From Methanosarcina spelaei (GTDB lineage Archaea; Halobacteriota; Methanosarcinia; Methanosarcinales; Methanosarcinaceae), in assembly GCF_002287235.1 (NCBI RefSeq), contig NZ_LMVP01000516.1, forward strand, positions 1 to 59,450: 59,450 nt of DNA, read 5' to 3'. Shown here one piece after another: positions 1 to 59,450 of the stretch. A program made the translations under genes and the position numbers. Numbering within the stretch: position 1 is the first letter of the stretch; every line of letters begins with the position of its first letter. The notes under the pieces were generated by a model that saw only the letters and a program-made list of their open reading frames with translations, did not search any database and was not told the DNA's origin.

Positions 1-90
1 AAAAGGCTTGCGGGCAAGCAGTTTTTTAAAAAGGCTTGCGGTCAAGCAGTTTTTTAAAAGGTTTGTGATCGCCTTATTAGGTTTGGGAAT
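1..90. repeat. AAGGCTTGC-type dispersed repeat, two tandem units
   Basis: Two near-identical units of about 30 bp read AAAAGGCTTGCGG(G/T)CAAGCAG followed by a T run. Each unit can fold on itself (CTTGC paired with GCAAG). Related sequence occurs at about 24222-24290 and 41305-41350, so it is a dispersed family within this window. No gene overlaps it. It may act as a terminator or be a repeat relic; that is inference. Confidence 0.6.
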
Positions 91-138
91 AAATTTCTCA
101 AATTCAAACGCAATCAGCATATTAGATGCAAATAAATA

Positions 139-168
139 AAAGTGTTTGAAAATACTTTCAAACACTTT
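139..168. terminator. Perfect 13-bp stem hairpin
   Basis: AAAGTGTTTGAAA at 139-151 pairs exactly with TTTCAAACACTTT at 156-168 across a 4-nt loop. It lies about 180 bp beyond the 3' end of the small minus-strand gene ending at 348. It could be a transcription terminator or RNA-stability hairpin; the role is inferred from symmetry only. Confidence 0.4.
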
Positions 169-347
169 CCTGACAAAGCACTTTGATGCCAAGAAAAACA
201 AAAATAGTGACAGGAAAATCCGCCATGAGAAAGTCTTGCCATAGAGCTCTTAAGAATAGTTCCTAAGGTTCAGCTTTAAAAGGCAGTTCCCAGGGCAGTT
301 CTTAAGATTTTACTCTGCTCTTAAGATTTCCCTTTATACTTATTCAT

Positions 348-560
348 TTAATGGAAAAGCTCTTCTTTTGCTTTATTAAGATATTTGTTTGCTTCCTCAA
401 TTTTACTGGCAGCTCCAAGGATATCCTCGGAAGCATCGAGAAAACCATCTTTTTTAGCTTTCTGAGCCCATTCCTTGAAACTTTCAATGTGGCTTTCGTT
501 ATGCTCGATCCAGTGCTCAATCAAATGTGAAAGGTTGTCATGACTAAGTTCTTCAGTAAT
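348..560 (-). CDS. Small acidic/basic helical protein (DUF8180-like), apparent ATT start
   Basis: This reading frame of about 70 residues contains the segment HLIEHWIEHNESHIESFKEW, followed by amphipathic helices rich in Lys, Glu and Ala, and ends in TAA. I recognise the pattern as resembling the small DUF8180 family of methanogens (recollection, not searched); function is unknown. There is no ATG, GTG or TTG before the conserved segment, and an in-frame TGA lies just upstream (578-576). A strong Shine-Dalgarno GGAGGG sits 6 nt before an ATT codon at 560, so ATT is the best start candidate; ACG at 566 is the alternative. The His-rich segment could bind metal, which is inference. The gene is monocistronic. 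Confidence 0.65.
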   Translation of the reverse strand: MTEELSHDNLSHLIEHWIEHNESHIESFKEWAQKAKKDGFLDASEDILGAASKIEEANKYLNKAKEELFH

Positions 561-689
561 AGTCGTCCCTCCTGTTCAAAATATATACGATTCATGGTAT
601 AAATGCCCGCTGGATATAATTAGAATTTCTATAAAGATACCGTGAGAATATAAAAAAATAAACAAATAAGAGAGAACAGGTAGAATATA

Positions 690-797
690 TGGATAGTAAA
701 AATAGTTTGATAATAAAAATGGTTTGATAATAAAAATAGTTTGATAATAAAAATAGTTTGATAATAAAAATAGTTTGATAATGAAAATAGTTTGATA
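690..797. repeat. 18-bp tandem repeat, about six copies
   Basis: Consecutive units of AAAAATAGTTTGATAAT occur with single-base variants. They lie in the 340-bp gap between the DUF8180-like gene and the dehydratase gene. No ORF covers them. Short tandem arrays of this type recur throughout the window. Confidence 0.85.
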
Positions 798-903
798 AGT
801 AGAATTGTTTAAAATCCCAAGAGCTAAGAATCAGGTTTTGAACGATTCTGCTTTAACGCTTACATTATAATACTTTGATAATAATTTGCTTCAGTTCTCA
901 GGC

Positions 904-2145
904 TTATACTGTCCTTGGATCAGTAATCTCTCCTGATAGTGCTGAGGCTGCCGCGGTTGCAGGGGAAGCCAGGTAAATAAGACCACCTTTTCCCATCCTG
1001 CCTTTGAAGTTTCGGTTTGCGGTTGAAATGCAGACTTCTCCTTCACCGATCACTCCCTGGTGGGCGCCAAGGCAGGGCCCGCAGCCAGGGGTTGCGAGTG
1101 TGACACCTGCTTTTAGTAGAGTTTCCATTGTTCCGTTCTCAATCGCTGCAAGGAGAGTTGTGCGGGATGCAGGAATTACAATTGTCCTGACTGCAACCTT
1201 TTTTCCTTTAAGGATTGATGCTGCGACCTCAAGGTCCTCAAGTCTGCCATTTGTACACGTCCCTATGAAAACCTGGTCTACATGGGTGCCTTCAACCTCT
1301 CCAACAGGCTTTACGTTGTCAACCTGATGAGGACAGGCTACCTGAGGCTCGATATCCTCAGCAGAGTAAACGGGTTCTTTTACATAAAATGCGTCCTGAT
1401 CGGCATAAACCGGCTCATATGGAGCAGCCGCTCTGTTTTTCAGAAAATCGAAGGTTTTCTCGTCAGGTGGAACAATTCCGGTTTTTGCTCCCATTTCTAT
1501 TGCCATGTTGCAGAGAGTCATTCTGCCGGAAACTGACAATTCAGAGATAGCCTGCCCGTAAAACTCTACCGCCTTATAGGTGGCACCGTCAATTCCGGTC
1601 TTTCCGATAAGGTAAAGGGTCAGGTCTTTTGCATAAACTCCTTTTCCAAGCCTTCCTTCAACCGTGAATCTAAGACTTTCGGGCACCTTAAACCAGAGCT
1701 TGCCTGTAGCGAAAATTTCAGCCATATCGGTAGCACCTACGCCTGTTGCAAAAGCCCCGAAAGCCCCGTAGGTACAGGAATGCGAATCAGCTCCCACAAT
1801 CAGTTTTCCGGGCAAGGCAAATCCGTTTTCGGGAAGTACCTGATGGCAGATTCCTTCTCCAAGCTCGTAAAAATTCGGAATGCTTTGCTCCTTTACCCAT
1901 TCCCGGATTTCCTTTTGAAGAGTAGCTGAAGTCTCATTATTTGCAGGTGCAATATGGTCGAAAGGAATTATAATCCTTGAGGGGTCCCAGACCTTTTTCA
2001 TTTCCATTTCTTTAAAAGCGTTAACTGTAAGTACGGAGGTGCCGTCATGCGCCATTGCATAATCAACATCTGCCAGGACAAAATCATTTGCATTTGCCTC
2101 TTTTCCCGCTGCTCGGGTGAAAATTTTTTCGCTAATTGTTCCCAA
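904..2145 (-). CDS. leuC/hacA: 3-isopropylmalate dehydratase / homoaconitase large subunit (aconitase family)
   Basis: A 413-aa protein of the short archaeal LeuC/HacA type, catalysing a dehydration-hydration isomerisation in leucine synthesis (isopropylmalate) or in the homocitrate-to-homoisocitrate steps of the 2-oxosuberate branch of coenzyme B synthesis. Signature elements are [10 protein letters not shown] at 118-127 and the three [4Fe-4S] ligands C297 (GTCTNG), C355 and C358 (PGCGPC). Length fits the family. The start is TTG at 2145, eight bases after AGGAG. The partner small subunit is not adjacent, and substrate specificity in this family is set largely by that subunit, so leucine and coenzyme B roles cannot be separated here. 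Cytoplasmic. Confidence 0.9.
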
Positions 2146-2410
2146 AAGTAAGTCTCCTGTTTGATAATCAAGTAATAACGGTTTGATAATTGAACAATAA
2201 TGAAGTCTAAGAAACTAAAATTCCTGAATTCACTATAAAGAAATAACTGTAATATATTTGACATATATACTTGACATATTAAAGAATAGAATCCTAATAT
2301 TACAAATATAAATTATACAAAAATCTTTTCAGCCTCTTGAAGCTGGTTTATATAGGGTTTTTATAAAGTAAAATAAACTACTCTTTTTTAATTAAATTTA
2401 GCGCTGATGC

Positions 2411-4603
2411 TTATACATGATTATTCTTTTCTACTACAGTGAACCTAATAATGAACTCGGTACCATTGCTCTTTTTCAGTTCAAGTTCTCCATCTAACTG
2501 GTTGACAAGGAAAGTTACAAGCTGAAGTCCTAGACTGTCAAGTTCCTCTATATCAAGGTTTTCAGAAATACCCACACCGTTATCCGAAACTGTCAATATA
2601 AAACTGGTACTCTTATAGTCTTTGTTTTTACTTTTCTCTATTATGTTCCTATGTTCTCCATTTTTATCTTTATAGAATTTTATTTGGTTTCCATCTTTAT
2701 GGAATTTTATTTGGATTTTTCCTTTATCTCGGTCGGAAAATGCATATTTAAGAGAGTTGGAAACGAGCTCATTGACAATTATTCCTAACGGAACTGCTGT
2801 GTCCATGTCAAGTAATATGTTCTCTTCCAGATCCATATTTAAGCTGACATTAGCATTACCAAGCCTGTAAGTAAAGAACAGAGCGTCAGCGAGTTTCTTT
2901 ATGTACAGCGAAAAGTTAAGTTTATCGAGCTCTTCACCTCTATACAGTTCTTCATGGATAAGAGCCATTGATATCACTCGATCTTGGCTCTCTCTGAAGG
3001 CTTCCAGGACTTCCGATTCATTAATACTCTTTCTGTTTCTGAACTTTTCAGCTTGAAGGTCCAACAGTGATGAGATTACTTGAAGATTATTCTTGATTCT
3101 ATGGTGGATTTCCTTTTTACGGGCAATCTCAAAATTTCTGAGAGCTTCTTCAACTTCCTTTCGCTTGGTTATGTCAGTATGAAGGTTCAGAGTTCCTAAA
3201 AATTTACCACTCTTGTCAAAAATAGATTTGGCATTCGTATGCGTACATAGAGTGGAGCCATCTTTGCGTATAAACTTAATTTCAAGACTCTCATTGACGT
3301 TTTCCCATCCTTTTTTTAAAGTATGTTTGATAATAGCCTTACTTTCATCACTGAGAAAGTCCCACATAGGCCTGCTAATGAGTTCTTCTGAACTGTAACC
3401 AAACATATCTTCAATCTGCTTATTGACGAAAGTAATTCTCTCTTCAGCATCAATTATGCTTATGCCTTCGTTTGCGGTCTCTACAATGTTGCGGTATCTC
3501 TCCTCACTTTCTTGAAGTCTCTCTTCTGCTTTTTTTTGCTCGGTGACATCAATGTCCATCTCAAGGATCATGGGAGAACCGTCAACGTCGGTGAACGGTA
3601 AATTATAAGCATCATAATAGCTTCCATCCGGCCCGCTTACTTCCCAATGATGAGGTTGACCGGTTTCAAGTACTTTATGTGATTCACAGAATTCACACGG
3701 CTGGGTGAATCCAAAATAGTATTCATAGCAGTGTCGGCCACCTGGATCTCCGAACCGTTTACGGAATCTGCGGTTGACAAAGGCGATATGATAGTCAGAT
3801 GTTAACAGAATTATCATTGCAGGCAGCGTATCCAGCACGTTATAAAGACGTTGACGTTCGTTTATTGTTTCATGGTTCCGTTTTTTCAGTTTCTTACTTA
3901 TTCTTTTAAGTTCTTCTTCAGTATTCTTGTATTGAGTTATATCAGAATGCATGCTAATATTACCGATATGTTTTCCCTCTGAGTCAAGAAAAGGCGTAGA
4001 GCTCACAAGCGACCAGACAACACTACCATCCCTACGGCAGAACTTCATTTCGTACCCTTTATCTTTGGCGCCTTCCTGTTGGGATTTTAACCTGGTAGGC
4101 GAACTTTCAACATTATCTCTATCGGCATAGTCAAAGGCCGATTTCCCTACCATTTCTTCCGTTGTGTACCCGAGCATTTCTGCCATTCTTTGATTAACAA
4201 AAGTCGTTACCGCTTCAGTGTCTGTAATCCAGACACCCTCGTTTGTTGTTTCTACGATGCTGCGATACTTTTCCTCACATTCCCACAGCTTCTCTTCAAG
4301 TTCCTTACGGTTACTTATATCAAATCCATAAATATTGACGTGCCCTTCTTCCGGTAAAGGGTAAAGATTGATCAGGTATACTGTTTTTCCCACACTAATT
4401 TCCGTTGTTTCCGGACTATTCCGAGAAATTGTTTTTAGCACTGATTCTTCTATAGAAGAAGGTAGTTTTCCTCCGATTTTCGTGCCCCACTCCAGGAGTA
4501 AGGACTCACCCGCTTCATTTGAGTATATAACGGTACCATCCGTATCGACACTGAGCACAGGATTTGGGTTATTTGCTAGAAGTTTTTCAACGCTTGTTTC
4601 CAT
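2411..4603 (-). CDS. Multi-PAS sensor histidine kinase (HisKA_2 type), soluble
   Basis: A 730-aa signal-transducing kinase. Domains in order: a short N-terminal PAS (about 5-100), a second PAS (about 110-228), a PAS_4-like domain (about 250-355) with a Cys pattern (HCYEYYF...PCEFC, 291-306), a fourth PAS (about 367-483), then HisKA_2 with the phosphoacceptor region EIHHRIKNNLQ at about 498-508 and a C-terminal HATPase_c domain (NELVSNSLKY N-box, DNGVGI G1 box). No membrane segments or receiver domain are visible, so it probably senses a cytoplasmic cue, possibly redox or a small ligand. No response regulator lies beside it, which is common for Methanosarcina kinases. An AGGGG site precedes the ATG. 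The gene stands alone between two long AT-rich gaps. Confidence 0.93.
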   Translation of the reverse strand: METSVEKLLANNPNPVLSVDTDGTVIYSNEAGESLLLEWGTKIGGKLPSSIEESVLKTISRNSPETTEISVGKTVYLINLYPLPEEGHVNIYGFDISNRKELEEKLWECEEKYRSIVETTNEGVWITDTEAVTTFVNQRMAEMLGYTTEEMVGKSAFDYADRDNVESSPTRLKSQQEGAKDKGYEMKFCRRDGSVVWSLVSSTPFLDSEGKHIGNISMHSDITQYKNTEEELKRISKKLKKRNHETINERQRLYNVLDTLPAMIILLTSDYHIAFVNRRFRKRFGDPGGRHCYEYYFGFTQPCEFCESHKVLETGQPHHWEVSGPDGSYYDAYNLPFTDVDGSPMILEMDIDVTEQKKAEERLQESEERYRNIVETANEGISIIDAEERITFVNKQIEDMFGYSSEELISRPMWDFLSDESKAIIKHTLKKGWENVNESLEIKFIRKDGSTLCTHTNAKSIFDKSGKFLGTLNLHTDITKRKEVEEALRNFEIARKKEIHHRIKNNLQVISSLLDLQAEKFRNRKSINESEVLEAFRESQDRVISMALIHEELYRGEELDKLNFSLYIKKLADALFFTYRLGNANVSLNMDLEENILLDMDTAVPLGIIVNELVSNSLKYAFSDRDKGKIQIKFHKDGNQIKFYKDKNGEHRNIIEKSKNKDYKSTSFILTVSDNGVGISENLDIEELDSLGLQLVTFLVNQLDGELELKKSNGTEFIIRFTVVEKNNHV

Positions 4604-5020
4604 ATTCCCCTTCAGGCTCCTATCTCTATCCTATCTCTAGTGGTTATAGCCTACTGTCGATGACTCACGAACGTTAAAAGTATCTATTGCACAACTATAT
4701 TAATATATAATATTCTTTAAATATAATACATTAAATTTGACTTTGAATTGAGATAATATTTTTGCAGAGATCTTCAAAGTATGATTATTTCTTCTCTGAT
4801 AAACGCAACTAGCCATAAGCAATCACTATCAGTTTTTTATAATGCAAGTATAAGTGTACTTAGTTAAGATCTGTTTTAGAAAGAGTTAATAATTGATAAT
4901 TAAAGTAAATGAAGTAGTAGAAATAATTTTCATTAAGTTAAAAATTATTTTAAGTTTAATACTCTATATTTTTCAAAATTAATGAAAACCAGAAGACATC
5001 AAAAAAGTATAAACTTTTAT
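4604..5020. other. AT-rich intergenic region upstream of the histidine kinase
   Basis: No convincing ORF, RNA gene or repeat is visible. It presumably contains the kinase promoter near its left edge (AT-rich stretch TTAATATATAATATT around 4700-4714). Confidence 0.4.
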
Positions 5021-5140
5021 TTATGTTCTTCGTAAGCTACTATTTTCTTCAAGAGATTTTCTTAGTCTGGCAGCTGGCGATTCGGCTGAGATTCCCACTG
5101 TCAGTAAAGCTACGACTTCTTTGTCCTGCGGGATTTTGAG
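5021..5140 (-). pseudogene. C-terminal remnant of a nitroreductase-family protein
   Basis: A 39-codon frame on the minus strand reads LKIPQDKEVVALLTVGISAE and continues SPAARLRKSLEE before TAA at 5021. This resembles the usual nitroreductase C-terminus (IPEDK.VVAL.PVGYP.E.P....RK.LEE). An in-frame TGA at 5141-5143 lies directly upstream, and the flavin-binding N-terminal part is absent from the preceding several hundred bases. I read it as a decayed gene end. The family match is by memory of the consensus and should be searched. Confidence 0.5.
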
Positions 5141-5483
5141 TCATTTTTAACTTAGTTTTTTCTATAATATCACTGTAACTATTATTTCGGTAGTTTTGTA
5201 AAGACTATATGAATAGCTACTTATAAAATTCCTTCTTTTCCTTACGTCATCTCTAAAAATAACAAACTTATAAAAGTAGTATTTATTCTACAGGAAATGA
5301 AATATCCAACTATCGTTATTAACAAAGTGAGTACAAAGGAGCTTATGAATGGCTGGGAAGGAACAATCTGAGTTTTCAAAGTCATGGAACTCAAATAGGA
5401 AATCAAAAGCAAAGTTGTGATGGCCGAAAAGGCTGTAAATAGTGTTATATGGACAATATTAAGATATCAATATCTATTAAAAA

Positions 5484-5984
5484 TCAAGGATTTTTATATC
5501 CGATATCTTCCTTTTTTCCAATCATCACCTTTTCCAAATACACAAGTTCAACTTTGTTGCCGAGTGGTTCTCGCCTGAACTCCTTATACCCAAGTTTATG
5601 ATAGAGTTGAATATTTCTGATGCTATTCGATCCGGTGAATAGTTCAAATCGAGCTACATCCCGATGCATAAGCTCAACCTCTGTCATCAAACGAGTGCCT
5701 ATCCCCAGATTCTGCCATTCAGGATGCACAATCAGCCTGCCTATATGGCAAGTATTTTCTATTACACGAGATCGTACAGATCCTATGATCGAGTGCTCGC
5801 TGATGGCTTTGAGGAACACACTGTTACTGAACTCATCTCTGGTCTCTTCGACAGTTTGAAGCAGAGGGGGAATGGACCAGTCATCGTAGATCTGAGCTTC
5901 ACTCTGGTATGCCAGTTTCTGAAGGGTTAAGATTTCGATTGCATCTTCAAGGCTGGCCCGAAAAATTTCTACCTGTTCTGCCAT
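5484..5984 (-). CDS. GNAT-family N-acetyltransferase
   Basis: About 166 aa. The central region HIGRLIVHPEWQNLGIGTRLM contains the acetyl-CoA-binding motif A (Q/R-x-x-G-x-G/A), and SNSIRNIQLYHKLGYKEF is motif B with the usual LYxKLGF-like end. It transfers an acetyl group from acetyl-CoA to an unknown amine substrate. I start at the ATG giving MAEQVEIF (5984); an in-frame ATG four codons upstream of it and a TTG at 6005 are also possible. It is followed on the same strand by a second, unrelated-looking GNAT gene (6138-6563), so the two may form a pair. Cytoplasmic, no signal peptide. Confidence 0.85.
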   Translation of the reverse strand: MAEQVEIFRASLEDAIEILTLQKLAYQSEAQIYDDWSIPPLLQTVEETRDEFSNSVFLKAISEHSIIGSVRSRVIENTCHIGRLIVHPEWQNLGIGTRLMTEVELMHRDVARFELFTGSNSIRNIQLYHKLGYKEFRREPLGNKVELVYLEKVMIGKKEDIGYKNP

Positions 5985-6137
5985 GTCTCTCATTCCTAAC
6001 TTCAAAAATTAACGAGTTAGTGCAAGTTTCAATAGACTAAAGACTTGAGAATAGTACGCTCTGAAACCTGCAAGCTACTTTTTGTCCGAAAAAGTAGCAC
6101 AATTATATTTCCAGGTTGATGATAAAATAACATAATT

Positions 6138-6563
6138 TCATTGCTGGAATTCAAATTCTATGAGTTGCATTCCAAGTGCCTCGTTTGGACGAACTGAAAA
6201 ACCGTACTTTTCGTAAAATTTGGCTTTTCCGGGAGCTGCAAATAACCAGGCCCTTTTAATATTGGTCTCCTGGCACTTGTTAACCAGTTGTTTTAAGATC
6301 GTGCTTCCTATCCCTTTATTTTGATGATCCTGCATTACAATTATATCGCAGATCAGAGCATACAGGGCTCCGTCCGAAAGCAAACGTCCTGCACCAATAA
6401 TCTTCTGATCTTTGTATGCTGTTATCCAGTACTAGGTATTATCAAAGACCTTTTTCAAGTCATCTTCGGAAACCTTAAGAACTGACATCCATCCTGTGCT
6501 TGAAAACAGTTGACAATATTCATGCCAGGTAGGAGGACTCGTTTTGTATTCAATATCTTTCAT
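6138..6563 (-). CDS. GNAT-family N-acetyltransferase with an in-frame TAG codon
   Basis: The frame begins at ATG 6563 behind AGGAG and would encode 141 aa, but codon 44 (6434-6432) is TAG. Both sides align with one continuous GNAT fold. Upstream is MKDIEYKTSPPTWHEYCQLF and onward to FDNT. Downstream is YWITAYKDQKIIGAGRLLSD, followed by motif A DHQNKGIGSTILKQ and motif B KAKFYEKYGFSVRPNEALGM. Methanosarcina species decode UAG as pyrrolysine, so readthrough could give a full-length protein; a recent nonsense mutation (for example TGG or TTG to TAG) is the simpler alternative. The 81-aa downstream piece alone retains most of the acetyl-CoA site but lacks the first strands. The substrate is unknown. 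Confidence 0.75.
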
Positions 6564-6901
6564 TCTTTACTCCTATAAAATTTACTTTAACAACTGAAAC
6601 TACAATTAATAAGAAAAGAAATATATTCTTTTCTTTTATATTTATCAATTATTTTATATTGAAAATTTTTCGCTTACTTTTTATGGAATTTAGCCACATT
6701 TTCATTAACAGATTATCAAAGTTCTTCATAGTATACATATTGGCAGAGTGAAAAGTTTTAAACATATTTAAGACTATTATTATTACAGTCTGCTAATTAA
6801 TTATGATTTCTTTCATGACAGTGTTTTGTGACCAAGCAGCTTCGCAAACTCAACTCTTAAGGGAGAGAGCGCTAAAACAGGCTATTAGAGGAGGTTTAGA
6901 T

Positions 6902-7312
6902 ATGACGTCAAAATTGATGGACTACTTTAACAAGCAACCGAGAATTGGAGTTCTAAGCACAGCGAGTAAAGACGGAAAGGTAGACTCAGCTATTTTCGGC
7001 TCACCGAATATGATCGATGAAAAGACCGTTGTAATTGCAACAGGTAAGAACCGCACGTTTTCAAACCTTCAGGAAAACCCTTACGCGATATACCTGATAA
7101 TGGAACAAGATACGGAATGGAAAGGGATCAGAGTTTACCTGAAGATGAAGGAATCTGCAACGTCGGGGGAAATGCTTGATACGATTAAAAGCCAGATCGC
7201 AAAAATGGCCGGGGAGGAGGCTGCGGAGATGATGAAGGCAACGGTTACCTTCGAGATTATTGAGCTGAGACCTCTCGTTGATATGGGACAGGGCTGGGAG
7301 GAATCGATCTGA
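6902..7312 (+). CDS. Pyridoxamine 5'-phosphate oxidase-fold (FMN-binding split barrel) protein
   Basis: About 136 aa. MTSKLMDYFNKQPRIGVLST is followed by KDGKVDSAIFGSPNMIDEKT, an RTFSNLQENPYAIYLI strand and the C-terminal FEIIELRPL. This is the pattern of small PNPOx-like flavin-binding proteins that act on FMN, F420 or related cofactors; the substrate is unknown. I place the start at ATG 6902 because AGGAGG lies 7 nt before it; an upstream in-frame ATG at 6803 would add 33 residues without family similarity. Monocistronic, and convergent with the Hdr operon that ends at 7416. Confidence 0.85.
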   Translation: MTSKLMDYFNKQPRIGVLSTASKDGKVDSAIFGSPNMIDEKTVVIATGKNRTFSNLQENPYAIYLIMEQDTEWKGIRVYLKMKESATSGEMLDTIKSQIAKMAGEEAAEMMKATVTFEIIELRPLVDMGQGWEESI

Positions 7313-7415
7313 GTATTCATAAGTAATGTGAATCAAAATAAAAATTAAAAAAATCGGAATAAAAGATCAAAAAAAACTACTGGCTAAAATCTTAAAATGG
7401 GATTAACTCAGGTTT

Positions 7416-8360
7416 TTAGATTATCCCATTCTTTTCTAGAAACCCTTCAAGAGGCACGGAGTGAGTCTGGAAGCCGCACACCTTGTATGGATCGGCACCC
7501 ATTGAAAGAGCTGCGAACTGGGCGATATTCATGTGCACCATATCATATTTTACACCAAACTCTCTTTCGATAACCGGCTGGTAGCGGTCATATTGGATCT
7601 GGCAATTCGGGCACATATGAAGCATAAGCTCTACGCCTGCTCTTTGAAGGCTGTCGAGTTTAGTCTTTGTCACCTGAAGTGACGTATCTTTGTTGAGGTG
7701 GAGCTGGGAAAAGCCCATCCCGCAGGTGAGAGTCCGGTCTTCGTACCAGCGTACAGGCTCGGCTCCGCAGGCTGCGGATATGTTATCTATCAACTGGGGG
7801 TTTTCAGGGTTTCCGAGGACATCAAGATACTTAACTTTATAGTAATGGCAGGCATGATGAGATGCAGTCTTGATTCCTGAAAAGTCGAATTTTTTCTGCT
7901 CCCGGATTTTATCGACCTTGCTTAAAAGAATCTCTACTGCATGGTAGAAGTTTGTCCTCGGATTCATATCGTCTTTTTCGTAAACAAGATTTTCAAGGCC
8001 CTTTTCCAGGAAGATGGAGTTAATTTTTTCCCGGACTTCGGTATTGGTGTTCAGGGTTTCACAGGCTTCTTTATTTACGGCATAACAGGTTGAACAGAGG
8101 CAGGTTATATTGGGGTAACCGCACCTTTTTGCAACTGCGAAGTTCCGAGCTGCAATAGCTGCTGTTGTCAGTCCTTCAAATACGTCAGTATAATGGCCTA
8201 TTCCTGTGCAGCAGGACTGCTCATCGTTTATACAATAGTCTATCCCAAGCCTGTCAAAGATATAACAAGTGGAGGTTTCCACTCCTGGGTACTCCTGCCC
8301 AACCATGCAGCTTTTAAATAATAAAAGCTGGTTGTCCGGGACATCTTCTATCGCTTTCAA
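7416..8360 (-). CDS. hdrB: Heterodisulfide reductase subunit B (HdrB2-like)
   Basis: About 314 aa, the catalytic subunit reducing the CoM-S-S-CoB heterodisulfide with two non-cubane iron-sulfur clusters. The first CCG motif is complete: FKSC, then SCCTGIG, then CSTC. The second has HHAC, then TCGMG in place of the usual CCG, then CPNC, so one of the five expected cysteines is Thr. I choose TTG at 8360 (MKAIEDVPDNQLLLF) because GGAG precedes it; this start lies 47 nt inside hdrC. The frame is open further upstream to 8504, but that part reads as out-of-frame hdrC. Last gene of the hdrA-hdrC-hdrB operon, translationally coupled. It works in the cytoplasm with HdrA and HdrC. Confidence 0.9.
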   Translation of the reverse strand: MKAIEDVPDNQLLLFKSCMVGQEYPGVETSTCYIFDRLGIDYCINDEQSCCTGIGHYTDVFEGLTTAAIAARNFAVAKRCGYPNITCLCSTCYAVNKEACETLNTNTEVREKINSIFLEKGLENLVYEKDDMNPRTNFYHAVEILLSKVDKIREQKKFDFSGIKTASHHACHYYKVKYLDVLGNPENPQLIDNISAACGAEPVRWYEDRTLTCGMGFSQLHLNKDTSLQVTKTKLDSLQRAGVELMLHMCPNCQIQYDRYQPVIEREFGVKYDMVHMNIAQFAALSMGADPYKVCGFQTHSVPLEGFLEKNGII

Positions 8361-9024
8361 AGCCGAAATCTCCGCTTCTATTTTCTCTCTTGATGCACTG
8401 GTTCTCCAGGAGCTGATGCAAAAGTTTTTCCTGTATTTTTGCTTTGAGCCATTTTTCTCTGTTAAAATAGCCTGTGGCTTCAAGAATAGCCTGAACTTCC
8501 CCATGTGTGTTCCTGATATCCTTTGAACTCAGCCCCAGTTCCTCACGAATTGACTCAAGGTTCTTTTTAAAACTGATCCAGCGTTCCCCGAGGTCGCTTT
8601 CCATATTCTTAACTCCGGCACCCGGTATCTTGCTAGCTCCATTTTCTGCAAGGTATTCTCCGATCTCAAGGAAGTAGGCAAGCTTTTCAACTCCTATGCC
8701 CTCGTTGACGGCCATCTGCCTGAGCACCTGTACAATTGTTACAGGGCTATTATTCCTGGGACAGCGCAGATTGCAGGAATAACAGTAGAAACAGGACCAG
8801 ATCATTTCGGACTCAAGCACACTGCGGTCGTTTTCCAGTACTTTTTTCACAATCTGACGCGGGCTGTAATCTGTAAAGCGGGCTGCAGGGCAGGAAGCCG
8901 TGCAGGCTCCACACTGGATGCAGCGGTCAAGCCCCAGAGAGGCAGGTGTCCGGATGCTTTTCTTTACAGTTTCTGCAAGGGTTTTACATTCCGGGGTATC
9001 ATATTTGTTTACATATGGAATCAT
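8314..9024 (-). CDS. hdrC: Heterodisulfide reductase subunit C (HdrC2-like)
   Basis: A 236-aa iron-sulfur subunit carrying electrons from HdrA to HdrB. Two ferredoxin-type motifs are seen: CIQCGACTASCP at 35-46 and CFYCYSCNLRCP at 78-89, each binding a [4Fe-4S] cluster. The start ATG shares its A with the hdrA stop codon (TAATG), so translation is coupled. The C-terminal 15 residues overlap hdrB. The long helical tail after residue 100 is usual for this subunit. Confidence 0.93.
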   Translation of the reverse strand: MIPYVNKYDTPECKTLAETVKKSIRTPASLGLDRCIQCGACTASCPAARFTDYSPRQIVKKVLENDRSVLESEMIWSCFYCYSCNLRCPRNNSPVTIVQVLRQMAVNEGIGVEKLAYFLEIGEYLAENGASKIPGAGVKNMESDLGERWISFKKNLESIREELGLSSKDIRNTHGEVQAILEATGYFNREKWLKAKIQEKLLHQLLENQCIKRENRSGDFGFESDRRCPGQPAFII

Positions 9025-11429
9025 TATATCATCTCTCCTTCCCGGGCAAGACTGGTAAAAGTGCCTGCAAGCCCTCTTGTATTTGGAACATAAGCTTTTT
9101 TGAAATAAAGCCGGTCTCCTGAATCTCCAAGTTCTTTTTTCAACTTTTCAAAATGGCTGATAGTTAAAGGATATATTACCTCGACTTTCGGGCTGTCAGG
9201 AGGATCCTCTATAAATAGGACAGCCGATGCTCCACATTTGAAGGCGTGAAGTAACAGGTCTTTATCAACGACGAGGTTTGTGGGCACTTTGACTAGCTTG
9301 ACATTTGAAGGATAAGTCAGTGCACTATTTCCTATGTTATCGCAGGTTATGGACGCGATACCGCTGTTTACAAAACCCAACAGGTCTCCTTCTTTGACTA
9401 CTCCTTCAACTTCGGCTTTTAGCTGGCTTTTTGTAAAGCCTGAAATCTGAATAGCTCCCTTCTGACAGAGTTCAGTACAATACCCGCACCCAGTACATAC
9501 AAGCGGGTCTACGATGACTTTTCCACTATCATTTAGGGAAAAAGCCTCGAACGGACACTTGAGGCATTCAGTACATTGATCACAAAGAAGCTGATTGATA
9601 GTCGGAATTTCGTTTACCAGGGCTTTTGGGCTGTCAGCAATAAAGGCACTTCCCCTGATAGCTGCAAGTCCTGCCTGGGAAATGGTATCCGTAACATCCT
9701 TAGGGCTCTGGGCAGTGCCGCAGACAAAGATCCCATCCAGTGAGCTGTCTACAGGCCTCAGTTTTGAATGCCTTTCTTTAATAAAGCCGCTTTCATCCTG
9801 GCTGATATTCAGTATACTGGCAATTTTTCGGGTTCCCTTTGAAGGGACCATGGCTGCAGAGAGTATGACGAGATCAGCAGGCAGTTCTGTTATTTTCTGG
9901 TTAAGTGTATCTTCTAGTCTGACAAGAAGACTTTTATCCGGCTTCTCGACGATTTCAGCAGGTCTTCCTCTTACAAATCTAACTCCAATATCCTGGACTG
10001 CCCGATAGTAGTTCTCGTAAAAGCCAAGCGCCCGCAAATCGACATAACAAATTGTGATTTCAGTACCCGGGTATTTTTTCATTATAAGGTTCGAGTGCTT
10101 TAAAGCTGCCATGCAGCAATACCTGGAACAATAGCGATTTCCGCCTTCTTTTTCATCCCTTGAACCCACACACTGAATCATAACTATCCTTTTAGGAGTT
10201 CCCGATCCTTTCTCTGAAGAATTCTCTAAGGATCTTTCAGTACTGCAGGTACTTGTTGAGCTGACAGCATCCGGGTCCAGACTGAAGTCCGAAGGCTTGA
10301 CCAATATTCCTTTTGAAGGGCCATTAATCCCGAGCATTCTGGCAAGTTCCATCTGGGTTATAACATTTTTGAAAAATCCATAACCATACTGGGGTTTCTG
10401 GGATACGTCATACTCCTCAAACCCGGTAGCAACAATAACTGCACCGACATTAAGTTCAATAATCTCCTCCTTCTGTGAGAAGTCAATCGCTCCGGATTTA
10501 CAGGCTTCTACACATTTTCCACAGGTCTCACCCTTGAACTGCAGACAGTAGTCAGGGTCTATGCAGTAGATCTTCGGAACGGATTGGGAAAAACGCAGGG
10601 AAATTGCCTTTTTGTCTATGTACCCACAGTTAAACTCGTTTTCAACCAGGACCGGACAGACGCGGCTGCATCGGCCACAGCCTGTACAGTTGTCATGTAC
10701 GTATCTCGATTTTTTCCTTAGCCTGACTGTGAAATTGCCGGCACTTCCGCTTAAGCGTTCCACCTCAGTCCAGGTTAAAAGGGTTATTCTTGGGTTAGCT
10801 ACTACCTCATTCATTAGCGGACTTAGCGAGCACATCGCGCACTCTTCCGCAAGCTTGTCAGGAGAAAAAACCTTGCCTATTTTTGCCATATTTCCACCTA
10901 TACTGGATTCTTTCTCTACAAGGTAGGTGGAAATTCCATTATCTGCAAGATTAACCGCCGCAGTTATCCCTGCAATTCCTCCGCCAATAACGAGGGCCTG
11001 CGGAACGATATTTACTTTTATTTCCTCAAGAGGCTTATGATTTTCCAGGCGGTTGAGTTTTCCCCGAATAAGTGAGAGTGCTTTCTCGGTCGCTCCGGCT
11101 TTATCCGGATGCACCCATGCACAGTGTTCCCTGAGGTTTGCGATTTCAAGCATTGCCCGGTTCAAGCCTGCTTCCTGAATACACTTTTTAAAGAGAGTGC
11201 CATGTTTTGAGGGTGTGCACGAACCTATTACTATCCGGTCGAGTTTCCCTTCCAAAATCTTATTTTTGATAAGGGTCTGTCCCTCTCTTGAACAGAGATA
11301 CTCGTAATCGAAGACCGGGATCCCTTCTGCCTTAAGGGTTTTCTTAAGTGAGTTAATATCAATACGTTCGGAAATGTTCCCACTGCAATGGCAGATAAAT
11401 ACAGCGGTTTTGTCCAGGGCAGCGTTCAT
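9024..11429 (-). CDS. hdrA: Heterodisulfide reductase subunit A with C-terminal MvhD-like domain (HdrA2-like)
   Basis: An 801-aa FAD and iron-sulfur subunit that performs flavin-based electron bifurcation or confurcation in the soluble Hdr complex. In order: N-terminal HdrA domain with Cys-rich FICHCSGNI and EHCAWVH; FAD-binding GGGIAG at about 149-154; ferredoxin motif CTGCGRCSRVCP at 248-259 and CGKCVEAC at about 303-310; thioredoxin-reductase-like region; C-terminal double ferredoxin at 616-660 (CDQCTECLKCP, CTGCGYCTELC). The last 120 residues resemble MvhD, but the family's cysteine positions are mostly lost (VPTNLVVD where VPCTGRVD is typical, EDPPDSP where a GC..GDC motif is typical). 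First gene of hdrACB. In M. acetivorans the HdrA2B2C2 relative is reported to use F420H2 and ferredoxin (from memory). Confidence 0.92.
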   Translation of the reverse strand: MNAALDKTAVFICHCSGNISERIDINSLKKTLKAEGIPVFDYEYLCSREGQTLIKNKILEGKLDRIVIGSCTPSKHGTLFKKCIQEAGLNRAMLEIANLREHCAWVHPDKAGATEKALSLIRGKLNRLENHKPLEEIKVNIVPQALVIGGGIAGITAAVNLADNGISTYLVEKESSIGGNMAKIGKVFSPDKLAEECAMCSLSPLMNEVVANPRITLLTWTEVERLSGSAGNFTVRLRKKSRYVHDNCTGCGRCSRVCPVLVENEFNCGYIDKKAISLRFSQSVPKIYCIDPDYCLQFKGETCGKCVEACKSGAIDFSQKEEIIELNVGAVIVATGFEEYDVSQKPQYGYGFFKNVITQMELARMLGINGPSKGILVKPSDFSLDPDAVSSTSTCSTERSLENSSEKGSGTPKRIVMIQCVGSRDEKEGGNRYCSRYCCMAALKHSNLIMKKYPGTEITICYVDLRALGFYENYYRAVQDIGVRFVRGRPAEIVEKPDKSLLVRLEDTLNQKITELPADLVILSAAMVPSKGTRKIASILNISQDESGFIKERHSKLRPVDSSLDGIFVCGTAQSPKDVTDTISQAGLAAIRGSAFIADSPKALVNEIPTINQLLCDQCTECLKCPFEAFSLNDSGKVIVDPLVCTGCGYCTELCQKGAIQISGFTKSQLKAEVEGVVKEGDLLGFVNSGIASITCDNIGNSALTYPSNVKLVKVPTNLVVDKDLLLHAFKCGASAVLFIEDPPDSPKVEVIYPLTISHFEKLKKELGDSGDRLYFKKAYVPNTRGLAGTFTSLAREGEMI

Positions 11430-11474
11430 TATGTTAAATCTTTCAAGGATTCGTATTTAAGACTTGCCAGAACA

Positions 11475-11497
11475 CCTAAATAATTGACCTATTTAGG
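11475..11497. promoter_or_regulatory. Inverted repeat upstream of hdrA, possible operator
   Basis: CCTAAATA (11475-11482) and its exact complement TATTTAGG (11490-11497) are separated by 7 bp, 46-68 bp upstream of the hdrA start. The spacing and symmetry suit a dimeric regulator. The same half-sites were not noticed elsewhere in the window. The regulator is unknown; the divergent winged-helix gene at 11987 is one candidate. Confidence 0.4.
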
Positions 11498-11986
11498 ACA
11501 GATCACTTGCAATACTTACAAAATAAGGACAATTTTGGAAAAAAGGTGAATTTTTTAAATTTTCGTTTACTCTGTTAGTACTATAATTCAGTTTCCTTAT
11601 AAATAAAACTGTAATCAATATGCACTTCTCCTATATATACAGGAAGGCTTGCAAAACTCCAGGAATATAAATTGACCTTCAGTCTAGAAATTCAAAATTT
11701 TCTCCCTGCAAAAAAATGATATGTAAAATTGTCGAGAAGTTTTTATAGGCGCATAATTATATATATGAAGAAAGTATTATTATTTAAATCAACAGAGAAA
11801 AACAGATTTTGTGAGATACTTCCACAGATCAGAAACTCATATAAATAGAAATATATTTAATAAAGGCAATAAAAGACACTGGAAATATAACAAATCTAAA
11901 ATAATATGTTTCTATTGATCTGAAATACTGGACGGAGAAATAATATCGGAAGCAATTATATGCTGTTTTTTCGATATAATCGGTAG
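11498..11986. other. Intergenic region between hdrA and the first regulator gene
   Basis: AT-rich, no ORF supported. A TATA-like AATTATATATATGAAG lies near 11755-11770 on the + strand and could drive the downstream regulator with a leader of about 200 nt. Confidence 0.35.
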
Positions 11987-12388
11987 ATGATAGTTGTGGC
12001 AGATAATGAGTTTATATCAGAGGATATTGAATTTAAAATGGGAGAAATTGAATACGAGATGGTGGAGCTTTTGAGAAGGCTTAATATTAACAGGCCAGTT
12101 GCTCTTACCCTTGCGTGTCTCTCTAAAGGAGAGGAAATTTCTTCCCAACGCATCGAAATGGTATCAGGCTTGAGACAGCCGGAAGTTAGCATTGCAATGC
12201 GCTATCTCCGTGAAAATGACTGGGTAGATATGCGGGAAGAAAAGAAGAATCAGGGCAAAGGAAGACCGGTTAAATTGTATAAACTGACGGTTCGGATGGA
12301 AACGATTATCAGTTCAATAGAAGAAGATGTAATGGCTGAAAGTAAGGCCGTGCTCCAGAACATAGAACGTCTCAAGAACCTTTCCTAA
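11987..12388 (+). CDS. Winged-helix transcriptional regulator (ArsR/TrmB-like), paralog 1
   Basis: 133 aa. A helix-turn-helix region around residues 36-80 contains ALTLACLSKGEEISSQRIEM and GLRQPEVSIAMRYLREN, followed by a basic wing KNQGKGRPVKLYKL and a C-terminal helix that may dimerise. This is the layout of small archaeal winged-helix DNA-binding proteins. It is strikingly similar to the protein encoded at 13689-14102, with near-identical recognition helix and wing, so the two probably bind related DNA sites. The ATG at 11987 is used. It is divergent from hdrA across about 550 bp, so control of hdr or autoregulation is conceivable but unproven. Confidence 0.85.
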   Translation: MIVVADNEFISEDIEFKMGEIEYEMVELLRRLNINRPVALTLACLSKGEEISSQRIEMVSGLRQPEVSIAMRYLRENDWVDMREEKKNQGKGRPVKLYKLTVRMETIISSIEEDVMAESKAVLQNIERLKNLS

Positions 12389-13688
12389 AACACTTTTTGA
12401 ATAGAAATATCACCCTAAAACGCTTTTTGAGGAATATCACAAGCTTTTTTCACAAATTTTCAAAAAACTTAATCTTTAATTTAAAAATCTGGGTTTTATA
12501 ACCCGGATCTGCTTCTTATCTGTTAAATATATATTTAAAAGTAGTATATTTGAAGAAAATTTATCGTCACCTCATAATTAGGTTTATTCTTCTCAATTTT
12601 TGTCCTTATTCTGATTTTTTATTATCTGTCTTTCGATTCTTATAGCGCTTACTTGATTCTTTTAATCTTTTCTTTGTTCTTACCATTGGTTCTTGATTTT
12701 TATCTCTGCTATTTTATTTTTGTTATCGACTTTTGATTCTTGTCATCTTCTCTTGGTTCCTGTCATCTATTTTCCATTTTTTTTCAATACCCATTCTAGA
12801 TCTTTTTAATGTTTTTTTCTACTTGAATCTGAATTTCGAAAACGTCAAAAGGGCATTAATTTAGTTATAAGATTAGGACCTCGCACCTGAAATACAAAAT
12901 TAGGCAAAATAAACTCTCCAGTTAAACTTGTAATTTATAAAGTTAAAGACCCAGGTTATCGATTTTCTAAATTAAACTGTACAATTTTTAGAGAATAGAG
13001 TATATAAAGGGTACGAGGACGAAACATCTTAATAGAGGTAAAGAGGGCTTCCAGCAAGCTTCAGCAATTTTTAGTACAAAAATGTCCTGCAAATTCTTTT
13101 TACACTTTTATGTATTTACAAAACTGGACTTTCAAGAAAGTTAGGTTTGAAGCAAAAATTTAGTTTTAAAAAAGTCAAAGTTAAGATAAAGTTTGAGTCA
13201 TAAAGGCAGTATGCCAACTTCTCTGTAAAATTCAAAATCTTGGTAAGTTTGTAACTTAAGAATCCAGTATTAAAAGAACTGAATTATGATTAATATAGAA
13301 AAATTTGATTTTGAATTTACAGAAAATTCAGGACACTGTCGTCATAAAATGAAAGGCAGAACTTAAAACTCTATCATAATCTAAAAAAGAACCCTATTTG
13401 AGAAGAAAGAATATTAAAGTTTTATATTTTTAGGAAATTTTTAAGTTTTCAGCATATTTTTAAGTTTTTAGCAGATTTTAAAGGCTTTAGAAGATTTTAA
13501 AGTTTTAAGAATACAAAAAAAATTTATAACTCACGCCGGAAATGAAAAAGCAGTATCTAATGGACACTTTTAGAGTGAGTGAATGATAAACACACCCAGT
13601 GAGCTTTTATTAATTAACAAATATTAAAAAGAAAACATAAGTAAATATTTATATTAATCAACTCTATAATGGTTCTTTGGGTGATTAA
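12389..13688. other. 1.3-kb non-coding region between the two paralogous regulator genes
   Basis: No ORF of credible composition is seen on either strand. About 12590-12790 is pyrimidine-rich with degenerate units of the type GATTCTTGTCATCTT. A TATA-like TATATAAAGGG occurs at about 13003-13013 on the + strand, which would imply a leader of some 650 nt for the second regulator if used. About 13440-13510 carries a degenerate direct repeat (TTTTTAAGTTTT(C/T)AGCA). Confidence 0.4.
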
Positions 13689-14102
13689 ATGGTAGATGAA
13701 AGTGGTCCAGTTATGGATATTTCTGATACAATAGAAGAGATCCCTGTAGCTATGGGACCGATTGAACATGAAATGATAGAACTATTTAGAAAAATTAATG
13801 TTAATAGGCCAATTGCTCTTACGCTTGCATGCCTTGCAAAAGGAAGGGAGATCTCGTCCCAGAGCATTGAAATGGTATCAGGCTTGAGACAACCTGAAGT
13901 CAGTGTTGCAATGCGGTATCTCCGCGAAAATAACTGGATTGATATCCGAGAAGAAAAGAGGTCAAAGGGTAAAGGCAGACCGATAAAGTTATACAGGCTA
14001 ATAGTCCCAATGGACTATATTGTTGGCAAGATCGAAGAAGATATTGTAGCCGAGAGTAGAGTCGTGCTTAGAAATATTGAACGCTTGAAACATATTGCTT
14101 GA
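13689..14102 (+). CDS. Winged-helix transcriptional regulator (ArsR/TrmB-like), paralog 2
   Basis: 137 aa, a close paralog of the protein at 11987-12388. Shared blocks include ALTLACLAKGREISSQSIEM, the recognition segment GLRQPEVSVAMRYLREN and the wing GKGRPIKLYRL. The first 25 residues and the extreme C-terminus differ more. It probably arose by tandem duplication and kept the same DNA-binding face; dimers or mixed dimers are possible. Start: ATG at 13689 (MVDESG). A GGGG-TTT-CCCC hairpin follows the stop. Confidence 0.85.
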   Translation: MVDESGPVMDISDTIEEIPVAMGPIEHEMIELFRKINVNRPIALTLACLAKGREISSQSIEMVSGLRQPEVSVAMRYLRENNWIDIREEKRSKGKGRPIKLYRLIVPMDYIVGKIEEDIVAESRVVLRNIERLKHIA

Positions 14103-14111
14103 AATTACTCA

Positions 14112-14126
14112 TGGGGATTTACCCCA
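14112..14126 (+). terminator. Short hairpin after the second regulator gene
   Basis: TGGGG and CCCCA are separated by a short AT-rich loop, about 10 nt after the stop codon, followed by T-rich sequence. Consistent with a terminator; inferred from symmetry. Confidence 0.35.
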
Positions 14127-14361
14127 ATCTAACTTTTCCCTGACGATTAACTCTTTTGTTACAAAGTACTAATAGAGAATAGTTATTTAACGAAGATTTA
14201 TTGAAAATTTCCGATTTCATGCAATATCTTCGGAATTTATTTTTTTCGGAGATTATTTTCTTAATTCTCTGTTTTTCCTGAGTCTATTCTCTTATTCTAA
14301 GCTAAATAAATTTAAATATATGCGAAAATGATTTTAAAAATCTCTAAAAAAATTTAAAACA

Positions 14362-14480
14362 GAATGATATCACTAAAAAATAATATTACTAAAAAATAAT
14401 ATTACTAAAAAATAATATTACTAAAAAAATAATATTACTAAAGATAACATCACTTAAAGATAACGTCACTAAAAAATAAC
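14362..14480. repeat. A-rich tandem repeat, 16-17-bp unit
   Basis: Four or more copies of ACTAAAAAATAATATT, degrading into ACTAAAGATAACATC and ACTAAAAAATAACACT. It lies just beyond the 3' end of the minus-strand tRNA-Ile gene. Non-coding. Confidence 0.8.
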
Positions 14481-14515
14481 ACTAATAAAATAATAAACAA
14501 CATCAATAAAATATG

Positions 14516-14592
14516 TGGTGGGCCCGCTGCGATTCGAACGCAGGACCTCACGGTTATCAGCCGTGCGCTCCACCAAGCTAAGCTACGGGCCC
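14516..14592 (-). tRNA. tRNA-Ile (anticodon GAT), copy A
   Basis: A cloverleaf folds on the minus strand: acceptor GGGCCCG pairs with CGGGCCC, anticodon loop CTGATAA gives GAT, and the T arm is GTTCGAATC. The discriminator A and CCA are encoded (14516-14519). It is almost identical to the copy at 14655-14731, differing by one base in the D loop. The two are probably co-transcribed with about 60 bp between them. Confidence 0.96.
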
Positions 14593-14654
14593 GATTGAAG
14601 GATAAGTGAGGTTGTAAAACCTGAATATTCTCCTGAAAAAGGATTATCAAATTG

Positions 14655-14731
14655 TGGTGGGCCCGCTGCGATTCGAACGCAGGACCTCACGGTTATCAGC
14701 CGTGCGCTCCACCAGGCTAAGCTACGGGCCC
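14655..14731 (-). tRNA. tRNA-Ile (anticodon GAT), copy B
   Basis: Same structure as copy A: acceptor GGGCCCG, anticodon loop CTGATAA, T arm GTTCGAATC, encoded CCA at the 3' end. It is upstream of copy A in transcription order. Only one D-loop base differs, indicating recent duplication or gene conversion. Confidence 0.96.
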
Positions 14732-14901
14732 GATTATCAGGTTTTTTAGAATTACCGAAGTAGAAAGGCTTTTCGGGAAAGCTTTCCAATCCGACAACAC
14801 TTCTAATACTCAATTTACTACTTATAACTTTTGCTTGAAGCTCTTACATACTCAAGCTTCAAAAGTTTATTTATAAGATGCTGAGCCTATATGGCGACAT
14901 C

Positions 14902-14910
14902 TTTATATAA
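14902..14910 (+). promoter_or_regulatory. TATA box for tRNA-Ala
   Basis: TTTATATAA lies 45 nt before the mature tRNA 5' end. This fits an archaeal promoter with initiation some 25 nt downstream and a short 5' leader removed by RNase P. Confidence 0.55.
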
Positions 14911-14954
14911 GATACTGAGTGTATGAGGGGTGCTGATAAAGCAAAGCCTTATAT

Positions 14955-15026
14955 GGGCCGGTAGATCAGGGGAAGATCGCTACCTTGGCATGGTAGAGGC
15001 CTCGGGTTCAATTCCCGACCGGTCCA
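14955..15026 (+). tRNA. tRNA-Ala (anticodon GGC)
   Basis: 72-nt cloverleaf: acceptor GGGCCGG with CCGGTCC, which contains the G3-U70 wobble that identifies alanine tRNAs. The anticodon stem CTACC/GGTAG encloses loop TTGGCAT, giving GGC. The T arm is TCGGGTTCAATTCCCGA. The discriminator is A; CCA is not encoded, unlike the two tRNA-Ile genes beside it. Confidence 0.95.
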
Positions 15027-15355
15027 TTTAATAACTTTTAATAGTCCTGATTATAATACTCTTTTTTGTACTCTTTTTGCAATATCTATTATGCAAGGGC
15101 TGATTTTAAAAAACTTCAAAGCGTGTTTTAAAATTCAATCGTTCCTACAACTTGGTAATGAACAATGTTTACCTCCAGAGCTCCAAAATAATTATAAAAA
15201 TATTATACACTCCTAGTTATATGCGAACCTAACTATAAATATATTTTATGAGTTTTGACATTGAAGCTGAAAACAAAGATTTTACCTAGAAAACGAAGAT
15301 TTTGCCTAATATGATTACACTGCTTCAATAGCTCTGAAATTCTATTAATACGTGA

Positions 15356-15412
15356 TGCAGGAAAGCAGGACTTCAGTAATACTACTATGAAAGCAGGACT
15401 TCAGTAATATTA
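15356..15412. repeat. 28-bp direct repeat, two copies
   Basis: GAAAGCAGGACTTCAGTAAT followed by ACTACTAT, then the same unit again with one change (ATTACGAT). In the non-coding stretch after tRNA-Ala. Confidence 0.7.
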
Positions 15413-15662
15413 CGATTCATTGGTCATCGGTTAAGGAAAAATCGTTATCAATTGCATTGATTTTCATAAAATTTGTTAAATTATTCATCAAATGCAAAAC
15501 TGGAATCTGATATCGATTTCAATTTAAACACTAAACATTTGGGTTTGAGTTTTTCCGTCGAAATCGAGATCAGCAGCTCAAAATCCTTAACCGAATACAA
15601 ATGTATTACGATTACACTACACGCTTAATCACTATAATGTAATGTTTGTGCCATGTTAATAT

Positions 15663-15830
15663 ATACGTCAATTTGACCGCGTCGTCATCGGTGATGTTAC
15701 GAATGCCTCGGGCAATGAACAAATGCTGCGTGAAGAGGGTAGTATCAAAGTTGATATACTTGAGGGTCCTGTAGGAATAGCATTGTATGTGAAATATCGA
15801 GCCGAAAAGTCGGAGCTCAAAATGGAAAAT
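15663..15830 (+). pseudogene. Possible remnant of a nucleoside/cytosine deaminase-like protein
   Basis: After an upstream TAA, the + strand frame reads FDRVVIGDVTNASGNEQMLR, EEGSIKVDILEGPVGIALYV and ends at TGA. The first part resembles the C-terminal strand-helix of cytosine/nucleoside deaminases (VVIGE..NF.GNEELLR..G.EV.VL), but the zinc-binding HAE and PCxxC motifs are absent. The flanking 600 bp on either side hold no other gene. I read it as a gene fragment; the family match is by eye and tentative. The opposite-strand 62-aa frame is not supported. Confidence 0.35.
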
Positions 15831-16061
15831 TGAGAGAGTTTGGGTATAGTTCGCAAGTCGCCGGTCTACTTTAAAAGTAACATAGTCAAGATAATCTTAA
15901 TCAATACCACTATTTTTCAAACTTATTTTTACGCTTATGGCACTTTAGGAAAAGGACAGCAGCCAGAAACTTTCTTGCTGAAACACGTTAAGAGATAAGA
16001 TTTTCAGAATTTATTCTCTTGATACTGATTTAGATGCATTTTTACAAAGCCGAATAGTTAA

Positions 16062-16071
16062 TTATATAAAA
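16062..16071 (+). promoter_or_regulatory. Archaeal TATA box of the P450 operon
   Basis: TTATATAAAA lies about 52 nt before the GTG start of the ferredoxin gene. Initiation about 25 nt downstream would leave a short leader containing the GGAGG ribosome site at 16111-16115. So the bacterial-looking operon sits behind a well-placed archaeal promoter. Confidence 0.55.
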
Positions 16072-16122
16072 ATTCCATTATTATTATCTTACAAGTTTTG
16101 TTCCGGGTTTGGAGGTTTCACA

Positions 16123-16362
16123 GTGCTGCGAATTGTAGTCGATCTAAACCGGTGTGAGAGCTACGCTCAGTGCGTATTTGCCGCACCGACTGTATTCTGG
16201 ATGAAGGATGAAGAGTCGCTCGAATATGATTATGCACCGGACGATTCACTACTAGTGCAAGTAGAGCGGGCGGCTGCAGCTTGCCCGGTACAGGCGATTA
16301 GTATTTGCTGGCTGGATGAGCAGTTGGAGCAGCAGGGAGGAAATCACAGTGAGCAGCAATAA
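16123..16362 (+). CDS. Small [3Fe-4S] ferredoxin of a P450 system
   Basis: 79 aa. The motif CESYAQCVFAAP followed later by ACPVQAI has only three cluster cysteines: Cys-x5-Cys with Tyr at the position of the second ferredoxin cysteine, then Cys-Pro. This is the pattern of actinobacterial-type P450 ferredoxins carrying a [3Fe-4S] cluster. It should pass single electrons from the adjacent reductase to the P450. Start GTG at 16123 behind GGAGG. The stop overlaps the reductase start by 14 nt. Base composition is clearly more GC-rich than the surroundings, suggesting transfer from bacteria. Cytoplasmic. Confidence 0.9.
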   Translation: MLRIVVDLNRCESYAQCVFAAPTVFWMKDEESLEYDYAPDDSLLVQVERAAAACPVQAISICWLDEQLEQQGGNHSEQQ

Positions 16363-17794
16363 TGCTGAGAAGACTTCTTCTTCCGTACAAAGATCTGTTC
16401 AAAGAATAGTTATCGTCGGTGCCTCTTTGGCTGGCTTAAGTGCTGCAGAGTCACTGCGTTCCGAAGGGTTTGCCGGGACAATAACTGTGATCGGCGACGA
16501 ACCACATGCTCCCTATGATCGCCCTCCTCTGTCTAAAACTGTCCTCACAGGCTGGCTACAGGCAGAGCACACGACTCTTCCGCAGAGTGTTGATTTACAG
16601 GCCGAGTGGCTGCTTGGAATGCCTGCCATAGGGCTTGATCTGGGTAACCGAGAGGTTGAGCTCGCTGACGGGAGGCGGGTTGGCTTTGATCGCCTGTTAA
16701 TTTCTACCGGGACACATGCTCGTACGTGGCCGGATTTGGCACAGGCTGCCCTTGATGGAGTATGCCTGTTGCACACCCGTGATGATGCTGCCCGGCTACG
16801 AGCCCGGTTAGCTGCCCGGCCGAAGCGAGTACTGGTGATTGGCGGTGGTTTCACTGGGTCCGAAGTTGCTTCAGTCTGCAGAGAGCTAGGTCTGGCTGTC
16901 ACGGTTACAGAGCGCAGTGCTACACCTCTTATCGGCGCTCTCGGCGCGGCTGCAGGTGCATTTGCTGGCCAGCTCCAGCGTGCACATGGAGTCGATCTGC
17001 GTTGCAATGTCACGGTTATGTCGCTGGAGGGAGATGAGAGCGGACGGCTGCGCTGTGCCTATCTTTCAGATGGTGATATACTTGACATCGATGTGGCTGT
17101 AGTCGCTCTTGGAGCAGTAAGAAACGTTGAATGGTTGCGTGATTCCGGGTTGGCATTTGACTCACGAGGGCTAGCTTGTGATGCCGCCTGTCGTGCTTTC
17201 GATATCAATGGAATAGTCACAGACGGTATTTTTGTTGCCGGAGATGTGGCTCGCTGGCCTCATCCGCTCTACGGAGGTGAGCTGCTGGCAGTCGAGCACT
17301 GGGGAAATGCTGTTGAGCAGGCAAGAACGGCAGCACATAATATGGTGAGTGTTCCGGCAGATTTCCGGGCATACAAAAGCCTGCCTGCTTTCTGGTCCCG
17401 TCAGTTTGGCGTCAACCTGAAGACGATAGGCCTTCCAAGCTTTGCTGATGAGGTTGTGCTCACACAGGGCTCTGTTTTGGAACGCAGGTTGGTTGCAGCT
17501 TATGGCTACAAGGGCAGAATTGTCGCAGCTCTCACCGTAAATATGGCACGCTGGTTGCCAGCTTATAAGGCAATGATCGAAGCCAGGGTTCCATTTCCGC
17601 CTGTACTTCATTCTCCAGATAGTTCAGCCGAACTTCGGCCAGTTCCTGCCGGATTTCCACCTCATGGACAAACTACCCATAGCGCTAATGCTATAAAGAC
17701 CGGTACAGGTCCGAGCACACCTCCTCCAGAAGAATCATCTACAAGCGATAAAGTGAAGGACCCTCGTGTACCGCCAGGATTTCAGCCCAAATGA
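16349..17794 (+). CDS. FAD-dependent NAD(P)H:ferredoxin reductase of the P450 system
   Basis: About 481 aa. The FAD-binding motif IVIVGASLAGLSAAESLR lies near the start, a conserved PYDRPPLSK block follows, then the NAD(P)H site VLVIGGGFTGSEVASVCREL and the second FAD motif GIFVAGDVARWPHP. The family reduces ferredoxin with NAD(P)H for bacterial class I P450s. I select GTG at 16349, preceded by GGGAGGA at 8 nt, instead of the in-frame ATG at 16316. The last 60 residues form a Pro/Ser-rich tail (PPEESSTSDKVKDPRVPPGF) of unknown use. GC-rich and co-transcribed with the ferredoxin and P450. Confidence 0.92.
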   Translation: MSSNNAEKTSSSVQRSVQRIVIVGASLAGLSAAESLRSEGFAGTITVIGDEPHAPYDRPPLSKTVLTGWLQAEHTTLPQSVDLQAEWLLGMPAIGLDLGNREVELADGRRVGFDRLLISTGTHARTWPDLAQAALDGVCLLHTRDDAARLRARLAARPKRVLVIGGGFTGSEVASVCRELGLAVTVTERSATPLIGALGAAAGAFAGQLQRAHGVDLRCNVTVMSLEGDESGRLRCAYLSDGDILDIDVAVVALGAVRNVEWLRDSGLAFDSRGLACDAACRAFDINGIVTDGIFVAGDVARWPHPLYGGELLAVEHWGNAVEQARTAAHNMVSVPADFRAYKSLPAFWSRQFGVNLKTIGLPSFADEVVLTQGSVLERRLVAAYGYKGRIVAALTVNMARWLPAYKAMIEARVPFPPVLHSPDSSAELRPVPAGFPPHGQTTHSANAIKTGTGPSTPPPEESSTSDKVKDPRVPPGFQPK

Positions 17795-17809
17795 TAGGAG
17801 GCAGACTAC

Positions 17810-19123
17810 GTGATACAGCAATCTTTGTATGAGCAAGTTCTTGACTACGCCAACCGTGCCAACCCTTATCCTCTATATGCCCAATTGCGCCAGACACCAG
17901 TTACACGACAGACAGATGGGAGCTATGTTGTCAGCACTTATAGGGAGATTGTCTCGCTACTTCATGATCCCAGGATTGGTTCAGACTTTCGCAAGCGCTC
18001 CGTTCATGATCGTCCTCCTGCAGGCCTTTCGACAAATAAGGAGCAGGCTTTTAAAAGTCAGGTGCCGGAAGTAGGTACCGAAGCATCCGCATCCAACGAG
18101 GGTTCTGAAACGGAAGTAGTTCCAAGTTTTATCGGTCTGGACCCACCTGAGCACGATAGAATACGCCGGCAAGCTACATGGCCGTTTGGCCCACCTCACA
18201 AACCAGGTAGAGTAGCTGACATGGAATCTGAACTGATCTGCCTTGCAAATCGACAGATAGATACTATGAAAGGCAAGTCTTCGATTGACATTGTCGAGGA
18301 TTTCGCCTACCCAATTCCGGTGACGATGATCAGTAAGCTGCTTGGTGTACCTCCTGAGGATCAAGCACGTCTTCATGCTTTATCAGAAGCTATTATCGAA
18401 GGTATTGACCTGGACCCCCAGAAAAGCCAGGAGGAACGAAAGCGGCGACAAGAACAGTCTGGCCAAACTTTTAAAGATCTGGAGCAATACATGGAGGCGC
18501 TGATTGAGCGTCATCGCAAGCATCCCGGTTCCGATCTGCTTTCAGGACTTATAACAGACTACGGTCCTGACGGGCCAATGGCCCAACCAGATATTGTGAG
18601 CACTGCGAGCTTATTGCTCATTGCCGGCCATGAGACCACAGTGAACCTGATCACAAACGGCATGCTCACACTGTTGAGGCATCCTGATGTCCTCGAACGA
18701 CTGCGTCGTGAACCAAACCTGGTTATTCGCCTGGTCGAGGAACTGCTACGCTATGAGCCTCCTGTCCAGATTCTGCCAAACCGGGTGGCTCTTGCCGACA
18801 TCACTATTGCCGGTACTATTATTCAGAAAGGTTCACCTGTTATCCTGCTGCTTGCCTCTGGAAGCCGTGATCCGGCTCGCTTCCACGATCCAGATAAATT
18901 CGATCCTGATCGCAGGGATAATATGCACCTTGGTTTTGGCTGCGGCATCCATTACTGTTACGGCGCCCCACTCGCAAGGTTGGAAACTCAGATTGCACTA
19001 ACAGAACTCGTACGACGGCTTGAAAATCCCAGGCTTGCGTATGATCAACCTCCATACCGACAGAGTGCCACTCTACGAGGACCCCGACATCTTATTATTG
19101 AAATCGATGGCGTGAAGGACTGA
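17810..19123 (+). CDS. Cytochrome P450 (bacterial class I type)
   Basis: 437 aa, a heme-thiolate monooxygenase fold. The I helix carries AGHETT (272-277), the K helix ExxR is E311-LL-R314, and the heme-binding loop is FGCGIHYCYGAPLAR with the axial ligand C383. No membrane anchor is present, as in soluble bacterial P450s. GTG start 17810 behind AGGAGG, 15 nt after the reductase gene, so the three form one operon. P450 chemistry normally needs O2, which is surprising in a strict anaerobe; a role in oxygen or toxin response, peroxide-driven chemistry, or a reductive reaction are open. The substrate is unknown. GC-rich and probably acquired from Actinobacteria-like bacteria. Confidence 0.95.
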   Translation: MIQQSLYEQVLDYANRANPYPLYAQLRQTPVTRQTDGSYVVSTYREIVSLLHDPRIGSDFRKRSVHDRPPAGLSTNKEQAFKSQVPEVGTEASASNEGSETEVVPSFIGLDPPEHDRIRRQATWPFGPPHKPGRVADMESELICLANRQIDTMKGKSSIDIVEDFAYPIPVTMISKLLGVPPEDQARLHALSEAIIEGIDLDPQKSQEERKRRQEQSGQTFKDLEQYMEALIERHRKHPGSDLLSGLITDYGPDGPMAQPDIVSTASLLLIAGHETTVNLITNGMLTLLRHPDVLERLRREPNLVIRLVEELLRYEPPVQILPNRVALADITIAGTIIQKGSPVILLLASGSRDPARFHDPDKFDPDRRDNMHLGFGCGIHYCYGAPLARLETQIALTELVRRLENPRLAYDQPPYRQSATLRGPRHLIIEIDGVKD

Positions 19124-19536
19124 GAGTTCAATTTATAATTAAACTTACTTTGAAATTTTCCATTGTAGTTAACTGAGTTTCTGATTATGGAAAATAGTTA
19201 TAAGACTTTACTAATTTGAAAATAACTTTGCTTTAGGATAAGCTCATCAAATAAACGATTGGATAATTGAAGGACTAGTACTGCGATTCTCAACTAGGTT
19301 CATAAAACTTAACTTTTGAATTGATCCGAAGATCACGGATTTTTCCCAGAAATAAGGAACTGATTTTGGAATCGAAGCACTAGTAATTGACAGATTGATT
19401 AAAGGATTGGTAACTGGAAGATTTGTTAAAGGATTGGTAATTGAAAGATGAACTATAGTCACACCTGTAAATGTTGCAACAAAAGACCTCATCTTACCAT
19501 ATTGAGTAGTTACATTGTTTAGCCTCGTGACTATAA
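19124..19536. other. Intergenic region after P450 with a short direct repeat
   Basis: About 19380-19452 carries units of GGATTGGTAA(C/T)TG(G/A)AAGAT separated by TTGTTAAA. The 81-codon minus frame across it is a by-product of the repeat and has repeat-like composition. Nothing else is seen. Confidence 0.5.
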
Positions 19537-20121
19537 TTAAATAGATAGTTCATCCTCCCGATTGCAATCGATTCTCATACTTTTCCGATTGTAGAGTTCT
19601 CTTTCCAATAGTTCTGTTTGCCCGATAGTGTCTTCTCCCCATTTTTGTTTAACTGCTTCACTCCACTGAAGTTTACCGTTCCCAATCATAGACTTTGGGA
19701 TTGCAAAAATGTTCTCTCTTGTTGTTCTGGAAACTCCAGATTTTGACAACTTATACTTACTTGTTTTCGGATCGTATACCATCTGATGATCGAGTTTAAA
19801 TGCACTAACTGCCTCAGAAAACTTACAGTTACCTTGTTTTAATCCTTCTTTTGGATCTTTTCCTTTTCTTCGCTTCATCTTTTCTATTTCAATCTCTTCT
19901 TTTCTTATATCTTCCAGGTACCACAAACTCTTATCAATTTCACTTTTAAACACAATCATGTGCCATTTAAGAGACTGCGAATATGGTTTTTTCAAAAGTT
20001 CATGCAATTCGGCAATCAGATAGGAATCATCTGTCGTATTTTCAATTTCTTCCATTACTTTTTTCATTTTGGTCAGATTTGCCTTCTGTCTTTCCTGACT
20101 TGTTACCATGACTATCAACAT
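19537..20121 (-). CDS. Hypothetical protein, highly charged
   Basis: Up to 194 aa; I do not recognise the family. It is Lys/Glu-rich and largely helical, with a charged stretch RKEEIEIEKMKRRKGKDPKE near the middle and a C-terminal part containing SGVSRTTRENIFAIPKSMIG, which might be a small DNA- or RNA-binding fold. No signal peptide or membrane segment. The start is uncertain: ATG at 20121 (MLIVM) or at 20109 (MVTSQERQK); neither has a clear Shine-Dalgarno site. It stands alone on the minus strand beside the transferred P450 operon, so it may be part of the same accessory patch. Confidence 0.6.
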   Translation of the reverse strand: MLIVMVTSQERQKANLTKMKKVMEEIENTTDDSYLIAELHELLKKPYSQSLKWHMIVFKSEIDKSLWYLEDIRKEEIEIEKMKRRKGKDPKEGLKQGNCKFSEAVSAFKLDHQMVYDPKTSKYKLSKSGVSRTTRENIFAIPKSMIGNGKLQWSEAVKQKWGEDTIGQTELLERELYNRKSMRIDCNREDELSI

Positions 20122-20342
20122 AATAATTTTTATTAGACTGTATATACAGAAAGTATATTTTAAGTCTTCGATAACAGATCATAAAAAAAATAATCTGGAA
20201 CAAATTTAGACACACCCAAACATAAAATGTCAAAGCAGCTCCACATTAGTTTTGTTAAAAAGTACCGGCATCATCACTTGTGACATAACAAGGATTGTCT
20301 GACGTTTATGGATAGGTTAAAAAACAGAAGTGAGGGTGGACT

Positions 20343-20587
20343 TTGGTGTTCCTGATAATTGTCACTAGCATATTCCTGTTAATTAATTTACTTATCGGGG
20401 TCATTGTCAGCCCTGAGTATATTAAGGGTCCTCTCAAGTTGGAGTAGAGTTACAACCTTAATAGGCGGACTCTTAATTCGTTTTTATTCTTGGGCTTGTA
20501 ATCTTTATTGCGGGGTTCACGGCTGTTTACTCATACCTCGAATATCAAAAAGAACTGGAAGGGATCAAATCTCAAATTAAAACTTAA
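20343..20587 (+). pseudogene. Frameshifted small membrane protein
   Basis: Three frames together give one plausible small membrane protein. Frame 1 from TTG/GTG 20343/20346 reads VFLIIVTSIFLLINLLIGVI and ends with LKLE at TAG 20445. After +1, RVTTLIGGLLIRF follows. After another +1, LGLVIFIAGFTAVYSYLEYQ continues to KSQIKT and TAA at 20587. Two shifts within 100 bp indicate decay, or sequence errors. It would have had two membrane spans and a charged C-terminus. Function unknown. Confidence 0.45.
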
Positions 20588-20708
20588 AAATGAGGATTAC
20601 AGGCATTCCTGTAATACCGAATTCTGAAATTCCTGTTTACTTGGTTTTTTGACTTTTATTTTATCATTACGTTTATCTAGAATGCTTTCGTTTGTTTTAT
20701 TGATTCTT

Positions 20709-21191
20709 ATGGCCGAGGATATAACAAAAGACACAAGCATAAATATTGAGAATGGGGATACAATCTCAGTTAATTATGTAGGAAAACTTGAAGATGGTAC
20801 AATTTTTGATACTTCCGTAAAAGAAGTTGCAGTCGAGGCAGGGATATATATCCAAATGAGAAATTATGAACCCCTCACATTTACCATCGGCGAAGGCCAG
20901 ATGATAAAAGGATTTGATGAGGGGGTTGTTGGAATGCAAGTGGGGGAAGAAAAAATCCTTACAATCCCGCCTGAAGAAGCATACGGAGAATACAGGGAAG
21001 AATTCGTAAGAGAGATCCCTGTTGACGCTGTTGATTTTACTCCGGAAGTCGGAATGAGGCTGGCTACGGACAGCGGTCTGACAGGTACTATCACAAACGT
21101 AAATGAAAATAACTTTGTTGTAGACTTCAACCATGAGCTTGCAGGCAAGACCTTGATTTTCTCAGTCAAAGTTGTTTCTGTGGAGAAGTGA
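20709..21191 (+). CDS. FKBP-type peptidyl-prolyl isomerase, cytoplasmic paralog 1
   Basis: About 160 aa. The FKBP core is visible: GDTISVNYVGKLEDGTIFDT, then FTIGEGQMIKGFDEGVVGM and IPPEEAYGEY, followed by the archaeal/SlyD-like insert and the closing FNHELAGKTLIFSVKVVSV. It speeds proline isomerisation and can act as a chaperone. The start is uncertain: ATG 20709 (MAEDITK) gives a standard cytoplasmic protein; ATG 20682 or TTG 20649 would add a short hydrophobic leader. First of three tandem FKBP genes; its stop abuts the second gene, so they are co-transcribed. Confidence 0.88.
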   Translation: MAEDITKDTSINIENGDTISVNYVGKLEDGTIFDTSVKEVAVEAGIYIQMRNYEPLTFTIGEGQMIKGFDEGVVGMQVGEEKILTIPPEEAYGEYREEFVREIPVDAVDFTPEVGMRLATDSGLTGTITNVNENNFVVDFNHELAGKTLIFSVKVVSVEK

Positions 21192-21196
21192 ACGGG

Positions 21197-21766
21197 ATGA
21201 AGGCCAGGAAAGGAGCAGTTTTCTTCATAGCGGTACTGCTCCTCGTAAGTATAATTTTTGTCAGCGGCTGCACGGACAAAGGGAGTGAGGGAGGAGATAG
21301 CAGAACGGTAAAGTCCGGAGATACAGTCAAGGTCGACTATACCGGGAAGCTTGAAGACGGCACGGTTTTTGACACCTCAAGAGAAGATGTTGCAAAGCAG
21401 GCCGGCATATACGTTGAAGGAAGGGAGTATGCCCCTCTTACTTTTGTCGTTGGCTCGGGACAGGTAATCCAGGGTTTTGATGAGGGTATAATCGGAATGA
21501 AAGTAGGGGAAGAAAAGACCCTGAAAATTCCTCCAGAAGAAGCTTATGGGGAATATGATAAAGCAAAAGTCCTGGCTGTTCCGATTGAAGAACTAAATCT
21601 AACAAACCGATCCGAAATTCCTGAAGTGGGACAAACCCTGAGAGATATGAACGGGAACCAGTACAAAGTAACAGCTGTAAACAACACTCATATCACTCTT
21701 GATATCAATCACGAGCTTGCAGGCAAGACCCTGACTTTTGATATAAAACTCATCTCAATAGAATAA
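21197..21766 (+). CDS. FKBP-type peptidyl-prolyl isomerase, lipoprotein paralog 2
   Basis: About 189 aa. The N-terminus MKARKGAVFFIAVLLLVSII then FVSGC is a signal peptide with a lipobox-like Cys, so the protein is exported and anchored. The mature part has the full FKBP pattern: GDTVKVDYTGKLEDGTVFDT, VGSGQVIQGFDEGIIGMKVG, IPPEEAYGEYD, and NHELAGKTLTFDIKLISI. It probably folds exported or surface proteins. GTG at 21188, overlapping the preceding stop, is an alternative start. Very similar to paralog 1 in the core, so a tandem duplication is likely. Confidence 0.88.
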   Translation: MKARKGAVFFIAVLLLVSIIFVSGCTDKGSEGGDSRTVKSGDTVKVDYTGKLEDGTVFDTSREDVAKQAGIYVEGREYAPLTFVVGSGQVIQGFDEGIIGMKVGEEKTLKIPPEEAYGEYDKAKVLAVPIEELNLTNRSEIPEVGQTLRDMNGNQYKVTAVNNTHITLDINHELAGKTLTFDIKLISIE

Positions 21767-21889
21767 ATTTAAGTTACTGAAGATCAAATTGAGAATTATG
21801 GTATTTCTTTAAAATGTGTGTCCTTTAAGTATCCTTAGATATTGAGCTGACGTGAATACTGAAAGGAAAATGCACAGGAGAAAGGGATA

Positions 21890-22360
21890 ATGGAAAATTC
21901 TCGTACTGTGAAAAAAGGAGATTACCTTCTTATTGATTACACTGGAAAATTTGAAGACGGCGCGGTCTTTGATACCACCTTGAAGGAAAAAGCTCTCAAA
22001 GAAGGGATATATGACGAAAAAAAAGAGTACAGACCTTTGTTTTTCAGAGCGGACGCATATCAGGTCATAAACGGAATCGACAAGGGGGTACTTGGAATGA
22101 AAGAAGGTGAAGAAAAAACCCTCATAATCCCTCCTGAAGAAGCTTATGGAGATTATAAGAGTTACCTTGTCCAGAAGATACCCCTTGCAAGACTTGAACT
22201 CCAGAACCCTCCTGAGCCAGGAACAAAAATCATAACACCCGCTGGGAGTGAGGTTAAAGTGCTTGACTCCACGGAAACTTCTGCTACCCTGGACTTTAAC
22301 CATGAACTTGCAGGCAAAACTCTGGTTCTTGAAATAAAACTGGTCTCGATTATAAACTGA
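21890..22360 (+). CDS. FKBP-type peptidyl-prolyl isomerase, divergent paralog 3
   Basis: 156 aa, start ATG 21890 after GGAGAAAGGG. The frame of the fold is kept (GDYLLIDYTGKFEDGAVFDT, IPPEEAYGDYK, FNHELAGKTLVLEIKLVSI), but the catalytic-pocket segment is altered: FFRADAYQVINGIDKGVLGM replaces the usual VG.GQ.I.GFD..V.GM. It may have lost isomerase activity and act as a chaperone only; that is inference. Cytoplasmic, and third in the tandem array, 123 bp after paralog 2. Confidence 0.85.
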   Translation: MENSRTVKKGDYLLIDYTGKFEDGAVFDTTLKEKALKEGIYDEKKEYRPLFFRADAYQVINGIDKGVLGMKEGEEKTLIIPPEEAYGDYKSYLVQKIPLARLELQNPPEPGTKIITPAGSEVKVLDSTETSATLDFNHELAGKTLVLEIKLVSIIN

Positions 22361-22391
22361 TTTCAGGTCCATAAATGCGGGGAGGTAAAGT

Positions 22392-22799
22392 ATGGAAAAA
22401 GAAGAAAAAGTCATGGTACTGCTGCTGTTTATGACATTGACTTCTCTTGTGACAGCTTATCTCTGCTTTGGACCGGAACTTACAGCTTCTGGACAGGAAG
22501 CCGGAGAAGAAGCCAAGCCGTATACCAGGGAATCCGGTGAAGGGGAGAAGGTGTTCCTTGAAGCCCAAGTTTTGAGCAAAAGGTTAACCTATACAGGTGG
22601 ACACTTGCTTTTACAGGTAGATTACAACTCCGAAGTCCTTAGTGTCTTTATTCCAAAGACTGCTGGTGCTGAATCCCTTAATAACTCAGTCCAGAAAGGA
22701 GATATAATTAGTGTAACTGGTACTGTTTCGGAGTACGAAGGGAAAAGGGAAATCAAGGTAGAAAGAAAAGAAGATATTCTTCTGAGTGACCGTCAATGA
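22392..22799 (+). CDS. Membrane-anchored OB-fold protein
   Basis: 135 aa. An N-terminal hydrophobic segment (about residues 8-26, VMVLLLFMTLTSLVTAYLCF) anchors or exports the protein. The C-terminal 80 residues resemble the nucleic-acid-binding OB-fold family (VFLEAQVLSKRLTYTGGHLL, then QKGDIISVTGTVSEYEGKRE with IKVERKEDI). Start ATG 22392 behind GGGGAGG. It follows the FKBP array at 31 bp and may share its transcript. The actual ligand is unknown. The 3' end lies in a 35-bp tandem duplication. Confidence 0.75.
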   Translation: MEKEEKVMVLLLFMTLTSLVTAYLCFGPELTASGQEAGEEAKPYTRESGEGEKVFLEAQVLSKRLTYTGGHLLLQVDYNSEVLSVFIPKTAGAESLNNSVQKGDIISVTGTVSEYEGKREIKVERKEDILLSDRQ

Positions 22800-22851
22800 C
22801 CTTTATTTCCATTAATCTGAGTGACCGTCAATGACCTTTATTTCCATTAAT
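22782..22851. repeat. 35-bp tandem duplication spanning the OB-fold gene stop codon
   Basis: Two exact copies of a unit beginning CTGAGTGACCGTCAATGACC, at 22782-22816 and 22817-22851, followed by a decayed third (CTGATCGGTCGCCATTAAT). The first copy contains the last codons and the TGA stop of the OB-fold gene. Confidence 0.9.
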
Positions 22852-22950
22852 CTGATCGGTCGCCATTAATTGAATAACCGTTATCAATAACCTTTATAAC
22901 GACAACAGAATCGTTAACAATATATTCATATAAGGACATCTGGGAAAAAT

Positions 22951-23727
22951 ATGAAAGCGTGTATCATGTGCGGAGGGGCAGGGACAAGGCTCAGGCCGCT
23001 AACTTTCAAGCACCCTAAACCCAGCATACCGATTCTAAATAAGCCGTCAGTCCGACATTTGATAGAACATCTTTCAAGAGAAGGGTTCAATGAAATAGTC
23101 ATGACTCTTGGGTACATGGGAGAGCGTATAGAAGAGCAGCTCGGAGATGGGCACATGTTTGGGGTACATATCGACTATGTATATGAGAAAGAAAAGCTCG
23201 GAACTGCAGGCGGTATTAAAAACGCTGAGAAATACTTGAAAGGCGAGCCATTTATCGTTCTTGGTGGAGATCACGTCCTTAACCTCGACCTGAGGGAGAT
23301 GTACCGCTTCCATGAAGCAAATGATGCTCCGGTAACCATAGGGCTCCTTTCGATTGACGACCCTCGAGAATTCGGAATTGCGGACATGGACATTAACAAC
23401 CGGATCCACCGCTTCCTGGAAAAACCGAAATCAGGCCAGATATTCAGCAACCTCGCAAGTACAGGCATTTATATATGTAGCCCTTCGATATTTGAATGGA
23501 TCCCTGAAGATAAAAAATACGATTTTGCAAAAGATCTTTTCCCCTTCATGCTTGCAGCCGACAAAAAAATCAATGGTGTACTTGTGCGGGGAAAATGGAC
23601 TGATGTAGGAAGTTCGGCAGCTTACAGGCAGGCGCAGCGCTGGATGCTCGATTCCCTTCCTGGAACAACAATCGAAGGGAATTTCACAACCCGGAACGCA
23701 AGAATAAAAGGTCCCCTGTCCATTTGA
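22951..23727 (+). CDS. Sugar-1-phosphate nucleotidyltransferase domain (mannose-1-P guanylyltransferase-like), ends at in-frame TGA
   Basis: 258 aa. The nucleotidyltransferase signature MCGGAGTRLRPLTFKHPKP lies at the N-terminus, with LGTAGGIKNAEKYL, GGDHVLNLDL and WTDVGSSAAYRQA later. It makes NDP-sugars for cell-surface glycans. The frame stops at TGA 23725-23727, right where the family's left-handed beta-helix domain should begin, and that domain follows in the same frame (23728-24129). The catalytic domain is complete and might work alone, though many relatives need the beta-helix for oligomerisation. Just upstream are the OB-fold gene and its repeat; a polyprenol-kinase-like gene follows. 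Confidence 0.85.
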   Translation: MKACIMCGGAGTRLRPLTFKHPKPSIPILNKPSVRHLIEHLSREGFNEIVMTLGYMGERIEEQLGDGHMFGVHIDYVYEKEKLGTAGGIKNAEKYLKGEPFIVLGGDHVLNLDLREMYRFHEANDAPVTIGLLSIDDPREFGIADMDINNRIHRFLEKPKSGQIFSNLASTGIYICSPSIFEWIPEDKKYDFAKDLFPFMLAADKKINGVLVRGKWTDVGSSAAYRQAQRWMLDSLPGTTIEGNFTTRNARIKGPLSI

Positions 23728-24129
23728 AACAATGTATGCATAGGTTCGAACTCTTCTCTTGTAGGGCCAATAGTAATAGGGGAAAACACAACCATAGGCA
23801 ATAACGTCCTTATCGGGCCTTACAGCGTGATAGGCTCAAACTGCAATATAGAGGACAATGCAAAGATCCTTTCGTCCTATATTTTTGATAATGTGTCCAT
23901 AGGAAAGGAGTCCAATATCTCAGGTGGAGTGGTAGCAGACGGAACAATCATCGGAGAACACTGCTTCCTTGAAAATGGAACCGTTATCGGACATAAAGTA
24001 CTGATCGGAAGTGATTCAACAATACATTCCGGAGTTAAAATCTGGCCCGAAGTCGTTATAGATAAAGACTCAAGCATAAAGGAAACCGTAATTAATTACG
24101 ATTATGACGCTTCAAACGATGGCTCGTAA
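23728..24129 (+). pseudogene. Severed left-handed beta-helix domain of the nucleotidyltransferase
   Basis: Directly after the TGA the same frame continues for about 133 codons: NNVCIGSNSSLVGPIVIGEN, then repeated hexapeptides such as TTIGNNVLIGPYSVIGSNC and GTIIGEHCFLENGTVIGHKV, to TAA at 24129. This is a hexapeptide-repeat beta-helix. The codon context CCC-CTG-TCC-ATT-TGA-AAC suggests that GGA (Gly) became TGA. An internal GTG at 23827 exists but has no good ribosome site. It is translated only by readthrough or reinitiation. Confidence 0.7.
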
Positions 24130-24221
24130 AAACCGTTGACCCGAAACCGTTGCGCCGGTTTATCACGCCTATAGGGTTTGGGGCTAAGGTACTCAAACTT
24201 AAATGTTTCTTGGGGTTTTCG

Positions 24222-24290
24222 CTCAAGCCTTTTTTGAAAAGGCTTGCACTTAAGCTTTTTTTAAAAAGGATCGTGACTACGCCGTCGTGT
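24222..24290. repeat. AAGGCTTGC-type dispersed repeat
   Basis: CTCAAGCCTTTTTTGAAAAGGCTTGCACTTAAGC and a following TTTTTTTAAAAAGG form nested inverted repeats. Related to the elements at 1-90 and 41305-41350. It lies between the severed beta-helix frame and the kinase gene and may also terminate transcription. Confidence 0.6.
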
Positions 24291-24349
24291 TTTGAAGATT
24301 CAGCCAAGTAAAGGTATGTTTATATTAGATCCTTACAAAATCTTTTTCC

Positions 24350-24946
24350 ATGCCATCCAGAGAATTTGTCCTGGAAATCCTGAGAAAAAGCGTTCATCTG
24401 GTTTCAATCCTGATAGTGCTTATCTACGAATTTTACGGAAAAGAAGCCATTCTCTGGGTGCTTATGCTGTTTCTTGTAACTGTTCTCGTGCTTGACTACT
24501 TCCGGATAGAGCATGGAATTCGAATACCTTTTTTCCATATCATGTACAGAAAAAGTGAATCTGACCGTTTCGGAGGGCATATTTTTTTTGCACTCGGAGC
24601 AATTTCAGTAATATCTCTGTGCAGTAGAGAAATCGCTTACTCTGCAATCCTTATGGCAACTTTCGGAGACCTGACTGCAGCCCTTATCGGAAAATTCTAC
24701 GGAAAGAGGAGAGTTTTTCAAAAAATCTTTAAAAATGATAAATCAATTGAAGGCTCAGCTTCGGAATTTCTTATTGATTTCTTTATAGGGCTGCTGATTC
24801 TCGGAAATCCTATCGTTTCCCTGGTCATGGCTTTTCTTGCAACCCTTACGGAAACTGCAGTCAATAAAATTGATGATAACCTCATAGTACCGGTTTTCGC
24901 CGGTTTTTTCGGGCAGATAACTCTGAATCTTCTGTCGTATTTATGA
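24350..24946 (+). CDS. Polyprenol/diacylglycerol kinase-family membrane protein (SEC59-like)
   Basis: 198 aa with about six hydrophobic spans. The conserved motifs are GDLTAALIGKFYGKRR and, soon after, KSIEGSASEF, which mark the CTP-dependent polyprenol/dolichol kinase and CDP-diglyceride synthase-like family. It probably phosphorylates a polyprenol or lipid for glycan carrier recycling. Start ATG 24350 (MPSREFVLEI). It follows the sugar nucleotidyltransferase, which fits a role in surface glycosylation. The exact lipid substrate cannot be read from sequence. Confidence 0.82.
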   Translation: MPSREFVLEILRKSVHLVSILIVLIYEFYGKEAILWVLMLFLVTVLVLDYFRIEHGIRIPFFHIMYRKSESDRFGGHIFFALGAISVISLCSREIAYSAILMATFGDLTAALIGKFYGKRRVFQKIFKNDKSIEGSASEFLIDFFIGLLILGNPIVSLVMAFLATLTETAVNKIDDNLIVPVFAGFFGQITLNLLSYL

Positions 24947-24991
24947 CAATCTTGGGGATTTCTCAAAGGGTACGCCGACATTTAATGGATT

Positions 24992-25125
24992 TTTTAAGAA
25001 ACCTCTTAATTAAATATTCTTGAAAAACCTCTTAATTAAAGGGTCCTTGAAAAACCTCTTAATTAAATATTCTTGAAAAACCCCTCAATTAAAGGGTCCT
25101 TGAAGAAACCCCTTAATTTAAAGGT
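24992..25125. repeat. 29-30-bp tandem repeat, about five copies
   Basis: Units CTTGAAAAACCTCTTAATTAA alternate with ATATT or AGGGTC spacers, so the higher-order period is two units. Between the convergent kinase-like gene and the VWA gene. Non-coding. Confidence 0.85.
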
Positions 25126-25184
25126 TTTTCAAAGTTTGTTCTTTGAGATGCTTTCAAAAAGTTCAAAGAGCTCTAGACGAGCTC

Positions 25185-27677
25185 TTATTTTCCAGCTTCG
25201 ATCTCAACCTGTGCATTCCTGAGCTTTCTCATTTCCCTTATGCGCCTGGCAAGGATTTCCCCAAGATAAAGCACAAGCGCAGTAAGGAGCACATACATTT
25301 TCAGGCTTACCTGCTCGTCAGATTGTCTCATTGAGTTCTGCCGTGCATCTTTCAGGAGAAGGGCTCTTGCATCCTTCTCACTGTATATTTTTCCTCCTGT
25401 TTCAAGGACAAGCGACTCTATATCTTCATTAAGCCCTACATCCCGGGACTCAAGCTGGTAATTTACCGCAAGCGGATAGCCTGATATATCATGGACTCCG
25501 GTAGTTTCGGGGTTTACGCTTGTTTCGTAGGTGTTCCTTCCGGTTAAAGCAAGGTCAAGAGAGCTTCCATCCAGCTTTATCTGCGGGATTCCTTCATCGT
25601 ACATCGTAAGCGTCAGATTGGAAGGAGTTCCTAGCCAGGTATCCGGACTGTCCACAACAGCTCCTTCTTCAGCTCTCGGGTTTGCTATTGCCCAGTTTAT
25701 AGTGCCCGAAATGAACTTTGCATTTGAACCGTTATAAAGGGTAGTCGCCCAGCGAGAACCTTCTCCTTCCCCGTTATCCGTGGTAAAGGCTGCAACTCTA
25801 CCAAGCCCAAAACGCCAGGTGGTAAGTACAGGCTTTCCGGTAGAAGTAATTACCAGGCGTTCAGCCCCGGCCTTTTGAGTAACATCATTATAGCCCGTAA
25901 TACTGGCATTTGTGAGATTTACGTTTTTAGTGATGAAATGATCAGGAGAATACGCAAGCAGAGGGTAATCGTCAAGTTCGACTTCTTCTTTTTCTTCTTT
26001 TTTCTCCTCAGAAGACTCTTTTGACGTCTCAAAGCCTATGTTTGCTCTTTCACCCGTATCAATATGGAAATAGTTCTTTTCAAGCCCGAGTTCCTTCATC
26101 AAGTTTTCAGCATAATATTGTCTTTTTTCATTTATCTGGGAAGGAGCTACTGAGTGGACTTGGATAAAATACAGGTTCACACCGAGTTTCTGAAGTTCTT
26201 TTGCAGCCTGAAGGCTTGGCTCATAGGATTGTTTTATTGCTCCGTCTGAAATAATAATAGCGTCAAGATCGCCATCCTTACCGGTAAGCATTTGTTTTGT
26301 GATATTAAGTCCCTCATTTAAGGAAGTCTTGCTCTGGTCGTCAGGGGTCAACCGCTCAATTTTGTCTTTCAATATTTTCTTATTCTGCTCAAGTCCCAGA
26401 AACACAAACCCTCCTGAAACATCATATGCTTTACTTCCGAATGCGACAACTCCTGCATTTGCATCTTTAAGGTTTTCATTCTGGATAATGTAGATAGCAT
26501 TTCCCAGAATATCTCCCTGGGACTTGTGAGCAGCAGTACTCGGAGAGACATCCAGGAGCAGGACCAGATTTCTTCCTCCTTTATAGTCGGAAGGCTTTGA
26601 GAGAACAGGCAGGATTTCTTCAAGTGAGGAGTTAAGGTAGTTCCCGTAGTTGTAAGCCTGTTCTCCTCCCACGACAACCAGTCCGCCACCGTTGCTGACA
26701 TAATTTGTAATTTCTTTCATCTGGGCTTCGGAAAAAGAACTGATAGGCTGGTTGTCAAGCACCAGAGCTTTGCTGCCTTTAAGAGCTGCAGCTCCGGGAT
26801 AAGTGCTGACTACCGAGACATTGTAAAGGTTGCTCAGAACCTTACCGAGAGGAGAATCAGGTTCGCCTGTAACCAGGATAAGCTTTGATTTCGGAATAAC
26901 ATACACTGACTTGAAAAACTGATTGTTAACTGTATTTTTGTCCTCTCCGTGAGGGGTGATTTTTACACTGAGGTTATGGGCACCAAGGGTGTTAAAAGCC
27001 TGATTAATCTTTATGGGATCCTCACTGTTATTCCTGCCCTGCAGAGTAAAGTCTCTGCTCTGCGAAAGTTTTCCATCCATAGATACCTCAAGGAGATAGT
27101 TGACACTCTGGTTTGAAGCCTGTCGGACAACTATATCGAACTCGTTCTGGTTATCCACTACAACCGTCTTATCCCCTTGCATTTCGACACTTAGGTCATT
27201 TGTCTGGAGTTCGGGCTGGACAAGATAAACAGGTGTGCTGGTTTCTTTTGCAAACTCCAGGGCTTCAGGGAGGTCTTTGCCTGCATTATTGTTCCCGTCG
27301 CTGACCAGCACTATCTGATTTCCGCTTCCCGCATATTGCGTAATAGTATCTCCAAGCGAGGTTTTATCCCCGGTTAGCTGGACTAAAGTTGTCGGTGTAT
27401 TAGCTACCAGGGCTTTATACAGTTCAGTTCCTGCTTCTTCAGGAAAGAGATTCATACTTGAGGTCTGGTCCTGAACCATTACAAGAGAAGGATCTTTTTC
27501 ATTAGTTGTCTGCGTAACCGTAGTAAAAGGAGATGCCAGGGCAAGCACAAGCAGAAACGCGACAAGCATTCTCCATTCTACAAGCTTCGTTTTTGTCTTC
27601 CGCAGGAGGTAGAATCCCGCAATAAGCACGGGGATTATCAGGAAGAGCATTTCGGGATGTTCAAGAGATAAATTCAT
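25185..27677 (-). CDS. Large membrane-anchored VWA-domain protein (BatA/BatB-related)
   Basis: 830 aa. Two N-terminal membrane spans (about 9-25 and 36-52) are followed by a glutamine-amidotransferase-like/VWA-like extracytoplasmic region. A VWA domain starts near residue 365 with the MIDAS motif LLLDVSPST, and a single span near residues 795-812 leads to a basic cytoplasmic tail RRIREMRKLRN. A first, degenerate MIDAS-like site VMVQDQTSSM lies near residue 70. MIDAS domains bind metal and protein ligands, so it probably assembles with the other VWA protein. The start overlaps the upstream gene by ATGA. Last gene of the MoxR module (32605 to 25185). Confidence 0.88.
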   Translation of the reverse strand: MNLSLEHPEMLFLIIPVLIAGFYLLRKTKTKLVEWRMLVAFLLVLALASPFTTVTQTTNEKDPSLVMVQDQTSSMNLFPEEAGTELYKALVANTPTTLVQLTGDKTSLGDTITQYAGSGNQIVLVSDGNNNAGKDLPEALEFAKETSTPVYLVQPELQTNDLSVEMQGDKTVVVDNQNEFDIVVRQASNQSVNYLLEVSMDGKLSQSRDFTLQGRNNSEDPIKINQAFNTLGAHNLSVKITPHGEDKNTVNNQFFKSVYVIPKSKLILVTGEPDSPLGKVLSNLYNVSVVSTYPGAAALKGSKALVLDNQPISSFSEAQMKEITNYVSNGGGLVVVGGEQAYNYGNYLNSSLEEILPVLSKPSDYKGGRNLVLLLDVSPSTAAHKSQGDILGNAIYIIQNENLKDANAGVVAFGSKAYDVSGGFVFLGLEQNKKILKDKIERLTPDDQSKTSLNEGLNITKQMLTGKDGDLDAIIISDGAIKQSYEPSLQAAKELQKLGVNLYFIQVHSVAPSQINEKRQYYAENLMKELGLEKNYFHIDTGERANIGFETSKESSEEKKEEKEEVELDDYPLLAYSPDHFITKNVNLTNASITGYNDVTQKAGAERLVITSTGKPVLTTWRFGLGRVAAFTTDNGEGEGSRWATTLYNGSNAKFISGTINWAIANPRAEEGAVVDSPDTWLGTPSNLTLTMYDEGIPQIKLDGSSLDLALTGRNTYETSVNPETTGVHDISGYPLAVNYQLESRDVGLNEDIESLVLETGGKIYSEKDARALLLKDARQNSMRQSDEQVSLKMYVLLTALVLYLGEILARRIREMRKLRNAQVEIEAGK

Positions 27678-29551
27678 AATTCACCCCGCTGGCGCACAAT
27701 AAGAATTTCAAGCAGTATGAACAGGAACATAAATCCTATAAGATAATCGGTAATATCATTTTTGGCAGTATAGGAATCTTCCTTCACAATTTTAGGCCCA
27801 TCTTCCGCAACAGCTCGTTTGATCAGTTCCGAAGCATCGACTGTAGTGTTGGACTCCCTGTCATTGTATAGATTCACTGCAATTTTTTTCCCCGAAAGTT
27901 CGTAAATCCCTGCTTCGTCAAAGAGGACACGGTTTGATGTGAAAGTCTTTGAAGGTGTGCGGATTTCCTCGGTCTTTGAGAGGGAGTTCAATGTGCCGGT
28001 ATTCAGATTATATTCGGAAATATCCCCAGTTCCTCCAAGCCATTGGACAAGTTTTATCCAGAAGACAGGATACTCGGGCAGGTTGTGGAAATTGTTCCAG
28101 GAATCTTCTCCTAGCTCGTCACTTAACCCCATATAGAAAACTGTTCCTTTGCCTACCTGCCAGTAACTCAGTAAAGGAACGCCATTATCAAGTGTTACGA
28201 GGGTTGTTGAACCGGTCCTCTCAGTTGCATTCAGGTATTTGCGGGCCGAAATTTCATCGCTCCTTATGTCAGTCGTAATACTGCTCTTCAGGACTTCCTT
28301 AACCCCAAGTCCGTTTTCGTCATCATCAAGCTTCAGGGGTTTCACAGGTAGGATCTTGAGAAGGTCAACATCGGTTTTCTCGGGAACAAGGGCTCCACTT
28401 GCAATAAAAACCGCATTGCCTCCGTTTCGGACATAACTTTCGATTCTTTCGACTGAACTGTTGCCGATTGGGGTTTTCTTCTGGGCAAGTACGACAAGGG
28501 TATAGTTGTCAAGCACGTCAGGTACGGATTTTGAGACTGTCAAGTTGCTGTTAGGAAGCAGGGAGAGTGCAGTTTTCGAAGGCAGTTTTCCGTTGTCAGT
28601 AACATAGAGTATGCGCTGGTTTGAAGTCACAGGAATGGAAATATACGCTTTATTGTCAACAGGCAGGCTGTCTTTAACATCGAGCTGGACTGTTGTAATG
28701 CCTGGCCCAAGATTTTCTAGAGTAAATTGTTTTGTCCCACCTGCAGGGACATCAAGAGAGAAGGAAGTTGAGGAATTTCCTGAAGTCCCTCTGCCTGTTT
28801 CGATTTTAATGCTCTCGCTATGGTCTTTGTAATTCTTGATTACACCTGTATAGCCATATTTTCCGTCCGTAGCCTCAATCCAACCATTAATGATTCCTAT
28901 ATTATCGGCAGGACTCCCCACTTTTACGAAATTGACTGAAATCCCGTAAGATTCAGCCAGGTTCTTTGAAGCAACCGGATCATCACCTTTATAGTTAGTG
29001 AAGTCCGAAATAACGATAATCCTTCCTCCTTCTGTGGAAAGAGACCGCATACCTGTAGTAATTGCTGCAGACAGGTCGGCAGTACCTGCTCCTGGCTTAA
29101 CCTTATTGAGAATATCCTTTGCAGAGGATGCATCTCCTCCGTCAAGAGCAAGAAGAGGCGTATCAGAAGCCAGGATTATGCTGTTTTTCTTGCTCACATA
29201 GCCATCCGCAATCTTAACAGCATCATCAAATCGAGAATCAACCTGCATACTTGCAGAGGTATCAAGGACAAGCACTGTATGCTCTCCACTCAGCGGTTCC
29301 TGTGAAGTATAGTAATAGCCTGCTGCGCCAATGGAAAGAAGGATCAGCATCAGGAGCTGGATCAGGAAGAGCGGGTCTCGCACAATTTTGGTTAGTGAAG
29401 CATAAACACGTTTCCTTTCCCTCTCAAGTTTAAGGACAAACATAAGTGAGGGAATTGCAAGTACCGTCGGCCTGGGACGGAGCATGTAGATAATAATAAG
29501 TGGTATTAAACTCAGGAGAGCGGCAAGAGCAAGGGGATTTTCAAAAGGCAT
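27674..29551 (-). CDS. BatA-like membrane VWA protein
   Basis: 625 aa. The N-terminus MPFENPLALAALLSLIPLII with a second span near 60-80 is typical of the BatA N-terminal domain. A VWA domain follows with VLVLDTSASM as an intact MIDAS motif (about residue 95). A large extracytoplasmic region ends in a C-terminal span near 600-618 and a short basic tail. It probably partners the 830-aa VWA protein and the DUF58 protein, with MoxR as a chaperone-like ATPase. GGAGA precedes the ATG, and the upstream gene ends 2 bp before it. Confidence 0.9.
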   Translation of the reverse strand: MPFENPLALAALLSLIPLIIIYMLRPRPTVLAIPSLMFVLKLERERKRVYASLTKIVRDPLFLIQLLMLILLSIGAAGYYYTSQEPLSGEHTVLVLDTSASMQVDSRFDDAVKIADGYVSKKNSIILASDTPLLALDGGDASSAKDILNKVKPGAGTADLSAAITTGMRSLSTEGGRIIVISDFTNYKGDDPVASKNLAESYGISVNFVKVGSPADNIGIINGWIEATDGKYGYTGVIKNYKDHSESIKIETGRGTSGNSSTSFSLDVPAGGTKQFTLENLGPGITTVQLDVKDSLPVDNKAYISIPVTSNQRILYVTDNGKLPSKTALSLLPNSNLTVSKSVPDVLDNYTLVVLAQKKTPIGNSSVERIESYVRNGGNAVFIASGALVPEKTDVDLLKILPVKPLKLDDDENGLGVKEVLKSSITTDIRSDEISARKYLNATERTGSTTLVTLDNGVPLLSYWQVGKGTVFYMGLSDELGEDSWNNFHNLPEYPVFWIKLVQWLGGTGDISEYNLNTGTLNSLSKTEEIRTPSKTFTSNRVLFDEAGIYELSGKKIAVNLYNDRESNTTVDASELIKRAVAEDGPKIVKEDSYTAKNDITDYLIGFMFLFILLEILIVRQRGEL

Positions 29552-29553
29552 TT

Positions 29554-30435
29554 TTAGTGTCTCCTTCTCCTGATGGTATGGTAGAAAGCATCGAAGATAG
29601 GGGTGTCGGTTGTAAAAGTATAGAATTCAGCTCCTACCCTCATACAAGCTTTTTTAATTCTTGCGCTGTGATCATCAAGTTTTTTAATATAGCGTTCTTT
29701 AAACTTTTCACTAACATAAGTCCTTATTTCTTCTCCGGTTTCAAGGTCTATAAGCTTGCTGTTGCCCTGGAGAGGGAGCACTTTTTCCGTGGAGTCCAGC
29801 ACCTGGATCAAAATCAGGTCGTGGTCAGATAACCTGGAAACTGCAGTTTCTATTGCCTCGGGTTCCTGAAGAAAGTCCGAAATAAGGATTACAAGAGATC
29901 TGGACTTGATTTCCCGACTATATTTTATGACAGTTTCCCCAATAGAAGTGCTTCCGGATAGTTCAAGCTCTGTCAGCCTGTCGATTGCTCGCAAAAGGTT
30001 TTTTCGTCCACGACTGGGTTTATTTATATCTATTTCCTGTGTAAAGGTTGAGATTGCAAACCTATCGTTATATTTTGTTACCATGTAGGCATAGCCTGCC
30101 GCGAGCATGGCAGCGTATTCAAATTTCGAAGTCCCTTTTTCAGGGTAATCCATACTTTTGCTGGCATCCAGAAGGATATGGGTGGTAAGGGTTTTCTCTT
30201 CCTCAAACTGCCGTACATACAGTTTTTCAGTCCTCGCATAGGCTTTCCAGTCGATATCTTTCAGACTGTCGTTAAGATCATATTCTCTGAATCCAATGGT
30301 ATCTATTCCGTGTCCACTTCGGGTTGAAGGTCGGTTTCCGGCGTAAACGGTAGATACTCTTTTTCGGACAGAGAAAGTAAAGCGGTCAAGCTGTCTGAAA
30401 AAATCCGTTTCAATATTTTGTTTTGTGCGAGTCAT
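29554..30435 (-). CDS. DUF58-domain protein
   Basis: 293 aa. The DUF58 core GNRPSTRSGHGIDTIGFREY, with DLNDSLKDIDWKAYARTEKL and the VWA-like LLDASKSMDY, is clear. DUF58 proteins are regular partners of MoxR ATPases, and the DASKS motif gives them a VWA-type fold. No membrane span. Start ATG 30435 (MTRTKQNI). It is the middle gene of the module, 110 bp after moxR and 2 bp before the BatA-like gene. Confidence 0.92.
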   Translation of the reverse strand: MTRTKQNIETDFFRQLDRFTFSVRKRVSTVYAGNRPSTRSGHGIDTIGFREYDLNDSLKDIDWKAYARTEKLYVRQFEEEKTLTTHILLDASKSMDYPEKGTSKFEYAAMLAAGYAYMVTKYNDRFAISTFTQEIDINKPSRGRKNLLRAIDRLTELELSGSTSIGETVIKYSREIKSRSLVILISDFLQEPEAIETAVSRLSDHDLILIQVLDSTEKVLPLQGNSKLIDLETGEEIRTYVSEKFKERYIKKLDDHSARIKKACMRVGAEFYTFTTDTPIFDAFYHTIRRRRH

Positions 30436-30439
30436 TCTG

Positions 30440-30545
30440 GATCGTCAATAAAAGCCCGGTTTATTCCGGGTCCGGGAAACCCTTCAGGGTTATTTTAGCT
30501 TATTCTACAGTTCCTTTCCTGGCCTGACAATCCCAGGCTCAGGTT
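30440..30545 (-). other. Hairpin-rich spacer between moxR and the DUF58 gene
   Basis: CCCGG-TTTATT-CCGGG and AACCC-TTC-AGGGTT fold into two stem-loops in the 110-bp gap. They may adjust expression of moxR relative to the downstream genes by termination or processing; inferred from symmetry. Confidence 0.4.
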
Positions 30546-31520
30546 TTATTTGAGCTTTCGGATAATTTCCTCAATAGCCTGGTCAGGGGTCATCCCGCTT
30601 CTTTCGGCTTCGAAGGTAAGGATAAGCCTGTGGCGGAGAACCGGATATGCCATATAATCGATATCCTCTTTGCTTACAAAGTTCTTGCCTTCTATGAGGG
30701 CTTTGGCTTTTGCGGCAAGGATAAGTCCGATCGATGCCCGTGGAGAAGCCCCGTACTCGATATGCTCTTTGTCTTTTCTTGTCATACCCACAATAGAAAG
30801 GACGCGCTGCTTGAGTTCCTCTGAGATCGGGACCTGCCTGGTGAGTTTCTGCAAATCGAGTAGTGTAGACTTGTCAAGACCCCTGGAAACATTCGGGACT
30901 TCGGATTTCGTATAGCGGTTTATTATCTCCATTTCTTCTTCATAGGAAGGATAATCTACAAGGATTTTTAAGAGAAAACGGTCGAGCTGGGCTTCAGGCA
31001 GAGGATATGTGCCTTCCATTTCTATGGGGTTCTGGGTGGCAAGAATGAAAAAGGGACGATCCAGCATGAAGGTATCGTTTCCGACTGTTACCTGTTTTTC
31101 CTGCATAGCTTCAAGCATGGCTGATTGGGTCTTAGGGGATGCCCTGTTAATCTCATCCGCAAGGACAACGTTTGCAAAAACCGGCCCTGGCTGGAATCTG
31201 AATTCTTTTTTGTTGTCTTTTTCTTCAATAACGTTTGTCCCTGTAATATCAGAGGGCATGAGGTCAGGAGTACACTGGATCCTGCTGAATTTAAGGTTCA
31301 TTGCCTTTGACACTGTGGAGATCATAAGCGTTTTTCCAAGCCCCGGGTTGCTCTCAACGAGGGCATGACCTTCACAGAGTATTGCAATCACAATTTGCTC
31401 TACTACTTTATTCTGACCCACCACAACATTTCCAATGTCTTCAAAAAAGTTTTTGAAAATCCGGCCTGCGTTCTGGTAAGTTGTAACAGCCTGACCAGAA
31501 TCGATATTAGTCTCATTCAT
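30546..31520 (-). CDS. moxR: MoxR-family AAA+ ATPase
   Basis: 324 aa. Walker A is ESNPGLGKT at about 56-64 and Walker B is VLADEINRA at about 119-127, followed by a sensor-1 ATQNP and a C-terminal helical lid. MoxR ATPases act as chaperone-like remodelers of VWA partner proteins. Start ATG 31520 behind GGTGAAGCGGAT. It is followed by DUF58 and two VWA genes, the classic gene order. Cytoplasmic. Confidence 0.94.
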   Translation of the reverse strand: MNETNIDSGQAVTTYQNAGRIFKNFFEDIGNVVVGQNKVVEQIVIAILCEGHALVESNPGLGKTLMISTVSKAMNLKFSRIQCTPDLMPSDITGTNVIEEKDNKKEFRFQPGPVFANVVLADEINRASPKTQSAMLEAMQEKQVTVGNDTFMLDRPFFILATQNPIEMEGTYPLPEAQLDRFLLKILVDYPSYEEEMEIINRYTKSEVPNVSRGLDKSTLLDLQKLTRQVPISEELKQRVLSIVGMTRKDKEHIEYGASPRASIGLILAAKAKALIEGKNFVSKEDIDYMAYPVLRHRLILTFEAERSGMTPDQAIEEIIRKLK

Positions 31521-31711
31521 ATCCGCTTCACCCTTTAAGTTTCTGTTTTTAGAGGCTCAAAAGCCCGATTTTTCTGGATGTTACCTGTTCCTGCAGAGTA
31601 TATCTCCAGAGCAGTGTATCTTAAGTATATTGTTTGTTATTCAAAAACTACTGTTAGACAACATTTGATTAACCTGAGTTCAAATAAATTCACTTTTAAT
31701 AAATTTTCCAA

Positions 31712-32605
31712 TTATTCTTCTGCAAGTCCCTCAAAGTAACTCTGGATAACGTTCCTGTATCCTTCCGGTAAATTATCATAATAAGCCTGGGAAGCTGCCG
31801 CTTCAGGGTTTACCAGGCCTGATTGGGTAAATGACTCATTCGTCTGCTCTCCTGTTTCCTGGCTTGTAAAGCCCTGACCTGTACCCGGAGGAATCTTCAG
31901 GTCAACCTCTTTGCCTTCCACCACAACAACGGCCGGCTTCCCCAAAATCTCTTCTTGGCTGGTATTATTCGAGGTTCCTCCATTTTCATCCACAGGATAA
32001 AGTTCAGAGTTCGAATTAGAAACTAAGGGAAGCTTATCGATTACTCCGTTAAGGTCAGTAGGGCTGAAAGTCGTCTGGTATCCGGTTCCGGCAACATATG
32101 CGAGAACGGAAACTGCAAAAACTATTACAAACAGATCTTTTGCAAGTTTTCTCCTGTCAAGAAAGGACGAGGACTGTACGGGTTTTGAATCGATTATAAC
32201 TCCGCCTATCAGGTCCCGGACAATAATATTGTCCGTACTGCGGTTATCATAGGCAGTCCTCAACCTCTCCTTGAGTACGGGGTGCGTCTCTTCTATAAAG
32301 GCAATCGCATCTTTCTTTTCAGCTCTGTAATGCCTGATAGCTGTAAAGATAAGGGAGAGGACAAAAGCCAGAAAAATAAGTCCCAGAGTTTCAAAAACAA
32401 TCCCAAAGCCCAGAATGTTGTATCTTGCACCGGTATAAGGCTCAAAGATGCTAAACATTAAAAATAAATCTCTCATATTGAACAGCACGAACAGGACATA
32501 GAGGACAAGATAAGTTGCAAGCAGGTCTGCAAAGGCATAGAGTCCTCTATACTTTTTTAGAGCCAATTCGTGTTTGTTTACTATTTCTTCAATACTCAGA
32601 GCCAT
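31712..32605 (-). CDS. DUF7502-like membrane protein of the MoxR module
   Basis: 297 aa. Two long spans near residues 25-45 and 65-90, a cytoplasmic loop with a coiled segment (RAEKKDAIAFIEETHPVLKE), a third span near 160-175, then an extracytoplasmic Gly/Ser/Thr-rich tail ending in LPEGYRNVIQSYFEGLAEE. I recall similar proteins at this position in methanogen MoxR clusters (DUF7502-type), but no function is established. First gene of the cluster in transcription order; it may be a membrane scaffold. Confidence 0.7.
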   Translation of the reverse strand: MALSIEEIVNKHELALKKYRGLYAFADLLATYLVLYVLFVLFNMRDLFLMFSIFEPYTGARYNILGFGIVFETLGLIFLAFVLSLIFTAIRHYRAEKKDAIAFIEETHPVLKERLRTAYDNRSTDNIIVRDLIGGVIIDSKPVQSSSFLDRRKLAKDLFVIVFAVSVLAYVAGTGYQTTFSPTDLNGVIDKLPLVSNSNSELYPVDENGGTSNNTSQEEILGKPAVVVVEGKEVDLKIPPGTGQGFTSQETGEQTNESFTQSGLVNPEAAASQAYYDNLPEGYRNVIQSYFEGLAEE

Positions 32606-33035
32606 CTCGCTCCCTTTTGCAGCCTGGTAAAAGGCTGTGATCGTAAGTAGTTATGAGAAAGAATCTGTATGAAACATACAAATATACTGTCTGAAGATAT
32701 TCTAGGAAGAGAATAGAGAAAGATAGTATATAAAAGTACACGTTCCTGAATATGCATTTTTTTGGATTCGTACAAAAATCCAATTTTTGTTAAGCTTTCT
32801 TTTTAAATTCACGATTTTGTATATATTTGCACTCCTTCACGTCCTTTTGCCAAAACTTGCAGAACTCGACCTGGGCCTTTACTCGTTTTTAATGTTAAGT
32901 AATATGATAACTAAGGATAGATAGTTCTGGTGTCTCACAGGAATTACTTAAAGTTTTAAAAGAGATAAACACGATCCTTAATGGATGATTACATTCTTAA
33001 AGTTGGATAATTTCAGTGTTTTGGAAAGGCAGTTG
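32606..33035. other. Intergenic region between the MoxR module and pheA
   Basis: AT-rich. No ORF or RNA gene supported. The promoter of the minus-strand MoxR module is expected near its left part. Confidence 0.3.
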
Positions 33036-33929
33036 CTATGCTTTAAAAGCGGGATAAGAACCCAGTATTTTAAGAGTATCGGTTTTAGTTTTTATGTCTT
33101 TTAAGGTCTCTTTTATAATCGCATCACTTATGTGCCCTTCAAAATCGATATAGAAGTGATAATCTCCAAGTTCTTTTTTAGAGGGTCTTGACTCTATTCT
33201 TGTCAGGTTAATCTTATTTTTTGCAAAAGCCCCGAGTATTTCGTATAATGCTCCTGGTCTGTCTTTTTCCAGATATACTATTATGGAGGTCTTGAAAGCT
33301 GAATGGCTGGAATTTTCAGGCCTATTCGTTTTTTCTTCTGTGTCACATAAAACCTGCTCAAAAACCTGCTCAGCAGTATTTTTTCCTGCTGCTCGTAAAG
33401 CAATGAAGCGAGTGTAGTTTTGTTTTCTATCCTGTATATTTGGAAGGAGAACCTTTAGCCTGTAGCACTCTGCAGCCTCAGGAGAAGCTATTGCTGCCAT
33501 CTCTTCAAATTCTCCTGCGAGCCTTGCTGCATGGGAAGTGCTGCCCGTACTCCTTAGTTCAGCTTCAGGAAAATATTTTTTTAGAAAATGCCTGCACTGG
33601 GCAAGTCCTTGAGGATGGGAAAGAATGACCTTAATCTTTTCAGGTCCACCTTTGGAGAGCAGGCAATGCTCAATTTTTACAACAATCTCTCCGACTATCT
33701 CAACCCCATTCTCATGAAGTAAGTCGAGAGTAACACCTACCGAACCTTCGATAGAGTTTTCTATCGGAACTATTGAGAGATCGGATTTTTTCTGTATTAC
33801 AGCCAGAAATGCGTCCTCTATATCTGCAAAATACTGAATTCCTACACTGTCCAGCCTATGTCTCAGAATCCAGATTTGTACAGCTTTCTCCGAGTACGAA
33901 CCTTCGGGCCCCAATGCACCGATAATCAT
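33036..33929 (-). CDS. pheA: Prephenate dehydratase with ACT domain
   Basis: 297 aa, converting prephenate to phenylpyruvate in phenylalanine synthesis. The catalytic part has GALGPEGSYSEKA, the IVPIENSIEGSVGVTLDLL block, SHPQGLAQCRHFL, STSHAARLA and the NYTRFIAL motif. An ACT domain for phenylalanine feedback follows, with DRPGALYEILGAFAKNKINL, TRIESRPSKKELGDYHFYID. Start ATG 33929. It is the only complete gene here that ends with TAG. If UAG were read as an amino acid, 13 more codons would follow to the next stop. Cytoplasmic, monocistronic. Confidence 0.95.
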   Translation of the reverse strand: MIIGALGPEGSYSEKAVQIWILRHRLDSVGIQYFADIEDAFLAVIQKKSDLSIVPIENSIEGSVGVTLDLLHENGVEIVGEIVVKIEHCLLSKGGPEKIKVILSHPQGLAQCRHFLKKYFPEAELRSTGSTSHAARLAGEFEEMAAIASPEAAECYRLKVLLPNIQDRKQNYTRFIALRAAGKNTAEQVFEQVLCDTEEKTNRPENSSHSAFKTSIIVYLEKDRPGALYEILGAFAKNKINLTRIESRPSKKELGDYHFYIDFEGHISDAIIKETLKDIKTKTDTLKILGSYPAFKA

Positions 33930-33984
33930 CTTAGGGGTTAATTACGGCAATGGTAATAATATTTTTTGCCTCCTGAGTTCCAGT

Positions 33985-34029
33985 TTAGGAAGGACGGTGC
34001 TTTTTCACTTTGCTCAGGAAGGCTGAACT
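33985..34029. repeat. Partial copy of a dispersed element (see 43437)
   Basis: AGGACGGTGCTTTTTCACTT followed by TGCTCAGGAAGGCTGAACT resembles the block at 43450-43566. It is probably a relic of the same repeat family. Confidence 0.45.
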
Positions 34030-34357
34030 ACCCGAGCCTCTTCCAGGGAGAATATAGCGGAACAGGTTAAGCAAATTTACTGTCGTGTATTAAAAATTGA
34101 ATTATATTAAGAAAACTATAAATGTAAATATAGATTAATCCTCTAACTGAGAGCTTGAAGTGATATTTTCATCGTTCCTTAGTTATTGATCACCTAATAA
34201 GTTCTGAATTTGTGTATGTTGCTGAAGCCTATCCAAAGAATAATCTTACAAGCTGTCTCAAAGCTCGAATGATTTTATTTGACGAATGATTTGTCTGTAA
34301 AGTAATACTTCAAGCTAAAAATGAAAAAGATCACTGGATTATGGAATTGTGTCAATT

Positions 34358-36235
34358 ATGGTTTCTAATACTTTAAATAAAGTTGATTGCTTATTGGCGG
34401 CACTTGGAGTAGTTTTCGGTATCGTGATTATTTCATTATACGCGGTGTCACCTACAATTCATATCTTTTCTATAGGCATGGCACTTACTTTAAGTTGCTA
34501 TTTGTACCTTGTTATTACTCACGTACAATTTCCTATCTACCCACAACAAAATCTATCTAGAAAATGGAAAACAGTTTTGGATATCAGTTTTTTATTGTTA
34601 TTTTCTCTATCATTGATTATACTACATTACTCAGAATATCGGCCTTTCAGTTATTTTTTTATATATTCCTTATGTGTAGGTTCTGTTGCAGTATCTATAT
34701 TTTTCAGTACTCATAAGCTTGATTACCTAACTCAGTATTCAAAAATAATTTTGCTATCTTTCAATATCGATTATTCAATTTTTAACTTAGCCGGATTTAT
34801 CCCTGGTGCCGATTCCTGGAAACAGGCTAAGATGAATTATCTGCTTTCTCAAACAGGAAATATTGGAGTGTTATTTGATAAAGAAATGTATTTTCCTGTA
34901 ATGCATATCCAAACTGCAATTATGAACATTACTTCTAATGTCTCATTAAAGGATGCCAGTAATTTTGCGATAATTATCCCCTTCGTTCTTGCATCCAGTT
35001 TTGTATATTTAACATCAAAACATTTTTTCGGAGAAAGAGTAGGGTTATTTACCATGTTGCTGGTTAGTATTAGCGATTTCAATATATACTGGGGCTCTGC
35101 TCCTCAAACAACTTCTTATGGAATTATCTTATATTATTTACTTATCTATATTATTATTAAAGCGTATTTCCCAAAACCCAATCCAAAATTCGTATCACTC
35201 TCGATATTTTTGATTTTTATGTTGACAATCACTCAAGCAGTTTCCTCTTTTATATTTGTAACTACAATATTAAGCCTTTTTTTCGGATCTGTTTTTTATA
35301 GTTTAATATATGAGAAGAGTACAATATCGATGTTTAGAAATATTTCTCTTGTTTCTGTAATAGCATTGCTTCAGTGGTGGTTCATCGTTGTTTTTTCTAA
35401 GGGGAAAGAATCTTTATTTGACGTAGTAGTTTCTACATTTTATAATCATATCACAGGGCCTGTAGACTTATATAGGCCTGAAACAGTCTCAATAATATCT
35501 GCTATGTTACCCCCGTTTCTTGAAAGATTTGCAAATACCTTTGGTTTATTTCTATTTTTGTTTTTTGGAATTATTGGGTCTCTTTTTTGTTTATCATCTA
35601 AATATAGAAGTAAGACTAATTTTATGTTTGTTTTTTCATTAACAATTCTCCTTGGCATAACTTTTTGTTTTCCTTTCTTTGGACTGAGGGATATTTTGCC
35701 AACCAGGTGGTTTTCTTTCGAGTATTTTTTTCTAAGTATTCTGGCCAGTTTCTCTATATTTAAACTCGCTGCCTATTTTAAAAGCGGAAGATCCAGACTT
35801 ATTTTTATTTCCATTGTTTTTATTGTTTTCTCCTTTTTTATGTCGGCAAGTACAGTTTCAAATTTAGATAGTCCTTTGTGGCTCAAAAACAATACTGTAT
35901 CTACAACATTTACTTTAGAGGAGGTAAGCGGTGCAAAAACATTGTCTAAACTTGGAACAAATTTTATCGCTGATCCCAGTTTTGGAAATCTCGTAGTTAA
36001 TTCATATTCGAAACGATATCCAACTATATTTAGTAAAGATATGCGTTTCAATCATGGTAGTGTTTTTTTATGGAGATCTTTCCTGGAAAAAAGGCCTATA
36101 GAATACACTATACCATTAGTGGGACATGAATCAATACCCTCCCATATCGTACTTGGACAAATTTTCCACTCCAGATTGAGTCAATATGATAAAATATATG
36201 ACAACAAAGACTTGAGTGCTTATTATATTTCTTAA
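34358..36235 (+). CDS. Polytopic membrane protein, possible GT-C-type glycosyltransferase
   Basis: About 625 aa with at least 11 predicted spans covering nearly the whole length, ending in a soluble C-terminal domain of about 100 residues. The first extracytoplasmic loop contains FIPGADSWKQAKMNYLLSQT, an acidic motif where GT-C enzymes carry their catalytic Asp, and the overall plan fits membrane glycosyltransferases using lipid-linked sugars. The substrate is unknown. GTG at 34349 is an alternative start. Strongly AT-rich codon use differs from nearby genes. Confidence 0.6.
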   Translation: MVSNTLNKVDCLLAALGVVFGIVIISLYAVSPTIHIFSIGMALTLSCYLYLVITHVQFPIYPQQNLSRKWKTVLDISFLLLFSLSLIILHYSEYRPFSYFFIYSLCVGSVAVSIFFSTHKLDYLTQYSKIILLSFNIDYSIFNLAGFIPGADSWKQAKMNYLLSQTGNIGVLFDKEMYFPVMHIQTAIMNITSNVSLKDASNFAIIIPFVLASSFVYLTSKHFFGERVGLFTMLLVSISDFNIYWGSAPQTTSYGIILYYLLIYIIIKAYFPKPNPKFVSLSIFLIFMLTITQAVSSFIFVTTILSLFFGSVFYSLIYEKSTISMFRNISLVSVIALLQWWFIVVFSKGKESLFDVVVSTFYNHITGPVDLYRPETVSIISAMLPPFLERFANTFGLFLFLFFGIIGSLFCLSSKYRSKTNFMFVFSLTILLGITFCFPFFGLRDILPTRWFSFEYFFLSILASFSIFKLAAYFKSGRSRLIFISIVFIVFSFFMSASTVSNLDSPLWLKNNTVSTTFTLEEVSGAKTLSKLGTNFIADPSFGNLVVNSYSKRYPTIFSKDMRFNHGSVFLWRSFLEKRPIEYTIPLVGHESIPSHIVLGQIFHSRLSQYDKIYDNKDLSAYYIS

Positions 36236-36503
36236 GCACTTTATCGAAAGTCCCGGCAACAATATTGTCTGGTCATGCGGCTCAATGGCTGCGATTAAGA
36301 GCTGAATTTCGATGAAGATGTTCAGTTAAGCCAATCTGACTTGTTTTAGGTAAGTAAATTGTCTTTCAACAAGCTTAGAGGCTGTCTTATGATACATATT
36401 TTCGTTTTTCCGTTTTTTCCACAGTTATAGGTTCTGGATTGGATTTTCTGCAGGTTTCGGTATTATAAAGTCCGCTTTTGGCAATTTGTCGTTTTTTTCT
36501 GAA

Positions 36504-38036
36504 TTAATAACTGCGTTCTACGGTGTAAGTAACTTTCTTTGAGCCTTCTGCGGGTATGGTTATACTCCATTCAGCAGTATATGCATCTTTTTTCTCGTAT
36601 GGGTCAGAAGTATTTGTGATTTCCCAGTCGCCGTAGAAGTTTTCCATGATTTTTACTTTCTGGGACTCGGATTTGTGGTTTTTGATTTCGGTTTCGTAAC
36701 TCTCTCTCCAGATATTCGAGCTGATCTTATTGTAATTAGTCTGGGTCCTTTTGCCTGTTACATCAAAAGCGTTTCCGACAACAACTTTTATCTCTTCGTC
36801 TTTTGGGGTGTGCTTTATGCTGTCTTCCCCCAGGAATTGAAGCTGACCTTCGGAGTCAGTTTTGTATACCCTTAGAACTCCGGCAGGAAGAGGCATTCCA
36901 AGGCCTTTTTCTTTTGAATTGTTGAAGCTCAGGGCGACCTGCACATCGCTGTTTTTTGAGACATCAAAAATGAGCTCTTTTTCTACAGGCACGGAATTGA
37001 CAGAGAGCAGGGAAAGTTGTTTTACCTGATTATTCCTGAGAGTGGCTGGTCTTTGAAGTGTATACAGGTGATACTCAAAGAGGGATTCCTCAACAACACT
37101 TTCCACAGCTTCATCATATGCAACTCCTCCTTCCACAGCTGGCTCTCTCGCAGGCGTCCCCTTCGGTACAGTTACGCGGTGAACGTCCCCTGCAACCAGT
37201 TTCAATTTGGCATTCTCATAGGTTGTCCCTGCTTTATTATTAACAGTAACCCAACCCTGTACATCGGCTTTCTTATCATCCGCAGTGGTTTTTACAATAT
37301 AGTTTGCTTTCCAGCTCATCCCATTTGTAAGATAGGAAGTGAGGACATCCCTCTTGCCCGCAGCAGGTGAGTAGACTTGCCAAATAAGGGTAGGTTTTGT
37401 GAGCAGTCCGGCAGAGTCAGGAAATTCCACTTTCGAGATTTCGGAAAGAGTTACAACTTTTCCGTCACTTAACTTGAGTACCAGACCTTTGTACTCGTTA
37501 TAATTCATGAGAATCCCTGTGTATGTGCCTCCTTCTTTTTCGGTTACAGTAATTTCTTTGTCCAGAAATTTCTCCAGGAGCTCCTGGCTGCTCACGAGAT
37601 CATACTCATAGTTCTGCTCCAGTACGACAGTATTCTTATTTTTCGTATCCTCAAACATTACTGATGTCGGGTCAATAAGGGCAGCAACATCCTTATATTC
37701 AACTTTATTCACTCCTGAATCAAATTCGAGTTCCCTTTTTTCTTTTACAAGAGCAAGGTTATCATTATAAACAGTAACTTCGGTACCTGAATCAATTGCC
37801 TGAGCACCTGCGGTGAGGATCTCCAGGGGATTTGAAGTTTGTACTCTGGTAACTATGCTCGAACTGGATTCTATTCCGTTAATTGTAGTTTCAGACCTAT
37901 CTGCTTGAGCTGCTTGAGCTATGCTTACTGTATAATCAGGATGGAAGGTAAAACCAGGATACAGGAAAGCTGCAGATGCGGTTAAAATCAAGCTTGATGC
38001 CATAATAAGCCAGATATAACTTTTATTTATTTTCAT
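36504..38036 (-). CDS. Secreted DUF4139-domain protein
   Basis: 510 aa. An N-terminal signal (about residues 6-26, YIWLIMASSLILTASAAFLY) leads to a DUF4139 domain. Recognisable parts are EVTVYNDNLALVKEKRELEF, DPTSVMFEDT, LIWQVYSPAAGKRDVLTSYL, and the end WSITIPAEGSKKVTYTVERS. DUF4139 proteins are exported beta-rich proteins of unknown role. The gene stands alone, in a stretch of envelope-related genes. Start ATG 38036. Confidence 0.88.
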   Translation of the reverse strand: MKINKSYIWLIMASSLILTASAAFLYPGFTFHPDYTVSIAQAAQADRSETTINGIESSSSIVTRVQTSNPLEILTAGAQAIDSGTEVTVYNDNLALVKEKRELEFDSGVNKVEYKDVAALIDPTSVMFEDTKNKNTVVLEQNYEYDLVSSQELLEKFLDKEITVTEKEGGTYTGILMNYNEYKGLVLKLSDGKVVTLSEISKVEFPDSAGLLTKPTLIWQVYSPAAGKRDVLTSYLTNGMSWKANYIVKTTADDKKADVQGWVTVNNKAGTTYENAKLKLVAGDVHRVTVPKGTPAREPAVEGGVAYDEAVESVVEESLFEYHLYTLQRPATLRNNQVKQLSLLSVNSVPVEKELIFDVSKNSDVQVALSFNNSKEKGLGMPLPAGVLRVYKTDSEGQLQFLGEDSIKHTPKDEEIKVVVGNAFDVTGKRTQTNYNKISSNIWRESYETEIKNHKSESQKVKIMENFYGDWEITNTSDPYEKKDAYTAEWSITIPAEGSKKVTYTVERSY

Positions 38037-38469
38037 AAAAGATGTGTAGGTAACTTTCTTATTTATATTTAGCTTTAGCTGCAGTTTTGTTTAAAGTTGT
38101 CTCTTCGTTTTTCTACATAGTTTTGCAGGAATTTAGATATGGCTTTAAAATCTGAATAGCTTCTTGTCATTCTTACCTATCCGATTTTACCTGTCCGATT
38201 TAGCGTTTTTCAAAGGCTACAGACTGTAGATAGTTTACTTTTTATTTTTAGAATAAAAGGGTAAAAGACAGTTATAAATAATATACAGAAGTACATAGTT
38301 AATATTATCACAAAGTTATTTCGTTGTATCTGAAATGATCTGAAAAACACATACCTAATAGAAAAATGAGCTAAAAGATAAATCGGGGAAGGAACAGCTC
38401 AAAAACAAATTATATGGCCGTAAATCGGGTAACCCGTAAAATCTGGAAAAGAATTAAGGATCCTTTCTT

Positions 38470-39966
38470 ATGAATCTCATCAAAGCTTTCAGGAATAAAA
38501 GCTGGATTAAACTATCAGGCCTTGTTTCAGGCTTCGCTCTGATTATTTTATTTGCCTGGATAATTCTCCCTGCTTCAGCCGCAGGAATAGAAGCAAACAG
38601 GGAGATTTCTGCCGGAACGGTTAATCCAGGAGAAAGTTTTGCAATAACTGTACATATAATTACAGATCAGGATATTGAATCTCTGACGCTCGATGAAAAT
38701 CTCCCTGAAGGGTGGCAGGTGAGTGAATGGGAAAATAATGGGGCTATATTCCAGGAAACCAGCACATTCAAAGCATCCACTCTGGAATGGATCTGGGTTG
38801 AGAACCTTTCAGCAGGGGAAGAAAGGACAGTTGTGTATAATGTGACTGTGCCTTCAAACTACGAACCTGGAAACTTTACACTTACGGGTAGGATCTCTGC
38901 TCATTCTGTTTCTGCTGTCCCTGTAGAAGGATTTTCAGAAGTAATGGTTACTTCTTCACCTCCTGAAGCCAACTTTTCCGCAGTTCCTCTCCTTGGCCCT
39001 GCACCTCTGATTGTCCAGTTCACGGATTTATCTACCTTCAACCCTGATTCCTGGAAGTGGGACTTTGACGGAAACGGGAACATTGACTCAAACGAAAGGA
39101 ATCCGGTTTACACTTATGAGAGTCCTGGAACCTACACTGTAATATTAAAAGCAACTAATAATAAGTATAGAAATATTACCCAAACAAAAGCAGGATATAT
39201 AACCGTGACCGAGGGAGTTTCCAGTTATGAAAGTAGGGAAAGTAGCGGAGGAAGTGGAGGGAGTGGAGGAGGCGGAGGAGGTTCTGTCTCTCCTGAATCA
39301 ACCAGTAATGTCGAACTAAAGGAAATTTCGAGTGAACAGGTTTTCAAAGAGGTCCACACATGTTTCACTTTTAAAGGCGAAACAAACGAAATAGTCTCTG
39401 TGGAGTTTGATCCGAAAAAGAATTTTGGAAAAATAACTGCTATTGTAGAAATACTAAAAAATACATCTTCAATTGTTAAGGAACCTGCACCCGGAACTGT
39501 CTACAGGAATATAAATATCTGGGTTGGAAACAGTGGCTTTTCAAACCAGGAAAATTTTGAGAATGCCCAAATAAATTTCAAAGTAAGCAAGGACTGGACT
39601 ACCGAACAGGGAGTCAGTAAAGATACTGTAACCCTGTACCGCTACAGTGAAGGAGTATGGAACCCACTACCTACAACCTTGAGTAGAGAAGATGGAGTTT
39701 ATTTCTACTTTACCGCAGAAACATCTGGCTTTTCTCATTTTGCAATCTCATGCAGCGAAAAGATAATTCAGTCGGTTGAAATTCCGTCGTCCAAAATCGG
39801 GAAAAATCAGACCCTGAACGAGGAGAATACGTCTGAAAAGGATAAACAGGAGTTTCCTGCTTCAGATTTTAAAAAAGAAGAGTCAAAAAGCTCTCCAGGG
39901 TTTAAATTGCACTTTGTAGTGGTTGAATTACTGGTTTTGTATGGCTTATTAAATAGAAATAAATAA
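38470..39966 (+). CDS. Surface protein with PKD domain, PGF-pre-PGF domain and C-terminal anchor
   Basis: 498 aa. Signal peptide (about residues 15-38), an N-terminal beta-rich domain, a PKD domain (about 165-260, SWKWDFDGNGNIDSNERNPV then YTYESPGTYTVILKATN), a Gly/Ser hinge (SGGSGGSGGGGGG), a PGF-pre-PGF domain (VEFDPKKNFGKITAIVEILK to FSHFAIS) and a C-terminal SSPGFKLHFVVVELLVLYGL followed by NRNK. The tail is a degenerate PGF-CTERM signal for archaeosortase-type processing. It should be a cell-surface glycoprotein. Start ATG 38470. Confidence 0.9.
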   Translation: MNLIKAFRNKSWIKLSGLVSGFALIILFAWIILPASAAGIEANREISAGTVNPGESFAITVHIITDQDIESLTLDENLPEGWQVSEWENNGAIFQETSTFKASTLEWIWVENLSAGEERTVVYNVTVPSNYEPGNFTLTGRISAHSVSAVPVEGFSEVMVTSSPPEANFSAVPLLGPAPLIVQFTDLSTFNPDSWKWDFDGNGNIDSNERNPVYTYESPGTYTVILKATNNKYRNITQTKAGYITVTEGVSSYESRESSGGSGGSGGGGGGSVSPESTSNVELKEISSEQVFKEVHTCFTFKGETNEIVSVEFDPKKNFGKITAIVEILKNTSSIVKEPAPGTVYRNINIWVGNSGFSNQENFENAQINFKVSKDWTTEQGVSKDTVTLYRYSEGVWNPLPTTLSREDGVYFYFTAETSGFSHFAISCSEKIIQSVEIPSSKIGKNQTLNEENTSEKDKQEFPASDFKKEESKSSPGFKLHFVVVELLVLYGLLNRNK

Positions 39967-40145
39967 TCCGGGGATAGAAAAGATAATTAAAACAAAAGCT
40001 GGAATATAATTTTTTTTGTTGAAAGCCTTTTTCGAGGTTTTATTTTCCTTTCTATCCTCTCTTCAACTTTTTACCTTAGTCTGGATGCTGAAGTAGAAAT
40101 CTGCATTCCTTGAATAACTTCATTCCTTAAGCTTATGTTTTGCTT

Positions 40146-40244
40146 TTTTACCGATATACACATCATTTTACCGATATACACATCATTTTACCGATATCCA
40201 ATCGTTTTATCGATATCCGCATCGTTTTACCGATATCCGCATTT
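40146..40244. repeat. 20-bp tandem repeat, five copies, overlapping a gene end
   Basis: Units TTTTACCGATATACACATCA to TTTTACCGATATCCGCATC. The last copy contains the final codons and stop of the minus-strand nucleotidyltransferase gene, so the array seems to have grown from the gene's end. Confidence 0.85.
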
Positions 40245-41168
40245 CTCAAGCCAGGTAAGAGACCTTATCCATTCTCCTTTTGGCTCCCTTGAAGTGCCCA
40301 CAACAAGCCGCTTGCTATCTCCTACTTCTTCGACGATGCCTCGAGCTTCTATCAGTTCTCCGGGAAGCGCCTGGCCTGCATAGGTATGGGTATATGATAG
40401 TACGTGGTCTATTTCATCGTGTTCGACCTTGTAATACGCAGGGCTGTCAAAAGCAAAGTCAGCATTTGTAACTTTGGCTTCGATTTTCATTTTGACAGTA
40501 TCCTTCCCACGCAGGAGAGGCTCTTTAATCTGGTCCCATTCCCTTACGAAAAGGAGGTCAAAGTAAGTTCCTTCGACCATTCCTCTGTTACCTTTTCTCG
40601 ATTCGTGCAGCATGAACTCCTCAAATGAAATCTCCGGAATTCTCTTAGTATAGATTCTCTTCCACATTTCCTCATTGATTTCTTCAATGGGTCCTTCCTG
40701 TTGTTTTGCAGCGGTTATTGCATCCCTTGCCCTGAACCATACAGGGCCGTAAACAACAAAGTCAATATCCGAGTTTTCGTTCTGGAGTCCCGCGAGCATT
40801 GAGCCCGTAACTCCCATGCTTGTCCTGGGAATACCTGCTAGGTCAAGGGTTTTTACGATTGCCCTTACGCGGCTGTCAGAGTTTACAAGCCTGGGAATTG
40901 CATCCGATGGGCGAAGCACCTGATTTACCTCGGATTCAGGCACTACATGAACATCCTGCACCCATTCAGGCTTATGTTTTCTCATAAATTCAAAAGCCGG
41001 GCCGAAGTCATATTTTTTATATCGTACTCCGTTTAACTCTCTTTCCCCGTTCTCATCGGGCACGTAGCGGAGTGTGGCGCGGATTCCATCCCTACGGAAA
41101 TAGTCCGAAACCGCAAAAAGCCAGTTGTCTTTCGTGACAAGAAAATCCCTCAGGCGTGTTTTTAGCAT
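40227..41168 (-). CDS. Predicted nucleotidyltransferase (COG1665-like)
   Basis: 313 aa. The nucleotidyltransferase motif GSMLAGLQNENSDIDFVVYG holds the GS and DxD residues of the pol-beta fold, about residues 130-149. The protein also has a conserved N-terminal RLRDFLVTKDNWLFAVSDYF and a C-terminal beta-rich part with LIEARGIVEEVGDSKRLVVG. Relatives are uncharacterised archaeal proteins; transfer of a nucleotide to an RNA or protein is possible. Monocistronic, cytoplasmic. Start ATG 41168. Confidence 0.82.
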   Translation of the reverse strand: MLKTRLRDFLVTKDNWLFAVSDYFRRDGIRATLRYVPDENGERELNGVRYKKYDFGPAFEFMRKHKPEWVQDVHVVPESEVNQVLRPSDAIPRLVNSDSRVRAIVKTLDLAGIPRTSMGVTGSMLAGLQNENSDIDFVVYGPVWFRARDAITAAKQQEGPIEEINEEMWKRIYTKRIPEISFEEFMLHESRKGNRGMVEGTYFDLLFVREWDQIKEPLLRGKDTVKMKIEAKVTNADFAFDSPAYYKVEHDEIDHVLSYTHTYAGQALPGELIEARGIVEEVGDSKRLVVGTSREPKGEWIRSLTWLEKCGYR

Positions 41169-41304
41169 TTATACCATCATCCTGGAAACTATGGGAGTAC
41201 TGCAAAGTACTCGGGTTTAAGGAACCTTAACGGCTGAACTTTATAATAATTTATAATGAATAATATGAAATGTATTGTAATAATTCTGTATATAGTTATC
41301 AGGT

Positions 41305-41350
41305 GTTTTAAAAAAAGCCTTTTAAAAAAAGGCTTTAGCGAAAAGTTCTG
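41305..41350. repeat. AAGGCTTT-type dispersed repeat
   Basis: AAAAAAAGCCTTTTAAAAAAAGGCTTTAGC forms a hairpin and resembles the elements at 1-90 and 24222-24290. Confidence 0.5.
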
Positions 41351-41436
41351 GATTAAACGGTATGTTATGTAACAAATGTCATGTTATGTAATAAATGACG
41401 TAGCAAAATGGATAATATACCTGGAGTTACAGATAC

Positions 41437-41503
41437 TTAAGGGAAATATACTGAAAGACTTAAGGGAAATATACTGAAAGACTTAAGGGAAATATACTGA
41501 AGG
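41437..41503. repeat. 23-bp tandem repeat, three copies
   Basis: Units of (G)ACTTAAGGGAAATATACTGA AAG. In the intergenic gap upstream of the M20 gene. Confidence 0.8.
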
Positions 41504-41645
41504 AATAAAATAGACATAAATAAAGTATATTGAAATAGAACACCCTAAGATAAAAAATTCTTAATATTACTACCAGTCGATATAAAGACGATAAGTATTA
41601 CGGACGAGTAACGGAATAGGCTGCAAATGCAGAACATCCGAGGGA

Positions 41646-42923
41646 ATGCTTTTGAGAGAAAATCCGAGTACAGAAGCGCTTGAAGCCTGGATTATACAGC
41701 TCAGGCGCGAATTTCACAGATATCCTGAACTCAGTTTTGAAGAATACGAGACCCAGAAAAAAATCCTGAAAATCCTTGGAGAACTGGGAGTAGAAGCCAG
41801 AAAAATAGCAGATACCGGTGTACTTGCAAGCATCCGGGGGACGTTACCTGGTCCCTGTATTGCCCTTCGATCGGATACGGATGGACTGCAGGTGCAGGAA
41901 GAGTTAACTGAACGAAATACTGACTATATCTCCAGAAACGATGGAATAATGCACGCTTGCGGACACGACGGACACATGGCAATGCTTTTTGGGGCTGCAC
42001 GGCTTTTTCAGGAGAACAGGAATTTTCCGGGAGAAGTCCGCCTTATCTTCCAGCCTGCCGAAGAAATTCCTCCGGGAGGCTCGGAGAGGGTAATTGCAGA
42101 GGGAGGGCTTGAGGGTGTAGATGCGATTATGGGTATGCACATCTTTACAAATCACGAGTCTGGAAGTGTGGGTTTTCGTCCCGGACCTTTCATGGCAAGC
42201 ACTAATCGGTTTGAAGTGATCGTTAAAGGAAAGGGAGGCCATATCTCAAAGCCTGAAAGCTGCATTGATCCCGTCCGAATGGCAACGGATTTTCTGAGTA
42301 ACCTTTATCCTGCCCTGAAAAAACAGCTTGAATCGGACAAGTATATTGTTGGAGTAGGAAGGATTCGAGGAGGAGCTCAGTTCAATAGAGTTCCTGACAC
42401 TGTAGAGATTCTTGGAAGTTACCGAACTTTTGACCGGGAAACTACGGATATCATTGACAGGACAATAAAAGAGTGTCTGGACGAGGTAGTAAAAAGATAT
42501 GCAAAACCAGGAGAAGAATTTTCAGGTTTTCCGGACTACGAGCTCGATATACTGCATGGCTATCCTGTTCTTGTGAATAATCCTAAGTTCACAAGTGCTG
42601 TAAATTCAAAGCTGCAGGAAAGTTTTCCGGAACTTACAGTCTACCCTGAACTCGAAAAAACCTTTGCCGCCGAAGACTTTGCAAGTTACTTGCAGAAAGT
42701 TCCGGGAATTTTCATTTCCCTGGGTACCCTAAACCAGGAAAAAAAGATTGTGGAAATCAATCACTCCTGCAAGTTTGATATTGATGAAGAGATCCTGGTT
42801 ACCGGTACTGAGATATTTTATACTCTTTCTCTGGACTTTCTCAAAAACCCGGAAAAATATCTTAATTCTCAGGGCTGTTTTAACACAGAACCCTTAAGAA
42901 AAAGCCTGAAAATCGACAGGTGA
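41646..42923 (+). CDS. M20D-family amidohydrolase (hippurate/IAA-amino-acid hydrolase-like)
   Basis: 425 aa, a zinc-type peptidase/amidase releasing an amino acid from an N-acyl conjugate. HACGHDGHMAML (103-114) holds metal-ligand histidines and EE at about 139-140 (QPAEEIPPGG) the catalytic glutamate. A dimerisation domain (GKGGHISKPE) follows, then EDFASYLQKVPGIFISLGTL near the end. The start ATG 41646 follows a weak CGAGGGA. The physiological substrate is unknown. A GNAT gene follows 67 bp later and may be co-transcribed. Confidence 0.9.
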   Translation: MLLRENPSTEALEAWIIQLRREFHRYPELSFEEYETQKKILKILGELGVEARKIADTGVLASIRGTLPGPCIALRSDTDGLQVQEELTERNTDYISRNDGIMHACGHDGHMAMLFGAARLFQENRNFPGEVRLIFQPAEEIPPGGSERVIAEGGLEGVDAIMGMHIFTNHESGSVGFRPGPFMASTNRFEVIVKGKGGHISKPESCIDPVRMATDFLSNLYPALKKQLESDKYIVGVGRIRGGAQFNRVPDTVEILGSYRTFDRETTDIIDRTIKECLDEVVKRYAKPGEEFSGFPDYELDILHGYPVLVNNPKFTSAVNSKLQESFPELTVYPELEKTFAAEDFASYLQKVPGIFISLGTLNQEKKIVEINHSCKFDIDEEILVTGTEIFYTLSLDFLKNPEKYLNSQGCFNTEPLRKSLKIDR

Positions 42924-42990
42924 ACAGGAAATGAACTGTCCCTTGTGATAGGTGAGCAGGAAATGAACTGTTCTTTGCGGGATGAGTTAA

Positions 42991-43428
42991 ATGATAATCC
43001 AGAGATATGACGATTCCAGAAAGAAAGAGGTCTGTGAAGTTGTGCTTGGAGTTTTGATGGAGCACGGCTTTGAACCTGACAGGCTAAAAGATGCCGACCT
43101 CAATGATATAAACAGTTATTACTTTGGAAACGGAGGCATGTTTTTCGTGGGGATTGTTGACGGCAAAGTCGTAGGCACTGCAGGCGTCCGAAAACTTGAT
43201 GGAAACTTGTGCGAAATCCGACGTATTTATCTTAAAAAGGCTTTCAGAAGCAAAGGCTACGGAAAACAGCTCTTTAAAACTGCTCTCGATTTTGCTGAGA
43301 AAAACTGCTCAGGTGCGTTTCTTAAAACCGATTCAACCCTCACGAAAGCGATAGATATGTACCTCAAACATGGTTTCACTTTTCAGAAAGAAGAGAGGGG
43401 GTACCTGTACTTTGAGAAAATGTTTTAA
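42991..43428 (+). CDS. GNAT-family N-acetyltransferase
   Basis: 145 aa. Motif A reads EIRRIYLKKAFRSKGYGKQL and motif B IDMYLKHGFTFQKEERGYLY, a complete GNAT with no extra domain. It is placed downstream of the M20 amidohydrolase at 67 bp, a pairing that could join N-acetylation and deacylation of the same kind of compound; that is inference. Start ATG 42991. Confidence 0.88.
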   Translation: MIIQRYDDSRKKEVCEVVLGVLMEHGFEPDRLKDADLNDINSYYFGNGGMFFVGIVDGKVVGTAGVRKLDGNLCEIRRIYLKKAFRSKGYGKQLFKTALDFAEKNCSGAFLKTDSTLTKAIDMYLKHGFTFQKEERGYLYFEKMF

Positions 43429-43436
43429 CACCCAAA

Positions 43437-43566
43437 TTTCGTCTCGGTAGGACGGTACCCTTTTCACTTCCCGATTTCCTCCTCGGAAGTACGGCACCCT
43501 TTTCACTTCCCGATTTCCTTCTCGGAAGTACGGCACACCCTTTTCGCTTCGCTCAAGAGGGCTGAA
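43437..43566. repeat. 40-bp tandem repeat, about three copies
   Basis: Units CTTTTCACTTCCCGATTTCC followed by TCCTCGGAAGTACGGCACCC. The array ends in CTTTTCGCTTCGCTCAAGAG. GC-rich compared with the flanks; it lies between convergent genes, and a related relic is at 33985-34029. Confidence 0.85.
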
Positions 43567-43642
43567 ATATGATGAAGATGCTGAGATGAGCTAAGAGGAT
43601 TGAATTATGAGGCGAGATTGACAATCTCTGAATTTTTCGTGA

Positions 43643-45670
43643 TTATTCTTGGTTTTGTTTCTCCAAACTGAGGCAGTAATTACCCTCTTTTTTCTCAAGG
43701 GCTTGCAGGTATTCGAGGACAGCCAATATATAGGCTGAGTGGGACCAGGCCAGGGGTAGGACGGAGAGAGGTTTGCCTCTGTCATCAATTTGTTCGGATA
43801 GGAGGCCTGTGGGGTAGGCGTGATCTGCGCACCATTCCAGGAGTTTGAGAGCCTGGTCAAGGTTGCCAACTGCGGAATGCCACTGTGAGAGCCAGAGAGT
43901 ACAGATAATCCAGCTATTCATATAGCCAAAATAAGTATCATGAAGGTACCTGGCTATTCCGCCTGAGGGACGCTTAAGTTCACGTTCGATAGCTTCCATT
44001 GTCTGGACAACCCTGAGGTCATCCGGGGGAAGAATTCCGAAGTACCAGACTGCAAAAACCGAAGAATCAAGAGTTGAATCGTCAAGAGCGCGGCGGAAAC
44101 ACTTCAGTTTTTTATCGTAAAGTTTCTCCAGTATGGACTTCCGTATTCGGTCTGAAGCTTTCTTCCAGATGTCTGCGTTGTCATAATCACCAAGAGAACG
44201 AGAGAGTTCATAGGCCCCGATGAGGCCGGCATATACAGTACAAGCGCTGTATGTATACACACCTTTTCGTTCTTCCCACAGGTCAAAACTTGAAATTGGA
44301 AGACCTGTTTCCGTGTCAATGGATTTTATAAGATAGCTAGCTGTGGGAATTACAAGTCTTCTGTAGTATCTGCCTGTAGTCCAGACACTCTTTGCAATTT
44401 CCCAGTTGTTATAGAGAGCGTAAAGAGGAAGTCCTGTTTCATCGATCTGAATCATAGGGACAGGATGCCAGGTACTCCCGAAATCTCCGGCAGGGGTATA
44501 CTTATGGAGAAAGTTGCCTCTAGGGGTGATGATTTTTGAGAAAAATTCAAAAGTCTCTGAGGTAAGGTGATGATATCGTGCCCTATCGAGTGCAAGGCAA
44601 ACCCAGGCTGCATCCCTGGGCCAGCAGTAGGTATAAAGGTCTGCTCCGAATTGCTTTATATCCGAATCGCAGGATGCAATTATCGAGCCTGTGATGTCCA
44701 TGTGCGCGACAACTGCAAGAAGGCTTCTGTAAAAACACTTTAAGACATTATGTGGCAACTGAGATATACGGGAAAATTCCGGAAGGACGGACACTCTCTC
44801 AATAAATGAGCTCCAGAAATTGAAGTTATGATAAAAAAGGGCTTTTCTTCCGGCTTTCTTTTCCTGTTTATGAGTTTGAAGCACGCTACAGTACTTTTTT
44901 CCGAGAACTATCCAGTAGTGTATTCTTGCCGATTCTCCTGGCTTCAGTTCAGGAAGAGTCCAACCAAGGGTGGAATCTACCGAGCCGTGAGCAACAATAT
45001 TCCCACTGAGGGAGGCATCGTTTTCCATATCTCTCCAGGTGCCTTCAAGCCCTTTCCACTCTGCAGTTCCAACTGCATACTGGTCAAACGCAGGGTCACT
45101 TGCATGCAGGAAGTAACGGTCGCGCTTGTAATGTATAAGCGTATGTTTATCGATTACGGCCGTTTCTCCGATTTTTGTCTCAAGAATTCGGTAATTCTGG
45201 TTTGAGAAAAGACGTAAATGTTTGCACTTATTAGAGGTATTAGTGACCTTAAAAGTCCTGTAAAAAATATTTGCCGAGGGATGGACAGCTTCCCAGATAG
45301 TGATTTGAAGTCCGATTTCCGGGTTTTCGAATACTGTTTCCCCTATATTAGAGATAACTCCCATGCAGGCCTCAGGGACTTCCTGATTGCTTTCCATAAT
45401 ATTGTTTTTCCTTCTTACGCCTTCCCTGTTCTCGTCTGAGATTTCAAGAATACGCTTGCAGAAATCCTTCTTAAATTCGGATTTATATCTCTGACGAATT
45501 TTCCAGTTTTCAAGCCAGCTACAATAAAGGGAATCAAGATCGCATATGCCAACTTTTATAGAGTTTCCATGATTTTCAAGTCCTACATATGGAAAATATA
45601 TATCTCTTATAATCCCTTTTTCGTCTTCGCAGATCAGGATTCTTCCATTTCCGAAAATTAGCGGTCTAAT
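43643..45670 (-). CDS. GH15-type glucoamylase/glucodextranase-like protein, anomalous 5' end
   Basis: About 675 aa if started at 45670. The N-terminal beta-sandwich starts RPLIFGNGRILICEDEKGII with RDIYFPYVGLENHGNSIKVG; the (alpha/alpha)6 catalytic domain has YCWPRDAAWVCLALDR, WEERKGVYTYSACTVYAGLI and PLAWSHSAYILAVLEYL. It hydrolyses alpha-glucans or other oligosaccharides from the non-reducing end. The codon at 45670 is ATT, with no usable ATG in frame until 45397 (inside the N-domain). ATG at 45699-45701 is in another frame, separated by a run of five G that would restore the frame if one G were removed. So either an ATT start or a 5' frameshift applies. The domain from 45397 alone would lack about 90 residues. 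Confidence 0.82.
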   Translation of the reverse strand: MRPLIFGNGRILICEDEKGIIRDIYFPYVGLENHGNSIKVGICDLDSLYCSWLENWKIRQRYKSEFKKDFCKRILEISDENREGVRRKNNIMESNQEVPEACMGVISNIGETVFENPEIGLQITIWEAVHPSANIFYRTFKVTNTSNKCKHLRLFSNQNYRILETKIGETAVIDKHTLIHYKRDRYFLHASDPAFDQYAVGTAEWKGLEGTWRDMENDASLSGNIVAHGSVDSTLGWTLPELKPGESARIHYWIVLGKKYCSVLQTHKQEKKAGRKALFYHNFNFWSSFIERVSVLPEFSRISQLPHNVLKCFYRSLLAVVAHMDITGSIIASCDSDIKQFGADLYTYCWPRDAAWVCLALDRARYHHLTSETFEFFSKIITPRGNFLHKYTPAGDFGSTWHPVPMIQIDETGLPLYALYNNWEIAKSVWTTGRYYRRLVIPTASYLIKSIDTETGLPISSFDLWEERKGVYTYSACTVYAGLIGAYELSRSLGDYDNADIWKKASDRIRKSILEKLYDKKLKCFRRALDDSTLDSSVFAVWYFGILPPDDLRVVQTMEAIERELKRPSGGIARYLHDTYFGYMNSWIICTLWLSQWHSAVGNLDQALKLLEWCADHAYPTGLLSEQIDDRGKPLSVLPLAWSHSAYILAVLEYLQALEKKEGNYCLSLEKQNQE

Positions 45671-45701
45671 TCCGGATACCCCCTGCTTTTTTAGTTTTCA
45701 T

Positions 45702-46742
45702 GACCTATAAACTACATAACTCAAAAATTAAAGTTTCAGCTCAGGTTACCAAAGTGTGTTATAATGGCTCTACCTTGTTGAATTCTCTTTTTTATATAAC
45801 CATCACAAAAATGACTGTATTACCTAAAATAGCTTGGTACAGAATATTTTAGCAAGAACCGGATTTTAGCCTTAAAAAATATCTTGCTCATTTGCAGTTT
45901 TGAATCAATGCGGGAAGTTGGTAAGTCTCTTTACAAGTAACAAGACTGTTTATGTCACTTTTCTGGGTATCCAAGTAACTCTATCAAAGTTGTACTGGTT
46001 CACCTTGCAGCAAGTTGTGGAACATTCGACTGAGATAGGTAAAATGTATTCTTCAATAGTTTCGTGAGAACGAAAAAGGAAGGGAAGTTTATAATTAATT
46101 TTAATTGACCAAAATTTCAGCTAAAAATATTCAGAAAATTACCAAAAAAGTACAGTACCAAAAGATACTTCATCCCTGGGTTTTTCAGTAGCTGCAAACA
46201 ACAAATTTAGTCTCTCTTAAACTACTGTAACATGAATTGGCGAAATATATGGGTCAGTGGAGTATCAACTTTTTTAAAAAATTCACAGTTTTTTTAAAGT
46301 AACTTTCTTATATTTTTAAGTCGCTGGGATTTTGAGTTAAAGGATTAAAATCAAACGTTACTATAGTTTATTTTTGGCATTAATGATATTTAGAAAGCTC
46401 TTCTTTCAAAATTTCGCTTTTAAAATCTAATTTTTTAAATGATGGCCTTAATTCATCCTTAAAATAAAATGTGAACTAAACTAAAGTTTTATATTTTTGA
46501 TTTGTTTTTTTTAAAACTGTACCTCTTGATCCGGTTTTTATATTATATTATGTTTTGCCTTTAAAACAAGAACTAATAAAGCTATAAACTTGAATTGAAA
46601 GTTAGTTGAATTTTTGAATTACTAATTAATCAATTAAAATTGTATTTTTACTAAAAAAATCTTGTAAATCCTGCTAATTTCTTAAAAAAGTCCAAATAGT
46701 TTTTATAAATTGAATTATTTTTTGAATACTCTAAAAAATAGC
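45702..46742. other. AT-rich intergenic region before the PKD/PGF-CTERM gene
   Basis: About 1 kb with many homopolymer runs; no ORF, RNA gene or tandem array is supported. Confidence 0.35.
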
Positions 46743-46752
46743 TTTATATATA
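46743..46752 (+). promoter_or_regulatory. TATA box of the PKD/PGF-CTERM gene
   Basis: TTTATATATAA lies so that transcription would begin near 46775, giving a leader of about 165 nt. Confidence 0.5.
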
Positions 46753-46771
46753 AGTCAGTCAATTTTGGAAC

Positions 46772-46798
46772 TGTCAAACGGCAAATAGCCGGTAGACA
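46772..46798 (+). promoter_or_regulatory. Two-part hairpin at the predicted 5' end of the PKD gene transcript
   Basis: TGTC (46772-46775) pairs with GACA (46795-46798) and CGGC (46779-46782) with GCCG (46788-46791) around an AAATA loop, with 3x3 unpaired bases between. It sits at or near the predicted transcription start. A role in mRNA stability or control is inferred. Confidence 0.35.
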
Positions 46799-46938
46799 AT
46801 TAAAGAAAAATGGGACTTAAGCAACTGAGATAAAATAAGCGGCATAAATCTTCAAGCTGTATGAACCAAGTGTTCAGAATGAATTTGCTCTTGCTTTATT
46901 TTGTATATCAAGTGCACTAGTCCTGAGGAGAACTCGAT

Positions 46939-48219
46939 ATGAAAAAAATTCTCTTGCCTATGGTTTTACTAGTATTAGTAACACTTTTAGTGCCCACAAC
47001 TTTAGCAGAAGGCAATGTACAAGTTAATGACTTTTCTTCTAACATTACAAATGGAACTGTTATTTTAAATACCAGATTTACTGGTGATGTCACCGGGAAC
47101 GTTACTGATTGGAAGTTTGTATTTGAAAATGTAGTGACAGAAAACACTACTTACAGCAAAGGAAACGATAGTGAAAACGTTACAACCGGTCATTATTTTA
47201 AAAAGCCCGGTGTTTATAATGTTACATTGGTCGCATGGGGACCTGAAGGAAACAACTCACTTACAAAGGTTGCCTATGTAACAGCCAATATGGGTAACTC
47301 AAGCACACCAACTGCAGATTTCACTGCATCTCCCACTTATGGAAGTGCACCGTTGAATGTATCATTTACCGATAACAGTACAAATGCAACTTCCTGGTAC
47401 TGGAAGTTCGGGGACGGAAATATCTCGACAGAGCGGAACCCAACTTATAATTACTCTGCCGATGGAGACTATACTGTTATCCTTGCAGTAAACAATTCAA
47501 ATGGTTGGAGCGCAAAAACTCAAGAAATATCCGTACACAACGGTCTTCCTATAGTTGACTTTAGTGCAGATAATTCAAGTGGCTCTGTGCAGTTTACAGA
47601 TTTATCCCAGAATGCAACCGAATGGGTCTGGGACTTCGGAGACGGGGACACTTCAGAAGATGAGAGCCCAACACACACTTATTCCACAGCAGGAAACTAT
47701 ACAGTAACACTCACGGCAAGCAACGAAGTTGGATCTCTCTCAAAAGTTCATGTGGTAAACGTAACGGAAGAAGCTATTGCTAACGATGACAGCAGCAGTA
47801 GTAGCAGTAGTAGCAGTAGTAGCAGCCACCACCATCACAGCAGCAGTAGTAGTGGCGGTGTTGGTCTCAGCAGTAATACCAGTACTTCTAATACAGTAAT
47901 ACATATGAGTGGAACTGAGTCTGAATCTACTGGTGTTGATCAAAATAATAGCACAGCAACAAACGTTAGCGATAACTTAAGTGCTTCTCCTGAACTTCAA
48001 AGCAATGTAACAGAAGCTGTAAACGAAACACAGTCCGAACCTGAAACTCAGGGCTTTGAACAGGAAAACGAAAGTACGGAAGCAAACACTGACGAACAGA
48101 CGCCTGAGCAGGCACAAAACTCAAATGCTTCTGGAACTGGAAACGAAAAGTCTCCTGGATTCGAAATGATTTATGGAGTAATCGGACTTCTTGGAGTAGC
48201 ACTCTACAGAAGAAGATAA
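46939..48219 (+). CDS. Cell-surface protein with PKD domains and PGF-CTERM anchor
   Basis: 426 aa. Signal peptide MKKILLPMVLLVLVTLLVPT, a degenerate beta-sandwich, two PKD domains (about 125-198 and 203-277; TSWYWKFGDGNISTERNPTY and TEWVWDFGDGDTSEDESPTH), a Ser-rich stretch with an internal HHHH, a long Asn/Gln/Glu-rich spacer with many N-x-S/T sequons, and the C-terminal SPGFEMIYGVIGLLGVALYR RR. The ending is a standard PGF-CTERM signal. It is expected to be N-glycosylated and anchored at the cell surface. GAGGAG precedes ATG 46939. Confidence 0.93.
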   Translation: MKKILLPMVLLVLVTLLVPTTLAEGNVQVNDFSSNITNGTVILNTRFTGDVTGNVTDWKFVFENVVTENTTYSKGNDSENVTTGHYFKKPGVYNVTLVAWGPEGNNSLTKVAYVTANMGNSSTPTADFTASPTYGSAPLNVSFTDNSTNATSWYWKFGDGNISTERNPTYNYSADGDYTVILAVNNSNGWSAKTQEISVHNGLPIVDFSADNSSGSVQFTDLSQNATEWVWDFGDGDTSEDESPTHTYSTAGNYTVTLTASNEVGSLSKVHVVNVTEEAIANDDSSSSSSSSSSSSHHHHSSSSSGGVGLSSNTSTSNTVIHMSGTESESTGVDQNNSTATNVSDNLSASPELQSNVTEAVNETQSEPETQGFEQENESTEANTDEQTPEQAQNSNASGTGNEKSPGFEMIYGVIGLLGVALYRRR

Positions 48220-48651
48220 AACATAGTCAATTGTAGCAAGTACGGAAATGATTACAGCTATATCAAGTAAAAGCTTATCTAAATATTTGAGCAAAAAGTT
48301 AATTTAAGTTAGAGTAAGGAAGAACACAAAACAAAAGATATACCTAACTCTATTGAAAACCTATATCTCTGGTTCTTTCCATAAATCAAATATAAATATT
48401 TACAGTAGAACAGAACCAAATCTGACAAAAATGGCATAATGACCTTGTTTTGTCAGATTTGAAAGTTATTTTTTTCGATTTTCAGGAACTTTTTAGCTTC
48501 TATGACTTTGGCAGGCTAGCCTAAAATTGTTGCAGAAGGTTCTGTTTTTTTGCCATTTGTAATCCTAAGTTTATTTCTTGGTACAGTATTTATGATCTAA
48601 TTCTAAAGATTATTCAATTTTAATACAACTTCTTTCTTAAAATATACTTTT

Positions 48652-48703
48652 ACCTATCCCGATTACCTATCCCGATTACCTATCCCGATTACCTATCCCG
48701 ATT
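48652..48703. repeat. 13-bp tandem repeat, four copies
   Basis: ACCTATCCCGATT repeated exactly, then decayed. Non-coding; between the PKD gene and the small zinc protein. Confidence 0.9.
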
Positions 48704-48864
48704 TTGATCAAAATCTCGTAACCCATCCAGTAAAAAAATTTTAATTTCTTATTATAGATATATATAAACTAAATAAAAAAGTTTATATTTTATTGTGCTA
48801 TTTTAATAAATGCCTTAAAAACGGATATTAAAAAATCACTCACTACAGAGAATGAGTGTTTACA

Positions 48865-49020
48865 ATGTCTTACGTAAAAAAAATATGTCCCACGTGTGGG
48901 AAAGAGTTCTTTGTTCTTGAAAAGGCTGAGGAAAAAGCAACTTACTGTACTTTGGCGTGCCTGATAAAAGCCCAGAGTAAAGTTGAATCCAGAAGTATGA
49001 CTTTTCCAAGCTTTAGTTGA
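48865..49020 (+). CDS. Small zinc-finger protein, 51 aa
   Basis: MSYVKKICPTCGKEFFVLEK then AEEKATYCTLACLIKAQ: two Cys pairs (CPTC and CTLAC) make a compact zinc ribbon-like site. Ends at TGA 49020. Its short size hides it in ordinary gene prediction. Function unknown; such small zinc-ribbon proteins often bind nucleic acid or protein. It is convergent with the WrbA gene. Confidence 0.75.
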   Translation: MSYVKKICPTCGKEFFVLEKAEEKATYCTLACLIKAQSKVESRSMTFPSFS

Positions 49021-49095
49021 ACGTTTGTAATGTGAAAAAAACTAAAAATGCGGAGAACATCCTTAAAAAGGAAATGTTTTCCAATCTTTTTATTT

Positions 49096-49737
49096 TTACA
49101 ATTCCTTTTCTCTTCCAGCGAGTTTTTTTGCGATTTGGGTTACATATCTACCCTGATAACGGGCCATTTCCAGTTCATTTTCAGAAGGCTGGCGGTTTTC
49201 ATCTGCTCCTGCAATCGTTGAAGCTCCGTATGGGCTACCTCCTGTAATTTCATCCATTCTTCTTTGACGTTTTTCTGAATACGGAAGCCCTACGATGATC
49301 ATTCCGAGATGGAGAAGGGTAACATGCGTTGTGAGAATTGTAGATTCCTGGCCTCCATGCTGTGTCCCACTTGATGTAAAGACGCTTCCTACCTTTCCAA
49401 CTAGAGCATCTCTACTCCAGAGCCCTCCAAGGCCGTCAAAAACTGTACGCATCTGAGCAGTCATATTTCCATAGCGTGTAGGTGTCCCGAATATAAGGGC
49501 ATCTGCTCCTGCAAATACATCTTCATACATACTCCTGGTAACCACGGGAATATGAGCAAAAAGATTTTTTGTTTCGATTGCCCCCATTTTTTCCAGGACT
49601 TCGTAAGGCAGGGTTTCAGGTACCTGATAAATCTCTACTTCAGCTCCTTTGACTTCTCTGGCTCCATCAGCTATAGCTTCTGCCATTTTATATATGTGAC
49701 CATGAATACTGTGAAATATCACGTTTACCTTAACCAT
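49096..49737 (-). CDS. wrbA: NAD(P)H:quinone oxidoreductase, WrbA type
   Basis: 213 aa, flavodoxin-like. The FMN-binding loop IFHSIHGHIYKMAEAIADGA at the N-terminus, GTPTRYGNMTAQMRTVFDGL and TSSGTQHGGQESTILTTHVT, then GSPYGASTIAG near the end match WrbA (type IV NQO). It reduces quinones by two electrons and helps in redox or oxidative stress defence. Start ATG 49737. Confidence 0.93.
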   Translation of the reverse strand: MVKVNVIFHSIHGHIYKMAEAIADGAREVKGAEVEIYQVPETLPYEVLEKMGAIETKNLFAHIPVVTRSMYEDVFAGADALIFGTPTRYGNMTAQMRTVFDGLGGLWSRDALVGKVGSVFTSSGTQHGGQESTILTTHVTLLHLGMIIVGLPYSEKRQRRMDEITGGSPYGASTIAGADENRQPSENELEMARYQGRYVTQIAKKLAGREKEL

Positions 49738-49918
49738 TAAAATCCCCCGTTAAAGCCAATTAAAAGTAAGTAAAACGCCTTAAATATACATGAAGTGAAT
49801 TGATAATTCCGGAAAAATCCGGATCCCTTCTTAAAAATAATTTTCTAATACCTTATATAGCTTATTAGCAGGAGTTAAGCTTTTTCCCTGGCTCAGTACT
49901 CGTGATTTCCTGATCCGA

Positions 49919-49980
49919 TTTCCTGGTTTATTTCCTGGTTTATTTCCTGGTTTATTTCCTGGTTTATTTCCTGGTTTGTT
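49919..49980. repeat. 12-bp tandem repeat, five copies
   Basis: Units of TTTCCTGGTTTA, exactly repeated, upstream of the GT2 gene. Non-coding. Confidence 0.85.
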
Positions 49981-50084
49981 CTTTAACCTGTTGAGGGTAT
50001 TTTGATAACTAAAGAGGAGTACAAATTCCTGAGAATAAAACGTATCAAAATAGTTATTAGGCTATAGTGCTTTATAAGCTGGAC

Positions 50085-51215
50085 ATGTCTTCTCTTTCTA
50101 TCGTAATGCCTTCCATGAATGAAGAAGAAACCATCCGAATTTGCATAGAGAAAGCTCAGTCTATATTCAAAAAATATGGTATAGAAGGAGAGATAATAGT
50201 TGCTGACAACTCGTCAGACAGGACCGCAGAAATTGCAGCTTCAATGGGTGCAAAGGTAATAGGCCCGATAAAAGGTTATGGAAACGCTTATCTAAAAGGG
50301 CTGGCCGAAGCAAAAGGAGACTATATTGCTATTGCCGACGCCGATAATACCTATGACCTGCTTGAGCTTGATAAGTTCCTGGATCCTCTTATGGCAGGAG
50401 AAGCGGATTTTATAATGGGTACCAGGCTTAAAGGTGATATCAAAAAAGGAGCTATGCCCTGGCTGCATCAGTATATAGGCAATCCTTTCCTGACGGCAAT
50501 ACTCAATCTTCTTTTCGGGACGAGAATTTCAGATGCTCACTGTGGGATGAGAGCTTTTACAAAAGAAGCCCTTGAGAAAATGAACCTTAAAACTCACGGC
50601 ATGGAACTTGCATCCGAGATGGTAATTGAAGCCGCAAAATGCGGGTTGAGAATAAAAGAAGTCCCCATAACTTATTACTCACGCCGGGCTCCCTCCAAAC
50701 TTCGTTCTTTTCAGGACGGCTGGCGGCATATAAGGTTTATGATGCTATATCGCCCTTTGCCTTTTCTTTTTCTACCTGGAGCTGTGGTTTTCGTCCTTGG
50801 AGTCCTGATAACCGGTTCTCTCCTTCTTACCGGAGATGTGGCAGAAAACAGGTTTCATTCCTTCATTTTAGGCTGTATGCTTTTGATTCTCGGAGGACAG
50901 GCTCTCTCTACTGGCGGTTATTTGAAAACGTATGGTCTTATCCGCGGCATGTACCCTAATAATAAGGGAAACACTACAAAATGGTTGAACTACCATTCTC
51001 TTGAAAAAGAGCTGTTTGCAGGTTCAATCATACTTATTGCAGGCCTCCTGCTTGGGTTGAAGGTAGTGTACACCTGGATCAGCTCAGGATACGGCTCTCT
51101 CTCGGAAGTGAAAAGTGCAGTCATTTCAATGGTGTTTGCCTTTATTGGCCTTCAGATGATTTTTTCGGCAATTATCCTGAGTGTAATGCTCCTTGAAGTG
51201 GACACTGACTGGTAA
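50085..51215 (+). CDS. GT2-family glycosyltransferase with C-terminal membrane spans (DPM-like)
   Basis: About 376 aa. The GT2 fold begins SLSIVMPSMNEEETIRICIE; the sugar-nucleotide site includes ADNSSDRTAEIAASMG and the metal-binding ADADNTYD; MGTRLKGDIKKGAMPWLHQY and HCGMRAFTKEA follow. Four hydrophobic spans fill the last 150 residues. It should load a sugar from an NDP-sugar onto a polyprenyl phosphate. The GTG at 50067 is an alternative start. The next gene (GT4) begins 9 bp after the stop, so the two form an operon. Confidence 0.88.
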   Translation: MSSLSIVMPSMNEEETIRICIEKAQSIFKKYGIEGEIIVADNSSDRTAEIAASMGAKVIGPIKGYGNAYLKGLAEAKGDYIAIADADNTYDLLELDKFLDPLMAGEADFIMGTRLKGDIKKGAMPWLHQYIGNPFLTAILNLLFGTRISDAHCGMRAFTKEALEKMNLKTHGMELASEMVIEAAKCGLRIKEVPITYYSRRAPSKLRSFQDGWRHIRFMMLYRPLPFLFLPGAVVFVLGVLITGSLLLTGDVAENRFHSFILGCMLLILGGQALSTGGYLKTYGLIRGMYPNNKGNTTKWLNYHSLEKELFAGSIILIAGLLLGLKVVYTWISSGYGSLSEVKSAVISMVFAFIGLQMIFSAIILSVMLLEVDTDW

Positions 51216-51223
51216 GTGGTGCA

Positions 51224-52387
51224 ATGAAAATCGCTTTTGTGTATGATGCTGTTTATCCATGGGTCAAGGGCGGTGCGGAAATGCGCATCCATGAACTGGG
51301 AAAGCGTCTCTCGGCCAGGGGGCACGAAGTACACATTTTCGGAATCAAGTGGTGGGAAGGAGAAGATAATTTTGAATATGAAGGTATGAACCTTCACGGT
51401 GTTTGTAAAGCTCGAAATCTATATGTCAATGGTAGACGCTCGATTTCCGAGGCAATAATTTTCGCTATAAAACTGTTTCCTGCGCTCATGAAAGAAAACT
51501 TTGACCTTATAGATGTGAGTGTCTTCCCCTATTTTTCCTGTTTTACCGTAAAAGCGATCTCAGTCTTCGAAAAAGTGCCTTCAGTATTTACCTGGCACGA
51601 GGTATGGGATGACTACTGGTATGAATATTTAGGGAGGGCAGGGATTTTTGGACTGCTAGTTGAGAAGGCAGTCTCCAAGCTATCAAGGAATAATATTGCG
51701 GTCTCGAAATGGACGAAGGATAGACTTGAAGGACTCGGTGTGCCTGAAGAAAGGATCACGGTTATCTCTAACGGGATCGATCTTAAAAAAATCTCCGGGA
51801 TTGAGCCCAACTGGGGAAAGAACCCTATGGGTCTTGAATGTAAAACTTATGATCTCATTTTTGCTGGCCGTCTTATAAAGGAAAAAAATGTTGACCTGCT
51901 GATTAAAGCTGTAGCTTTTCTTAAAGCCGATTTTCCATATCTCAGGTGCTGTATTGTTGGGGACGGACCTGAAAAGTTAGCACTGGTGGAACTAGCAAAG
52001 AAAATCGGAGTTTACGAAAATATCGAGTTTGCAGGCTTTCAGGAGTATGGGACATTAATCGGAAAGATCAAGGCTTCAAAGATGCTTGTACTGCCTTCAA
52101 GCCGTGAAGGGTTCGGGATGGTGGTTATCGAGGCGTTTGCCTGCGGAATACCTGTGGTGACGGTCAGAGCAAAGTATAACGCCGCACAGGGACTCATTGA
52201 AAATGGAGTTGACGGGTTTGTTGTGGAACTTGATGAGAGGGAGATTGCAAAAGCCGTGGTAAAAATAATTGGGAATACCTCAAGGAGTAAAAAAGCTTCG
52301 GAAGCCGCATTGCGGAAATCTGAAAACTATGACTGGGAAGAAATAGTTACAGATGTTCAGTTAATGTTTGAAGCTTGTATAAAGTAA
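51224..52387 (+). CDS. GT4-family glycosyltransferase
   Basis: 387 aa. The N-terminus MKIAFVYDAVYPWVKGGAEM binds acceptor and the C-terminal domain carries LIFAGRLIKEKNVDLLIKAV and the SSREGFGMVVIEAFACGIPV motif with the EX7E glutamates. It transfers a sugar with retention of configuration. Together with the GT2 gene 9 bp upstream it likely builds a surface glycan. Confidence 0.92.
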   Translation: MKIAFVYDAVYPWVKGGAEMRIHELGKRLSARGHEVHIFGIKWWEGEDNFEYEGMNLHGVCKARNLYVNGRRSISEAIIFAIKLFPALMKENFDLIDVSVFPYFSCFTVKAISVFEKVPSVFTWHEVWDDYWYEYLGRAGIFGLLVEKAVSKLSRNNIAVSKWTKDRLEGLGVPEERITVISNGIDLKKISGIEPNWGKNPMGLECKTYDLIFAGRLIKEKNVDLLIKAVAFLKADFPYLRCCIVGDGPEKLALVELAKKIGVYENIEFAGFQEYGTLIGKIKASKMLVLPSSREGFGMVVIEAFACGIPVVTVRAKYNAAQGLIENGVDGFVVELDEREIAKAVVKIIGNTSRSKKASEAALRKSENYDWEEIVTDVQLMFEACIK

Positions 52388-52459
52388 GATTAATGTTGAG
52401 TATCTGAGTATACCTGTATAAAAAGATTAGAGATTCTCTGTTTGAAGTGTTGGCATGAG

Positions 52460-52597
52460 TATTTCTCTATTCAGTTATTTCTCTATTCAGTTACTTCTCT
52501 ATTCAGCTATTTTTCTATTCAGTTACTTCTCTATTCAGTTACTTCTCTATTCAGTTACTTCTCTATTCAGCTATTTTTCTCTATTCAGTTACTTCTA
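52460..52597. repeat. 17-bp tandem repeat, about eight copies
   Basis: Units TTCTCTATTCAGTTACT, some with GCTATTT. The 66-codon ORF across it is a by-product of the array. Confidence 0.9.
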
Positions 52598-52633
52598 ATA
52601 CGGGTGAGTTACTCAAAGAAACTTAGTACCTTT

Positions 52634-52726
52634 CTATTTTAAAATATTTCTATCTTAAAATATTTCTGTTTTAGAATATTTCTGTTTTAGAATATTTCTG
52701 TTTTAGAATATTTCTGTTTTAGAATA
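52634..52726. repeat. 16-bp tandem repeat AATATTTCTGTTTTAG, about five copies
   Basis: Begins as AATATTTCTATCTTAA and settles into AATATTTCTGTTTTAG. Directly follows the preceding array. Confidence 0.85.
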
Positions 52727-52997
52727 TATTCGTTCTCTGAAGAATATTTGAAATAAATTAATAGTCATCTGTATTTTATATACGGTTTTTGAGGATTCCG
52801 ATAAGTTTTAATTTTGTTTTTTAAGGTTTACTCTGAGTTTAAAGGTACAATAAAGCTTTTTTCTTAAAATGATTCTCTTTAATCTCTTTATCGTGAGAAG
52901 TAAGCTTATATTTAAGCCAGCTAATTTCAAGGCTGTCAGCAGGTTGATAGCCTGCAAGAAAAACGGAACAATGAATAAGTCAAGAACGGATGAGAAT

Positions 52998-53906
52998 ATG
53001 AAGATAACAAACTCATTAAAATCAATTTCCCGTTTTGCAACGGTACTAATGGTGTTATGTATTCTCCCTTCAGGAGCCTATGCTGCAGAAAACAGTACAA
53101 AGTTTGCTCCTGCGCAAAACATAACTGAAGATAACTTCACCGACGTTAGGGCCGATATACTTAATTCTATCAGTGAACAAATTACTGAGCTTCAAAGTTT
53201 CTATACTAATGTAAGTGAAACATCCAGTGCCTCCGAGCTTCAGGAAGTTCTGCGCAGTCAGACACGTGTGGACGGATGCGGACCGGATGGGAAGCACAGA
53301 GGATCTGATAGAATGAATCAGGGACCTTGTGGAATGCCTGGACTATTTAATCTTGATCAGGTTGAAAACGTAACTGATGACAATTATACTGAAGTCCAGA
53401 CCGACATCGTCAATTCAATCGGAAATATGACTGAAACGCTTAACAAGCAGCTGGAAAACACCACTGATGAAAACAGAACTGAGATGATCAATGAGAAGAT
53501 AACTGAGCTTGAAGATTTATCTACTAATGTAAGTGCAGCCTCCAGTGCAGCAGAATTGCAAGAAGTTGTATTAACTCATATGAAGACTCAGGCTGTTGAC
53601 TCAATTGAAAGAGAAATTGAACACATTCAAGCTAAAGTAAGCAAGAGTGAAAACAAAACCAATGATAGCAATGAGAATGTCACAGAACTCAACGACAAAA
53701 TCACGGAACTTACCACTCTAATGGATAATATCAACGCAGTTGGGTCCCTTGAAGACCTTAAAGAGATTATGTCCTCTTCACAGGGAATGCCTGGAATGGG
53801 TCCTGGAATGGGTCCCGAACAAGATCCGATGCAGCATGGAGGCAATTTCCCAATGTGTCCCGGAAGAATGCCTGAAAACAGCGTCAATAATAGCACCGAA
53901 GCTTAA
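52998..53906 (+). CDS. Exported Asn-sequon-rich repeat protein, function unknown
   Basis: About 302 aa. Signal peptide MKITNSLKSISRFATVLMVL with cleavage after AYA. The mature part has two homologous units, NITEDNFTDVRADILNSISE and NVTDDNYTEVQTDIVNSIGN, each followed by a coiled ITEL segment and LQEV. There are many N-x-S/T sites. The C-terminus is Met/Pro/Gly-rich (GMPGMGPGMGPEQDPMQHGG), which resembles metal-binding sequences. No anchor is seen. ATG 52998 has GGATGAG before it; an upstream ATG at 52869 would add 43 residues without a signal. I cannot name a family. Confidence 0.72.
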   Translation: MKITNSLKSISRFATVLMVLCILPSGAYAAENSTKFAPAQNITEDNFTDVRADILNSISEQITELQSFYTNVSETSSASELQEVLRSQTRVDGCGPDGKHRGSDRMNQGPCGMPGLFNLDQVENVTDDNYTEVQTDIVNSIGNMTETLNKQLENTTDENRTEMINEKITELEDLSTNVSAASSAAELQEVVLTHMKTQAVDSIEREIEHIQAKVSKSENKTNDSNENVTELNDKITELTTLMDNINAVGSLEDLKEIMSSSQGMPGMGPGMGPEQDPMQHGGNFPMCPGRMPENSVNNSTEA

Positions 53907-54074
53907 GTTTTGGCAGATTTAAAATTTGATTAAAGTGAGATGGGAAATTAACAAGGAAAAAAGAAGGGAAGTTGAAAAAGAATTCTATTAAAATTTATCT
54001 TTCCATCTTTTTTTCTGATATTTGGAAAAACGAACACTAAACCAATTCACCTTCAAATCAAAACGGATGCTAAA

Positions 54075-54195
54075 CCAAAATACACTTTCAAACCAAAAAA
54101 ACCAAAATGAATACTACAAAATCTACTCTAAAACCAAAACGAATACTACAAAATCTACTCTAAAACCAAAACGAATACTAACCAAAATCCACTTT
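54075..54195. repeat. 32-bp tandem repeat, two to three copies, A-rich
   Basis: AAAACCAAAACGAATACTAC then AAAATCTACTCT, repeated. The ORF of 114 codons here is driven by the repeat (poly-Lys/Thr/Asn) and I do not support it. Confidence 0.8.
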
Positions 54196-54407
54196 CAAAC
54201 CAAAATTCATCTTTCAAAAAACGGACATTTATATTGTATAGCATCTGCTGAATGTAATTACCTCCGTTACAGGTTCAGCTTAATACATGGACAATTTCTC
54301 TATATACCATTAAATTCCATGATGGTTGAATCGTTTAACAAGTGTAAATTCTCCAATGAGTTATGAATCAATTTTATCTGTATCTTTGGAAAACAGGAGA
54401 TTATTAA

Positions 54408-54545
54408 ATGTTATTGAAAAAATGTCCAAAGTGTAGCTCCAGGCTTGAAAATGATACATTCAGGGATTTTCAGTATTGCTCTGTGTGTGGGTACTGGACA
54501 AGGAAAAATACTGCAAGGCTTGAACCATTAATAATCCTGGAGTAA
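54408..54545 (+). CDS. Small zinc-ribbon protein, 45 aa
   Basis: MLLKKCPKCSSRLENDTFRD then FQYCSVCGYWTRKN: CPKC and CSVC form one zinc ribbon. AGGAG lies 8 nt before the ATG, and the frame ends at TAA 54545. It is 38 bp before a second zinc-ribbon gene, so the two look like an operon. Function unknown. Confidence 0.8.
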   Translation: MLLKKCPKCSSRLENDTFRDFQYCSVCGYWTRKNTARLEPLIILE

Positions 54546-54583
54546 CAATAACGTTTTTGAATTCTCTTTGGAGTGAAAATAAT

Positions 54584-54796
54584 ATGTTTGAGTTCTCTTT
54601 GGAGTGTACCCATTGTGGTACACTTCTCAAAAAGCAGATACTAGGCTCAAATGAGTTTTACTACTGCAGAAGGTGTGGATCTATATCCTCAGCTGCACTC
54701 ATGGGAGTGCCTGCTCAGTCTGCGAATCAACGGATTAATGTTGAGCTGACCAAAAAAAGTTGTTTTTGTAAACTTGGAGTTATAAACGACCAGTAA
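54584..54796 (+). CDS. Small zinc-ribbon protein, 70 aa
   Basis: MFEFSLECTHCGTLLKKQIL then NEFYYCRRCGSISSAALMGV, with CTHC and CRRC as a zinc ribbon, and a C-terminal Lys/Cys segment KKSCFCKLG. A GGAGTG site precedes ATG 54584; an in-frame ATG at 54557 is an alternative. Follows the 45-aa zinc ribbon directly. Function unknown; binding of nucleic acid or redox control is possible. Confidence 0.75.
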   Translation: MFEFSLECTHCGTLLKKQILGSNEFYYCRRCGSISSAALMGVPAQSANQRINVELTKKSCFCKLGVINDQ

Positions 54797-55166
54797 AGTT
54801 TCTGATCCTGAAAGATGGTTCTGACATGGTCCTTAATCTACTAATATAACTCTTAAAATCTTACTGATATAACTCTTAATATCTTACTGAGTGCGAGTCA
54901 AATTGGTTTTGGCATCAATTCAAAGAAATGATGTAATGGACACTAGAATTCTGGAGATTAAACCGAGTGGAGTCTTCTAAGATGGTTACTCAAGATCTCA
55001 AGGAAGTCGTTTTAGCATATACTAAGTATATAATATTTGAATGTGTTTTTTTTGGAAAAACATGCTAAGACAAATGTTTATTTGTTTAGGGTCACATTGT
55101 TTAACTGGGTAATTATTTTCAATCAAAATAAAACAATTAAGAAAAACTGCGAAGAGTCAGAAAAGT
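54797..55166. other. Intergenic region with a short direct repeat
   Basis: About 54837-54893 contains two copies of CTAATATAACTCTTAAAATC/CTGATATAACTCTTAATATC. No gene is supported. Confidence 0.5.
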
Positions 55167-55375
55167 AGTTAAATTCCGATTTACATTATTTAGTGGTGTT
55201 AGGTCAAAATGGGTTATACTTATGGTCCATATCTCAGTAGTCTGAGCACTGACAGTGTGGACTGCTTTATAGTTAAACTCCTGTTCACATTATTTAGTAT
55301 GGATAGGTAAGAATGAGTTAAGTTGTCTCCTCTTTCTCTGTAACTTGAGTACCGAGGTCTGGACTACTTTGACAC
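55167..55375 (+). repeat. Diverged 104-bp direct repeat, possible structured RNA
   Basis: Copy 1 (55167-55270) and copy 2 (55271-55375) share blocks AGTTAAA, ACATTATTTAGT, TAGGT, AATG.GTTA and GTGGACT/TCTGGACT.CTTT with substitutions and small gaps. A third start (TTGGTTATAAAGACT) follows. It lies some 230-430 bp before the GT2 gene. The partial conservation in non-coding DNA suggests either decay of a duplicated element or constraint on structure. Confidence 0.5.
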
Positions 55376-55600
55376 TTGGTTATAAAGACTGGCCCGTATT
55401 TCCAAGCAAATAATACAGTAGTACGCATAGTTGTGTTTTTTATAAGCATTAAACATTTAAACGGACATTTATATACATCTTAAATATATACATCTCAAAA
55501 ACCAACTATAAAATCGAAAAACTATACACCAGAAGCAGTTTATACAGCACGTACTCCGGCATATTTTCCAGAGTGCGCCGCCACATTCTAGAGGATATGC

Positions 55601-56551
55601 ATGTCTAGTAAACCCAATTTATCAATTATAATCCCAGTCCATAATGAAGAGGAAAATATACTGGAACTATACGAGAGACTATACAGTACTCTTTCACTAC
55701 CGTCCCTAATTGAAATAACATATGAAATCATTTTTATTGACGATGGGTCTACAGATGGTACCTTTGAAGAAATAAAAAAAATAAAAAATTCTAAGGTTAA
55801 GGTTGTAAGATTTCAGAGAAATTATGGAAAGGCTGCAGCTCTGTCTTGCGGATTCAAACGGTCAAAAGGAGATTTTGTCATCACCATGGATGGAGATCTG
55901 CAGGATGATCCTAACGAAATTCCCAGGTTTATAGAAGAATTAAAAAGATATGATATGGTTTCTGGCTGGAAAAACAAAAGACAGGACCCTATTTCAAAAA
56001 CATTACCTTCAAAAGTCTTTAACCGGTTAACTCGATTCATAACTGGAGTCAAAGTCCACGACTTCAATTGCGGATATAAAGCATACAATAACTATGTCGT
56101 AAAAAACATAAATTTGTATGGAGAACTTCATCGTTACATCCCGGCTCTTGTTTACTGGAAAGGTTACACTGTGGGAGAGATTGAAGTTGAACATCACCCG
56201 AGAGTACACGGAGAATCAAAGTATGGGATTGAAAGGTTATTGAAAGGATTTCTTGACCTTATTACAGTTACGTTTCTGATGATGTACAAAAAGAGGCCTC
56301 TACACGTTTTCGGAGGTATAGGGATCCTTTTTGGGTTATCCGGGGTGATTATATCCATATATTTGATAGTTTTGTGGGCTACAGGACTAAAAATAGGAGA
56401 TAGACCTCTTCTCATGCTCGGAATCTTACTTACAGTCACTGGAGCTCAGTTTATTTCCCTTGGCCTGATAGGAGAACTGATCACGAACTCGAGAAATAAC
56501 GATGATTATATCATAAAATACGATAGCTATGAACTGGAAAATGGCAGGTAA
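55601..56551 (+). CDS. GT2-family polyprenyl-phosphate glycosyltransferase (DPM1/GtrB-like)
   Basis: 316 aa. GT2 domain with NLSIIIPVHNEEENILELYE, FIDDGSTDGT, the metal-binding TMDGDLQDDP and the KAYNN region, followed by HHPRVHGESKYGIERLLKGF, then two C-terminal spans (about 230-255 and 268-290). The layout matches GtrB/DPM enzymes that attach a sugar to polyprenyl phosphate at the membrane. The start ATG 55601 has AGAGGAT before it. It neighbours other glycosylation genes. Confidence 0.92.
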   Translation: MSSKPNLSIIIPVHNEEENILELYERLYSTLSLPSLIEITYEIIFIDDGSTDGTFEEIKKIKNSKVKVVRFQRNYGKAAALSCGFKRSKGDFVITMDGDLQDDPNEIPRFIEELKRYDMVSGWKNKRQDPISKTLPSKVFNRLTRFITGVKVHDFNCGYKAYNNYVVKNINLYGELHRYIPALVYWKGYTVGEIEVEHHPRVHGESKYGIERLLKGFLDLITVTFLMMYKKRPLHVFGGIGILFGLSGVIISIYLIVLWATGLKIGDRPLLMLGILLTVTGAQFISLGLIGELITNSRNNDDYIIKYDSYELENGR

Positions 56552-57106
56552 AATTGTAGTTACTTCAGTTTTAACGTTTTACAGCTCCTTAGAAACCCTA
56601 TCCAGATCAGTTCCAAAAGGTTGAAGTTTATGAGTAAATATATGCCAAATGGGTGGCTTCTTCAATTCAAACTGATGGAGATACTATTTCACAAAGTTTT
56701 CTACATATCCTGAGAAATAACCCGTAAAAACATTAAACTTTCCACAAAATAATAGAAATCTGATTCTGGCTCTTCAGTGGAATCCCAACCATTAACTTAA
56801 TAATACCCCTGAAATTCCATACAAAAAAAGAATTAAAGAAAATAATAATTAAAGAACAGGAATTAAAAAAGAGGATTAAAAAAATTTAAAAATATTTACA
56901 AAGAAAATTTAAAAAAGAATAACTTAAAAATAGACGTTAAAAATATTTGAAGAATTATAAAAGATTCAAATAACTAAGAAGTTTGAAGAACTAAACAATA
57001 CTTAAAAAGTTAAGTGCATATATAATTAATTTGCCAAATGGCTAACCAGAGGCTGATCTCACATAAACTTAAAATAACCGAGTAAAATCATAATCGAGTT
57101 TTACCC
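56552..57106. other. A-rich intergenic region
   Basis: About 56820-56960 is A-rich with degenerate units of the type AATTAAAGAAAA. No gene or RNA is seen. Confidence 0.35.
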
Positions 57107-59335
57107 ATGAGAGGAACGATGATATCGGGTACACCGAAATGGCTAAAAAAACACTTAATTAATAGCCAAATATTGAACTTTTCCACCAAAAGTTTGAAAG
57201 AACATGCCAGTGTCTTAACACTGTATACTTTATTAACTTTTATACTCACTTATCCTGTAGTTTTCAATATACGTAATCATATTCCGGGAGACGGTGACGC
57301 ATTTCAATGGATAAGAATACTCTGGTATATGCCAGTAGCGATATTCAACCCTGGACTAACAAAATTAACACACGATTATTTAATATTTTATCCGGATGGA
57401 ATCCCAGCTTCACCCTTTCAATCGGCATTTAATCAAATTCTTTCATACATTTTATCCAGTATAATGGAAATTCACGTCATATACACTATACTATGGTTAT
57501 TCTCATTTATTTTTGGGGCATACGGTGCATATTTGCTTGTAAGGTATCTGACTAATGACAGAATCTCTTCTTTCATTGCAGGAATTGTGTTTGCTTTCTC
57601 ACCTTATCATTTTGTACACTCACTTGGCCATTTTGGGGCAACCAGTATTGAATGGATACCTTTCTGCGCTCTGTATTTGATGAAAATGTTTAAAGAAGGC
57701 GGGGTTCGAAACAGTTTTTTTGCGGGGATATTCTTTATTCTAGTAGCCATGAGCGACCTTCAATATATGGTATTTATGGGAATTTTCGTGATGCTACTAT
57801 TCACATATGAAATTTATATGTTCTTAATGAGAAGAAAAGGAGATTCTAAAGAGATAACAAGTTATAAAGAGATCTTGAAACAAACTTTCTGCAAATATAC
57901 CTTATTTGGATTTGTTTCGTTTATAGGTATAATACCTCTCACGCTGGAAAACATTCTAACAGCAACGTCCGGTGACAATTTTTTAAAATTAGGCTCCTCT
58001 GAAGCGGTTATGTATTCAGCTGATTTACTGAGCTTTTTTCTTCCTTCGGTTTTGCATCCTGTTTTTGGAAATATTACTACAAACATTTACAGCAATTTTT
58101 CAGGAAACATCAGTGAAAACACGATGTTTATCGGATACACTGTGATTTTTCTCTCTTTATTTGCAGCTCATAGATTGAAGGGAAATAAATATGTAAAGTT
58201 CTGGCTAATAGCTGCCCTGTCTTTTTCGCTAATCAGCCTTGGTCCACTTCTTCACGTAAACGGTAATACCTCATTTACAGAGTTCAATACTACTGTTCCT
58301 CTTCCGTATTTAGTTTTGTATCATGTGATCCCATTTCTGGACAACTGCCGAACAACCGGTAGATTTTTTGTAATTGCTTCTCTCTCATTCGCAGTTTTGA
58401 TGGGTTATGGGACCACAGAACTGCTAAAATCTAACAGGATTAATAAAAAGGTGTCTGCAATTGTAATAACCGGTTTTATAATCTTCGAATATCTGGCAGT
58501 TCCTGTATCTTTATCACCTGTTGATGAACCCTCATTTTACAAAGAGATTTCACAGGATAAAGGTAACTACGCGCTGCTTGAAATCCCTGCAACCAAAGAT
58601 TATTTAGCAGGTTCAACTATCATTTATTATCAGACAATACATGGAAAACCTGTTGTAGGTAACTGGGCTGCTAGATATCCGTCTACTGCGAGAGATTTTG
58701 AACTCAAGACACCTGTAGTAAGGGAATTAACCTACTTGCAGCCATTTACTGCTGACATTCTGGACCAGAATATAGATGAAGTCGGAACATCCATTTTAAA
58801 TTATTATAATATATCGTATATTATTTTGCATACAAATTATATGAATGACGAAGATATTGACTTTGTTGAGAAGCTGATACAAAAAACATTAAACACAGAA
58901 AGAAAAACATATGAAGAAGATTCTCTAATCGTGTACCATGTCAAAAAAGAACCTTTGAAGTCGTTTCTGATTTTAAAAGACGGATGGAATGAGCTGGAAA
59001 ATATAAGTGGAAAACCTACCAGATGGATATCAGACAATGCTACAATATTAATTCACTCAGATAGCGTCAGAAACGCTACATTAAATATTCAGGCGTTCAG
59101 TTTCTACAGTCCGAGAACACTGGAGGTTTACAATAACGAAGATCTTCAAGGCAGACAAGCTATAACTACAGATTTTTCCAGTATATCTATCCCAATTAGC
59201 TTAAAGAAAGGCGATAATCTCATCCTTCTGCATGTGCCAGAAGGGTCTGAAAGCCCAAGTGAAATTCCAGAGTTAAATAGTAAAGATGACAACAGGAAAC
59301 TGAGCATAGCAGTTCAAAAGATTCAATTGACCTGA
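57107..59335 (+). CDS. Polytopic membrane protein, GT-C-like glycosyltransferase
   Basis: 742 aa. About 11 hydrophobic spans fill residues 35-465, and a soluble domain of about 250 residues follows. The first extracytoplasmic loop reads NIRNHIPGDGDAFQWIRILW, with acidic residues where GT-C enzymes bind metal or act as base. The plan resembles YfhO/PMT-type membrane glycosyltransferases. The ATG at 57119 (MISGTP) with GAGAGGA upstream is an alternative start. The final codons are part of a 34-bp tandem repeat. The sugar and acceptor are unknown. Confidence 0.72.
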   Translation: MRGTMISGTPKWLKKHLINSQILNFSTKSLKEHASVLTLYTLLTFILTYPVVFNIRNHIPGDGDAFQWIRILWYMPVAIFNPGLTKLTHDYLIFYPDGIPASPFQSAFNQILSYILSSIMEIHVIYTILWLFSFIFGAYGAYLLVRYLTNDRISSFIAGIVFAFSPYHFVHSLGHFGATSIEWIPFCALYLMKMFKEGGVRNSFFAGIFFILVAMSDLQYMVFMGIFVMLLFTYEIYMFLMRRKGDSKEITSYKEILKQTFCKYTLFGFVSFIGIIPLTLENILTATSGDNFLKLGSSEAVMYSADLLSFFLPSVLHPVFGNITTNIYSNFSGNISENTMFIGYTVIFLSLFAAHRLKGNKYVKFWLIAALSFSLISLGPLLHVNGNTSFTEFNTTVPLPYLVLYHVIPFLDNCRTTGRFFVIASLSFAVLMGYGTTELLKSNRINKKVSAIVITGFIIFEYLAVPVSLSPVDEPSFYKEISQDKGNYALLEIPATKDYLAGSTIIYYQTIHGKPVVGNWAARYPSTARDFELKTPVVRELTYLQPFTADILDQNIDEVGTSILNYYNISYIILHTNYMNDEDIDFVEKLIQKTLNTERKTYEEDSLIVYHVKKEPLKSFLILKDGWNELENISGKPTRWISDNATILIHSDSVRNATLNIQAFSFYSPRTLEVYNNEDLQGRQAITTDFSSISIPISLKKGDNLILLHVPEGSESPSEIPELNSKDDNRKLSIAVQKIQLT

Positions 59336-59397
59336 GCATATAGCAGTTCAAAAGGTTCAATTGACCTGAGCATATAGCAGTTCAAAAGGTTCAATCC
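59302..59397. repeat. 34-bp tandem repeat overlapping the 742-aa gene stop
   Basis: Three units of GAGCATATAGCAGTTCAAAA then GGTTCAATTGACCT. The first, slightly shorter, encodes the last residues and the TGA; the others are non-coding. Confidence 0.9.
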
Positions 59398-59450
59398 TAG
59401 CTTCGGCAGGTTAACGCAACTAGAGGTATATATTTTCATATTCCTCTCCC

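Follow-up and report, generated by a model that had tools for sequence, protein, structure and literature searches.

A conserved AUU codon as the very probable start of a glucoamylase-like gene in Methanosarcina spelaei

The contig NZ_LMVP01000516.1 of Methanosarcina spelaei, the whole 59,450 nucleotides of which are here called the window, carries on its minus strand a long glucoamylase-like reading frame whose conserved N-terminal sequence follows directly on an ATT codon, while the nearest ATG lies upstream in another frame. This arrangement raised the question of where translation of the gene begins. An earlier note on this DNA had offered two answers: either the ATT is the start, or a change of length in a run of five G residues (G5) joins the ATG to the glucoamylase frame and switches the full-length protein on or off, as in phase variation. 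The features at the locus are as follows.

43643 to 45670, minus strand: GH15 glucoamylase-like gene, from ATT (45670-45668) to TAA (43645-43643); open frame, PF00723 match and orthologues.
45668 to 45670, minus strand: putative ATT start codon of the glucoamylase-like gene; ATT, ATA, ATC, GTT or ACG in 33 loci including the window.
45676 to 45684, minus strand: Shine-Dalgarno (SD) site AGGGGGTAT of the glucoamylase-like gene, containing the G5 run (45683-45679).
45666 to 45701, minus strand: short ORF out of frame with the glucoamylase, 11 codons from ATG; not conserved.

The product of the glucoamylase-like frame, which contained 674 open codons after the ATT, matched PF00723 (GH15) with an E-value of 7.6e-27 and 94.7 bits against a curated cut-off of 22, and the gene is thus a member of glycoside hydrolase family 15; the NCBIfam models (TIGR01577) gave scores under their cut-offs only. 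The order on the minus strand was found to be ATG(45701-45699) AAAACTAAAAAAGCA GGGGG(45683-45679) TATCCGGA ATT(45670-45668), and the codons from 45670 (ATT AGA CCG CTA ATT TTC GGA AAT GGA) gave [I]RPLIFGNG. The coordinates, the G5 run and the frames described in the earlier note were exact, with RPLIFGNG directly after the ATT and the ATG in the other frame. This ATG is located 31 nt 5' of the ATT and opens 11 codons followed by a TAG, the first base of which is also the last base of the ATT. From the preceding TGA to the ATT there was no in-frame ATG, GTG or TTG, and the earliest such codon within the gene gave a 584-aa ORF in which 90 residues were lost. The sequence immediately upstream of the ATT, AGGGGGTATCCGGA, contained the SD site. 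As judged from the sequence, this is a genuine gene, and coding starts with the ATT at 45670-45668.

Glucoamylase matches, paralogues included, were present in 48 of 59 genomes searched, and the start was read in 33 loci, namely L001-L027 (window included) and six named records. Excluded from the 33 were L028, L029 and the named records L301 and L302, in which the N-terminal part was unmatched; L030, a paralogue whose ATG stands one codon ahead of the aligned place; and seven named records that were contigs already counted as loci. The start codon was ATT in 23 loci, ATA in 6, ATC in 2, GTT in 1 and ACG in 1, and ATG, GTG or TTG was present at this position in none of the 33. An ATG here in all relatives had been named beforehand as the finding that would speak against an ATT start, and it did not appear (0/33). 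A G-rich, SD-like stretch was present ahead of the codon in the relatives, many of which had AGGAGGT or a similar SD site, and the proposal that the ATT itself is the start was thereby strengthened.

On a protein tree of 32 loci (L027 omitted), the start codon had changed at least five times, with ATA scattered over the basal rows and ATT in most of Methanosarcina; the tree was a quick one in which two long branches meet, so that its deep part is unsure. Over five changes, the absence of ATG at this start is by itself not significant. The 37 nt of leader upstream of the codon showed little conservation except for the SD, and the length between SD and codon differed in at least five loci (L006, L013, L018, L024 and L025), so that any upstream frame is broken. 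Folding of the 60 nt around the start was the same as that of the gene interior (means -10.1 and -9.9; 24/25 loci tried). The conserved codon, the usual SD spacing and the lack of an upstream coding frame all point to a near-cognate AUU/AUC/AUA (AUH) start with an SD. At the level of sequence, the comparison demonstrated the position of the start, the class of its codon, its conservation and its SD.

The earlier note had also suspected an ATT start at position 560 of the window, where the following feature is located.

348 to 560, minus strand: second gene with a putative ATT start (560-558), 70 codons, SD AGGAGG; no family match.

The product of this gene had no Pfam or NCBIfam match at E 0.001. 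Its start codon in 22 loci of the genus was ATT in 10, ATA in 8, ATG in 2, ATC in 1 and ACG in 1, and AGGAGG was found ahead of the start in all 22; an in-frame TTG ten codons upstream, 5' of the SD, was present in 6/22. The suspected link between the two genes held, as the 560 gene behaves like the glucoamylase-like gene, with ATG in just two of the 22 loci.

Putative weak starts were also found in other genes. The gene for rpoB'', identified by NF007175 (861.7 bits, cut-off 355), began with ATC in 30/30 Methanosarcina genomes, and the codon in six other Methanosarcinaceae genera was ATC, ATC, ATT, ATA, ATA and ATA; the outgroups had ATG, GTG or TTG in 24/24 rows, one codon later. Two adjacent ATC codons were present in the genus, and in three sister genera the first position was occupied by AGT, ACC or AAC, so the second ATC is likely to be the rpoB'' start. 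Upstream of rpoB'' lies a short gene (L099, about 1107, plus strand) that by its position we assume may be rpoH; its taken start was TTG in 30/30 loci.

A P-loop ATPase of CooC/MinD-like type matched CbiA, and the name CooC is our assumption. Its start was ATA in 29/29 orthologues of the genus, a count from which a 30th row, a paralogue, was excluded and in which the G018 copy, broken by stops, was included. Among 13 genomes outside the genus, five, all from other families, had ATG at the same codon, and one had ATA there; in one the ATA was located one codon earlier and was itself preceded, at a distance of three codons, by an in-frame GTG; and six had ATG or GTG one codon earlier, four of them, with ATG, being other Methanosarcinaceae genera. 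The alignment ties the putative ATA start to the position of the outgroup ATG, and it shows that a weak start of this gene is not preserved across the Methanosarcinaceae as a whole. An in-frame canonical codon was located upstream in 2/29 loci. Synonymous change was low in the first codons of both rpoB'' and the CooC-like gene; an explanation by a special RNA element in the start region was rejected, since low synonymous change was also found in ATG genes, e.g. aIF1.

We scanned 800 kb of the sister genome G001 (40 stretches, 423 scored coding ORFs) for coding ORFs in which a long stretch of coding sequence precedes any ATG, GTG or TTG. Seven genes, glucoamylase included, were supported by orthologues, which by length scaling suggests, as a rough guess, about 40 such genes per genome. 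No clean peak emerged from the scan's raw table of codons (ATT 5; AAA, GAA and AAT 4 each), as a single SD gives a score to several adjacent codons, and the case for the putative AUH starts is carried by the orthologues and not by this table. In 400 kb of G033, which represents another Methanosarcinaceae genus, three ATC candidates were found among 276 ORFs; we take these (L254, L260 and L263) to include a response regulator-like, a cysteine synthase-like and a LarA-like gene. No ATT, ATC or ATA candidate was found among 239 ORFs in 400 kb of G038, from another family.

The orthologues of the remaining candidates revealed similar codons. The peptide-binding proteins (SBP_bac_5) had ATT in 23 and ATC in 5 of 28 readable genes, after one duplicate row was dropped and with one of 30 loci unreadable; an in-frame canonical codon was located upstream in 5/27 rows, and TTG immediately preceded the ATT in three rows. 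The RND transporter (HAE3) had ATT in 29 and ATC in 1 of the 30 loci read, from a larger number of matches listed and paralogues included, with an upstream in-frame canonical codon in 3/30 and four more rows that matched its second half only. The metallophosphoesterase had ATT in 8/8 rows from five genomes and such an upstream codon in 2/8; ATA was the next codon after ATT in seven rows, so an ATA start is possible there. The eight rows of an AI-2E family gene contained ATA in 2 and ATG in 4, and two were aligned off the codon. The control gene aIF1 had ATG in 29/29 loci of the same genomes. Overall, AUU, AUC and AUA appear to serve as stable starts for a class of genes in Methanosarcina and partly through the Methanosarcinaceae.

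Some candidates were set aside. The CTG start of a ferredoxin-thioredoxin reductase-like gene was rejected since its relatives mix CTG and TTG, and neither L096, which aligned to CTG in two rows, nor L076 (ATT), which had zero orthologue rows, was established. We also observed that the coding stretch of an ABC transporter ATPase (L074, 8608-9507, minus strand) seems to begin at ACG after GGAGG.

SD pairing in eight such genes was stronger than at 101 unambiguous canonical starts (median -6.1; one-sided p 0.0014), a comparison that is biased because the choice of genes leaned on SDs; pairing was ordinary in rpoB'', the RND transporter and the phosphoesterase. The duplex energy for the glucoamylase was computed on the site of the G001 orthologue, and the last base of the 16S tail in the pairing calculation was assumed. 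A 16S tail ending in GGATCACCTCC was present in 5/6 genomes searched and absent from the window's own assembly. With ARAGORN, all initiator tRNAs found in six stretches were CAU: two of the same sequence, near each other, in each of G001, G002 and G033 (L349, L351 and L353), and a single one in each of G020 and G038, of which G020 still keeps the AUH class. An initiator tRNA with another anticodon was rejected on the basis of a stem-loop pattern in five genomes, among the matches listed, and of the exclusively CAU initiators found by ARAGORN, which detected no tRNA at a UAT-like pattern match in G001. AUU, AUC and AUA differ from AUG at the third base alone, which makes them readable as near-cognates by the CAU initiator; probably the ordinary CAU initiator tRNA reads these codons with the help of the SD.

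We are confident, if short of certain, that the glucoamylase-like gene is translated from AUU by SD-assisted near-cognate initiation and that it is one of a conserved AUU/AUC/AUA class. The SD (AGGAGGUG-like), about 8 nt upstream, would hold the small subunit over the AUU, with which the ordinary initiator tRNA (CAU) would pair as a near-cognate, its third base mismatched, and methionine would be the first residue of the protein. AUU, AUC and AUA would initiate less often than AUG, and selection may keep a low or fidelity-sensitive output, such that the codon would act as a throttle and perhaps as a control point for factors like aIF1. As stated in a passage of a review (PMC8211752), S. solfataricus discriminates against non-canonical starts with the help of its aIF1. 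We infer both that the AUU is actually used and that initiation is throttled or controlled by factors.

Other readings of the locus have to be weighed against an AUU start. The two options of the earlier note fared differently: the ATT start was supported by non-canonical codons in 33/33 loci, whereas phase variation was not supported. Phase variation or programmed frameshifting would have translation start at ATG 45701 and shift to the glucoamylase frame by slippage at the G5 run, and the ATG, the run and the frames are indeed present as described; seven further loci have some other out-of-frame ATG no more than 90 nt upstream, at scattered places. However, an ATG matching 45701 was found in only 3/33 loci, which were the window and its two nearest relatives, and the run was G5 in 14/33 and other than G5 in 19/33. 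The run doubles as the SD, and what was proposed as a length switch appears to be a variable SD site. The CooC-like gene also has an out-of-frame upstream ATG in some species that is absent from others. A phase-variable gene was rejected on the 3/33 and 19/33 counts, and the frameshift reading, contradicted by the relatives, is largely refuted and strikes us as extremely improbable. Termination-reinitiation at the TAG overlapping the ATT was rejected as well, as this overlap is not preserved in all loci. Initiation might instead occur at an upstream in-frame canonical codon, e.g. a GTG three codons before the ATT within the SD; 12/33 glucoamylase loci contained an in-frame canonical codon upstream, nine of these being GTG at -9. 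The window and 20 other loci were without such a codon, a start at the GTG would have no SD because the two overlap, and in none of 36 rpoB'' loci did the stretch from the last stop to the start codon contain an in-frame canonical codon, all of which makes an upstream start very unlikely. As the window is one of 559 contigs, a sequencing error or a pseudogene in this assembly was also considered, but single-contig relatives (G001, G002, G014 and others) carry the same codon, and the frame stays open over 674 codons. The independent genomes refute this reading, which retains next to no probability.

Simple tolerance is a serious rival to throttled initiation. It holds that in this family AUU, AUC and AUA are about as good as GUG and UUG owing to a laxer initiation machinery, with no regulation involved, and it would be consistent with seven orthologue-supported cases in 800 kb and 423 coding ORFs, with the use of AUC by an RNA polymerase subunit gene and with the mixture of AUH and ATG in the 560 and AI-2E genes. 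Start codons in the genus are also generally stable, as in the TTG gene beside rpoB'' (30/30), so the absence of ATG is partly shared history. On the other hand, AUG is one mutation away and was never found within the genus in six of the seven gene families read, and there is a tendency towards stronger SDs, as though to compensate, in a biased choice of genes. We regard tolerance as quite possible, although somewhat on the doubtful side. A more far-reaching extension of the throttle would be a translational regulon of the Methanosarcinaceae, in which several dozen genes, including that of RNA polymerase B'', have AUU/AUC/AUA starts that serve as a cell-wide dial. Their output would vary with how strictly starts are selected (aIF1/aIF1A/aIF2 or initiator tRNA supply), unlike a single infC-like loop; this proposal is tentative and, in our opinion, rather unlikely.

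The infC gene (IF3) of E. coli has an AUU start and resembles the genes described here in that a weak AUU start is kept in place. To go by the titles of two papers (Butler 1987; Brombach 1987) cited in PMC9845219, the AUU of infC limits expression, and a change from AUU to AUG abolishes autocontrol. In contrast, infC is one self-controlled bacterial factor gene, while the genes here are unrelated and belong to an archaeal genus and family; furthermore, AUC and AUA are found here besides AUU, unlike in E. coli infC. Autocontrol of the infC type by aIF1 was rejected, since the aIF1 gene has ATG in 29/29 loci. In chloroplasts, conserved gene-specific non-AUG starts were proposed as a control layer (PMC9845219), to which the present class is similar. 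The passages available from that study describe reporters with AUG, GUG, UUG and CUG and mention AUU/AUC in connection with altered genes of Chlamydomonas and as starts that are rare in prokaryotes; unlike the present genes, they include no AUH class in an archaeon. Non-ATG starts were found by Ribo-seq in small ORFs of M. mazei, a member of the same genus (PMC11456600); the starts named there are ATG, TTG, GTG and CTG, and 'AUU' is absent from the main text. In a passage of a 2021 review, elongation and termination are given as the only stages at which non-canonical events had been demonstrated in Archaea (PMC8211752), and the start codons named in a 2020 review are AUG, GUG and UUG (PMC7531240); 'AUU' is absent from the main text of both. 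Among the matches listed, mainly from the open-access literature, there was no report of AUU/ATT starts in archaea or Methanosarcina.

Gene finding with ATG, GTG and TTG alone would miss or truncate genes with AUH starts. With these codons only, the 70-codon 560 gene fails to be called in its present form, and the peptide-binding proteins would lose a hydrophobic N-terminal segment. Methanogens with genetic tools exist, and a conserved AUH class in tractable methanogens would make archaeal start-codon fidelity directly testable.

Elsewhere in the window (22951-24126, plus strand), we observed a sugar-nucleotide transferase (NTP_transferase) and a left-handed helix domain (LbH) in one frame that is split by a single TGA at 23725-23727, and this is either a broken gene or an assembly error.
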